Source of the DNA: Polyangiaceae bacterium
GTDB taxonomy: Bacteria > Myxococcota_A > Polyangia > Polyangiales > Polyangiaceae
Direction: 5' to 3'
Length of the DNA: 40,703 nucleotides
Assembly: GCA_020846005.1 (NCBI GenBank)
Contig: JADLEQ010000046.1
Location: 1-40,703, forward strand
This document shows positions 1-40,703 of this stretch, piece by piece. The notes under the pieces were generated by a model. That model saw only the letters and a program-made list of their open reading frames with translations, ran no database searches and was not told the origin of the DNA. A program made the translations under genes and the position numbers. The first letter of the stretch is position 1; every line of letters starts with the position of its first letter.

Positions 1-176
1 CTCGTCGAATCATGTGCGGACCCTTGCCCTTTCTGCCGCGGCGGGAGGCCCGAAGCGGGCACCCAGGACTCCGCGCATCGCCCATTCTACGGCGGGCCGG
101 CCGGAGAGCTTCCTTTTCGGCGAACGGTGGCGCGGGCGCAGCGCGGGGTCTCGGGGCGGAGTCCCGGGCAGTAGAG
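1..176. other. Left-edge region without a confident gene
   Basis: This is the sequence downstream of the helicase stop codon. On the minus strand a frame is open from an ATG at 85 to the window edge, with a second in-frame ATG at 13 preceded by AAGG-rich sequence. The next minus-strand gene could therefore begin here. Too little of it is visible to assign or confirm. Confidence 0.3.
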
Positions 177-2771
177 TCAGGCCGGCGCCCGCTCACGCAA
201 GCGGCGCGGGGTCCGCGCGCCATCGCTCGCGGGGCCCACGGCCGCCAACCGCGCCGTCCACTGCTCGGCCTCCTCGACGGCGCGGCTCGCGAGCTCCGCC
301 GCGACCTCGATCCCATGGGCCTCGAGCGTCGCAAGGTCGTGCAACATGGCGAGCGCAGCGTGCGCCGCCCCCGGCAGCCGCCCGGCCGGCAGGAGCTCTC
401 GGTACACCGCCGCGACGAGCGCGCCGTGGCCGGGATCGGGTGGTGTGTCCAGCAAGCCGGCGATGGCGGCCGCCAGCCCCTCGTACGCCGCGCGCACCGC
501 GTCTCCAGGGAAGCCCGCATCGAGCACGACGCGCGCGAGCCGGAGCCGCGCCCGGGCCTGCCCCTCTCCGCGGCGAGGCGGAGGCGCCACGGCGGGCGCC
601 TCGGGCGCCTCGAGAGGAGGGTCGCCTGCGCCGGAAGCGGGCGTCGGCTGCAGCGCCTCGGTCAGCTCCTGGACCTCAGCGGCAGAGCCGGGCTCCTCCA
701 GCTGGTCGAGGATGTCGCGCACCTGGTTCAGCGTCGCGTTGAAGCTCGGCGTCTCCAGCGACTCGACGCCGCTCGTGGCGTCGAGCGCGGCGCCGCGCAC
801 GGCCCGCTTCGAGGCGAGGACGCCCTCGATCCCGCGCTCGATCCCCTGCTCGGCGCAGAGGTAGGTGACCGTGACGCCGCGCGTCTGCCCCATGCGGTGG
901 GCGCGGGACGTGCGCTGGTCGAGGCGCGCCGGATTCCACGGCAGGTCGAGATGCACGACGTAGCTCGCGACCTGGAGGTTCAAGCCGACGCCGCCGGCCT
1001 CCGTCGAGAGGAGGACGCGCACGTCGTCCGAGCTGCGGAACCGCTCGAGCAACGCCGGGCGCTTGTCCGTCGGGACGCCGCCGTGGAGCATCGCGTACCC
1101 GATACCGAGGCGATCGAGGCGCTGGCCCGCCAACTTCAGCATCTCGACCCATTCGGAGAACACCAGCGCCTTCGCAGAGCCCTGCGCGAGGATCTCGCCA
1201 AGCAGCGCCTCGAGCTCGTCCAGCTTGGGCGAGGCCCGGACGCGAGACTTCGGGTCGCAGAGTTCGAGCGCGTCGCACGCCTGCCGCGCTTTGAGGAGCG
1301 ACATCATCAGGCGATCCTGCTCCGGCTTCGTGAGCGGGCGGCGCTCGGCGATCCGCAGGAGCTGCGACGCACGCACGCGATGGCCCTCCTCGAGCTCGAC
1401 CTGCTCCGGCGTCATCGCGGTGTAGCGTGTCTGCTCGGTGAGCGCGGGGAGCTGCGAGAGGACGTCCTCCTTCCGGCGCCGGAGCACGAGCGGCGCGATG
1501 CGACGGCGCAGCTCCCCGAGGTTCTGGTAGCCGACGATGCGCCCTCGCTCGTTCTGCCGCGCGAAGTCGAGGTTGAACCGCCAGAGCGGGCCGAGGAGCG
1601 CCGGGTCGACGAGCTGGAGCAGCGCGTAGAGATCGTCGAGCCGGTTCTCGACGGGCGTCCCGGTGAGGACGAAGGTGAAGCGCGCCGGGATGGATCGCAG
1701 CGTGGCGGCGGTCTTCGTGCGGAAGTTCTTCGCGCGCTGCGCCTCGTCGTACACGACGACATCGGCGTCGAGCGCGCGGATCTGCGCGAGCTCCCGCCAC
1801 GTCTGCTCGTAATTGAGGATCTTGTAGGGGGCGTCCGACTCGAACGCCGCGCGCCGCCCCTCCTTGCCCCCGCCCACGACGACGGCGTGTTCCCCGGCGA
1901 AGCGCTCGATCTCCTTCTGCCACTGGTGCTTGAGCGACGCACAGGTGACGACGAGCACCCGCGCCGCCTCTCCGCGCGCGCGTAGCAGCTCGCACGCGGC
2001 GATGGCTTGCACCGTCTTGCCGAGGCCCATGTCGTCGGCGAGCAGGGCGCGCCCGGCAGCGGCCAGATGGCTGGCCCCGGCGGCCTGATAGGGGAAGAGC
2101 GGCACGGTGAGCAGGTCGACCCGGGCGCGGCCGCTGTGCAGCGCGGACGCCACCGCGGCCCGCCGAGCGTCGCTCGCCCGCCGCGCGCGGAGCTGCTCCG
2201 CGAGCCGGGGCGCGGCGTGGACGACGCGCAGGCCGGGCTCGCGCCACCCGGGGAGGAGCGGCGCGTCGACGTCGTGCCGGACCGCGTCGACCTCCGCGTC
2301 GCGAATCAGCCCGAGCCGCGCCCGGAGCCGCGCGGTCCACGGCCCCGCCTCGATCAGGCGGGCGCCCCCGACGGTGGCGACGGTGAGCGTCGCCGCGCGC
2401 GGCACCTCGCCCAACGCCAGGTACCCGCGGCGCAGCTCCGGGACCCGCGAGATCGCGCGCCGCACCGCCTCGAGGTGCTTGCACGTGCCCAGGTCGTTTC
2501 CGAGGAAATCGGGGCAGTCACACGTGTCGCGCAGGGCGCTGCGGTCGACGATGTCGACTCGACGCTCCTCGCCGCTGGAGCCCGTCCGCCCGACGACGCG
2601 ATACGCGCCGTCGACGCGGAAGTCGATCGCCGTCACGGTGTACTCCTCGACGTGTGCGCGGTGGATGCGCGTCGCGATCTCGAAGCGCCGCACCTCGACC
2701 TCGTCGGCGTAGGCGACGCACTCGGGAGCTTCGTGGCGGACGGGCGCGAGGCGAACGGTGCGGGTCTTCAC
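177..2771 (-). CDS. SWIM zinc-finger SNF2-family DNA helicase/ATPase
   Basis: Probable ATP-dependent SWI2/SNF2 (HepA/RapA-like) translocase acting on DNA or nucleoprotein. A SWIM zinc finger of CxC-x10-CxH form lies at residues 84-99 (C84, C86, C97, H99). The helicase core follows: Walker A (DDMGLGKT, about 246-253), the DEAQ box (342-345), LTGTPVENR (about 369-377), and in the second RecA lobe LVFSEW, STEAGGVGLNLQ and the arginine-finger motif QRTSRAHRMGQ. About 220 C-terminal residues, Ala/Glu/Pro-rich and then helical, resemble no domain I know. The GTG start has only a weak ribosome site. It follows the histidine kinase on the same strand after 57 bp, so co-transcription is possible. The family is sure; the biological role is not. 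Confidence 0.93.
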   Translation of the reverse strand: MKTRTVRLAPVRHEAPECVAYADEVEVRRFEIATRIHRAHVEEYTVTAIDFRVDGAYRVVGRTGSSGEERRVDIVDRSALRDTCDCPDFLGNDLGTCKHLEAVRRAISRVPELRRGYLALGEVPRAATLTVATVGGARLIEAGPWTARLRARLGLIRDAEVDAVRHDVDAPLLPGWREPGLRVVHAAPRLAEQLRARRASDARRAAVASALHSGRARVDLLTVPLFPYQAAGASHLAAAGRALLADDMGLGKTVQAIAACELLRARGEAARVLVVTCASLKHQWQKEIERFAGEHAVVVGGGKEGRRAAFESDAPYKILNYEQTWRELAQIRALDADVVVYDEAQRAKNFRTKTAATLRSIPARFTFVLTGTPVENRLDDLYALLQLVDPALLGPLWRFNLDFARQNERGRIVGYQNLGELRRRIAPLVLRRRKEDVLSQLPALTEQTRYTAMTPEQVELEEGHRVRASQLLRIAERRPLTKPEQDRLMMSLLKARQACDALELCDPKSRVRASPKLDELEALLGEILAQGSAKALVFSEWVEMLKLAGQRLDRLGIGYAMLHGGVPTDKRPALLERFRSSDDVRVLLSTEAGGVGLNLQVASYVVHLDLPWNPARLDQRTSRAHRMGQTRGVTVTYLCAEQGIERGIEGVLASKRAVRGAALDATSGVESLETPSFNATLNQVRDILDQLEEPGSAAEVQELTEALQPTPASGAGDPPLEAPEAPAVAPPPRRGEGQARARLRLARVVLDAGFPGDAVRAAYEGLAAAIAGLLDTPPDPGHGALVAAVYRELLPAGRLPGAAHAALAMLHDLATLEAHGIEVAAELASRAVEEAEQWTARLAAVGPASDGARTPRRLRERAPA

Positions 2772-2828
2772 GCGCCGCTAGCTGCCCCGTAGCGGCGCGG
2801 GGCGCAACGGGCGCGGGCCCGCGTCCGC

Positions 2829-4889
2829 TCACTCCGCGCCGCCGTCGCCCTCGTGCAGGGGGAGGTGGACCGCCACGCGCGTCCCCTCACCCACCTTCGA
2901 CTCGATCGTGACGTACCCGCCGGCCTCGGCCGCGATCCGCGCGACCGTGGCAAGACCGAGCCCCGTCCCCTTGCCGGGCGCCTTCGTGGAGAAGAACGGG
3001 TCGAGGGCACGAGCCAGGACCTCCTCGGTCATGCCGGAACCTACGTCGACCACCTCGAGGACGACCTCGCGGCCCGACAGGCGCTCCGAGCGCTGGACCT
3101 TCGTGACGATCGCCACCCTTCCGCCCGGCTGCGACGCATCGCGCGCGTTCACGACGAGGTTCATGATGCACTGCTCGAGCTGACCCGGCACGATGAGCAC
3201 CGGCCCTCCGGACAGCGCCATCTCGAGGTCGATCGCGTCGCCCAGGAGACGCCGCAGCATCCCCATGGAGCGCGCGACCACCGCGTCGACCTCCTCGACC
3301 ACGGGCTCTCCGAGGCGGTTCTGCCTGGAGAACGCGAGCAGTTGTCGGGTGAGGGACGCTCCGCTCTCCATCGTCTCGCGGATGTCGAGGAGCGTCTGGC
3401 GCCCTTCGCCCGAGAGGGACGCCTCCTCGGCGAGGAGATCGACGGAGCACCCGACGACCGCGAGGAGGTTGTTGAAGTCGTGCGCGACGCCCGCCGCCAG
3501 CCGCCCGAGCAGCTCGAGCCGCTCCGATCGGCTCCGCTCCTCGCCGAGCCTCGCGCGCTCGCGCTCCGCCTCACGCAGCGCCGTGATGTCGCGCCCCTCG
3601 GGGACGAGGAACGCCACGCGGCCGTCGTGCACGGCCGGCGACAGCGTGAAATCGATCTCCGCCCGGCGCTCCCCCACCTCGTGCACCGTCTCGAACCGGG
3701 CGAACCGCCCCCGCCGGGCCTGCTCGAGCGCCGGATCGAGCAGCTCGCGCCCGTGCCGATCCCACCAGACCGTCTCCCGGAACGGGCGGCCGAGCACGTC
3801 CTCCTCGCGCACCCCCGCGAACTCCAGCGCGGCGCGGTTCGCCGCCAGCACCCTGCCCTCGGCGTCGAGCAGCCCGAGGAACTGGTGCGCGTTGTCGAAG
3901 ATCGCCCGCAGCCGCGCCGCGGCCTCCTCGAGCGCCGCCGTGCGGGCCTCGACCTGGCGGGTGAGCTCCGTCACGTCCCGGGCGACCACGAGCCACCCCG
4001 ACTCGACGGGCGTCCGCGAGACCTCCCACACCCGCTCCCCCTCGGCGAACGACGACTGCGCGCCCAGCAGGCGCTCGCGCCACGCGCGCTCGAGCGGCGC
4101 GCCCAGCTCGAGCGGGGACACCAGCCGCTCCGCCGTCGGGTTCCAGTCGACGACGCGCTGGTCGTCGTCGACCACGATCACGGCCTCGCGGAGCCGATCG
4201 ACGACGAGCTCGCGCGCGAGCGCGCCGAGGGCCATCGAGCGGGATCGCAGGAAGGTCACCGTCGCGCCGGCCGCCGTCACGCCGACCAGCAGGGGCGTGT
4301 TGTCTCGCTCGCCCCCGACCTCGAGCCCGAGCAGGGCGAGGAACCCACCGACGAGCGGCGCGCTCACGCAGGCGACGAGCGCCACGCCATCGACCCGGCG
4401 GCTCCCGCGCTCCCGGAGCGTCGCGCTCACGAGGATCGCGATCGCGACGCACACCAGGCTCATCATCGCGGCGAACCCGACGTAGTCGACCACCTCGAAC
4501 GGGTACGTGAGCCGGCCGCCCTGGAGCGTCGCCTGGCCGCGCACCAGGCGGTGCGCCCCGCTCGTCACGATGACGCCGGCGGCCCCCACCGCGGGGAGCC
4601 CGAAGCACCGCACGAGCCACGGGCGGTGCGGCCGGCGCGCGTAGGCGAGCGCCAGGTTCACGTACTCGGCCGTGAGCAGGCCGTCGAGCGCGAGCTGAGC
4701 GCCGTCCGCGATCACGCGCCCGTGGAGCGACCCCAGGCTGGACTCGACGAGGAACCCGGCGACGACGGCCGCCTGCGCCAGGCACACGCGGACGAGCGCG
4801 CGCCCCTGCGGCGAGGCCCGCGCGCGCATCCCGACGAGCACCGCGCAGGTGACGTTGAGGCAGAACGAGACGAGCGCGGCCGGGACCAT
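2829..4889 (-). CDS. Membrane-bound PAS-domain sensor histidine kinase
   Basis: Hybrid-less two-component sensor kinase. Residues 1 to about 220 hold several hydrophobic helices, resembling multi-helix N-terminal sensor regions. Two PAS-type domains follow at about 235-310 and 330-440. The dimerisation domain has phosphoacceptor H470 in AHDFNNLL. The ATPase domain has an N box (NLVVNARDA), DVGSGM, FFSTK and GKGTGLGLAT. There is no receiver domain, and no response regulator gene adjoins it, so it is an orphan kinase here. I chose the ATG at 4889 because GGAGGG lies eight bases upstream. In-frame starts at 4934 (ATG) and 4955 (GTG) lack a ribosome site. The signal sensed cannot be inferred. Confidence 0.92.
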   Translation of the reverse strand: MVPAALVSFCLNVTCAVLVGMRARASPQGRALVRVCLAQAAVVAGFLVESSLGSLHGRVIADGAQLALDGLLTAEYVNLALAYARRPHRPWLVRCFGLPAVGAAGVIVTSGAHRLVRGQATLQGGRLTYPFEVVDYVGFAAMMSLVCVAIAILVSATLRERGSRRVDGVALVACVSAPLVGGFLALLGLEVGGERDNTPLLVGVTAAGATVTFLRSRSMALGALARELVVDRLREAVIVVDDDQRVVDWNPTAERLVSPLELGAPLERAWRERLLGAQSSFAEGERVWEVSRTPVESGWLVVARDVTELTRQVEARTAALEEAAARLRAIFDNAHQFLGLLDAEGRVLAANRAALEFAGVREEDVLGRPFRETVWWDRHGRELLDPALEQARRGRFARFETVHEVGERRAEIDFTLSPAVHDGRVAFLVPEGRDITALREAERERARLGEERSRSERLELLGRLAAGVAHDFNNLLAVVGCSVDLLAEEASLSGEGRQTLLDIRETMESGASLTRQLLAFSRQNRLGEPVVEEVDAVVARSMGMLRRLLGDAIDLEMALSGGPVLIVPGQLEQCIMNLVVNARDASQPGGRVAIVTKVQRSERLSGREVVLEVVDVGSGMTEEVLARALDPFFSTKAPGKGTGLGLATVARIAAEAGGYVTIESKVGEGTRVAVHLPLHEGDGGAE

Positions 4890-5012
4890 CGCGAGAGCCC
4901 TCCGAGCCCGCGAGCGGGCCGGCCGGTAGAGCATAGCGCGAGCGCGGCCCGGCACGGGCCGGACCTACCGGGGCACCGCGCGTGGCGCCGTAGCGGCGCG
5001 CGCGGCGCCGCC

Positions 5013-5636
5013 TCACTCGATCCGCACGCGCGCGCGGCCACCAGCGGCGGGCGCCTCGACGTGCAGGCGACCCTCCGAGATGGCACGGAGCGCGGCGACG
5101 AGCAGCGCGTGCTCCTCGACGCGCACGCGCGCCGCGAGCGAGGCCTCGTCGTCGGTGTCGAGCACCGGGACGGCCCGCTGCAGGACGATCGGCCCCGTGT
5201 CGACGCCCTCGTCCACCAGGTGCACCGTGCAGCCCGTCACCTTGACCCCGTAGGCGAGCGCGTCGCGGTGCGCGTGTGCGCCGGGGAACGCGGGCAGCAG
5301 CGCGGGGTGGAGGTTCACGATGCGGTGCCGGAACGCGCCGACGACCTCGGGCCCGAGGATGCGCATGAACCCCGCGAGGACGATCCACTCCGCCCCGGCC
5401 TCGCGCACGGCCACGGCCACGGCGCGATCGAACTCCGCGCGGCTCGCGAAGGCGCGGTGCTCGAGCACCCGCACCGGCACGCCCGCCCGCTCCGCGCGCG
5501 CGAGGGCGCCGGCGCCGGCCACGTTCGAGAGCACCAGGCGGACCTCGGCGCGGAGCGCGCCCTGGCCGATGGCGTCGAGGATCGCCTGGAGGTTGGTGCC
5601 GTTTCCGGAGACGAGGACGGCGAGCGGGAGCGGCAT
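5013..5636 (-). CDS. purN: Phosphoribosylglycinamide formyltransferase
   Basis: Transfers a formyl group from 10-formyltetrahydrofolate to GAR in cytosolic purine synthesis. The 207-residue length is normal for PurN. The phosphate-binding SGNGTN lies at residues 10-15. The catalytic residues are N108 and H110 in NLHPALLP and D146 in VDEGVDTGPI, matching the Asn/His/Asp set of the family. I chose the ATG at 5636 because it gives the standard PurN N-terminus; a GTG at 5654 would add six residues. The gene diverges from the FAD oxidoreductase across a short gap that holds a perfect palindrome. The histidine kinase follows on the same strand. Confidence 0.96.
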   Translation of the reverse strand: MPLPLAVLVSGNGTNLQAILDAIGQGALRAEVRLVLSNVAGAGALARAERAGVPVRVLEHRAFASRAEFDRAVAVAVREAGAEWIVLAGFMRILGPEVVGAFRHRIVNLHPALLPAFPGAHAHRDALAYGVKVTGCTVHLVDEGVDTGPIVLQRAVPVLDTDDEASLAARVRVEEHALLVAALRAISEGRLHVEAPAAGGRARVRIE

Positions 5637-5664
5637 CGTGGGCAGGGCGGCCACGCGGGGGTGC

Positions 5665-5680
5665 CGACCTCGCGAGGTCG
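5665..5680. promoter_or_regulatory. Perfect 16-bp palindrome, candidate operator
   Basis: CGACCTCG is followed directly by its reverse complement CGAGGTCG, with no mismatch. It lies in the 65-bp gap between the divergent purN and FAD-oxidoreductase genes. A TACCAT hexamer that could serve as a -10 for the plus-strand gene is at 5683-5688, so the palindrome would sit in that promoter's spacer. No regulator gene adjoins. Confidence 0.45.
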
Positions 5681-5701
5681 ACTACCATCGATGCACCCCG
5701 G

Positions 5702-7243
5702 ATGCCCAGCCGCCACTACGACGCCGTCGTGATCGGTCGCTCGATCGGCGCCCTCGCGGCCGGCGCGCTGCTCGCGCGGCGCGATCTGCGCGTGTTGGTC
5801 CTCGGCCAGGGCGATCCCGACGCGGACTACTTCTACGAGGGGCGCCGCCTGCGGCGGCGCGCGTTCACGCTGCTGTCGGCGTCGTCGCCGGTGTTCTCGC
5901 GCATCCTCACCGAGCTCGCGCAGACTCCGCGGTTCCGCCGGCTCGCCCGGCCGCTCGATCCGATCCTCCAGGTCGTGCGGGGGGCGCTGCGGCTCGACGT
6001 CCCGCCGGATCCTGCGCTGTTCGAGCGCGAGCTCGACCGCGAGCTGCCCGGCGCACGCCACGCCGTCGCCGAGCTGCACGAGGCGATCGCCGTCGCGAAC
6101 GCGAGCCTCGACCGCGCGCTCGCGCACGATCTCGTGTGGCCCCCCGCCACGCTCCGCGAGCGCCTGGAGTCGGCCCGCGCCCTGTCGGGGGTGGCGCTCG
6201 CGAGCGAGCCGCGGCGCGATCTGCTGGCGCGCCTCCCGGCGGGGCACCCGTTCCGCGACGCCGTGGTAGCGCCGGCGCGGTTCGCCTCGAACCTCGCTCC
6301 CCCGGGGGAGGCGCCGCCCGCGCTGTCGCTGGCGCGGCTCTACGGCGCGTGGATCCGCGGCGTGCAGGCCACGCCCGCCGGCGAGCGAGATCTCGAGGAG
6401 CTCTTCGTCGCCCGGATCCTGGCGGACGGCGGCGAGGTGCGCCTCGGGGCGCGGGCCGCCGAGATCCTCGTCCAGCGCGGCTCCGTCGCGGGGGTGCGCG
6501 AGGACGGCGAGGAGGAGCCCGTCGGCGCCGACGTGGTGGTGACGGATCTGTCCGGCGAGCTCGTCGCCGAGCTCACGCGCGGCGAGGGCATCACGCCGCG
6601 CGCGCGCCGGAGCTGGCCGCGGTTGACGGCGAGCGTCGGCCGGTTCGTGGTCAGCCTCGTCGTGCGCGACGAGGGCGTGCCGGCCGCGCTCGCCGAGGAG
6701 GCGTTCCTGATCCCGGAGGCGGGCAGCCACGGCGACGCGCGCCTCCCCACCGTCCACCTCGCGAGGGCGACGGCGGCGGCGGGAGAGACGACGCTCGTCG
6801 CCGAGGCGCTGCTCGGCGCCGGCGGCGCGCTGCCGATCTCCGAGGCGCGGGAGGCCGTGGTGGCGGCGGTCCGGGCGCAGGTGCCGTTCCTCGACCGCCA
6901 CCTCGTCCTCGTCGACTCCCCGCACGACGGCCTGCCGCTCGCGGACTTCAGCAGCGGGCGCCGCCGCGACATCGACCGCGTGCACGTGACGCGCTCGCGC
7001 TCGCCCTTCGAGCCGATGCGATGGCAGTGGTCGGTCGAGCCGCCGGGGTTCCTCGAGCTCGGCGGCGAGCCGGTGCGAGGCCCCGTGCCCGGCACCTTCC
7101 TCGCGGGGCCGACGGTCCTCCCGGGGCTGGGCCAAGAAGGCGAGCTGCTCGCGGCGTGGAGCGCCGCGCGCGCGATCACCCGGCGGGATGGCCCCCGCCA
7201 GCGCGTCCGCCGCCACCTGTGGACCAAGATCGAGACCGCTTGA
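5702..7243 (+). CDS. FAD-dependent oxidoreductase, phytoene-desaturase-like
   Basis: Probable flavoprotein of the amine-oxidase/carotenoid-desaturase superfamily. The N-terminal beta-alpha-beta fold reads VIGRSIGALAAG, then LVLGQG ending the second strand. It is a variant of the usual GxGxxG, with Arg in place of the second Gly. The C-terminal FLAGPTVLPGLGQEG followed by an Ala-rich helix (ELLAAWSAARAI) is the second FAD-contact motif of this superfamily. At 513 residues the length is normal. No carotenoid gene adjoins it, so the substrate is unknown. It is transcribed away from purN, and a possible -10 (TACCAT, 5683-5688) lies just after the palindrome. Confidence 0.75.
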   Translation: MPSRHYDAVVIGRSIGALAAGALLARRDLRVLVLGQGDPDADYFYEGRRLRRRAFTLLSASSPVFSRILTELAQTPRFRRLARPLDPILQVVRGALRLDVPPDPALFERELDRELPGARHAVAELHEAIAVANASLDRALAHDLVWPPATLRERLESARALSGVALASEPRRDLLARLPAGHPFRDAVVAPARFASNLAPPGEAPPALSLARLYGAWIRGVQATPAGERDLEELFVARILADGGEVRLGARAAEILVQRGSVAGVREDGEEEPVGADVVVTDLSGELVAELTRGEGITPRARRSWPRLTASVGRFVVSLVVRDEGVPAALAEEAFLIPEAGSHGDARLPTVHLARATAAAGETTLVAEALLGAGGALPISEAREAVVAAVRAQVPFLDRHLVLVDSPHDGLPLADFSSGRRRDIDRVHVTRSRSPFEPMRWQWSVEPPGFLELGGEPVRGPVPGTFLAGPTVLPGLGQEGELLAAWSAARAITRRDGPRQRVRRHLWTKIETA

Positions 7244-7284
7244 GAAACAGCGCGGCCGGTTGGACGCGGCGGCGCGCCTGCGTG

Positions 7285-7290
7285 TAGATT
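7285..7290 (+). promoter_or_regulatory. Candidate -10 element of a near-leaderless promoter
   Basis: TAGATT lies seven bases before the ATG at 7298, in very GC-rich surroundings. A weak -35-like TTGGAC is at 7260-7265 with a 19-base spacer. If used, transcription would begin at or beside the start codon. Confidence 0.3.
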
Positions 7291-7297
7291 CGCCGGG

Positions 7298-8452
7298 ATG
7301 CGTCCACGTCCCTCGAAGCCCGCGCGCCTCGGCGCTGCCGCCGCGCTCGGCGCCGCCTGGCTGAGCGCCGGCGCGCCCGCCGCCGCCGCCAAGCACCGCC
7401 AGCCGGTGCAGGTGCTCGCGGTGGCGAGCGACCGCGGGTATGAGCAGGCGCAGGCGCTGACCATCGCGCTGAAGCGCGCCGTGGATCGCAGCCGCTCGTA
7501 CGCGCTCGGCGCGGGCGACTACAGCCTCGAGGTGCTCGTCCTCGCGCTCGGCTGTCAGGAGCCGCCGGACGCGGACTGCCAGCGCCGGATCGCCGAGAAG
7601 GCGAGCACCGATCGCTATGTCTGGGGGACGCTCGAGCTGGAGGGCGCCGAGGTGGTGGCCCACCTCCGCTACTGGGAGGGCGGGGCGCAGAAGGGGGAGA
7701 CGGTCATCCGGTACGCGGCGAACCTCACCGATCCGTCGGACGACGTGCTGCTCGAGGTCGCGCGCAACGCGTTCGCGGAGCTCACCGGGGCGGCGTCGTC
7801 GGTGCTCGTCCTGCGCGTCGGCCAGCACGACGGCGAGATCCTGGTCGACGGCGCGCCCGGCGGCGCCCTGCGCAAGGGCCGCGCCGAGCTCCTCGTCGCG
7901 GCGGGCGAGCACGAGCTGACGCTGCGGATCCGCGGGCGCTCCGATCGCGTGGCGCGCGTCACCGTCGAGGGCGCGCGGCAGGAGCTCTCCCTCGAGCCGG
8001 GCGCGGCGGTGGCTGCGCCGCCGCGCGACCCGGGGCCGGCCGCGGCCGAGCCGGCCGAGCAGGATCGGACGCTCGCGTACGTCGCCCTGGGCGCCGGCGG
8101 GCTGTTCCTGGGCGGGGGGGTATACGCGGCGCTCCGCGTGGCGTCGATCGGTGAGGACGAGCAGCTCACCGCGTACCGCGCCGCGCTCCCGCCGTCGAAG
8201 GACGCCTGCGAGGAGGCGAAGGACGGCCGCCGCCCCGCGGACGGCAGCGATCCGCAGCCCGTGGCGGATCTGTGCTCGGAGGCCGCCGTCCTCGAGCCGC
8301 TGCAGTTCGTGCTGCTCGGCCTGGGCGCGGTCGGCATCGGCGCGGGCGCGTGGCTCCTGCTCGACGGCGACCCTGCGCCGCGCGCGGGCGTGCGGCTGCG
8401 GCCGCGCACGAGCGCGGAGGGCGCGCGCCTCGAGCTGCAGGTGACGTTCTAG
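7298..8452 (+). CDS. Exported protein with PEGA-like domain
   Basis: No assigned function. Residues 1 to about 30 form a signal peptide (RPRPSKPAR, a hydrophobic Ala/Leu core, then an AAAA cleavage region). Residues 35-165 form an alpha/beta region with two Cys (in GCQEPPDADC). Residues about 168-230 resemble a PEGA surface domain (VLVLRVGQHDGEILVDGAPGG, then GEHELTLRI). Two hydrophobic segments come later: around VALGAGGLFLGGGVYAAL and around FVLLGLGAVGIGAGAWLLL. Another pair of Cys lies between them. The architecture is common among uncharacterised myxobacterial envelope proteins. rsmD begins two bases after its stop, so the two are probably co-transcribed. Confidence 0.8.
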   Translation: MRPRPSKPARLGAAAALGAAWLSAGAPAAAAKHRQPVQVLAVASDRGYEQAQALTIALKRAVDRSRSYALGAGDYSLEVLVLALGCQEPPDADCQRRIAEKASTDRYVWGTLELEGAEVVAHLRYWEGGAQKGETVIRYAANLTDPSDDVLLEVARNAFAELTGAASSVLVLRVGQHDGEILVDGAPGGALRKGRAELLVAAGEHELTLRIRGRSDRVARVTVEGARQELSLEPGAAVAAPPRDPGPAAAEPAEQDRTLAYVALGAGGLFLGGGVYAALRVASIGEDEQLTAYRAALPPSKDACEEAKDGRRPADGSDPQPVADLCSEAAVLEPLQFVLLGLGAVGIGAGAWLLLDGDPAPRAGVRLRPRTSAEGARLELQVTF

Positions 8453-8454
8453 CC

Positions 8455-9012
8455 GTGCGCGTCGTCGCCGGGGCGCTCGGCGGCCGGGTGCTGGCGGCGC
8501 CGCGCGGCGCGGAGACGCGCCCCACCTCCGAGCGGGTGCGCGAGGCGCTCTTCGCCGTGCTGGGCGAGCTCGAGGGCGCGCGCGTGCTCGATCTGTTCGC
8601 GGGCACGGGCGCGCTCGCGCTCGAGGCGCTGTCGCGCGGAGCGGCGCGCGCGATCCTCGTCGAGCGTGCGCGGCCGGCGCTCGAGGCGATCCGGAGCAAC
8701 GTGCGCGCGCTCGACGTGGCGGACCGCGCGCGCGTGATCGCCGCGCCCGTCGAGCGTTCGCTCGCCGCGGTCCGCCGCCACGCGCCGTTCGACCTCGTGC
8801 TCTGCGATCCGCCCTGGGGCGCCGCCGCGGCCGTCGAGGCGACGCTCGCGCGGTGGCCGTGGCCGGAGCTGCTGGCACCGGGTGGCCGGCTCGCCCTCGA
8901 GCACGCGGCGAGCGCGCCGCCGAGCCTCGCCTCGCCGGAGCTCGCCGCCGCCTGGACCCGCGCCTGGGGTGACACGGCGTTCACAGTGTATCGGCTGCGC
9001 CACGGCGGCTGA
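8455..9012 (+). CDS. rsmD: 16S rRNA (guanine966-N2)-methyltransferase
   Basis: Methylates G966 of 16S rRNA using SAM. The GTG start two bases after the preceding stop gives RVVAGALGGRVLAAP, the typical RsmD N-terminus (R-x-I-x-G-x-x-x-G-R-x-L), and a normal length of 185 residues. TRPTSERVREALF is the conserved substrate-side motif. Motif I is VLDLFAGTGALALEALSRGA, and the catalytic motif IV is DPPW. The frame extends upstream inside the previous gene, but that part is a shadow. A strong inverted repeat begins right after the stop codon. Confidence 0.94.
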   Translation: MRVVAGALGGRVLAAPRGAETRPTSERVREALFAVLGELEGARVLDLFAGTGALALEALSRGAARAILVERARPALEAIRSNVRALDVADRARVIAAPVERSLAAVRRHAPFDLVLCDPPWGAAAAVEATLARWPWPELLAPGGRLALEHAASAPPSLASPELAAAWTRAWGDTAFTVYRLRHGG

Positions 9013-9013
9013 G

Positions 9014-9048
9014 CCCGGCCGGCCGGCGAGCCGCGGGGGCCGGCCGGG
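9014..9048 (+). terminator. Perfect 11-bp-arm hairpin after rsmD
   Basis: CCCGGCCGGCC (9014-9024) pairs perfectly with GGCCGGCCGGG (9038-9048) around a 13-base loop, starting one base after the rsmD stop. No T-run follows, so this is a GC hairpin and not a textbook intrinsic terminator. Confidence 0.45.
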
Positions 9049-9121
9049 GCGGGCGGCGCTGCGCGGGCCCGCCGCGGCTAGAATTCCACCCTGGGCGCTC
9101 GCACCGGGGCCCCGTCCTGGG

Positions 9122-9127
9122 TATAAC
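9122..9127 (+). promoter_or_regulatory. Candidate -10 element upstream of the AgmX/PglI-like gene
   Basis: TATAAC matches five of six bases of the vegetative -10 and lies 25 bases before the ATG at 9153. No convincing -35 is visible at the right distance. Confidence 0.35.
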
Positions 9128-9152
9128 GCCTCGCCAATCGGCGGGCGCCCCC

Positions 9153-9728
9153 ATGAGCCAGACGACTCAGCCTCCTCCTCAGAAGAGCAACAACACCGCG
9201 TTCATCGGCGCCGCGGCGCTCATGCTGCTCGTGATGGGAGGGCTCATCTACTGGAAGCTCGGGCAGAGCGCGCCCACGCCGGAGGTGAAGGCGCCCCCGC
9301 CGCCGCCGCCCAAGCCGACGATCGAGGACACGCTGCCCCCGCCGCCTCCACCCCCGGAGCCCACCGCGTCGGCGGCCGAGCCCACGCAGAAGAAGGTGCG
9401 CGGGGGAGGCGGAGGAGGCGGGTGCGCGGGCGAGTGCGCCGGTCGCTCGACGCCGCAGCTCGAGTCCGCGCTCCGATCGAAGGCCGGTCAGGCGCGCGGG
9501 TGCTACGAGCGCGCGCTCCGGCAGAACTCGATGCTCCAGGGCAAGCTGACGGTCGCCGTCCGAGTCGGCCCGACGGGCGAGGTCTGCAGCGCCTCCATCG
9601 CCCAGGACTCCGTCGGCAGCGGGGTCGGGGCGTGCGTTCTCGGCATGTTTCGAGGCGGATCGTTGCCGCCGCCCCAGGGGGGTTGCGTCGACACCGCAGT
9701 TCCGCTGAACTTCGTCCCGAAGCAATGA
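9153..9728 (+). CDS. AgmX/PglI C-terminal-domain protein, TonB-like layout
   Basis: Membrane-anchored periplasmic protein laid out like TonB. It has a short cytoplasmic N-terminus and a transmembrane helix at about residues 16-36. A Pro-rich spanning segment follows (PPPPPPKP and PPPPPPPEP, about 49-72), then a Gly run. The C-terminal domain (about 105-191) has GCYERALRQNSMLQGKL, GPTGEV, and LPPPQGG before a final VPLNFVP. This matches the AgmX/PglI C-terminal domain, known from Myxococcus proteins tied to adventurous gliding. Unusually, the C-terminal half has six Cys, including a CAGECAG pair. Gliding function is inferred from the family only. Its stop overlaps the next start (ATGA). Confidence 0.8.
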   Translation: MSQTTQPPPQKSNNTAFIGAAALMLLVMGGLIYWKLGQSAPTPEVKAPPPPPPKPTIEDTLPPPPPPPEPTASAAEPTQKKVRGGGGGGGCAGECAGRSTPQLESALRSKAGQARGCYERALRQNSMLQGKLTVAVRVGPTGEVCSASIAQDSVGSGVGACVLGMFRGGSLPPPQGGCVDTAVPLNFVPKQ

Positions 9729-9940
9729 TCCGGCCCCTCCTCGCGTCCCTGGCCGCCTGCGTCGCCCTCGCCCTCCTCGCGGGCGCGTGCGGGTCGGAGG
9801 GCAACACGCCCTCGTGCCCCGAGCTGCCGCTCTACAACGTGCGCGAGGACGCGTCCGGGATCCCGCCGGAGCGCGCGGAGGCCGTCGCGCAGGGCTGCGC
9901 CACCGGCCCCGGCGACGCGACGAGCGGCACGACGGACTGA
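9725..9940 (+). CDS. Small lipoprotein
   Basis: A 71-residue protein whose ATG overlaps the preceding stop by four bases, indicating translational coupling to the AgmX/PglI-like gene. It has an N-terminal positive charge, a hydrophobic core and the lipobox-like LLAGAC, giving a mature lipoprotein of about 50 residues with two further Cys. It resembles no family I know. Its position suggests an accessory lipoprotein of the same envelope complex, which is inference. Confidence 0.7.
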   Translation: MIRPLLASLAACVALALLAGACGSEGNTPSCPELPLYNVREDASGIPPERAEAVAQGCATGPGDATSGTTD

Positions 9941-9952
9941 GCCGCGCGAGGG

Positions 9953-10810
9953 GTGGTGCCGAGCGACGGCCGACCTCCTCCGCGTGCGCGCGGCGATCTC
10001 GCGCACGCCGTGCTGCTGCGGATCGCCTACGACGGCGCGCGCTTCGCCGGGTTCGCGCGCCAGCCCACCGCGCGCACGATCGCCGGCGAGCTCGACGGCG
10101 CGATCGCAGAGCTCGATCCGCGCGCGCGCCCGGTCATCGGGCTGAGCCGCACCGACGCGGGTGTCCACGCGCGCGCGCAGCTCGTCGTCTTCCAGACGAA
10201 CCGTGAGCTGCCCCCGCGCGCCTGGGCGCACGAGATCGGCGTCCGCCTGCCGAGGGAGATCGCGCTGCTCGCCGTGCGCCGCGTGCCCGCGACCTACGAC
10301 CCACGCGGCGCCGTCCGGAGCAAGACGTACCGGTACACCGTGCTCGAGAGCGTGACGCGGGATCCCTTCCTCGAGGGGCGCGCGTGGCGAGTCCCAGACC
10401 GGTTGAACCACCCGGCGCTCTCGCGCGAAGTTGGCGCGCTCCTCGGGCGCCACGACTTCGCGGCCTTCCGCACACGCGACGACGAGCGCCCCGAGACGGT
10501 GCGGACGATCTTACGCGCCGAGGTGCGAACCAACCCCTGCGACGCGCGGCTCGTGGAGATCCTGGTCACGGGGGACGGCTTCCTCCATCGCATGGTGCGC
10601 ATCATCACCGGGACGCTGGTCGACGTCGCGCGCGGGCGCCTGAAGGAGGGCGCGATCGCCGCCGGGCTCGCGAGCCGGGACCGCGACGACCTCGGGATGA
10701 CGGCGCCGCCCGATGGCCTGGTGCTCGACTCCGTCGACGTCGACATCCCACCCGGCGAAGAGTGGCCAGACCACTTTCGCTCGATTGACCGCTCCGACAC
10801 CGTCACGTAG
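9953..10810 (+). CDS. truA: tRNA pseudouridine(38-40) synthase
   Basis: Isomerises uridines 38-40 of the tRNA anticodon arm. The catalytic aspartate is D68 in SRTDAGVHA. Other TruA motifs are LLRIAYDGARFAGFARQP, KTYRYTV, FLHRMVRIITGTLVDV and the C-terminal DLGMTAPPDGLVL (usually TAPAxGL). I used the GTG at 9953. It gives about 15 extra residues compared with a typical TruA, so translation may instead begin further in. The 285-residue length is otherwise normal. The last codons overlap a TTGACC/TAGCTT pair that I did not accept as a promoter. Confidence 0.95.
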   Translation: MVPSDGRPPPRARGDLAHAVLLRIAYDGARFAGFARQPTARTIAGELDGAIAELDPRARPVIGLSRTDAGVHARAQLVVFQTNRELPPRAWAHEIGVRLPREIALLAVRRVPATYDPRGAVRSKTYRYTVLESVTRDPFLEGRAWRVPDRLNHPALSREVGALLGRHDFAAFRTRDDERPETVRTILRAEVRTNPCDARLVEILVTGDGFLHRMVRIITGTLVDVARGRLKEGAIAAGLASRDRDDLGMTAPPDGLVLDSVDVDIPPGEEWPDHFRSIDRSDTVT

Positions 10811-10827
10811 CTTGAACGAGCTTCGGC

Positions 10828-10843
10828 TGGCACGAGCGGTGCT
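10828..10843 (+). promoter_or_regulatory. Sigma-54 (-24/-12) promoter candidate for the sphingolipid pair
   Basis: The sequence TGGCACG-AGCG-GTGCT matches the RpoN consensus TGGCACG-N4-TTGCW at every defined position but one, and the base before it (C) fits the preferred Y. The invariant GG (10829-10830) and GC (10841-10842) are exactly ten bases apart. Predicted transcription starts near 10854, about 65 bases before the ATG at 10921. Known RpoN promoters need an AAA+ enhancer-binding protein, and none is encoded nearby. Confidence 0.7.
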
Positions 10844-10920
10844 TGGTGGCGGTAGACTGCCCGCGAGCCCGCGCCCGCTCGGGCAGCTCGCGCCGACGGC
10901 GGATGGATTCGAGGCACCCC

Positions 10921-12528
10921 ATGACCATGACGATCAGACAGCGTGTCGCACACCAGGGCAAGAAGGTGCTGTCCCGCCCCGCCCTGCTGCGGCTGATGAC
11001 GGACGACCGCGTCATGCGCGCCGCGGAGGGCGTGATGGGGGCGCGTGTCCGCGTGAAGGCCGCGTGGAAGCTGCTGGTCAACGGCCACGAGCTCCCGAAC
11101 GTCGATCCCGCGCTCGACGACTGGCACGAGGACGTCCCCGCGTCCGCGTCGCGCGCGCGCAACGGAGCCCCGTCGGCGCGCGCGACGAACGGCGCGACGC
11201 ACGCCGGCCCCACGGTGACGGGCGGGGCGCCGCCGTCGCCGTCGTCGCCGCCGCGTGCCCCGGCGACCACCGACGCGGACATGACGGCGTCGCTCAAGGA
11301 GCGCACGTCGCTCGCGTCGATCGGCGGTCGCGACGTGTTCGAGAAGGCGTTCTCCTTCCTCGCCGCGGACAACGCCCGCAAGATGGGCGTCTATCCGTTC
11401 TTCCGCCCGCTCGACCTGGCGGACGGCCCCGAGGCCGTGATCGACGGCCGGCGGGTCGTCATGTTCGGCTCCAACAACTACCTCGGGCTGACCACGCACC
11501 CCAAGGTGCGCGAGGCGGCCAAGGCCGCGATCGATCGCTTCGGCACCAGCATGACGGGCTCGCGCCTCGTCAACGGCTCGATGAAGCTGCACGAGGAGTT
11601 CGAGGAGCGCCTCGCGAGCTGGTTCGGCAAGGAGAGCGCGCTCGTCTTCACGACGGGGTACCAGGTGAACCTCGCGGTGTGCTCCGCGCTGCTCAGCAAC
11701 AAGAAGAGCGTCGCGATCGTCGACCGCAACGTCCACGCCTCGCTCTATGACGGCGTGCGTCTCGGGCAGGCGGCGGGCGCGCGACTCGTCCGCTACAAGC
11801 ACTCGGACGCCGAGTCGCTGGACCGCGCGCTGCAGAAGCTCGAGCCGGGCGAGGGCGCCCTGGTCATCACCGACGGCGTCTTCAGCGCCGAGGGCGAGAT
11901 CGCGAAGCTCGATCGGATCGTCCCGGTCGTGAAGAAGCACGGCGCCCGGCTGTTCGTCGACGACGCGCACGCCCTCGGCGTGATCGGCCCGGGCGGCCGC
12001 GGCACCGCCGACCACTTCGGGCTCTCGAGCGAGGTCGACCTCATGGGCGGCACGTTCTCCAAGTCGCTCGCGAGCATCGGCGGGTGGCTGGTCGGGGATC
12101 GCAAGGTGCTCGACTACATCCGGCACTTCGCGCCGAGCTTCATGTTCGCCGCCGCGGCCGCCCCGCCGTGCATCGCCGCGGCGATGGCCGCGTTCGACGT
12201 GATGCGGGAGGAGCCCTGGAGGATCGACAAGCTCCGGGAGAACTTCACCTACATGCGCGACGAGCTGCGCCGGATGGGCTTCGAGCTCGGCCACACGGAG
12301 ACGGCGGTGATCCCCATCTACGTGCGCGAGGATCTGCGCACGCTCATGATGTGGCGGGACTTGCTGGACGAGCACGGCATCTACGTGAACCCGTTCATCT
12401 CGCCCGGTGTCCCGCCGAAGAGCGCGATGCTCCGCACGAGCTATATGGCGACCCACGAGCGGCACCACCTGGACCGGGCGCTCGAGGGCTTCCAGGCCGT
12501 GGGCAAGAAGTACGGCGTGATTTCCTGA
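10921..12528 (+). CDS. Alpha-oxoamine synthase, probable serine palmitoyltransferase, with N-terminal extension
   Basis: PLP enzyme that condenses an amino acid with an acyl-CoA. FGSNNYLGLTTHP and TGSRLVNGS are most like bacterial serine palmitoyltransferases, which make 3-ketosphinganine. The active-site set is complete: H272 (DRNVHASLYDG), D347 and H350 (DDAHALG), and the Schiff-base K381 (GGTFSKSLASIGGW). It is 535 residues long against about 400 for the usual enzyme. The excess is an N-terminal basic/helical segment (1-70) and a Ser/Ala/Pro-rich linker (about 71-125). I chose the ATG at 10921 because GAGG is six bases upstream. The next gene is a GNAT protein 26 bp downstream. BioF- or Kbl-like activity is the alternative, made less likely by the SNNYLGL form and the neighbour. 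Confidence 0.82.
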   Translation: MTMTIRQRVAHQGKKVLSRPALLRLMTDDRVMRAAEGVMGARVRVKAAWKLLVNGHELPNVDPALDDWHEDVPASASRARNGAPSARATNGATHAGPTVTGGAPPSPSSPPRAPATTDADMTASLKERTSLASIGGRDVFEKAFSFLAADNARKMGVYPFFRPLDLADGPEAVIDGRRVVMFGSNNYLGLTTHPKVREAAKAAIDRFGTSMTGSRLVNGSMKLHEEFEERLASWFGKESALVFTTGYQVNLAVCSALLSNKKSVAIVDRNVHASLYDGVRLGQAAGARLVRYKHSDAESLDRALQKLEPGEGALVITDGVFSAEGEIAKLDRIVPVVKKHGARLFVDDAHALGVIGPGGRGTADHFGLSSEVDLMGGTFSKSLASIGGWLVGDRKVLDYIRHFAPSFMFAAAAAPPCIAAAMAAFDVMREEPWRIDKLRENFTYMRDELRRMGFELGHTETAVIPIYVREDLRTLMMWRDLLDEHGIYVNPFISPGVPPKSAMLRTSYMATHERHHLDRALEGFQAVGKKYGVIS

Positions 12529-12554
12529 GCGCTCCCCGCTAGCGTACCGTCCGC

Positions 12555-13691
12555 ATGGTGGCACGAGGACTCGAGATCGCCGAGACGCCGATCGGCGGCA
12601 AGCTGCGGGAGTTCCTCGACGCGGTCGACGTCGTGTACCGCGAGGACCCGAGGTGGATCCGGCCGCTCGATCTCGACGTGGCGGGCCGGCTCACGCCGAA
12701 GAACCCGTTCTTCGAGCACGGGGAGGCGACGACGTTCGTAGCGCGCCGCGCGGGCCGCGCCGTCGGGCGCTGCAGCGCGCAGATCGATCGCTCGCACCTC
12801 GAGCGCTACCGGGACGACACCGGCTTCTTCGGCTTCCTCGACACCGTCGACGATCCCGAGGTCGCCGAGGCGCTGCTCGAGGCCGCGCAGGAGTGGCTGC
12901 GGCGGCGGGGGCTGCGGCGCGTGCGCGGGCCGCTCTCGCTGAACATCAACGAGGAGGTCGGCTGCCTGGTGGACGGCTTCGACACCCCGCCGATGCTGAT
13001 GATGCCGCACCACCGCCCGTACCAGGGCGGGCTCATCGAGCGCGCGGGGTTCGCCAAGGTGAAGGATCTCTACGCCTGGCGCTACGAGGTGGGCGACGTG
13101 AACCGGCGGGCCCAGCGCGGCTACGACGAAATCGCCGCGCTGCCCGAGGTGCGCGTGCGCGCCATCGACCCGAAGCGCATGGCGGACGACGTGTCGACGG
13201 TGATGAGCGTGTTCAACGACGCGTGGAGCGACAACTGGGGCTTCGTCCCGCTCAGCCGCTCCGAGCTGGCGAAGATGGCCAAGGATCTCGAGCTCCTGCT
13301 GATCCCCGAGCTCGGCTGCATCGCGGAGATCGAGGGCGAGCCCGCCGCGGTGGCGCTGGCGCTCCCCAACGTCAACGAGATGATCGGCGACCTGAACGGC
13401 AAGCTCCTGCCCTTCGGCGTGGCGAAGCTGCTCTGGCGCCTCAAGGTGCGCGGTCCGTCGTCGGCGCGCCTGCTGATCCTCGGGATCCGCAAGCGCTGGC
13501 GTCACGTGCGCAAGTACGCGGCGCTCAGCGCGTACCTCTATGTCCGGATGAACGAGGCCGCCGCGCGCGCTGGCATCCGCTGGGGCGAGCTCTCGTGGAC
13601 GCTCGAGGACAACGCCCCGGTCAACGTCGGCATCAAGATGATGGGCGGCACCATCTACAAGACGTACCGGATCTACGAGCGCGCGCTCTGA
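12555..13691 (+). CDS. GNAT-fold acyltransferase, candidate bacterial ceramide synthase
   Basis: A 378-residue GNAT-superfamily protein. Its core runs from VVYREDPRWIRPLDLD to a C-terminal region with WTLEDNAPVNVGIKMMGGTIYKTYRIYER. The central part (GPLSLNINEEVGCLVDGFDTPP, MMMPHH-type PHHRPY, then GFAKVKDLYAW) recalls the GNAT-like proteins beside serine palmitoyltransferase genes in Gram-negative bacteria. One of those, from Caulobacter, acts as ceramide synthase. With the adjacent synthase, N-acylation of the sphingoid base is the natural inference. I cannot align the sequences here, so the family is probable and the substrate inferred. The short gap implies one operon under the sigma-54 site. 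No ceramide-reductase-like gene is in the window. Confidence 0.68.
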   Translation: MVARGLEIAETPIGGKLREFLDAVDVVYREDPRWIRPLDLDVAGRLTPKNPFFEHGEATTFVARRAGRAVGRCSAQIDRSHLERYRDDTGFFGFLDTVDDPEVAEALLEAAQEWLRRRGLRRVRGPLSLNINEEVGCLVDGFDTPPMLMMPHHRPYQGGLIERAGFAKVKDLYAWRYEVGDVNRRAQRGYDEIAALPEVRVRAIDPKRMADDVSTVMSVFNDAWSDNWGFVPLSRSELAKMAKDLELLLIPELGCIAEIEGEPAAVALALPNVNEMIGDLNGKLLPFGVAKLLWRLKVRGPSSARLLILGIRKRWRHVRKYAALSAYLYVRMNEAAARAGIRWGELSWTLEDNAPVNVGIKMMGGTIYKTYRIYERAL

Positions 13692-13762
13692 GGCAGCGGC
13701 GCCGCCGGCCGCGAGGCGCCAGCACGCGCGCGCCCGTCGAGCGCACGGCGGCGCACACACCC

Positions 13763-13781
13763 GGCGCCCACCTCGGGCGCC
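13763..13781 (+). terminator. Hairpin downstream of the sphingolipid pair
   Basis: GGCGCCC and GGGCGCC form a perfect 7-bp stem with a five-base loop, 71 bp after the GNAT stop. No T-run follows. The rest of the gap 13692-13958 shows no gene. Confidence 0.35.
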
Positions 13782-13958
13782 CCCGCGGTGCAGCGGGGCG
13801 GGAAGAATCCGCTCCCGTCGCGCGCGCGGCGCAGCGCGCCTGACGCTACCGGTCCCGTCTCCCCCGCGACTGGGACCTGGGATAAGGTGCGCTCGCACCG
13901 CGGCGCGAAGGCCAGCGGCGCTGGCGCCGAGCCGGGACTCGGACGCACCGGAGGACAC

Positions 13959-16604
13959 ATGCTCGACACTCACCGCCCGACGCCAGAACGTCGCGTCCCC
14001 CCGCTCCAGGCCGCGAAGTGGCCGCCGGACGACGACGACGACGCGCCGGGTGCGCCCCCGGCTCCGGCCGGCGGGTCACCGATGGGAGGCGACGACGGGA
14101 ACTTCAAGAAGGGTCGGTTCAACCCGGTCGTCATCCTGATCGGCGTCGTCGCCGCGGCCGCGCTCGCGGCGTTCCTCTTCATCGGGCTCAAGCAAGACGC
14201 GGAGAAGCTCACGATCGAGCAGGCGGAGGAGCGCAAACGCGCCATCTACGTGCTGCCACGAGCGGAGCAGCTCCCGCAGTGGCGGCAGTGGGCGGCGACC
14301 GACCGGAGCGACGAGTTGCGGACGGAGGCGCTGAAGCAGCTCGCGTGGCTGCGGGATCCGGAGGGCGTCGATCTGGCGATCGGCGCGCTCAACGATCTCA
14401 GCGAGCCGGTGCAGGCGATGGCGGCGACCGCGCTCGCCGAGTACGGCCGCCCGATGGGCGAGAAGGCGCGCCCCGCGCTCCTGCAGGCGCTGCCGAAGGC
14501 GGGGCCGGGCGCGAAGCCGCAGATCGCGTGGGCGCTCGTGGTGCTCGGCGAGTCCGCCGCGTTCGAGCAGGTGATGGCGCTCTATCGGGCCGGGCACCTC
14601 TCGAAGGTGCAGCGCCTCGGCGGAGGCGTGGCGTTCGACCCGGAGCGGCTCGCGGCGCTCGTCAGCACCGACGAGCTGGCGAAGCTCGCGGGCGATGAGA
14701 GCGCCGCGGTGCGCCAGCTCGTCGCGACGGTGCTCTCGCGCGTCGCCGAGCCGAAGTACACCGACGTATTGATCCGCTTGGTCCAGGACAAGGACGGCGA
14801 GATCGCGCGCCAGGCTGCGCCGGGGCTGGGCAAGATCGGCGATGTCCGCGCGCGCACCCCGCTGCTCACGGCGCTCGAGTCGGCCGACAAAGAGAGCCGC
14901 TCGAAGTTCCTCGAGGCGCTGCGCGACGGGATCGGGGCCGAGGGGCTCGTGCTCGCGCTCGAGGCCGTGAAGCAGACGGAGGAGCAGAAGGCGTGGTTCG
15001 AGCGCAAGGGCCTCCTCGGGATGATCCGCAAGCTCGCGGACCCGCGCGGCGGAGACGCGCTCCACCGCTTCATCCGGGACAAGGCGAGCGTGGGCACCGA
15101 GGGCGCGCGCATCCACTGGGACACCGAGGCCGCGATCGCGATGGCCGAGGTGGGCGACGTCCGCGCCGTCCCCGTCCTCGCCCAGCGCCTCAAGATGGAC
15201 CCGCTGAAGATCTACAGCGACCAGAACGACATGGAGATGGCGATCAAGCGGGACGACAACGAGCGCGTCGTCGCCGCCCGCATGATCGCGGACCTCGCCG
15301 TCCTCCACCCGGACAAGCTGGAGCAGATCCGCACGCAGGCGGAGGATGGCGTGATCCGCTGGCTCCACGAGCTGCCGTCGCCGCACGCCAACGGGCTGCG
15401 CGCGCTCGCCGCGATGGGGTCGACGAAGGACCTCGAGGCCATGCGCAAGTGGGCCAACCCGGACAAGCCGCTCCCCAAGGAGGGGCAGCAGCCGCCGATG
15501 CCGGAGGAGTGGGTCATCGCGCAGAGCGCGATGCGCTACGTCGGCTGGCTGAAGGACGAGAGCTCGTGGAGCACGCTGGAGAAGGCGCTCAAGCGCCGGC
15601 CGGCCGAGATCGACGTCACCATGGACGGCCTGATGCAGGGCGGCGTCGCCATCCTCGGCATGGCGCTGCGCGCGATCGGCGTCGGCGCGGCCGACGGGTT
15701 CGCCCAGTGGCGTGATCCCAAGGCCTTCAAGCCGTTGTTCGAGTACGTCCAGCAGTCGAAGGAGAACGAGCAGTCACGCGCGCAGGCCTGCCTCGCGATG
15801 GCGTGGGTCGCGACCGACCAGGACATGCTCGAGGTGGCGAAGAAGGTGCAGGAGTACTCCAAGACGGACAAGGCCGACTCGTTCCGCCGTGCGTGTCTGC
15901 TGGAGACGCTCATCACGCGGCCGATCCCGGGCACCTCGCCGGCGCTCGTCGGGATGATGACGCCCGAGTCGCAGCTCGAGACCCGCCACCAGGTCGCGCG
16001 GGCGATCGGCAAGGCCGGGTTCGACAAGGAGGTGGAGGGCAAGCTCTTCGCCATGCTCGAGAGCGACGCCCTGGTGGTCGACGCCGCGCTCGCCTTGATC
16101 CTCGGCGGGGACGAGGGCACCGCCGCCCGCGCCGTCGCCATGCTCGCCTCCAAGCCGAAGACGGTGACCGAGGAGCTCGGCGACCTCTGGTACCGGACGT
16201 TCGGCTACTGGTCGACCGAGGATCTCGAGCTCGGCCGGATCTTCCGCTGGGTCGACAACGCCGTCGCCATCTCCCGCGTGCAGATCCGGCAGACGCCGCA
16301 GGAGTGGGCGCGCCTGATGCTCATCCGCCAGCTCGAGAACCTGGACTTCGACAACGGGCCGCACTCGTTCACCCGGGTCGTCCTGCGCGTGCGCCTCTAT
16401 CAGATGGCGCAGGGCGAGGACGCGCAGAAGCGTGAGGGCGCGATCCGCGCGCTCAAGTTCATGCGCGAGCAGGGCATGCTGATGGCGCTGCGCGACGGCA
16501 AGGGCCCGGGCGCGGCCTACGCCGGCGCCGCGTACTTCGAGCTGATGAACCCGAAGGTCGTGACGGACGTGAAGATGCCGGAGGACGGCAAGGAGAAGAA
16601 GTGA
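13959..16604 (+). CDS. Membrane-anchored HEAT-repeat protein
   Basis: Large scaffold-type protein of 881 residues. An acidic/Pro-rich cytoplasmic N-terminus (WPPDDDDDAPGAPPAPAGG) precedes one transmembrane helix at about 56-77. The rest is almost wholly helical with HEAT-like repeats, such as EALKQLAWLRDPEGVDLAIGAL, MAATALAEYGRP and VLIRLVQDKDGEIARQAAPGLGKIGD. No catalytic motif is seen. The ATG at 13959 has GGAGG upstream; the frame extends to 13788 without a better start. The next gene begins with a GTG overlapping this stop (GTGA), so the two are coupled. A protein-protein interaction role in the envelope is inferred from the fold alone. Confidence 0.85.
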   Translation: MLDTHRPTPERRVPPLQAAKWPPDDDDDAPGAPPAPAGGSPMGGDDGNFKKGRFNPVVILIGVVAAAALAAFLFIGLKQDAEKLTIEQAEERKRAIYVLPRAEQLPQWRQWAATDRSDELRTEALKQLAWLRDPEGVDLAIGALNDLSEPVQAMAATALAEYGRPMGEKARPALLQALPKAGPGAKPQIAWALVVLGESAAFEQVMALYRAGHLSKVQRLGGGVAFDPERLAALVSTDELAKLAGDESAAVRQLVATVLSRVAEPKYTDVLIRLVQDKDGEIARQAAPGLGKIGDVRARTPLLTALESADKESRSKFLEALRDGIGAEGLVLALEAVKQTEEQKAWFERKGLLGMIRKLADPRGGDALHRFIRDKASVGTEGARIHWDTEAAIAMAEVGDVRAVPVLAQRLKMDPLKIYSDQNDMEMAIKRDDNERVVAARMIADLAVLHPDKLEQIRTQAEDGVIRWLHELPSPHANGLRALAAMGSTKDLEAMRKWANPDKPLPKEGQQPPMPEEWVIAQSAMRYVGWLKDESSWSTLEKALKRRPAEIDVTMDGLMQGGVAILGMALRAIGVGAADGFAQWRDPKAFKPLFEYVQQSKENEQSRAQACLAMAWVATDQDMLEVAKKVQEYSKTDKADSFRRACLLETLITRPIPGTSPALVGMMTPESQLETRHQVARAIGKAGFDKEVEGKLFAMLESDALVVDAALALILGGDEGTAARAVAMLASKPKTVTEELGDLWYRTFGYWSTEDLELGRIFRWVDNAVAISRVQIRQTPQEWARLMLIRQLENLDFDNGPHSFTRVVLRVRLYQMAQGEDAQKREGAIRALKFMREQGMLMALRDGKGPGAAYAGAAYFELMNPKVVTDVKMPEDGKEKK

Positions 16605-17179
16605 CGCGCCGGGCGCTCGCCCCGCTCGCGTTGCCGGTGTTGATCGCCTGCGCCCCGGCTCCCGCGCGGGAGCCGGGGCGCGCCGCGCCGGGCAGGCTGG
16701 ACGCCACGCCCGGGATGGTGCTGGGGGGCGCGTGCACCACCTCTGGCCCGGAGCGGTGCTTCGATGCGCGCGACGACAACTGCAACGGGCTCATCGACGA
16801 CGGCTGCGGCCTGCCGACCGGCTACCTCCAGTTCGCGGTGGCGTGGGCCGAGGAGGCCGCCGATGTCGAGCTGGAAGTCACGGATCCGAACGGTGAGCTG
16901 GCCGAGGTGGGGCGCGCGACGGCCAGCGGCCTGGTGAAGCAGCGAGACTGTCCCGGAGAGAGCCGGGAGTGCCACGGGCAGAACCTCGAGAACGTCTACC
17001 TCGAGGCCGGCGACCCGCCGCGAGGGCGCTACTCCGTCCGGGTGCGGCTCGAGCGACTCGGTGGCGCGGAGCCGCCGATCCGTGCGACGATCGGCGCTCG
17101 GATCGGTCCGAAGTCGCACCAGGCCGCGGTGGAGCTCACGGCGGAGGGGGCGTCGGAGACGCTCTCCCTGGTGCTGTAG
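16601..17179 (+). CDS. Lipoprotein with MopE-type DDNCNGLIDDGC motif
   Basis: A 192-residue lipoprotein starting with GTG inside the previous stop codon. The signal peptide ends in the lipobox VLIAC. After a Pro/Ala spacer comes CFDARDDNCNGLIDDGCG, the metal-binding signature found in MopE-like and many myxobacterial surface proteins. The remainder (FAVAWAEEAADVELEVTDPNGELAEVG, then GRYSVRVRLERL) looks like a beta-sandwich of the kind seen in DUF2135/YfaP-like proteins. Four further Cys include a pair in DCPGESREC. It probably sits in the outer membrane next to the HEAT protein's complex, which is inference. Confidence 0.8.
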   Translation: MTRRALAPLALPVLIACAPAPAREPGRAAPGRLDATPGMVLGGACTTSGPERCFDARDDNCNGLIDDGCGLPTGYLQFAVAWAEEAADVELEVTDPNGELAEVGRATASGLVKQRDCPGESRECHGQNLENVYLEAGDPPRGRYSVRVRLERLGGAEPPIRATIGARIGPKSHQAAVELTAEGASETLSLVL

Positions 17180-17199
17180 GAGAAGGGCTCGCGCGGCGC

Positions 17200-17862
17200 A
17201 TGGCCAACGTGCTCGGCAAGGTGACGGGGTCGATGAACGACCCGCGCGGGCCAGATGTCCTGCACCGGATCGGCGTGCCCGGCGAGTGGCTGGACGAGGG
17301 CTCCGTCATCGAGCTCGAGCTGCCCCGCCTCCTCACGTGCGCCACGTGCGAGGGGGGCGGCTGCGGTGCGTGCGACCAGAGCGGCGCGATCACCCTGCGC
17401 GGTCGCAAGGAGCTGACCGAGCTCGTCGAGGTGACGCTGCCCAGGCGGGCCCCGACGATGAGCGAGGCGCCGCGCTCGAGCCGCCGATCCGTCACGTTGC
17501 GGATCCCGGAGCGGGGTGGGGCGCCGGAGGCGGGCTCGGAGCTGCCGCGGGGCATGCTCTACCTGACCGTCCAGGAGGCGAGCGAGCCCTCACCGACGGT
17601 CGCGAGGCTCGGCCCGCCGAGCTCGGCGCAGCGGCCGGCGACGAGCCGGCCGCCCACGGTCGCGCTGCCGGTGCCGCCCCCCTCGCGCGCGCCGTCGCCG
17701 CCGCCCGCGCCGATGCCGCCGCCGAGCCCCACCGGGGAGCAGCTGGAGCCGCCGGGCCGGCGCCCCGCAGCTCGGGCGAGCCGGGCGACCGTGATCGTCG
17801 CGCTCGTGGTGGCCGCGTGGATCGTGGCGCTCATCGCGATCCGCCTCCTCGGGTGGGGGTGA
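17200..17862 (+). CDS. Tail-anchored protein with a single DnaJ-type zinc-finger repeat pair
   Basis: A 220-residue protein. Residues 1-100 resemble the DnaJ/Hsp40 central and C-terminal region without a J domain: WLDEGSVIELELPRLLTC, then CATCEGGGCGACDQSG (CxxCxGxGCxxCxxxG, half of the usual DnaJ finger), then IPERGGAPEAG-type beta strands. A long Pro/Ser linker (about 130-190) leads to one C-terminal hydrophobic helix (VIVALVVAAWIVALIAIRLLG), so the protein is tail-anchored with the finger in the cytoplasm. TAGGAGAAGG lies upstream of the ATG. It closes a three-gene set with the HEAT protein and the MopE-motif lipoprotein. Function is unknown. Confidence 0.72.
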   Translation: MANVLGKVTGSMNDPRGPDVLHRIGVPGEWLDEGSVIELELPRLLTCATCEGGGCGACDQSGAITLRGRKELTELVEVTLPRRAPTMSEAPRSSRRSVTLRIPERGGAPEAGSELPRGMLYLTVQEASEPSPTVARLGPPSSAQRPATSRPPTVALPVPPPSRAPSPPPAPMPPPSPTGEQLEPPGRRPAARASRATVIVALVVAAWIVALIAIRLLGWG

Positions 17863-17957
17863 TCCTCGCCCGGCCCGGCTCGCCTCCGCGAGGCCGGCTG
17901 CGCAAGGCGGGGCGAGCCGCCGCGGGGGCCACCGGGACGCGGCCTCCGCTGGCGCGG

Positions 17958-17987
17958 TTGACGCGGAGCGCCATGATTCCGTAGGAC
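17958..17987 (+). promoter_or_regulatory. Candidate vegetative promoter for the EtfD-like gene
   Basis: TTGACG (17958-17963) is separated by 18 bases from TAGGAC (17982-17987). The -35 is good and the -10 weak. It lies about 70 bp before the ATG at 18059. The gap 17863-18058 holds no gene. Confidence 0.35.
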
Positions 17988-18058
17988 GTCGGCCGCCGGA
18001 ACGACTCGACGGCCCGGCGAGCGCCGCCGGCCCCGGCCGGCAGGACGGACGAACCAGC

Positions 18059-20341
18059 ATGAACCCTCTCGCGATGGCGGTGATCATCGTCGGCCTCCTG
18101 GCGGTGTTCGCGTACAGCGCCCGGAACCGCCTGGCCTTGCTGCGCGTCGGCGGCCCCACGCACGAGCCGCGGACCGATCGCCTCGGCGAGCGCGTCGGCG
18201 CCGTTTGGACGTTCGCCCTCTTCCAGAAGAAGATGCGGTACTACCTGGCCGCCGGGATCGGTCACCAGCTCATCTTCGCGGGCTTCGTGGTGCTGCTCGC
18301 GAACTCGGTGATCCTGTGGGGGCGCGGCTTCGACCCGACGTTCAGCCTGTGGGTCCTGGCGCCGGGCACCACGCTCGGGGACGCCTACGGGCTCCTGCGC
18401 GACCTCTTCAGCGTCCTCGTGCTGGCGGGCGTGCTGGTGTTCGTCTACTTCCGCGTCATCTCGCCGCAGCGTCGGATGAACCTGCACTGGGAGGGGCTGT
18501 TCATCCTCGGGATCATCTCGACGATGATGATCGGGGATCTCCTCTACAACGGCGCGGCGCTCGCGCTCGCGAGCCGCGTGAGCGCGGAGTGCGCCGGAGG
18601 CGCGACGGAGCTGTGCCGGAGCCTGGAGACGATCACGGCGCCCTTCCCCCGCACCGCGAGCGTGGCGTTCCACCCGTACCCGGAGCCGGCGGGCTCCGCG
18701 GTAGCCGTCGCGCTCTCGGGGCTCGACTCGAACACGCTCCTCGTCCTCGGGCACGCGGGCTTCTGGGTGCACGCGAGCCTCGTGCTCGGCTTCATGAACC
18801 TGCTGCCGTACTCGAAGCACTTCCACATCCTGACCGCGGTCCCCAACGTCTTCCTCTCCGACCGGACTCCGCCCGGCCGCCTGCGTCCCATCGCCAAGAG
18901 CGCCGAGGAGATGATGGCGATGGTGGAGAAGGCGAGCGAGCTCCCGGAGATGAGCGCCGCGCCGATCGGCTACGCCCGGATCGAGCACTTCACGTGGAAG
19001 GACATGCTGGACCTCTACACGTGCACGGAGTGCGGCCGCTGCTCGGACAACTGCCCGGCCCACAACACCGGCAAGATCCTGAGCCCGAAGCACCTGACCC
19101 TCGACCTGCGGGATCACCTCTACTCGCGTCAGGAGGAGGCGGTGGCGCTCGGCGGCGAGATCCCGCGCCTGCGCCTGGAGGACCTGCGGCCCGGGGCCGG
19201 CGGCGAGGCGGACGCGCCGAAGGGTGAGGCAGGTGAGCCGACCGGCGGCGACGCGGGGCCCGCCGACACCTCCTCCCCAGCCGGGTATCAGACGGTCGAC
19301 CTCGTACCGAACATCATCCACGAGGATGTCCTCTGGGCGTGCACGACGTGCCGCGCCTGCGAGGAGCAGTGCCCGGTGCTCATCACGTACGTCGACAAGA
19401 TCGTGCAGATGCGGCGCAACCTCGCCAGCATCAAGGGCGAGTTCCCCGCCCAGCTCCAGGCCCCGTTCAACGGCATGGAGACGAACGGCAACCCGTGGAA
19501 CCTCTCGCGCCTGGATCGCGCGAGCTGGAGCGAGGGCCTCGGCGTCCCCACCCTGGCGGAGAAGCCGGAGGCCGCGGTGCTCTACTGGGTCGGCTGCGCA
19601 GCGAGCTACGACGACCGCGCGAAGAAGGTCGCCCGCGCGACGGCCGCGCTGCTCGCGAAGGCGGGCGTCGACTTCGCCGTCCTCGGCGAGGAGGAGACGT
19701 GCACGGGGGACCCGGCTCGGCGCGCTGGCAACGAGTTCCTCTTCCTGACGCTCGCGGAGCAGAACGCGGCGACGCTGCAGGGGTACCGGGAGAAGGGCGG
19801 CGTGAAGACGATCGTCACCACGTGCCCCCACTGTTTCAACTCGCTCGCGAACGAGTACCCCGACTTCGGCGCGCGCTTCGATGTCGTGCACCACACCGAC
19901 TACCTGCTCGGGCTCGTGTCGGCCGGCAAGCTCGCGCCGCGCGAGTCGGTGAAGGCGAAGGTCGCCTATCACGACTCCTGCTACCTCGGCCGCTACAACC
20001 AGATCTACGAGTCGCCGCGGGAGATCCTGCGACGCATCCCGGGGGTCGAGGTGGTGGAGGTCGAGCACTGGCAGCGCAACCGGGGCCTCTGCTGCGGGGC
20101 CGGCGGCGCCCAGATGTGGATGGAGGAGCAGAACAAGGACCGCGTGAACGTGAAGCGGACCGAGCAGCTCCTCGCGACGGGCGCCTCCACGCTGGCGACC
20201 GCGTGCCCCTTCTGCATGACGATGCTGACGGACGGTATCAAGAGCAAGGAGCTCGAGGGGAGCGTCAAGAACCTCGACGTGGCGGAGCTCCTCGCCGTGG
20301 CCTGCGGCGTGGATCCCGCGGCGCCGGCGGCCTCGGCCTGA
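18059..20341 (+). CDS. EtfD/HdrD-like membrane Fe-S oxidoreductase
   Basis: Predicted membrane quinone reductase that takes electrons from a soluble donor such as electron-transfer flavoprotein. Residues 1 to about 290 form an NarI-like heme-b-type membrane domain with several helices and His residues. Two 4Fe-4S ferredoxin motifs follow: CTECGRCSDNCPA (about 321) and CTTCRACEEQCPV (about 427), split by a Gly/Ala/Glu-rich insert. Two CCG-type domains end the protein. The first has CTGDPARR with CPHC, a variant with CT for CC. The second has CCGAGG and CPFC. This order fits the EtfAB:menaquinone oxidoreductase family used in fatty-acid oxidation. The etfAB genes are not here, so the donor is inferred. 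Confidence 0.87.
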   Translation: MNPLAMAVIIVGLLAVFAYSARNRLALLRVGGPTHEPRTDRLGERVGAVWTFALFQKKMRYYLAAGIGHQLIFAGFVVLLANSVILWGRGFDPTFSLWVLAPGTTLGDAYGLLRDLFSVLVLAGVLVFVYFRVISPQRRMNLHWEGLFILGIISTMMIGDLLYNGAALALASRVSAECAGGATELCRSLETITAPFPRTASVAFHPYPEPAGSAVAVALSGLDSNTLLVLGHAGFWVHASLVLGFMNLLPYSKHFHILTAVPNVFLSDRTPPGRLRPIAKSAEEMMAMVEKASELPEMSAAPIGYARIEHFTWKDMLDLYTCTECGRCSDNCPAHNTGKILSPKHLTLDLRDHLYSRQEEAVALGGEIPRLRLEDLRPGAGGEADAPKGEAGEPTGGDAGPADTSSPAGYQTVDLVPNIIHEDVLWACTTCRACEEQCPVLITYVDKIVQMRRNLASIKGEFPAQLQAPFNGMETNGNPWNLSRLDRASWSEGLGVPTLAEKPEAAVLYWVGCAASYDDRAKKVARATAALLAKAGVDFAVLGEEETCTGDPARRAGNEFLFLTLAEQNAATLQGYREKGGVKTIVTTCPHCFNSLANEYPDFGARFDVVHHTDYLLGLVSAGKLAPRESVKAKVAYHDSCYLGRYNQIYESPREILRRIPGVEVVEVEHWQRNRGLCCGAGGAQMWMEEQNKDRVNVKRTEQLLATGASTLATACPFCMTMLTDGIKSKELEGSVKNLDVAELLAVACGVDPAAPAASA

Positions 20342-20389
20342 ACGCCCGGCGGCACGTCGGTGGGGCCTGGTGTGCCGCCCGCGTGACGG

Positions 20390-20395
20390 TATACT
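20390..20395 (+). promoter_or_regulatory. Candidate -10 element of a leaderless transcript
   Basis: TATACT matches five of six consensus bases and ends six bases before the GTG at 20402, so transcription would start at the start codon. No clear -35 is seen. Confidence 0.35.
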
Positions 20396-20401
20396 GCGGC
20401 C

Positions 20402-20668
20402 GTGGCCGTCACCGCCGAGCTCGCCGATCAGCCCCCGACGGCTCCTTCCGCGGAGACCGCGCAGGCCGAGCCGGCGCGACCGCCGAGCTTCGAGTGCGAT
20501 CTCTGTGGCGAGACGTTCGAGGGGCCGGCGTTCGGCAGCGGTCTCCTGCTCTGGACTCGCGGGGACGAGGTGCGCGCCGAGGAGCCGCCGCTCTGCGAGG
20601 AGTGCGCGCAGCGCGTCGGGATGGGCGCGCTCGCCAAGTGGGCGCTCGAGGACGAAGAAGAGGGCTAG
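20402..20668 (+). CDS. Small zinc-ribbon-like protein
   Basis: An 88-residue protein starting with GTG. A disordered Ala/Pro/Glu N-terminus of about 28 residues precedes FECDLCGETFEG and, 30 residues later, PLCEECAQRVG. Two CxxC knuckles at this spacing suggest a single zinc ribbon. The C-terminus is acidic (EDEEEG). There is no ribosome site, in line with a leaderless transcript. Its function is unknown; a nucleic-acid or protein-binding role would be guesswork. Confidence 0.7.
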   Translation: MAVTAELADQPPTAPSAETAQAEPARPPSFECDLCGETFEGPAFGSGLLLWTRGDEVRAEEPPLCEECAQRVGMGALAKWALEDEEEG

Positions 20669-20674
20669 CGGCCT

Positions 20675-20691
20675 CGCGCCGGCCCGGCGCG
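20675..20691. terminator. Hairpin between convergent genes
   Basis: GCGCCGG (20676-20682) and CCGGCGC (20684-20690) are perfectly complementary, and one more C-G pair closes the stem. It fills most of the 25-bp gap between the convergent zinc-ribbon and CAP genes, so it could act in both directions. No T-run is seen. Confidence 0.35.
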
Positions 20692-20693
20692 GC

Positions 20694-21452
20694 TCACTGG
20701 AAGTTCTGGCTGGACCAGACGTCGCCGCTCGGGGTGACGTAGAAGCCGCACGCCACGCGCTGGTACTGCGAGCTCGACATGTTGATGTAGTGGCCGTGCT
20801 CGCTGAAGGGCTCGCCGGGGCCCTCCGCCCACATCATCGAGAGGCAGCCGTCGATGATCGACTCGAAGCTCCCCCAACCGGGGCAGGTGTTCTGGGCCGA
20901 GGCGCTGCAGGCGTTGCCGTTCTGGAACGACCAGTGGGCCGTCGCCTCGTGCTCGCTGTCCGCCTTCGCGGTGCCGTCGACGCACGGCTCCTGGGCGCGC
21001 CACCGCTCGTACGGGGGTTTGCCCTCGGTGGCGCGGTAAGCGTTGATCTCGTCGACGCACGCCTGGCGCCACGCGTCGTAGGGATCGGCCGAGGTGCCGC
21101 CGCCCCCCGAGGAGCCACCACCGGAGGTGCCGCCGCCCCCCGAGGAGCCACCACCGGAGGTGCCGCCACCGGAAGAGCCGCCGCCACCGGAGGTGCCGCC
21201 ACCGGAAGAGCCGCCGCCACCGGAGGAGCCGCCACCGGAGGAGCCGCCGCCCGAGGTGCCGCCGCCACCGGAGGTGCCGCCACCGGAAGAGCCGCCGCCA
21301 CCGGAGCTGCCGCTCGCACCCGAGCCGCCGCCGGCCGTGCCGCCTGTCGCGCCCCCGTCCGTACCCTCGCCGTCCGTCGACGAACCGCCCACCACGCACC
21401 CGGCCAGGAGAGCGCCGCCCACGATCGAGGCGACGAAGAGCAACTTGGTCAT
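20694..21452 (-). CDS. CAP/SCP-domain lipoprotein with Gly/Ser/Thr linker
   Basis: A 252-residue secreted protein. The signal peptide MTKLLFVASIVGGALLAGC ends in a lipobox (C19). Residues about 45-121 are a low-complexity linker of SSGGG, TSGGG and SSGGGG units. Residues 123-252 form a CAP (SCP/PR-1) domain: WRQACVDEINAYRATEGKPP, SEHEATAHWSF, FSEHGHYINM, then the C-terminal VACGFYVTPSGDVWSSQNF. Six Cys probably make disulfides. I chose the ATG at 21452 for the signal peptide and the GAGG five bases upstream; the frame opens at 21497. CAP proteins are often cell-surface lipid- or wall-binding. The role here is unknown. Confidence 0.88.
   Translation of the reverse strand: MTKLLFVASIVGGALLAGCVVGGSSTDGEGTDGGATGGTAGGGSGASGSSGGGGSSGGGTSGGGGTSGGGSSGGGSSGGGGSSGGGTSGGGGSSGGGTSGGGSSGGGGTSGGGSSGGGGTSADPYDAWRQACVDEINAYRATEGKPPYERWRAQEPCVDGTAKADSEHEATAHWSFQNGNACSASAQNTCPGWGSFESIIDGCLSMMWAEGPGEPFSEHGHYINMSSSQYQRVACGFYVTPSGDVWSSQNFQ
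21108..21315 (-). repeat. Short-unit tandem repeat encoding the CAP linker
   Basis: Degenerate 12- to 15-base units, read on the plus strand as GCCGCCACCGGAAGA, GCCGCCACCGGAGGT and similar, encode the repeated SSGGG and TSGGG blocks. Long stretches are duplicated almost exactly, as expected for replication slippage. Confidence 0.75.
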
Positions 21453-21493
21453 GCGGACCTCCGAGGCGGGAGCGTAGCACGCCGCGCCCGCCC

Positions 21494-22252
21494 TCACATG
21501 AGCAGGCGCTCCGCTGGATCCGGCGCCGGGAGCGGTGGGCGCCGCTCGAGCAGCTCGTGCGCCGTCGCGCGGATGACGAGCTGCGTCTCGGTGCTCTCCA
21601 CGAGCGACCGGAGCTCGACGCGCGTGCAGACGGCGACGAGCGGGAGCGAGATCCCGACGGGACAGCCGGGGTTGTGGAGGAGCGCCATGCGGACCCGGCG
21701 ACGGCTCAACCAGCGCGGGAAGTCGGCGAGGACCCGGAGCGCCTCCACGCGCGCCGGGCGCCGCGCGGCCAGCCGGAGCACGTCGCCCTCCGTCAGGCGA
21801 GGGTTGCCGAGGAGCTGCCGGACGACCAGCGGGTGCGGATCGAGGACGAGCTTCTCGAACGAGCGCCGGTCGGGCAGCCGCGCGAGGCTGCGGCGCTCAC
21901 CGACGGTGAGCTCGCGGCCCACCCCGTAGTCGGGGACACGCTCCTCGCTCGCCTCGAGGAGCGCGGCCGGCGCGCCGCGACGCAGGAGGCGGCCGAGCGC
22001 GAGGTGGCGCGCGGACTCCGCGCGCCGCCGGAGGGCCGCGACCAGGGTGCCGTCGGCGTCGCCCGCGAGCACGACGGCCACCACGAGCGCGGCCTCACGG
22101 GCGCTCGGCTCCGATCGCTCGTTGGCGTCGCAGAGCGCGTCCAGCTCGGCGGCGGAGCGCTCGAGCGGCGACTCGAGCACGCGGGCCCTCAGCCAGGCCG
22201 CTCGCAGCTCGAGCTCCGGGATCGAGAGGAGAGTTCGCACGAGCGTGGGCAC
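21494..22252 (-). CDS. Helical-repeat protein of unknown function
   Basis: The real part of a much longer open frame, beginning at the GTG at 22252 and giving VPTLVRTLLSIPELELRAAWL as its N-terminus; the frame above it is antisense to the DUF4175 gene. The 252 residues are mostly helical. The second half has LRV/HEAT-like units: DPHPLVVRQLLGNPRLTEGDVLRLAARRP, LADFPRWLSRRRVRMALLHNPGCP. Similar NP-x(n)-LAARRP units are known from uncharacterised deltaproteobacterial proteins. It has no signal peptide or catalytic motif. It diverges from the DUF4175 gene across a 102-bp gap. Confidence 0.65.
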   Translation of the reverse strand: MPTLVRTLLSIPELELRAAWLRARVLESPLERSAAELDALCDANERSEPSAREAALVVAVVLAGDADGTLVAALRRRAESARHLALGRLLRRGAPAALLEASEERVPDYGVGRELTVGERRSLARLPDRRSFEKLVLDPHPLVVRQLLGNPRLTEGDVLRLAARRPARVEALRVLADFPRWLSRRRVRMALLHNPGCPVGISLPLVAVCTRVELRSLVESTETQLVIRATAHELLERRPPLPAPDPAERLLM

Positions 22253-22354
22253 GGCTCGGCGGACAAGCGTAGCAGCGGGGCGCGGCGCGCGCCCCCGCGC
22301 TAGGCTTCGATCGTCCGCGCTCCCCCGCGAGCGTCGACGCCCCCCGCGCTGCAC

Positions 22355-25216
22355 ATGGACCCGATCGCCCGCCGAATCGACCGCCTCGCCGGCGCCTTTC
22401 GCGGCACGGCCGCGCGGGGCGCGGGGCGCCTCGTCGGGGTCGCCGTGCTGGCGGCGCTGGTCGTCGCCGCGCACCTGGCGCGCCCCGGGACGCCGGCCGC
22501 GCGCGGAGCGGCGGCCGCGGCCGTCGTCGCGCTGATCGGAGCGCTCGTCGCGCTCACCGTGCGCGAGCGTCGTACGTGGCGGGACGCGCGGCGCGTCCTC
22601 TCGCGGGTGCTGGCGCCGAGCGACCCCGCGCTCGGGGCTCGAACGCTCCGCGCGTTGCGCCTCTTCGAGGGCACCCGCGAGCGTGGCGACGAGCGCCACG
22701 GCTCGCCCGAGCTGGCCCGGCTGCACCTCGAGCGCTTGCTCGATCGCGCGTCGGTCGACGCGATCACGGCCCACGGCGCGCGGCGCGCCCGCCGCGCCAC
22801 GCTCGCCGCCGCGGCGGTAGGCGTGCTGACGGCTGGGGCGCTCGTCGCGGCGCCGCTCCGCACCGTGGAGGGGCTGGACATCCTCCTCGCGCGCGACGGC
22901 GTCGCGCCCGTCCCGCTCCCGTGGCTCGCGGACGTGAGCGTCGTGGCGCGGCCTCCGGCGCACCTCGGCACGACCGAGCGGGCGGTGCTGCTCGGCCTGC
23001 CCGCCCGGCTGCCCGAGGGCAGCCAGCTCACCGTCCGCGGGCGGCCGCGCTTCGACGGCCGGCGCCTGGAGCTCTACGACGGCGCGCGCAGCGCGCCGTT
23101 CGTCGCCGATGGAGACGACGGCCTCATCGCGCGCTGGACGGTCGACTCGGCGCGCCCGGTGCACGTCGCGGCGCGGTTCGGGGCGGTGGTGATCCGCGCG
23201 CCCGAGCCGGTGGAGATCCTCCCGGTCGAGGACACGCCGCCGCTCGTGGAGCTCGCCGATGCGCCGCGCACGGTCGAGCTCGCGGCGCAGGATCGCGTCG
23301 AGCTCACTTGGCGCGCGCGCGACGACCACTCCCTCCGCGAGGTCCGCCTCGTGCTGAGGTCGGGCACGCGTGAGGAGCGCCGCGTGCTCGAGCGCTTCGA
23401 CGATCTGCAGCCGGCAGCGGCGGGCGGGCACGCCATCACACCGCGAGATGCGTTCCTCCGGCGCGCGTACCTGCCCATCGAGGTCACGATCGAGGCCCGC
23501 GACGACGACTCCCTCCGCGGCCCGAAGTGGGGGACGAGCGCGCCGGTGATCCTGGTCCCGCCCGCCGTCGGGGAGCCCGAGGCGCGCCGGCATCGCGCGC
23601 TCGAGGCGGGTCGCGACGCGCTGGTCGACCTCGTCGTGGCGCTCGCGGCGCGCGGCGCGGAGCGGGCGGCCGCCGCGGCGCTCACCGCGAGGCGCGCCGC
23701 CCTCGCCCGAGAGCTCGAGGACGCCGCGCTCGCCAGCCACGCGGGGTTGGAGCTGCCGGCGGGGCTCGGCGCGTTCCTCCGGGGGCGAGCCCAGTCGCTC
23801 GGGCGACCGCTCGCGCCGGGCGAGTCCGAGCTGCGGCGGGCGGAGGATGCGCTGCTGGCGTGGGACACGGCGCTCCGCGGGCTGGCGCGGCGAGACGCCA
23901 CGAGCGTGTCGCGGCGGCTGGCCGACGTGGTCGAAGACGTGGAGCTCGCGGCGCGCCTCGCGCGGCGAACGGAGGACACGCAGCGCGCGCTGTTCCGACT
24001 GGACGCCGCGGCGGCGGCCGCGCGAGCGGGCGGCGGGCAGCTCGCGACGCTCGGAGCGCTGGGGGCCGATCTGGGGGACGTGGCGCGCGCCGGGCTCGAG
24101 CGGATCCGTCGCTTGCGCGAGGCCAACGACCTCGGGCGGACGGAGCTCGCGGCGCGGCACCTCGCGCAGCGGCTCCGGCACGCCGCGCCGTCGTTCCGGT
24201 CGGCGCCGAGCTCGCGGGGCGGCCCGAGCGCCCTGCCGGGAGACGGCGCGGGGAGCGGCGCGCCGTCGCGGGCAGATGACCACTTCGATCAGCTCGCGCG
24301 CGAGGTGGAGGAGCTCACTCGGGATCACGCCGCCGCCGTCGCGGAGGTGGAGCGGGCGCTCGGCGGCGCAGACGACGCCCCGGTCCCGGAGGAGCTCGCG
24401 CGCGAGGCTCGCGAGCGCGCCCTGGCCGTGCGCCGCGCCACCGGGCGACTGCCGCGCGGCGCAGGGCCAGAGCCCAGCACGGCGCGCGGCGCGGCCGCGC
24501 TCGCGCGGGAGCACGCCGAGGCCCTGGCGCAGGCCCTGGAGCGGCTCTCGCTCGAGGACGCCGTGCAGGCGGGTCGCGACGCCCTCGAGCGGCTCACCGA
24601 CGCCGAGCGGCGCGCGAAGGCGAGCCCCGCCGGCGCCGCGGGGGTGGAGGCGGACGCGCTGCGCGAGGCGCGCGGTCGCATCGCGCACGAGCTGGCCTGG
24701 GCGGAGCGCCTCCTCGAGGAGCGGACACGGAGCGCCGAGTCGCGAGCCCACGACGCGCTGGAGAAGGTCGCTGGCACCGAGGCGGAACTCGCGCGCCGCT
24801 CGGGCAACCTCTCGGCGCGCGGCCGGAGCGGACAGTCGGGGCTCCCCGACGACGCGTCGTCCGATCTGGAGCGCGCGGGGGAGGCCATGAGCGACGCCGC
24901 GAGGGAGCTGCGCGCGGGGAAGGGGAGCCGCGCGCTGGAGCGGCAACGTGAGGCGCAACGCCTCCTCGAGCGCGCGACGACGGGCGAGACGAGCGCGGAG
25001 TCGCCGGGGGAGCGCGCGGCGGAGGCAGCTGCGCGCGAGCGCCGCGGCGACCCGCGACGCGCGAGCGGTCGGATCACGCTCGGCGGCGAGGTCCCCGGGG
25101 CGGCGGCCGAGGACCGCGCGCGCGAGCTCCGGCGGCGCGCCATCGAGGGGCTCGGCGACGCGCGGGGCCCCCTCGCCCCCGCGGTGCGCCGCTACGCCGA
25201 GGGCCTGGTCCAGTGA
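22355..25216 (+). CDS. DUF4175-like membrane protein
   Basis: A 953-residue protein. Three hydrophobic segments occupy the first 170 residues (around LVGVAVLAALVVAAHLA, AAAAAVVALIGALVALTV and LAAAAVGVLTAGALVAA). A beta-rich periplasmic stretch follows, with DTPPLVELADAPRTVEL and ELTWRARDDHSLREVRLVL. Then comes a very long Arg/Ala/Glu-rich helical or coiled-coil region to the C-terminus (AVRRYAEGLVQ). This order, including the RARDDHSL-type motif, is that of the DUF4175 family. No enzymatic function is known. The stop overlaps the next gene's GTG start (GTGA), coupling it to the metallopeptidase. Confidence 0.8.
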   Translation: MDPIARRIDRLAGAFRGTAARGAGRLVGVAVLAALVVAAHLARPGTPAARGAAAAAVVALIGALVALTVRERRTWRDARRVLSRVLAPSDPALGARTLRALRLFEGTRERGDERHGSPELARLHLERLLDRASVDAITAHGARRARRATLAAAAVGVLTAGALVAAPLRTVEGLDILLARDGVAPVPLPWLADVSVVARPPAHLGTTERAVLLGLPARLPEGSQLTVRGRPRFDGRRLELYDGARSAPFVADGDDGLIARWTVDSARPVHVAARFGAVVIRAPEPVEILPVEDTPPLVELADAPRTVELAAQDRVELTWRARDDHSLREVRLVLRSGTREERRVLERFDDLQPAAAGGHAITPRDAFLRRAYLPIEVTIEARDDDSLRGPKWGTSAPVILVPPAVGEPEARRHRALEAGRDALVDLVVALAARGAERAAAAALTARRAALARELEDAALASHAGLELPAGLGAFLRGRAQSLGRPLAPGESELRRAEDALLAWDTALRGLARRDATSVSRRLADVVEDVELAARLARRTEDTQRALFRLDAAAAAARAGGGQLATLGALGADLGDVARAGLERIRRLREANDLGRTELAARHLAQRLRHAAPSFRSAPSSRGGPSALPGDGAGSGAPSRADDHFDQLAREVEELTRDHAAAVAEVERALGGADDAPVPEELAREARERALAVRRATGRLPRGAGPEPSTARGAAALAREHAEALAQALERLSLEDAVQAGRDALERLTDAERRAKASPAGAAGVEADALREARGRIAHELAWAERLLEERTRSAESRAHDALEKVAGTEAELARRSGNLSARGRSGQSGLPDDASSDLERAGEAMSDAARELRAGKGSRALERQREAQRLLERATTGETSAESPGERAAEAAARERRGDPRRASGRITLGGEVPGAAAEDRARELRRRAIEGLGDARGPLAPAVRRYAEGLVQ

Positions 25217-26736
25217 GGCGAGGGATCCGCGCCGCTGCCGCCGCCGCGGTCTTCGTCGCCGCCTCCGCGGCGGGCGCCGCGCCCGCGCGACCGGAGCGGG
25301 TGCGCGAGCTGGTGCTCGAGCTGTCCGTCGAGGAGGCCCGCGCGGAGCTCGGCGCCGGCGAGGCCTCCGACCCCGCCGTCGCGCTCGAGCGCGGGCGCCT
25401 GGCGCTCTACGTGGGCGACTGCGACACCGCGGTCGCGGTGCTGTCGGCCCCCGCGCTCGCGAGCGACACCGACGCCGCGTCGATGCTGGCGACCGCCCGC
25501 GGCTGCGCCGAGGCGACGGCGGGGGCGGCGGTGGTCGAGGACGCGCAGGCGGGGCTGTGGGTCCGCGTGCAGGACGACGCCGACCGCGCGCTGGTGCCGC
25601 TCCTCGCGGAGGTCGCGGTGCGAGCGCGGGAGAGCTCGCGCCGGGACCTCGGCGTCGAGCTGCCGCGCCCGCTCCGGATCGATCTGGTGCGCGACCTGTT
25701 CGCGCTCGCGGCGGTGAGCGGCTTGCCGCTCGAGGCCGCGGAGACGACCGGCACGCTGGCGGTGGCGCGCTGGGGGCGCGTCACGATGCTCTCGCCGCGC
25801 GCGACCGGGCGCGGCTACTCGTGGCAGGACACGCTCGCCCACGAGATCACGCACCTCGCCCTGAGCCGCGCCACGCGGGACGCCGCGCCGCTCTGGCTGC
25901 AGGAGGGGCTGGCGAAGCGGAGCGAGTCCCGGTGGCGCGCCGCGCGCCCGTTCGACGATCCGCGGGAGTCGGACCGAACGGCTCGCGAGGCGTTCGTGAG
26001 CGGGCGCTCCGTCGGGGTGACGGAGCTCGGCCCGTCGATCGCGATGCTCCCGACGCCGGACGCCGCGACGACCGCGTTCGCGGAGGTGACGAGCTTCATC
26101 GAGCACTGGATCGGGCTCCACGGCCAGCCCGCGGTGTGGGCGCTGCTCGCCGATCTGCGCGGGACGGGAGACCCGGAGCGATCCATGGTGAGCGTGACCG
26201 GATACCCCCTCGCCTACTGGCTCGCGCGGTGGGAGCGGGGGGTGCTGGCCGCGCCCGAGCCAGAGGGTGGGGGCGCGCCGGGCGAGCGGCCACGGGCGCC
26301 GCTCGATCCAGACGCCGTCGCGCGCATCGTCCGGCTGGGTCAGCTGTCGCTCGCGCGGGGCGCCGCGGCCCACGCCGCGATCCTGCTCGACGCCGCGATC
26401 GAGCGAGCGCCTCGGGAGCCGTCGCTCCGAGCCGCCGCGGCGCGCGCCCACCTCGAGGCGGGGGCGGATGACCGGGCACGACGATCGCTCGGCACCCGCG
26501 CGGACGTCGGCGGCGCGCACGGCTCCTGGCACGCGCTCGAGGCGCGGCTCGCCACCGATCCGGCGGCCGCGAAGGCCTCCCTCGAGCTGGCGCTCGGGCT
26601 CGATCCCTTGGCGGAGGAGGTCGCCTGCGAGGGGCATTGGACACCCGGCGGTCCGAGGGCGACCGCCCCGGATCCGCCGGCCGCGGAGGCGCCGCGCGCG
26701 CTCTGCCTGGCCGCGCGGAGCGCGCCCCGCCGGTGA
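25213..26736 (+). CDS. Exported HEXXH metallopeptidase with TPR-like C-terminus
   Basis: Predicted zinc peptidase of the gluzincin, peptidase-MA-like type. A signal peptide covers residues 1 to about 24. The zinc motif is H210-E-I-T-H214 in DTLAHEITHLAL, with E231 in WLQEGLAKRSE as the likely third ligand, the standard gluzincin spacing. The C-terminal part (IVRLGQLSLARGAAAHAAILLDAAIERAPREPSLRAAAARAHLEAG) reads as TPR-like helix pairs. It overlaps the DUF4175 gene by four bases, so the two are probably made together. The substrate is unknown; an envelope role is inferred from the signal peptide and partner. Confidence 0.85.
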   Translation: MRRGIRAAAAAAVFVAASAAGAAPARPERVRELVLELSVEEARAELGAGEASDPAVALERGRLALYVGDCDTAVAVLSAPALASDTDAASMLATARGCAEATAGAAVVEDAQAGLWVRVQDDADRALVPLLAEVAVRARESSRRDLGVELPRPLRIDLVRDLFALAAVSGLPLEAAETTGTLAVARWGRVTMLSPRATGRGYSWQDTLAHEITHLALSRATRDAAPLWLQEGLAKRSESRWRAARPFDDPRESDRTAREAFVSGRSVGVTELGPSIAMLPTPDAATTAFAEVTSFIEHWIGLHGQPAVWALLADLRGTGDPERSMVSVTGYPLAYWLARWERGVLAAPEPEGGGAPGERPRAPLDPDAVARIVRLGQLSLARGAAAHAAILLDAAIERAPREPSLRAAAARAHLEAGADDRARRSLGTRADVGGAHGSWHALEARLATDPAAAKASLELALGLDPLAEEVACEGHWTPGGPRATAPDPPAAEAPRALCLAARSAPRR

Positions 26737-26800
26737 ACCCGGGAGGGCTTGGCGTCGGCCCCCCGGGGCTCGGGGGCCGGCGCGCAGCGACGCTGCTGGA

Positions 26801-26830
26801 TTGACCCTCCGCGGGCCGGCGTCGTACGAT
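26801..26830 (+). promoter_or_regulatory. Candidate vegetative promoter for psd
   Basis: TTGACC (26801-26806) is followed after 18 bases by TACGAT (26825-26830), giving five and four consensus matches. It lies about 117 bp before the likely psd start. The rest of the gap 26737-26947 shows no gene. Confidence 0.45.
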
Positions 26831-26947
26831 GACCCGACCCGCTCCGAATCGCAGGCTCCGGCGTGCGCTTCGCGCGAGGCGCCGCCTCTCCCCCCGAGTC
26901 ATCGGGCGGGGCCGGCGGCGACGGTTTCCCCCTTCAGACGAGACTTC

Positions 26948-27772
26948 GTGGGCGTCGCGACGTATGCAGCCGCGCAGGTCCTGCGGGCCCTCCCGCGGAA
27001 GCGCCTGAGCCGCGCAGTGGGCCAGCTCTGCGATCGCCCGTTGTCGGACGGCGTCTCGCGCGCGGTCGCAGAGACGTATTCACGGGTGCTGGGCGTGGAC
27101 GTGGGCGAGGCCGAGGAGCTCGGGCGACCCTACCGGAGCTTCGACGAATTCTTCACGCGCCGCCTGCGCGCGGGGCTGCGCCCGATCGCCGACGCGCCGG
27201 TCGTCTCGCCAGCGGACGGCCGCGTCGCTTCCCGCGGGCGCGTCGAGCCGTCCGGGATGATCGTCGCCAAGGGGCGGCCGTACGACGTAGGAGAGCTCCT
27301 CGGCGACCCTTCCACCGCGAGCCGCTGGTGGGGCGGCGCGTTCGCCGTCGTCTACCTCTCCCCGCGCGACTACCACCGGGTGCACTCGCCGGTCGATGGC
27401 GCGGTGGAGCTGGTGCGCGGCATCCCCGGCGATCTCTTCCCGGTCAACGCCATCGGCGAGCGGCACGTGCCGGGGCTCTTCGTGAAGAACAACCGGGTCG
27501 TCCTGCTCATCGACTCTCCGAGCGTCGGCCGCGCGGCGGTGGTCCTGGTGGGCGCGACGATCGTGGGACGCATCAGCGTGGCGCGGATCCCGGCCCCCGC
27601 GGTCCCGCCCGGCGACCACGCCCCGGGTACCCCTTGGGAGGTCGCGCGCGGCGACGAGCTCGGCGCGTTCCACCTGGGATCGACGGCGGTCGTGCTGCTC
27701 GAGCGCGGGTTCGAGATCGTGGCTCCCACGGGCGCGATCCGCTACGGCCAGGCGCTGGCGAGGCGGCGGTGA
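26948..27772 (+). CDS. psd: Phosphatidylserine decarboxylase proenzyme
   Basis: Converts phosphatidylserine to phosphatidylethanolamine at the inner membrane. The proenzyme cleaves itself in L243-G-S-T246, and S245 becomes the pyruvoyl group. D90 (SPADG) and H146 (YHRVHSP) complete the catalytic triad. The overall order (FDEFFTRRL, SPADGRV, FAVVYLSPRDYHRVHSP, PVNAIG, LFVKNNR, HLGST) is that of bacterial Psd type I. I chose the GTG at 26948, which gives 274 residues. The ribosome site is weak and the frame is open further upstream, so the exact start is uncertain. The stop overlaps the next gene's GTG. Confidence 0.95.
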   Translation: MGVATYAAAQVLRALPRKRLSRAVGQLCDRPLSDGVSRAVAETYSRVLGVDVGEAEELGRPYRSFDEFFTRRLRAGLRPIADAPVVSPADGRVASRGRVEPSGMIVAKGRPYDVGELLGDPSTASRWWGGAFAVVYLSPRDYHRVHSPVDGAVELVRGIPGDLFPVNAIGERHVPGLFVKNNRVVLLIDSPSVGRAAVVLVGATIVGRISVARIPAPAVPPGDHAPGTPWEVARGDELGAFHLGSTAVVLLERGFEIVAPTGAIRYGQALARRR

Positions 27773-29481
27773 GCGAGCCCGAGACCCCGGAGTCGCTGGC
27801 GGACGAGGCTCCGCCGTCGGTCTCCGACCCGGGGTGGGAGCCCCCGCCTCCGACACAAGCGTCCCCCTCGATCGAGGCCCCGCCCGCCGCGGCGCTGGAG
27901 CCGCCGGCCGCGGACCCGTCGCTCCCACCGTCGCCGAGCGTGTCGCGCCGCCCGCCGCCCAAGCCGAGCCGGCGACCGTCGGGCACGATGGAGAGCCCCG
28001 CCGGGAGCCTCGCCCCCGGCGTGATCCCGCCCGACACGACACCGCGGCCCGAGCCCGCCGAGCCGCGCGAGGCGCCGCTCCCGCCCGGCGTCGTCGCGGT
28101 CGCGCGCCCGCCGTCCGCGCCACCGCCGCCGAGGCCTCGGTCGGAGCGCCCGCCGGCCCCCGAGGCGGCCGCCCCCGCGGCGGCCCCGGCGGCGCCGGCC
28201 GTGAGCCCAGCCGCCGGGGCCGTCGCCGATCCGCCAGCACCCCCGGACTCGCCCGCGGACGAGCCTCCGGCGTCGAGCGCTCGAGTCGCCGCGATGCGGA
28301 TCATCTCGGTTGGGCGCGTGCCCCGCGAGACCCTGCCGACGATCCCCGATCCGAGCGGCGGCGACGCGAGTCCGCAGCCACGGATCGTCGAGGCGCCCGA
28401 GGCGCCCGCGGCGAGCGCGGACGCGCCGCGCGACGAGCCCGCGGCGCTCCGCCCCTCCGATCCAGACCTGCAGGAGCTCTCCCTCGAGGAGGTGGAGGCC
28501 GAGATCGAGGAGCCGCCGCCGGACTCCGCGGAGCCCGACTCGGTCGAGCCCGAGTCGGTCGAGGCGTTCCCGGCGTCCGAGCACCCGCTGCCGAAGCGGC
28601 CGCCCCCGCCGCCCCCCAAGCGCCCCACGTCGCCCGGCGGCGGTCCGGTGCCGTCGGGCCCCGCGACGTCGGCGCCTGCCAAGCGCCTCCCCGAGCCGCC
28701 GCCCGCGCCGCGCGAGCTCACCGGAGCGCCGCGCCAGCCACGCGCCTGGTGGGAGGAGGTGTTCGGCGAGGATTTCTCGCGCGCGGTACCTCGGGTGCCG
28801 GACCAGCACATCAAGCGCGAGGTCGACTTCCTCGAGGAGTCGCTCGGCGTCGCCGCTGGCGGCGTGATCCTCGATCTGGCGTGCGGAGGCGGGCAACACG
28901 CGGTGGAGCTCGCGGGGCGCGGCTACGGGGTGGTCGGGTACGATCTCTCGCTGCATCAGCTCGCGCTGGCGGCGGATCTCGCGCAGGAGGCGGAGCGGAA
29001 GATCAACTTCATGCAGGGGGACATGCGGGAGATGGCGTTCGAGGAGACCTTCGACGGCATCTACTGCTGGAACTCGAGCTTCGGGTTCTTCGAGGACGAG
29101 AAGAACGCCGCGGTCGCGCAGCGCATCCATCGCGCGCTCCGCTCCGGGGGCAGCTTCGTGCTCGACATCGTGAACCGCGACTTCGCCGTCGCGCACCAGC
29201 CGAGCTCCGTCTGGTACGAGGGAGACGGCTGCCTGTGCATGGACGACATGAGCGTCGATTTCATCTCGAGCCGCGTCCGCGTGAAACGATCGCTGATGCT
29301 CGACGACGGCCGCAGCATGGAGTGCTCGTACAGCCTGCGGCTCTACTCGCTGCAGGAGATCGGGAAGCTCCTGCACGAGGTGGGCTTCAAGGTGACGGAG
29401 GCGAGCGGCCACCCGGCGACGCCGGGGACGTTCCTCGGCGCCTGCTCCCCTCGCATCATCATCCTGGCGACGAAGGCCTGA
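27769..29481 (+). CDS. SAM-dependent methyltransferase with long disordered N-terminus
   Basis: A 570-residue protein starting with GTG in the psd stop (GTGA). Residues 1 to about 320 are Pro/Ala/Glu/Ser-rich and surely disordered, with short basic and acidic blocks. From about 325 comes a class I methyltransferase: WWEEVFGEDFSRAVPRVPDQH, motif I ILDLACGGGQHAVELA (about 367-382), GYDLS as the acidic end of strand 2, GDMREMAFEETFDGIYCWNSSFGFF, then FVLDIVNRDF. The core is close to many family-25-type methyltransferases of unknown substrate. Coupling to psd makes a phospholipid-headgroup role thinkable, but nothing in the motifs proves it. Confidence 0.8.
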   Translation: MSEPETPESLADEAPPSVSDPGWEPPPPTQASPSIEAPPAAALEPPAADPSLPPSPSVSRRPPPKPSRRPSGTMESPAGSLAPGVIPPDTTPRPEPAEPREAPLPPGVVAVARPPSAPPPPRPRSERPPAPEAAAPAAAPAAPAVSPAAGAVADPPAPPDSPADEPPASSARVAAMRIISVGRVPRETLPTIPDPSGGDASPQPRIVEAPEAPAASADAPRDEPAALRPSDPDLQELSLEEVEAEIEEPPPDSAEPDSVEPESVEAFPASEHPLPKRPPPPPPKRPTSPGGGPVPSGPATSAPAKRLPEPPPAPRELTGAPRQPRAWWEEVFGEDFSRAVPRVPDQHIKREVDFLEESLGVAAGGVILDLACGGGQHAVELAGRGYGVVGYDLSLHQLALAADLAQEAERKINFMQGDMREMAFEETFDGIYCWNSSFGFFEDEKNAAVAQRIHRALRSGGSFVLDIVNRDFAVAHQPSSVWYEGDGCLCMDDMSVDFISSRVRVKRSLMLDDGRSMECSYSLRLYSLQEIGKLLHEVGFKVTEASGHPATPGTFLGACSPRIIILATKA

Positions 29482-29532
29482 GCGCGTCGCCGCGATCCCG
29501 CCCCGCTCGCGCGCGGGCCGCCCGCCCCGGCG

Positions 29533-29928
29533 TCAGCCGCAGACGACGCTGACGCCCGCGCCGCGCGGCTCGCAGCGACACGCGGATCCGAGCACGCCGA
29601 GGACGCAAGCGCAGCTCGGGCGCGGGAGGCACTCGGGGAGCCACGAGCACGCGGGGCCGCCAGGGGCGCGCTCGTCGCAGTACTCCCCCGCCAGGCACGC
29701 CTCGCCACCGCACGGGAAGCACGTCCCGTCGTCGCAGCGCGGCTGTGGGGGCGCGTCCGGCTCGCCGGCTTCCGCCTCCGCGCCAGACGAGCTCGCGCCG
29801 GACGGTCCGGCGCCGCGCGTCGCGCTTCCTCCCTCGGGGCTCGCCGCGCCCGCCCCACCGCCGCAAGCGGCCAACGAGACCCACGCCGTGAGGAGCAGGT
29901 GGGTGACGACCCGGCCCGGGAGGCGCAT
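29533..29928 (-). CDS. Cys-rich lipoprotein
   Basis: A 131-residue lipoprotein. The signal peptide MRLPGRVVTHLLLTAWVSLAAC ends in a lipobox. A Gly/Ala/Ser spacer of about 45 residues precedes a C-terminal domain with twelve Cys: RCDDGTCFPCGGEACLAGEYC, then ECLPRPSCACV and ACRC. It is a compact disulfide-bonded surface domain of unknown function, common in type among myxobacteria. It is convergent with the methyltransferase and divergent from the AGPS-like gene, with a gap of only 46 bp to the latter's likely start. Confidence 0.75.
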   Translation of the reverse strand: MRLPGRVVTHLLLTAWVSLAACGGGAGAASPEGGSATRGAGPSGASSSGAEAEAGEPDAPPQPRCDDGTCFPCGGEACLAGEYCDERAPGGPACSWLPECLPRPSCACVLGVLGSACRCEPRGAGVSVVCG

Positions 29929-29974
29929 CGGTGCCCACGTATACGCGGGACTCGGAGGACGATACAAGCGGAAC

Positions 29975-31999
29975 GTGGACCTCGCCTCGGGCCTCCGCCG
30001 CGCGCTGCCCGAGCTCCCCGTCGGCGCGGGCGTCGCCGAGCGCCTCACGTACGCCCGCGACCTCTGGCCGAGGCACCACCTCGACGTGCGGGCGGGGCGC
30101 GTCGGATCGACCGCCCCCGCCGCGGTCGCGTGGCCGAGCACGACGGCCGAGGTGCGCCGCGTGCTGGAGTGGGCGCGCGAGGAGGGCGCGCGGCTGGTGC
30201 CCTTCGGCGCGGGGAGCGGAGTGTGCGGCGCCATCCTGCCCGATCGGAGCACCCTCGTCGTCGATCTGAAGCGCATGCGCCACCGCCGGGTGGACCGCGA
30301 GCGGATGACGCTCGACGCCGGTCCCGGCGTCATGGGCTACGAGCTGGAGGAGGACCTGGCGCGCGAGGGGCTCACCGTGGGGCACTTCCCGTCGAGCATC
30401 CTGTGCTCGACGGTCGGGGGGTGGGTCGCGGCGCGCGGCGCCGGCCAGTGCTCCGGGCGCTACGGCAAGATCGAGGACATGGTCGTCGATCTGGAGACGG
30501 TGACGGGTGGGGGCGAGCTCGCCGAGCTCCGCCGCCGCCGCAGCGGGCCGAGCCTCGTGCCGCTCTGGATCGGCAGCGAGGGCACGCTCGGCGTGATCAC
30601 GCGCGTCGGGCTCCGGCTCCACGCCGCGCCGCCCGCGCGCGGCTTCGCGGCGTGGTCGTTCCCGACCGTCGAGGCCGGGTGGGAGGCGATGCGCGCGCTG
30701 TTCCAGGCCGGCCTGCGTCCCGCGGTGGCCAGGCTCTACGACGCCATCGACTCCGCGATGATGGGCGGCGGGCACGGCGGCCGGCGCCCGGCGCGCGCCC
30801 CGCGGGCGTCCCGCCCGGCGTGGGCGCGCCTCCAGGCCTCGATCGCGCGGCGCGCCCTGCGCCTCCCCCGGGCGTTGAACCACGCGATCGAGGCGAGCGA
30901 GGGGTGGCTGCTCGGCGGGTGCACGCTGGTGCTGCTCTTCGAGGGGACGGAGGCCGAGTGCGCCGCCGACCGCGCGCGCGCCGCCGAGCTCTGCCGCGCC
31001 GGGGAAGGGCGCGATCTCGGCGAGGATCCGGCGCGGCGCTGGCTCGCCCGCCGCTACGCGATCAGCTACCACCAGGCGCCCGTCTTCCGCCTGGGGGCGT
31101 TCAGCGACACGATGGAGGTCTCGGCGCCTTGGTCGCGCCTGGGGGCGCTCTACCACGGCGTGCGGCGCGCGCTCGGCGAGCACGTGCTCGTCATGGCGCA
31201 CCTCTCACACGCCTATCCGGACGGGTGCAGCATCTACTTCACGTTCACCGGCGCGGGGCGCACGGACGACGAAGCGCTCGGCGTCTACGACCGCGCCTGG
31301 GCCGCCGCGCTCGACGCTGCGGTCGCGGCCGGCGGCACGCTCTCGCATCATCATGGCGTCGGGCGCAGCAAGGCCGCGCGGCTGCGGGCCGAGCTCGGCG
31401 ACTCCGGGGTCGAGCTCTTCGCGGCGCTCCGCCGGATCGTCGATCCCGCCCGCGTGCTCAACGTCGGGAACCTCGAGGCCCCCGCGCCCGAGCCCGGCGC
31501 GAGGCGCGCCCCGCACCCTCCCTTCCCAGGCGAGGGTATCGACGAGGCGTCCCTCCTGGCGACCGTATCGGGCGCCCGGACGCTCGGCGAGCTGGAGGCC
31601 ACGCTCGGCGCGCGGGGGCTCACGCTCGGGCTCGGCGCGGGGCGACCTCCGCCGGAGACGACCGTCGCGGCGTTCCTGGCGGCGGGCGCGCCGGGCGCGC
31701 GGGACCCGTGGGACGATCCGGTCGATACGATCGTCGCCGGGTTCGCCGCGCGGCTGCGGGGCGGCCGCGAGCTCGTGGTGCACCCCGCGCCCCGTCGCGC
31801 CGTGGGCCCCGACTGGCTGGCGCTGATCTCCGGTGCCGGCGAGCGCTGCGGCGAGGTGACGCGCGCGTGCGTGCGCGTCCGTCGCCGCGACGCGCCCGAC
31901 TCCCGCGCGCTGCCCGCCGCCCACGACCGCGACCCGGCGTGGGGCGCCGGGGAGCAGCCGCTGACGGAGCGCGTCCTCGACGTGCTCGCGACGAGCTGA
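29975..31999 (+). CDS. AGPS-like FAD-binding oxidase with extra GlcE-like C-terminal half-domain
   Basis: Flavoprotein of the FAD-oxidase type 4 (PCMH) family. FAD motifs are VPFGAGSGVCGAILP (about 75-89), FPSSILCSTVGGWVAARGAGQCSGRYGKIED and IGSEGTLGVITR. The catalytic region has SHAYPDGCSIYFTF and LSHHHGVGRSKA (H458-H460), the Tyr and triple His of alkyldihydroxyacetone-phosphate synthase, which makes the ether bond of plasmalogen-type lipids. Myxobacteria are known to make ether lipids. Residues about 511-674 are extra: a partial, GlcE-like FAD-domain copy (TLGELEATLGARGL, TVAAFLAAGAPG, RRAVGPDWLALISG). I chose the GTG at 29975; earlier starts would overlap the divergent lipoprotein gene. 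Confidence 0.82.
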   Translation: MDLASGLRRALPELPVGAGVAERLTYARDLWPRHHLDVRAGRVGSTAPAAVAWPSTTAEVRRVLEWAREEGARLVPFGAGSGVCGAILPDRSTLVVDLKRMRHRRVDRERMTLDAGPGVMGYELEEDLAREGLTVGHFPSSILCSTVGGWVAARGAGQCSGRYGKIEDMVVDLETVTGGGELAELRRRRSGPSLVPLWIGSEGTLGVITRVGLRLHAAPPARGFAAWSFPTVEAGWEAMRALFQAGLRPAVARLYDAIDSAMMGGGHGGRRPARAPRASRPAWARLQASIARRALRLPRALNHAIEASEGWLLGGCTLVLLFEGTEAECAADRARAAELCRAGEGRDLGEDPARRWLARRYAISYHQAPVFRLGAFSDTMEVSAPWSRLGALYHGVRRALGEHVLVMAHLSHAYPDGCSIYFTFTGAGRTDDEALGVYDRAWAAALDAAVAAGGTLSHHHGVGRSKAARLRAELGDSGVELFAALRRIVDPARVLNVGNLEAPAPEPGARRAPHPPFPGEGIDEASLLATVSGARTLGELEATLGARGLTLGLGAGRPPPETTVAAFLAAGAPGARDPWDDPVDTIVAGFAARLRGGRELVVHPAPRRAVGPDWLALISGAGERCGEVTRACVRVRRRDAPDSRALPAAHDRDPAWGAGEQPLTERVLDVLATS

Positions 32000-32014
32000 C
32001 GCCGGGCAGCGGGC

Positions 32015-33313
32015 TCACGCGCAGGCGGCGCGCACCGACTCCTCGAGGGTGTCGAGCGCGACGTCGAGCTCGTCGTCGCCCAGCAGGAGGGGCGGCAGCA
32101 GCCGGACGACGTTGCCGGCGACCCCGGCCGTCAGCAGGAGCAGGCCGCGCGCGAGGCACCGCTGCACCACCTGCGCCGCGAGATCCCCCCGCGGCCGGCG
32201 CGGGTCGCCCCCTTCACACAGCTCGAACGCCTGCATCGCGCCGAGCCCGCGGACCTCCGCCACGGCAGGCACCTGCGCTCGCAGCGCGGCCAGGCGAGCG
32301 TGGATCCGCTCACCGAGCCGCCCGGCGCGCCCGCACACGTCCTCGGCCTGCATCACCTCGAGGGTCGCCAGCGCGGACGCGCACGCGACCGGGTTGCCGC
32401 CGAACGTCCCGCCGAGGATGCCCGGCTCCGGCGCGTCCATCACCTCCGCGCGGCCGACGACCGCGGCCACCGGGAGCCCGCCGCCCATCGCCTTGGCCCA
32501 CGTGGACAGGTCGGGCACGACCCCGGCGTGTTGGAACGCCCCCCACGCGCCGGTGCGGCCGAACCCCGTCTGGATTTCGTCGAACACGAGCAGGATGCCG
32601 TGGTGATCGCAGAGCCGCCGCAGGCCGCGCAGATACTCCGTGGGGCACGGCACGAAGCCGCCCTCGCCTTGCACGACCTCGACGAGGATCGCGGCGACGT
32701 CGTCCGGCGCGACGAGCGTGGTGAACGCCCGCTCGAGGCGCTCGAGCTCGCGCGCGACGAACGGGCCCTCGGCCAGGCCGTCCCCGCGGAGGAAGCGGTT
32801 CGGGAACGGGACGCGGTACACCTCGGGCGCGAGCGGGCCGACGTGGCGCTTCGTGGCGGTCTTCGAGGTCAGGGTCGCGCCGAGCAGCGTCCGCCCGTGG
32901 AACCCCTCGGAGAACGCGATCACGGCGCTCCGCCGGGTGGCGCTGCGGGCGATCTTGATCGCGTTCTCCACCGCCTCGGCGCCCGTCGACACCAGCATCG
33001 CCTTGGTGCGGTCGCCGTGCGGCACGAGCTCCGCGAGGCGCTCGCAGAGCGCGACGTACGGCTCGTAGGTCGCCACGTGGAAGCACACGTGCTGCAGCCG
33101 CGCGAGCTGCTCCGCCGTGCGCTCGACGACGCGAGGGTGGCAGTGCCCGACGCTCATCACCGCGATCCCGGTGGCGAAGTCGAGCACGGCGCGGCCGTCG
33201 GCGGTGTGGAGGCGAGCCCCCTCGGCCCGCTCGACGACGAGGTCGTTCAGCCGCGCGACGCCGCGCGGGACCACGCGCTCGCGGCGCTCGAGGACGCTGG
33301 AGATCGTTGCCAT
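32015..33313 (-). CDS. Class III aminotransferase, 4-aminobutyrate/ornithine type
   Basis: PLP-dependent omega-aminotransferase of 432 residues, a normal length. Motifs are SVGHCHPRVVE, STGAEAVENAIKIAR (phosphate-binding), FSEGFHGRTLL, the PLP-ring aspartate in VFDEIQTGFGRTG, and the Schiff-base Lys in TWAKAMGGGLP. The order is closest to 4-aminobutyrate:2-oxoglutarate aminotransferases (GabT), but acetylornithine or lysine aminotransferases share these motifs. It is last in the minus-strand run from rpmE, 88 bp below the small unknown gene. It converges with the AGPS-like gene with only 15 bp between stops. Confidence 0.88.
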   Translation of the reverse strand: MATISSVLERRERVVPRGVARLNDLVVERAEGARLHTADGRAVLDFATGIAVMSVGHCHPRVVERTAEQLARLQHVCFHVATYEPYVALCERLAELVPHGDRTKAMLVSTGAEAVENAIKIARSATRRSAVIAFSEGFHGRTLLGATLTSKTATKRHVGPLAPEVYRVPFPNRFLRGDGLAEGPFVARELERLERAFTTLVAPDDVAAILVEVVQGEGGFVPCPTEYLRGLRRLCDHHGILLVFDEIQTGFGRTGAWGAFQHAGVVPDLSTWAKAMGGGLPVAAVVGRAEVMDAPEPGILGGTFGGNPVACASALATLEVMQAEDVCGRAGRLGERIHARLAALRAQVPAVAEVRGLGAMQAFELCEGGDPRRPRGDLAAQVVQRCLARGLLLLTAGVAGNVVRLLPPLLLGDDELDVALDTLEESVRAACA

Positions 33314-33401
33314 CGGCGCCTCCTAGCAGGCGGGCCCGCGCGCCCGAAGCCCCGGCCCCGGCGCGCGCGCCGGCGCCGGCCCCCCTCGGGCGCGCACCGG
33401 G

Positions 33402-33833
33402 TCAGTCGAGCGCCAGGCCGAGCCGGGCGAGCGCGGCCTCGACCACCTCGCGGTCGGCGGGGTCGAGCGCGTCGCCGCGCGAGCGGTGGAGCGCGTAGCG
33501 GAGCGCCGCCTTCTCGAGCGGCGCGAGCGAGAGCGTCCGCGTGAGGCTCGCGCCCGGGACGCGGTAGCGGAGCAGCACCGTGCCGTCCGCCAGCCGCTGC
33601 TCGCCGAGGAGCACGGCCGCCTGCGCGCCCGCGGCGCCGAGCTGTCGCAGCACGCTGCGGACCCGCGCGGCCCTGCGCCGGACGCGCGCCAGCTCGGCCC
33701 CGGCGAACCACTCGTAGAAGCGATTGCGGGAGTACGCGCCGGGCACGAGCACGAGCGCGCAGAGGAGCGCGCCGGGCTCCAGGCCGGGGGGCGGCGCGAG
33801 CGCACCCGGGGCCGCTCGGCGGGGAGCGCTCAC
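33402..33833 (-). CDS. Small protein coupled to prfA
   Basis: A 143-residue protein whose GTG start overlaps the prfA stop by four bases. After a Pro/Ala-rich beginning, [21 protein letters not shown] is its most hydrophobic part. A basic helix follows ([20 protein letters not shown]), then a short beta region ([20 protein letters not shown]) and a helical end. I do not recognise it. In many bacteria prfA is followed by prmC, the RF methyltransferase, but no SAM motif or NPPY is present, so this is not prmC. Confidence 0.6.
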
Positions 33834-34912
33834 GGCCCCGCCCCGCTCCCCTCCGCCTGCCGCAGGCGCTCGGCCTCGTGCCACGCGACCAGCGCGCCGA
33901 CCAGCTCGTCGAGGTCGCCTGAGATCACGCGGTCGAGCTTGTAGAGCGTGAGGCCGATGCGGTGATCGGTGAGGCGGTTCTGGGGGAAGTTGTAGGTGCG
34001 GATCTTGTCGGACCGATCGCCGGTCTTCACCATGCTCCGCCGCTCGTCCTGGATACTCCCGAGCTGACGAGCCTGCTCGATCTCCAGCAGGCGGCTGCGC
34101 AGGATCTTCAGCGCCTTCGCCTTGTTCTTGAGCTGGCTGCGCTCGTCCTGGCACTTCACCATGAGGCCCGTCGGCAGGTGGGTGATCTGCACCGCGCTGT
34201 TCGTCGTGTTCACGCCCTGCCCGCCCGGGCCTCCGGAGGCCGCGATGTCGAAGCGCAGGTCCTTCTCGTCCAGTCGAACGTCGACCTCGTCCGCCTCGGG
34301 GAGCACGACCACGCTCGCCGTGGAGGTGTGGATCCGCCCTTGGGCCTCGGTCGCCGGCACGCGCTGCACGCGGTGTACGCCGCCCTCGTGGCGCAGGCTG
34401 GAGTAGGCGCGCGCGCCGCTCACGAGCGCGATGACCTCCTTGTACCCGCCCGCCGCGCCCTCGCTCGAGGAGAGGAGCTCCACCCGCCATCCGCGCTGCT
34501 CCGCCCAGCGCGCGTACATGCGGAAGAGATCTGCAGCGAACAGCGCCGCCTCGTCGCCGCCGGTGCCCGCGCGGATCTCGAGCAGCGTGTTCCGCTCGTC
34601 GTTCGGGTCGCGAGGCAGCAGCAGCACGCGGATCGCGCGCGCGAGCGCGTCCACGCGCGCCTCGAGCTCGGGGAGCTCCTCGCGCGCCATGGCCCCGAGC
34701 TCCGGGTCGTCGACGAGCGCGCGGTTCTCCTCGACTTGCCGCGCGAGGCGCGCCCACTCGCCGTGCGCCTCGACGATCGGGAGCAGGTGCCCGCGCTCGC
34801 GCGAGAGCGCCTCGAGGCGCGCGCGGTCCGCGAGCACCGCGGGGTCGCACATGAGCGCCTCGACCTCACGCGCCCGGAGCGCGAGCTCGGCCAGCTTGGC
34901 GTTCGGCAGCAC
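33830..34912 (-). CDS. prfA: Peptide chain release factor 1
   Basis: Reads UAA and UAG stop codons and triggers peptide release. The hydrolysis motif GGQ is at residues 230-232 in [20 protein letters not shown]. The codon-recognition tripeptide is P186-A-T188 in [14 protein letters not shown], an RF1-type motif. It has 360 residues, the usual length. The GTG start has an excellent AGGAGG eight bases upstream. The gene lies between DUF1385 (46 bp upstream) and the small unknown gene it overlaps. Confidence 0.97.
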
Positions 34913-34957
34913 GCTCCGAGCCTCCTCCCGCCGACCGGGCCGATCGCCGCCCGCGCC

Positions 34958-36148
34958 TCAGGCGGCGGCGGTCAGCTCCTGGTACGAGGCGACACCGCGA
35001 TCGGCCGGGGCCGCGGGGGCCTCCGGCGCTCGCTCGCGGCGCAGCGCGACCCCGAGCGCGGCGAGCGCCACCTCGAGCTGCGGCTCGTCCGGCTCGATGG
35101 TGGTGATCCGCTGCACGAGGAAGCCCGGCCACAGCACGAGCCGGAGCGGCCCGGTCGTGCAGTACCGGGCGAAGACTCGCTGGATCTCGAACGTGATCGC
35201 GGCGATGACGGGCAGGAACGGCAGCTTCATGAGGAAGAACGTGACGTTCTCCAGCAGAGCGCCCGCGCCGAGCCGAGGGAGCAGCGGGCCGATGCCGGTG
35301 AACACCAGGATCGACACGAGCGCCACCATCACCAGGAAGGTCGTGCCGCAGCGCGGGTGGAGCGTCGACTTCGAGCGAGCGCTCTCCACCGTGAGCGGGA
35401 GCGCGGCCTCGTACGCGGCGATCGCCTTGTGCTCGGCGCCGTGGTACTGGAACACGCGGCGGATCTCGGGGAGGCGCCGGATGGCGAGCATGTAGCCGAT
35501 GACGATCGTGAGCTTGCCGACCCCGGTGAGCAGCTGGAACCGCGCGTCGCGCACGTCGAGCGCGAGCCCGAGCACGGACGACGTCCCCTGAGCGAACGCC
35601 TGCGGGAGCGCGACGAAGAGCCCGAGGGCGAACACCACGGTGAGCAGCGTGAAGAGCTTGCGCGACGCGCCGGGCTCCTCGTCCGCCGGCGGCGGGAGCG
35701 GCTCGCCGGTCGCGGTGGCGAGCGCGACGATCGGGAGCGAGAGCGCTGCCAGCGTGCTCGGCGCGCTCGCGCTCCCCCCTGCGGGCCCCCGCGGCTCACC
35801 CGCCGGCGCCTCGACCGGGGGCGGGGTCGCGGTGCCCGCGGCCGCCTCGGCCCGCTCCGCGGCCTCCAGATCGCGCTCGTAGACGTCGGCCGAGAACCGG
35901 AGGCACGCGCTGCCGAGGCGGAGCGACTCGACCAGGGTGAGCACCCCACGCAGGAGCGGCACGGCGCCGAGGCCGCGACGCGGATCGGGCAGCGCGCGCT
36001 CGCGGATGAGCAGCGACCCGTCCGTCCGACGGAGGACGGCCGAGTACCCGTGCGGCGAGCGCATCATCACGCCCTCGATCAGGGCCTGCCCCCCGATGTA
36101 GGGGCGAGCCACGCCGTCGGGCCCGGTCACGGCCGGTTGGTTCGACAT
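34958..36148 (-). CDS. DUF1385 (YqhQ-like) membrane protein
   Basis: Membrane protein of unknown function. The N-terminal family signature is YIGGQALIEGVMMRSP. A Pro/Ala-rich variable loop follows (about 95-140), then hydrophobic helices including KLFTLLTVVFALGLFVALP. FQYHGAEHKAIAAYE and STLHPRCGTTFLVMV are the conserved His/Glu/Cys core, and the C-terminal part has IAAITFEIQRVFAR. I chose the ATG at 36148 because AAGG lies before it; ATG 36160 and the earlier frame to 36202 have no ribosome site. The order rpmE, DUF1385, prfA is a widely conserved arrangement. Confidence 0.9.
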   Translation of the reverse strand: MSNQPAVTGPDGVARPYIGGQALIEGVMMRSPHGYSAVLRRTDGSLLIRERALPDPRRGLGAVPLLRGVLTLVESLRLGSACLRFSADVYERDLEAAERAEAAAGTATPPPVEAPAGEPRGPAGGSASAPSTLAALSLPIVALATATGEPLPPPADEEPGASRKLFTLLTVVFALGLFVALPQAFAQGTSSVLGLALDVRDARFQLLTGVGKLTIVIGYMLAIRRLPEIRRVFQYHGAEHKAIAAYEAALPLTVESARSKSTLHPRCGTTFLVMVALVSILVFTGIGPLLPRLGAGALLENVTFFLMKLPFLPVIAAITFEIQRVFARYCTTGPLRLVLWPGFLVQRITTIEPDEPQLEVALAALGVALRRERAPEAPAAPADRGVASYQELTAAA

Positions 36149-36230
36149 CCCCGCCTTCATAGCGCCGGCGCGCGTGGCGCGCAGGGGGGCGCGCGCCGGC
36201 ACCGCCGCCGCCCCGCCCGCTGGGCCAGGC

Positions 36231-36431
36231 TCACTTCGCGGCGTACTTCTTCCGGAAGCGATCGACGCGGCCTTGCGTGTCCATCAGCCGCTGCTTGCCC
36301 GTGTAGAACGGGTGGCAGGCCGCGCACACGTCGACGGCGATCTCCTTGGCCGTCGAGCGAGTCCGGAACGACGACCCGCACGCGCAGGTGACGTTGACGT
36401 GGTCGTAGTTCGGGTGAATGCCGTCCTTCAT
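36231..36431 (-). CDS. rpmE: 50S ribosomal protein L31, zinc-binding form
   Basis: A 66-residue ribosomal protein of the large subunit. C16, C18, C36 and C39 make it the zinc-containing type. MKDGIHPNY is the standard N-terminus and HPFYTGKQ the standard core. An AGAGG ribosome site lies six bases before the ATG. It heads the minus-strand set with DUF1385 and prfA and diverges from the DUF362 gene. Confidence 0.97.
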
Positions 36432-36562
36432 GGCTGCCTCTCGGGGGGGCGCAACCTAGCGCCGCTGCCCCGGTTGGCAAGCGCCACGTCGCCCGCCGCC
36501 GCGGGAGGGCGGAACTCCTGGTAATTTGCCGGGTCACCCGGGGGAAGCCAAGCTCGGGGCCG

Positions 36563-37528
36563 ATGACCGTCAGCAGGCGCGAGGCGCTCCGGCGAGTCGC
36601 CGCCTCGGGGGCCGCCCTCGGGGGCGCCGCCGCGCTCGGGCGAGTCGCCTGGGACCCGGGCGGCTTCGGCGTCTCCCGCCCCGCTGGCGATCGCCAGGTG
36701 CGCGACTTCGGCGTGCCCGCGGCCGCGGCCACGCCCGTGCTGGCCATCGCGCGGAGCTCCACGGATCCGGCCGAGCTCGTGCGCCGCGCGGTGGACGCGC
36801 TCGGGGGGATGCGCCGGTTCGTCTCCCGCGGCGACGTCGTCGCGGTCAAGCCGAACATCGGCTGGGATCGGATGCCCGTCCACGCCGCCAACACGAACCC
36901 GCAGGTGGTGGCGGAGGTGGTGCGCCTCGCGTTCGACGCCGGCGCGAAGGTCGTCGTGGTGACGGACGTCTCGTGCAACGAGGCGAACCGCTGCTTCCAG
37001 CGATCCGGCATCTGGCGGGCGACGCACGCGCTCGGCGCCACCGTGGTGCTGCCCGCGGAGCACCGCTTCCGCGAGATCCGGATGCGCGGGGACGTGCTCG
37101 ACCAGTGGCCGATCTTCACGCCGCTCGTCAACGCCGACAAAGTGATCAACGTGCCGGTGGCGAAGCACCACAACCTCTCGCGGTACACGGCCGCGATGAA
37201 GAACTGGTACGGCATCCTCGGCGGTCGCCGCAACCGCCTGCACCAGAACATCGACGTCTCCATCGCCGACCTGGCGACGTTCATGCGCCCGACGCTCACG
37301 GTGGTCGACGCGACGCGCGTGCTCCTCCGCAACGGACCGCAGGGCGGCAACATCGATGACGCGGTGGACGTGCACCAGGTGATCGCGAGCCTCGACCAGG
37401 TCGCCGCGGACGCCTACGGCGCCACGCTCATCGGCGAGCGCCCCGAGAACGTCGGCTACCTCTCCCTCGCGCACCAGCGCGGGATCGGCAACATGCACTG
37501 GGAGCAGGTCGCGCGAGTGGAAGCATGA
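36563..37528 (+). CDS. Tat-exported DUF362 protein
   Basis: A 321-residue protein with a twin-arginine-type signal (SRREALRRVAASGAALGGAAALG). The body is the DUF362 fold: GDVVAVKPNIGWDR, VVVVTDVSCNE, INVPVAKHHNLSRYTAAMKNWYGILGGRRN, and LTVVDATRVLLRNGPQGG. DUF362 proteins often accompany Fe-S electron-transfer proteins, and the biochemical role is unknown. Only one Cys pair position (VSCNEANRC) is seen in the mature part, so it has no ferredoxin domain of its own. Its stop overlaps the ATG of the NapH/NapG-like gene (ATGA), so the two form one unit. Confidence 0.86.
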   Translation: MTVSRREALRRVAASGAALGGAAALGRVAWDPGGFGVSRPAGDRQVRDFGVPAAAATPVLAIARSSTDPAELVRRAVDALGGMRRFVSRGDVVAVKPNIGWDRMPVHAANTNPQVVAEVVRLAFDAGAKVVVVTDVSCNEANRCFQRSGIWRATHALGATVVLPAEHRFREIRMRGDVLDQWPIFTPLVNADKVINVPVAKHHNLSRYTAAMKNWYGILGGRRNRLHQNIDVSIADLATFMRPTLTVVDATRVLLRNGPQGGNIDDAVDVHQVIASLDQVAADAYGATLIGERPENVGYLSLAHQRGIGNMHWEQVARVEA

Positions 37529-39411
37529 GCGTCCCTCCGCCCACGTCGTCGCCGCGCGACGCGCCAGCGCTCCCCTCCCCGATCCCGTGGCTCGCCGATC
37601 GCGGCCCGGTGCGCGCGCTCGACACACGCCGGGCGGCAGCGCCCGCCGAGGCCCCGCCCCCGCCCCCGCCCGCCCCACGACAGCGGAAGCCGGCCAGGCG
37701 CCGCCCGGGCTCGGGCCTCCCGGCGCGGCCGGTGATCCGCGGGCTGGTGTGGGCGCGGCGCGCGTCCCAGGCCGGCTTCCTCGCCGTGTTCCTCTGGTTT
37801 CTGGTCGAGACGGCGTTTCGGGGGACGTTCGCCGCCTCCGCGGACCAACCCGTGCGCCTCCCGCTGCCGGTCGAGGCCTTCCTGCTCGCCGATCCGTTCG
37901 TCGCGGCGATGACGCTGCTCTCCTCGCACACGCTCTACCGCGGCCTCGCGTGGTCGGGGGTCGTGCTCGCGCTGACGCTCGTCTTCGGTCGCGTCTTCTG
38001 CGGGTGGATCTGCCCCTTCGGGACGCTCCACCACCTCGTCGGGTGGCTGTTCCCGAGCCGGTACCTGAAGGGGACTCGCCGCGTCGACTCGAACCGGACG
38101 CGCGGGTGGCAGCGGGCGAAGTACTACTCGATGTGGGGCTTCCTGGGGGCCGCCGCCGCGGGGAGCGCCATCGGCGGGCTGTTCGATCCGATCTGCGTCG
38201 CGGTGCGCGCGATCGGGCTCGGCGTGGTGCCGGCGCTCCAGTACCTGGGCGTGCGGGGGGGGGCGATCGCAGCGGAGACCAACTCGCGAGCGATCCAGGG
38301 CGTCACCGACGGCGCCCAGGACCTCCTGGCGACCACGGTGTGGACCCAGCGGCAGGCGTACTTCCATCAGACGTGGCTCATCGTCTTCCTCCTGGTCGCG
38401 GTGCTGTTCATGAACCGCTTCATCCCGAGGTTCTGGTGCCGGGCGCTGTGCCCGCTCGGCGCGTTCCTCGGGACGCTGTCGCGGTTCGCGCTGTTCGGGA
38501 TGGAGAAGGACCACGCCAAGTGCACGGACTGCAACCTGTGCCTCGTCCACTGTCAGGGCGCGGACAGCCCGCAGGGCGGCGTGAAGCACCGCCAGGACGA
38601 GTGTCACGTGTGCCTCAACTGCGAGGCCGCTTGTCCGGAGGACGTGATCAAGTTCCGCTGGCTCCCCGGCCGCGCGGCGACGACCCGACAGCCCGACCTC
38701 GCGCGCCGGACGGTCGTGGCCAGCGCCGCCGCGGGCGCCGTCGCGATCCCGGCGCTGCGCCTCGCGAACTGGCCCGACAAGGCGTACAGCGAGAAGGTGA
38801 TCCGCCCGCCGGGGAGCGTGGAGGAGCGCGAGTTCCTCGAGCGCTGCATCCGCTGCGCCGAGTGCATGAAGGTCTGCCCGAACAACGCGCTGCACCCGGC
38901 GTTCTTCGAGGCCGGGATCGAGGGGCTCTGGACGCCGATCCTCGTGCCGCGCATCGGCTACTGCGAGTACTCCTGCGTGCTCTGCGGCCAGGTCTGCCCG
39001 ACGGGCGCGATCCAGAAGATCGACGAGCGCGCGAAGATGGGCGTCGGGCAGCGGCCCATCACGCTCGGCACGGCGATGTACGACCAGGGGCGCTGCCTGC
39101 CGTGGAGCATGGCGACGCCGTGCATCGTCTGTGAGGAGTTCTGTCCGACCTCGCCGAAGGCGATCTGGGCGGAGGAGGTCGAGGTCCCGAAGCGCGAGAG
39201 CAAGTACGCCCGCGAGGGCGCGCACGCCGCGATGACGACGGTCCGCGTCCAGCGCCCGCACGTCGACCCGACGCTCTGCATCGGGTGCGGCGCGTGCGAG
39301 AAGGTCTGCCCCATCGTGGACAAGCCGGCGGTCTACGTGACCAACGCGGGCGAGTCTCGGAGCAAGACGAACGTCATCCTCCTCGAGAACACCTCCTACT
39401 CGAAGGGCTGA
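37525..39411 (+). CDS. NapH/NapG-like polyferredoxin fusion
   Basis: A 628-residue membrane electron-transfer protein. After a disordered Pro-rich N-terminus (about 1-70), helices carry the NapH/NosR motifs CGWICPFG (159-166) and CRALCPLG (305-312). Ferredoxin motifs follow: CTDCNLCLVHC (333-343) and CHVCLNCEAAC (360-370). An internal Arg-Arg and Ala-rich hydrophobic stretch (LARRTVVASAAAGAVAIPALRL, about 392-413) looks like the signal of a fused NapG-like half. Further clusters are CIRCAECMKVC (441-451), CEYSCVLCGQVC (480-491), CLPWSMATPCIVCEEFC (524-540) and CIGCGACEKVC (585-595). It probably passes electrons from quinol to a periplasmic partner. The DUF362 gene overlaps upstream. No nitrate reductase gene is present. 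Confidence 0.88.
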   Translation: MSVPPPTSSPRDAPALPSPIPWLADRGPVRALDTRRAAAPAEAPPPPPPAPRQRKPARRRPGSGLPARPVIRGLVWARRASQAGFLAVFLWFLVETAFRGTFAASADQPVRLPLPVEAFLLADPFVAAMTLLSSHTLYRGLAWSGVVLALTLVFGRVFCGWICPFGTLHHLVGWLFPSRYLKGTRRVDSNRTRGWQRAKYYSMWGFLGAAAAGSAIGGLFDPICVAVRAIGLGVVPALQYLGVRGGAIAAETNSRAIQGVTDGAQDLLATTVWTQRQAYFHQTWLIVFLLVAVLFMNRFIPRFWCRALCPLGAFLGTLSRFALFGMEKDHAKCTDCNLCLVHCQGADSPQGGVKHRQDECHVCLNCEAACPEDVIKFRWLPGRAATTRQPDLARRTVVASAAAGAVAIPALRLANWPDKAYSEKVIRPPGSVEEREFLERCIRCAECMKVCPNNALHPAFFEAGIEGLWTPILVPRIGYCEYSCVLCGQVCPTGAIQKIDERAKMGVGQRPITLGTAMYDQGRCLPWSMATPCIVCEEFCPTSPKAIWAEEVEVPKRESKYAREGAHAAMTTVRVQRPHVDPTLCIGCGACEKVCPIVDKPAVYVTNAGESRSKTNVILLENTSYSKG

Positions 39412-39442
39412 TCAGACGCGCAGGCCCCGCCGCACGGAGGGC

Positions 39443-39468
39443 GGCGCGATCGGGCGGCGCGATCGGGC
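39443..39468. repeat. Two-copy 13-bp tandem repeat in intergenic DNA
   Basis: GGCGCGATCGGGC occurs twice head to tail, about 30 bp after the Fe-S gene's stop. The rest of the gap 39412-39635 holds no gene but does hold the -24/-12 promoter candidate near its end. Confidence 0.6.
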
Positions 39469-39597
39469 GCCGCGGGCGCGATCCGGGCGGCGGGCTGTGC
39501 CAGTCGCCGCCAACCGCTGGCACACCCACCCCTGGGGACCGGGGCCGGATCCCGCGGGAAAGTGGCCGGGAGGCGCGCGGCGTGATCGAATTCGTCG

Positions 39598-39613
39598 TGG
39601 CAGGGCATTTGCA
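39598..39613 (+). promoter_or_regulatory. Sigma-54 (-24/-12) promoter candidate for the Cys-repeat lipoprotein
   Basis: TGGCAGG-GCAT-TTGCA matches TGGCACG-N4-TTGCW with one mismatch (G for C). The invariant GG (39599-39600) and GC (39611-39612) are ten bases apart. Transcription would start near 39624, leaving a leader of about 12 bases before the ATG at 39636, just room for the GGTGGT at 39624-39629 as ribosome site. Confidence 0.6.
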
Positions 39614-39635
39614 GAGCGTCAGCGGTGGTGCCGTC

Positions 39636-40703
39636 ATGAAGAACTCGTGGTTCCGCAGGATCTTGGTGCCCGGCGCGCTCGCGTTCGGGGTGGTCGGGGG
39701 TTGTGGGCGGGCCGGCCTGTTGGACGGCGCCGGGGGCGGTCTCGGGGACTGCGGGAACGGCGTCTGCCAGCCGGAGGAGGTCGGCAGCTGCGCCATCGAC
39801 TGCACCGAGTGCGGCGACGGCGTGTGCGGCGCGGACGAGACGCACGATCTCTGCCCCTCGGACTGCGGCTCGGGCTGCGGCGACGGGCAATGCACCGGCC
39901 GCGAGAACACCACGTCGTGCCCCATCGACTGCCGGGACGAGGGGAAGTGCGGCGATGGCTGGTGCTCGGCGCGCGAGTCGCCCACGTCGTGCGCGGAGGA
40001 CTGCGGGTACTGCGGCGACGGACTGTGCGGCGACGGCGAGGCAGAGAGCTGCCCGAGCGACTGCGGCGGCTCGTGCGGCGACGGCGTCTGCTCGCCGGGC
40101 GAGACGCCTGAGTCGTGCGCGGCGGACTGCGAGGCCAGGTGCGGCGACGGCGTCTGCGGCCCGGGGGAGCAGCGCACGTGCCCCGAGGACTGCCAGAGCA
40201 GCTGCGGCGACGGCGTCTGCCAGCCGGGCGAGCGGGAGACGTGCCCCGGCGACTGCGGCGGCGGCTTCTGCGGCGACCAGGTGTGCGCGCCCGACGAGCA
40301 GGGCTGGTGCACCGAGGACTGCGGCGGCGGCTTCTGCGGTGACAAGGTGTGCGCGCCCGACGAGCAGGGCTGGTGCACCCAGGACTGCGGCGGCGGCTAC
40401 TGCGGTGACTCCTACTGCGCGCCCGAGGAGCAGGGCTGGTGCACCCAGGACTGCGGCGGCGGCTTCTGCGGCGACTACAACTGCACCCCGGACGAGGTCG
40501 GCTGGTGCACCCAGGACTGCGGCAGCTATTGCGGCGACTACGTCTGCAACCCAGGCGAGGAGGGCTGGTGCACCCAGGACTGCGGTGGCTACTGCGGCGA
40601 CTACGTCTGCAACCCAGGCGAGGAGGGCTGGTGCACCCAGGACTGCGGTGGCTACTGCGGTGACTACGTCTGCAACCCAGGCGAGGAGGGCTGGTGCACC
40701 CAG
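39636..40703 (+). CDS. Cys-repeat lipoprotein, 3' end beyond the window
   Basis: The open frame runs 356 codons from the ATG to the last base with no stop, so the gene is partial. The signal peptide MKNSWFRRILVPGALAFGVVGGC ends in a lipobox (GGC). The rest is 15 visible repeats of about 20-22 residues, each CG(D/N)xxC-x(n)-CxxDC with four Cys. The first eight copies have the form CGDGVCxPGExxxCPxDC; later ones become CGDYVCNPGEEGWCTQDC. Such Cys/Asp/Gly repeats occur in many myxobacterial surface proteins and may form small disulfide or metal-stabilised loops. I infer a cell-surface protein; ligand and C-terminal anchor are unseen. A sigma-54-like promoter precedes it. Confidence 0.88.
   Translation, partial: MKNSWFRRILVPGALAFGVVGGCGRAGLLDGAGGGLGDCGNGVCQPEEVGSCAIDCTECGDGVCGADETHDLCPSDCGSGCGDGQCTGRENTTSCPIDCRDEGKCGDGWCSARESPTSCAEDCGYCGDGLCGDGEAESCPSDCGGSCGDGVCSPGETPESCAADCEARCGDGVCGPGEQRTCPEDCQSSCGDGVCQPGERETCPGDCGGGFCGDQVCAPDEQGWCTEDCGGGFCGDKVCAPDEQGWCTQDCGGGYCGDSYCAPEEQGWCTQDCGGGFCGDYNCTPDEVGWCTQDCGSYCGDYVCNPGEEGWCTQDCGGYCGDYVCNPGEEGWCTQDCGGYCGDYVCNPGEEGWCTQ
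40251..40703 (+). repeat. 66-bp then 63-bp tandem coding repeats
   Basis: Four 66-bp units start at 40251, 40317, 40383 and 40449. They are followed by three 63-bp units at 40515, 40578 and 40641, the last reaching the window edge. The final two differ by one base and the one before by three, while the 66-bp units differ more. Each unit encodes one 21- or 22-residue Cys repeat. Confidence 0.9.

Follow-up and report, generated by a model that had tools for sequence, protein, structure and literature searches.

Ceramide loci of Caulobacter and Sphingomonas comprise the genes spt, cerR and bCerS (CC_1162, CC_1164 and CC_1154; PMC11324152, PMC11087976). For sigma-54 promoters, the consensus used here for comparison, TGGCACG-N4-TTGCW, is that of PMC7910581, in which a further promoter is inferred beside the sigma-54 element of MXAN1603. 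In a comparative study, sigma-54 is tied to genes for molecules of the bacterial exterior, among them lipids (Francke et al. 2011, PMC3162934). Little was found in the literature on how bacteria control sphingolipid synthesis, and a search for sigma-54 together with sphingolipids returned only unrelated papers.

Here we analyzed a gene pair in a 40,703-nucleotide stretch of DNA from a Polyangiaceae bacterium (subsequently designated the window). At odds only marginally short of even, we propose that this spt-bCerS pair has a sigma-70-type promoter as its basic one and that a sigma-54 promoter, possible but confined to this lineage, follows behind. The two genes would form an operon providing the ceramide backbone. 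The sigma-70-type promoter, which extends over the last bases of truA and recurs across the truA-linked clade, would be the ancestral one, while the sigma-54-type promoter would add activator-dependent transcription under some condition. The features concerned are compiled in the table.

Table. Features of the spt-bCerS locus and of the NtrC-type regulator discussed in the text. Positions refer to the window unless a locus is given.
Feature	Position	Strand	Remarks
truA, tRNA pseudouridine synthase, upstream neighbour	9953..10810	+	PF01416, E 3e-32; end carries the sigma-70-type promoter
-35 element TTGACC	10785..10790	+	TTGAC at most 250 bp upstream in 47/57 SPT genes
-10 element TAGCTT, 17-bp spacer	10808..10813	+	predicted transcription start near 10820
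Sigma-54-type -24/-12 site TGGCACGAGCGGTGCT	10828..10843	+	11/12 consensus bases, 15.2 bits; predicted start near 10854 if active
spt, serine palmitoyltransferase-like enzyme	10927..12528	+	NCBIfam SPT is best match; N-terminal extension; alternative start 10921
bCerS-family acyltransferase, predicted tandem GNAT fold	12555..13691	+	39% identity to Sphingomonas-locus gene; fold match E 1e-13
NtrC-type response regulator, GAFTDA	L053:7809-9167	-	found at the equivalent position in 22 other genomes
Ortholog of the NtrC-type regulator in the window's genome	L279:7766-9127 (C21)	-	75% identical, away from spt

The first gene encodes a protein that is assigned by sequence to the alpha-oxoamine synthase fold, with its closest kin among serine palmitoyltransferases (SPTs) and a predicted SPT activity. 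The best superfamily model was NCBIfam serine palmitoyltransferase, but since the score of 455.6 bits is below the curated cut-off of 640, which is tuned to other phyla, the safe name is 'SPT-like'. The best matches among solved structures are likewise SPTs (E 4e-104), the top ones of which we take to be bacterial enzymes, led by the Sphingobacterium type. This match begins only near residue 140. The preceding N-terminal extension of ~140 residues (10927-11340) carries a conserved DDRVM, is common to the family and is absent from solved SPTs. Alignment of orthologs favours the second ATG (10927) as start over the first (10921).

The second gene starts 26 bp downstream of the SPT gene (12528 to 12555), as stated in an earlier note on this DNA, and had no match above cut-off in Pfam or NCBIfam. 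Using a solved Sphingomonas SPT as bait, 80 Sphingomonas-type spt loci were fetched, 71 of them full-length. A homolog of the second gene is present in 49 of these 71 loci, with up to 39% identity over the full length (E 9e-75), and in the best cases it is located 6-7 kb downstream of Sphingomonas spt. This location agrees with that of the Caulobacter ceramide synthase gene CC_1154 relative to spt CC_1162 (PMC11324152); the bCerS assignment thus compares sequences with Sphingomonas-type loci and likens CC_1154 by locus position. In addition, the protein was modelled with a mean pLDDT of 80.5, and tandem GNATs are matched by this structure model (E 1e-13). In several relatives the second gene is followed by a dehydrogenase gene homologous to the gene just upstream of Sphingomonas spt, the position that cerR occupies in Caulobacter. 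Taking the SPT matches, the Sphingomonas-locus homolog and the modelled tandem GNAT fold together, the pair most likely consists of spt and a gene for a bCerS-family acyltransferase. Profiles, homologs and structure model hence bear out the earlier note, which had recognized a sphingolipid gene pair. One point of caution about this assignment is that, across the family, bCerS-type GNAT genes occur in 101 of 108 genomes and SPT genes in 61 of 108, so the acyltransferase is not tied to the window-type SPT. A second role or another partner of this near-universal GNAT may be considered.

Upstream of spt and on the same strand, a -24/-12 motif reading TGGCACG-AGCG-GTGCT is present at 10828-10843 (TGGCACGAGCGGTGCT). 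Its GG (10829-10830) and GC (10841-10842) have the exact GG-N10-GC spacing, and 11 of 12 bases match the consensus, the sole departure being GTGC for TTGC. Motif and spacing had been reported correctly before; the distance from the motif end to the first in-frame ATG is 77 bases, where 78 bp had been given. Scored with weights that we set ourselves around the published consensus in place of a trained matrix, the site reaches 15.2 bits, the top score among 57 SPT loci. Nla28-type half sites were looked for near the site and none was found. Of note, a structured leader RNA was ruled out by a folding z-score of 0.26, and a palindrome upstream of the site (10662-10679) is not convincing as an activator-binding repeat, palindromes of this type having a background frequency of ~1 per 250 bp here.

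Directly 5' of the motif, separated from it by ~14-15 bases and in the same orientation as spt, we detected the box TTGAC-N17-TAGCTT at 10785-10813, which had been missed in the earlier note. The -10 element overlaps the truA stop codon TAG, and the sigma-54 site falls into the predicted leader of this promoter, which is otherwise without conservation. TTGAC is found within 250 bp upstream of 47 of the 57 SPT genes as compared to 52 of 401 neighbouring genes, and the strict form TTGAC-N17-TAGC[TG]T upstream of 13/57 and 0/401 genes, respectively; both contrasts are very large, though somewhat inflated because the control set holds operon-internal genes. The gene order truA-spt is shared by 25/57 loci. 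In truA-linked loci the TTGAC-N17-TAGCTT/TAGCGT box is strict in about half and present in a looser form in most, and in the congener it is degenerate. Throughout the genome, TTGAC-N17-19-TAGNNT occurs just 25 times versus 8 times in the control. The box was not reported by a strict scan for TATAAT-based sigma-70 promoters. Our reading is that of a sigma-70-type promoter under conservation.

A different picture emerged for the sigma-54 site when we compared SPT upstream regions within the family (57, counting the window). Four SPT loci of another family, obtained by an order-level search, had starts that were not reliably set and were left out of the scoring. Conservation upstream of SPT orthologs, which the earlier note had named as support for its promoter, largely fails: a strong site is absent from all other truA-linked orthologs (0/24), the single congener with an SPT 74-77% identical to that of the window among them, and is retrieved at four of the 56 other family loci, all belonging to one separate clade. 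A strong site is thus present at five of the 57 loci and missing from 52. The four genomes are G018 and G057 of genus g19 and G038 and G065 of genus g38, with site scores of 11.8-14.1 as compared to 15.2 for the window site; no further SPT locus exceeds 8.2. Their -24/-12-like sites lie 51-62 bp before spt (L044 and L046 in g19, L116 and L122 in g38; for example GGGCACGTGCCTTGCT). Within g19 the site is kept and the flanks have diverged, and the neighbours of spt differ between g19 and g38. Apart from the window site, they are the strongest candidates for an spt promoter under sigma-54. On the SPT tree, the four genomes form a clade of their own, apart from the window, so that the sigma-54-type site has two origins. 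Among the other genes of these neighbourhoods, 5/401 score as high as the strong sites (Fisher p = 0.004 against 5/57), a weak contrast given the relatedness of the genomes and the fact that the motif was first noticed in the window.

Since nearly all relatives lack the motif and share the sigma-70-type promoter, special sigma-54 control can at most be a local extra, and a conserved RpoN switch for sphingolipids is not supported by the family comparison. The previous suggestion that the pair is controlled from an RpoN-dependent promoter is not supported for the same reason, as the strong motif is absent at 52/57 SPT loci and a sigma-70-type promoter is conserved instead; nor does the analysis lend support to the role in development or starvation considered there. 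In its simplest form, this suggestion implies that the -24/-12 site is the only promoter and that spt is silent without an activator. Site quality and position would agree with this, and the genome does contain one rpoN (one Sigma54_DBD match) and about 24 genes for NtrC-type activators (Sigma54_activat: 24 strong matches, 5 weak ones). However, the conserved sigma-70-type promoter lies immediately in front of the site and points the same way, and a scan for terminator-like sites between its box and spt found none, making sole control by RpoN highly improbable.

Conversely, the sigma-70-type promoter could work alone and the -24/-12 match in its non-conserved leader be a coincidence in a GC-rich genome, a reading to which we assign a considerable chance, albeit one below even. 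It agrees with the conservation of TTGAC-N17-TAGCTT and the absence of the -24/-12 site from the clade. Likewise, TGGCACG-N5-TGCW has 30 matches in the 5.7 Mb genome, modestly above the 21 matches of the reversed control, and in the genome-wide pattern search the identical 16-mer was met within a coding region on C91. Yet sites of like quality are clearly over-represented in front of genes: by our count ~12 of the 30 matches lie before or at predicted gene starts, where ~1.7 are expected from length, and three 11/12 sites, including that of the window, fall into 70 kb of upstream sequence as opposed to two in 1.11 Mb of coding strand. The latter rates refer to a 0.63 Mb genome sample and the genome-wide ones to pattern searches and 20-kb samples, and since gene starts were set by a simple codon-bias ORF caller, the rates upstream of genes are approximate. 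The window site exceeds chance for its position, and the enrichment makes an upstream site of such quality likelier real than not, conservation aside. Furthermore, likely genuine sites turn over, a single upstream site having been found in exactly shared form in the congener, which renders missing conservation weak evidence. The shared site lies upstream of an orthologous gene (G000 C85:130517, L140; G033 C159:30431, L270) and is itself a likely genuine RpoN target.

We regard the chances that the window sigma-54 site is active in the host organism as about equal either way. The sigma-54 part of the proposed two-promoter arrangement is favoured by the quality of the site, by the rpoN and activator genes of the genome and by the independent sites of the g19 and g38 clade; it is disfavoured by the absence of the site from all 24 truA-linked relatives, by the want of a convincing activator-binding repeat upstream and by the position in a non-conserved leader. 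For this arrangement, the gene families, the conserved box and the quality and non-conservation of the sigma-54 site were established computationally, whereas transcription from both sites, co-transcription of the two genes and action of an NtrC-type activator at the second site are inferred.

In a third clade of 23 genomes, spt is divergent from a conserved gene for an NtrC-type response regulator of 453 aa. Its ortholog in the window's genome comprises receiver, sigma-54 activation and Fis-type domains. The loop of this regulator reads GAFTDA instead of GAFTGA, and according to Francke et al. (PMC3162934), single changes in GAFTGA, above all of F and T, lower or abolish activity. The spt upstream regions of the 23 genomes contain no strong -24/-12 site. 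Considering this and the GAFTDA loop, direct activation of spt by the regulator within this clade is possible but unsupported, and its adjacency is a lead rather than proof of spt control. At one locus of the clade (L053:11094-14907), spt is followed by ompH/skp-, lpxD-, fabZ- and lpxA-like genes, i.e. a lipid A cluster, and related genes are present in several clade members. It appears unlikely, though worth stating, that sphingolipid synthesis in the family came under sigma-54/NtrC-type control at least two independent times, in the lineage of the window and in g19 plus g38, and that the NtrC-type regulator which 23 other genomes retain divergently next to spt, and whose ortholog lies elsewhere in the window's genome, belongs to the same link.

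Should the sigma-54 site work, a class of membrane lipids would be tied to activator-controlled transcription, and mutagenesis would have a defined target. If it does not, the locus illustrates that the leader downstream of an ordinary, conserved promoter can contain a near-perfect -24/-12 match and that a conservation test is needed before control is inferred.

Compared with described sigma-54 systems, the window resembles the Nla28 system of Myxococcus xanthus in possessing a TGGCACG-N4-TTGC(T/A)-type element, and in both cases rpoN and numerous activators are encoded in the genome (PMC7910581). It differs in that no Nla28-type half site is near and the site is not conserved. The link of sigma-54 to exterior molecules drawn by Francke et al. 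2011 (PMC3162934) does not mention sphingolipid genes in the portions available, and the sigma-54 link of the window is not conserved across the family. With the ceramide loci of Caulobacter and Sphingomonas, the window shares an SPT of alpha-oxoamine synthase fold and a full-length homologous N-acyltransferase, and a cerR-like gene comes next in several of its relatives. In contrast to those loci, neither cerR nor a gene for an acyl carrier protein adjoins the pair in the window, spt and the acyltransferase gene are directly adjacent, and the SPT carries an N-terminal extension and is nearer to the Sphingobacterium than to the Sphingomonas enzyme.
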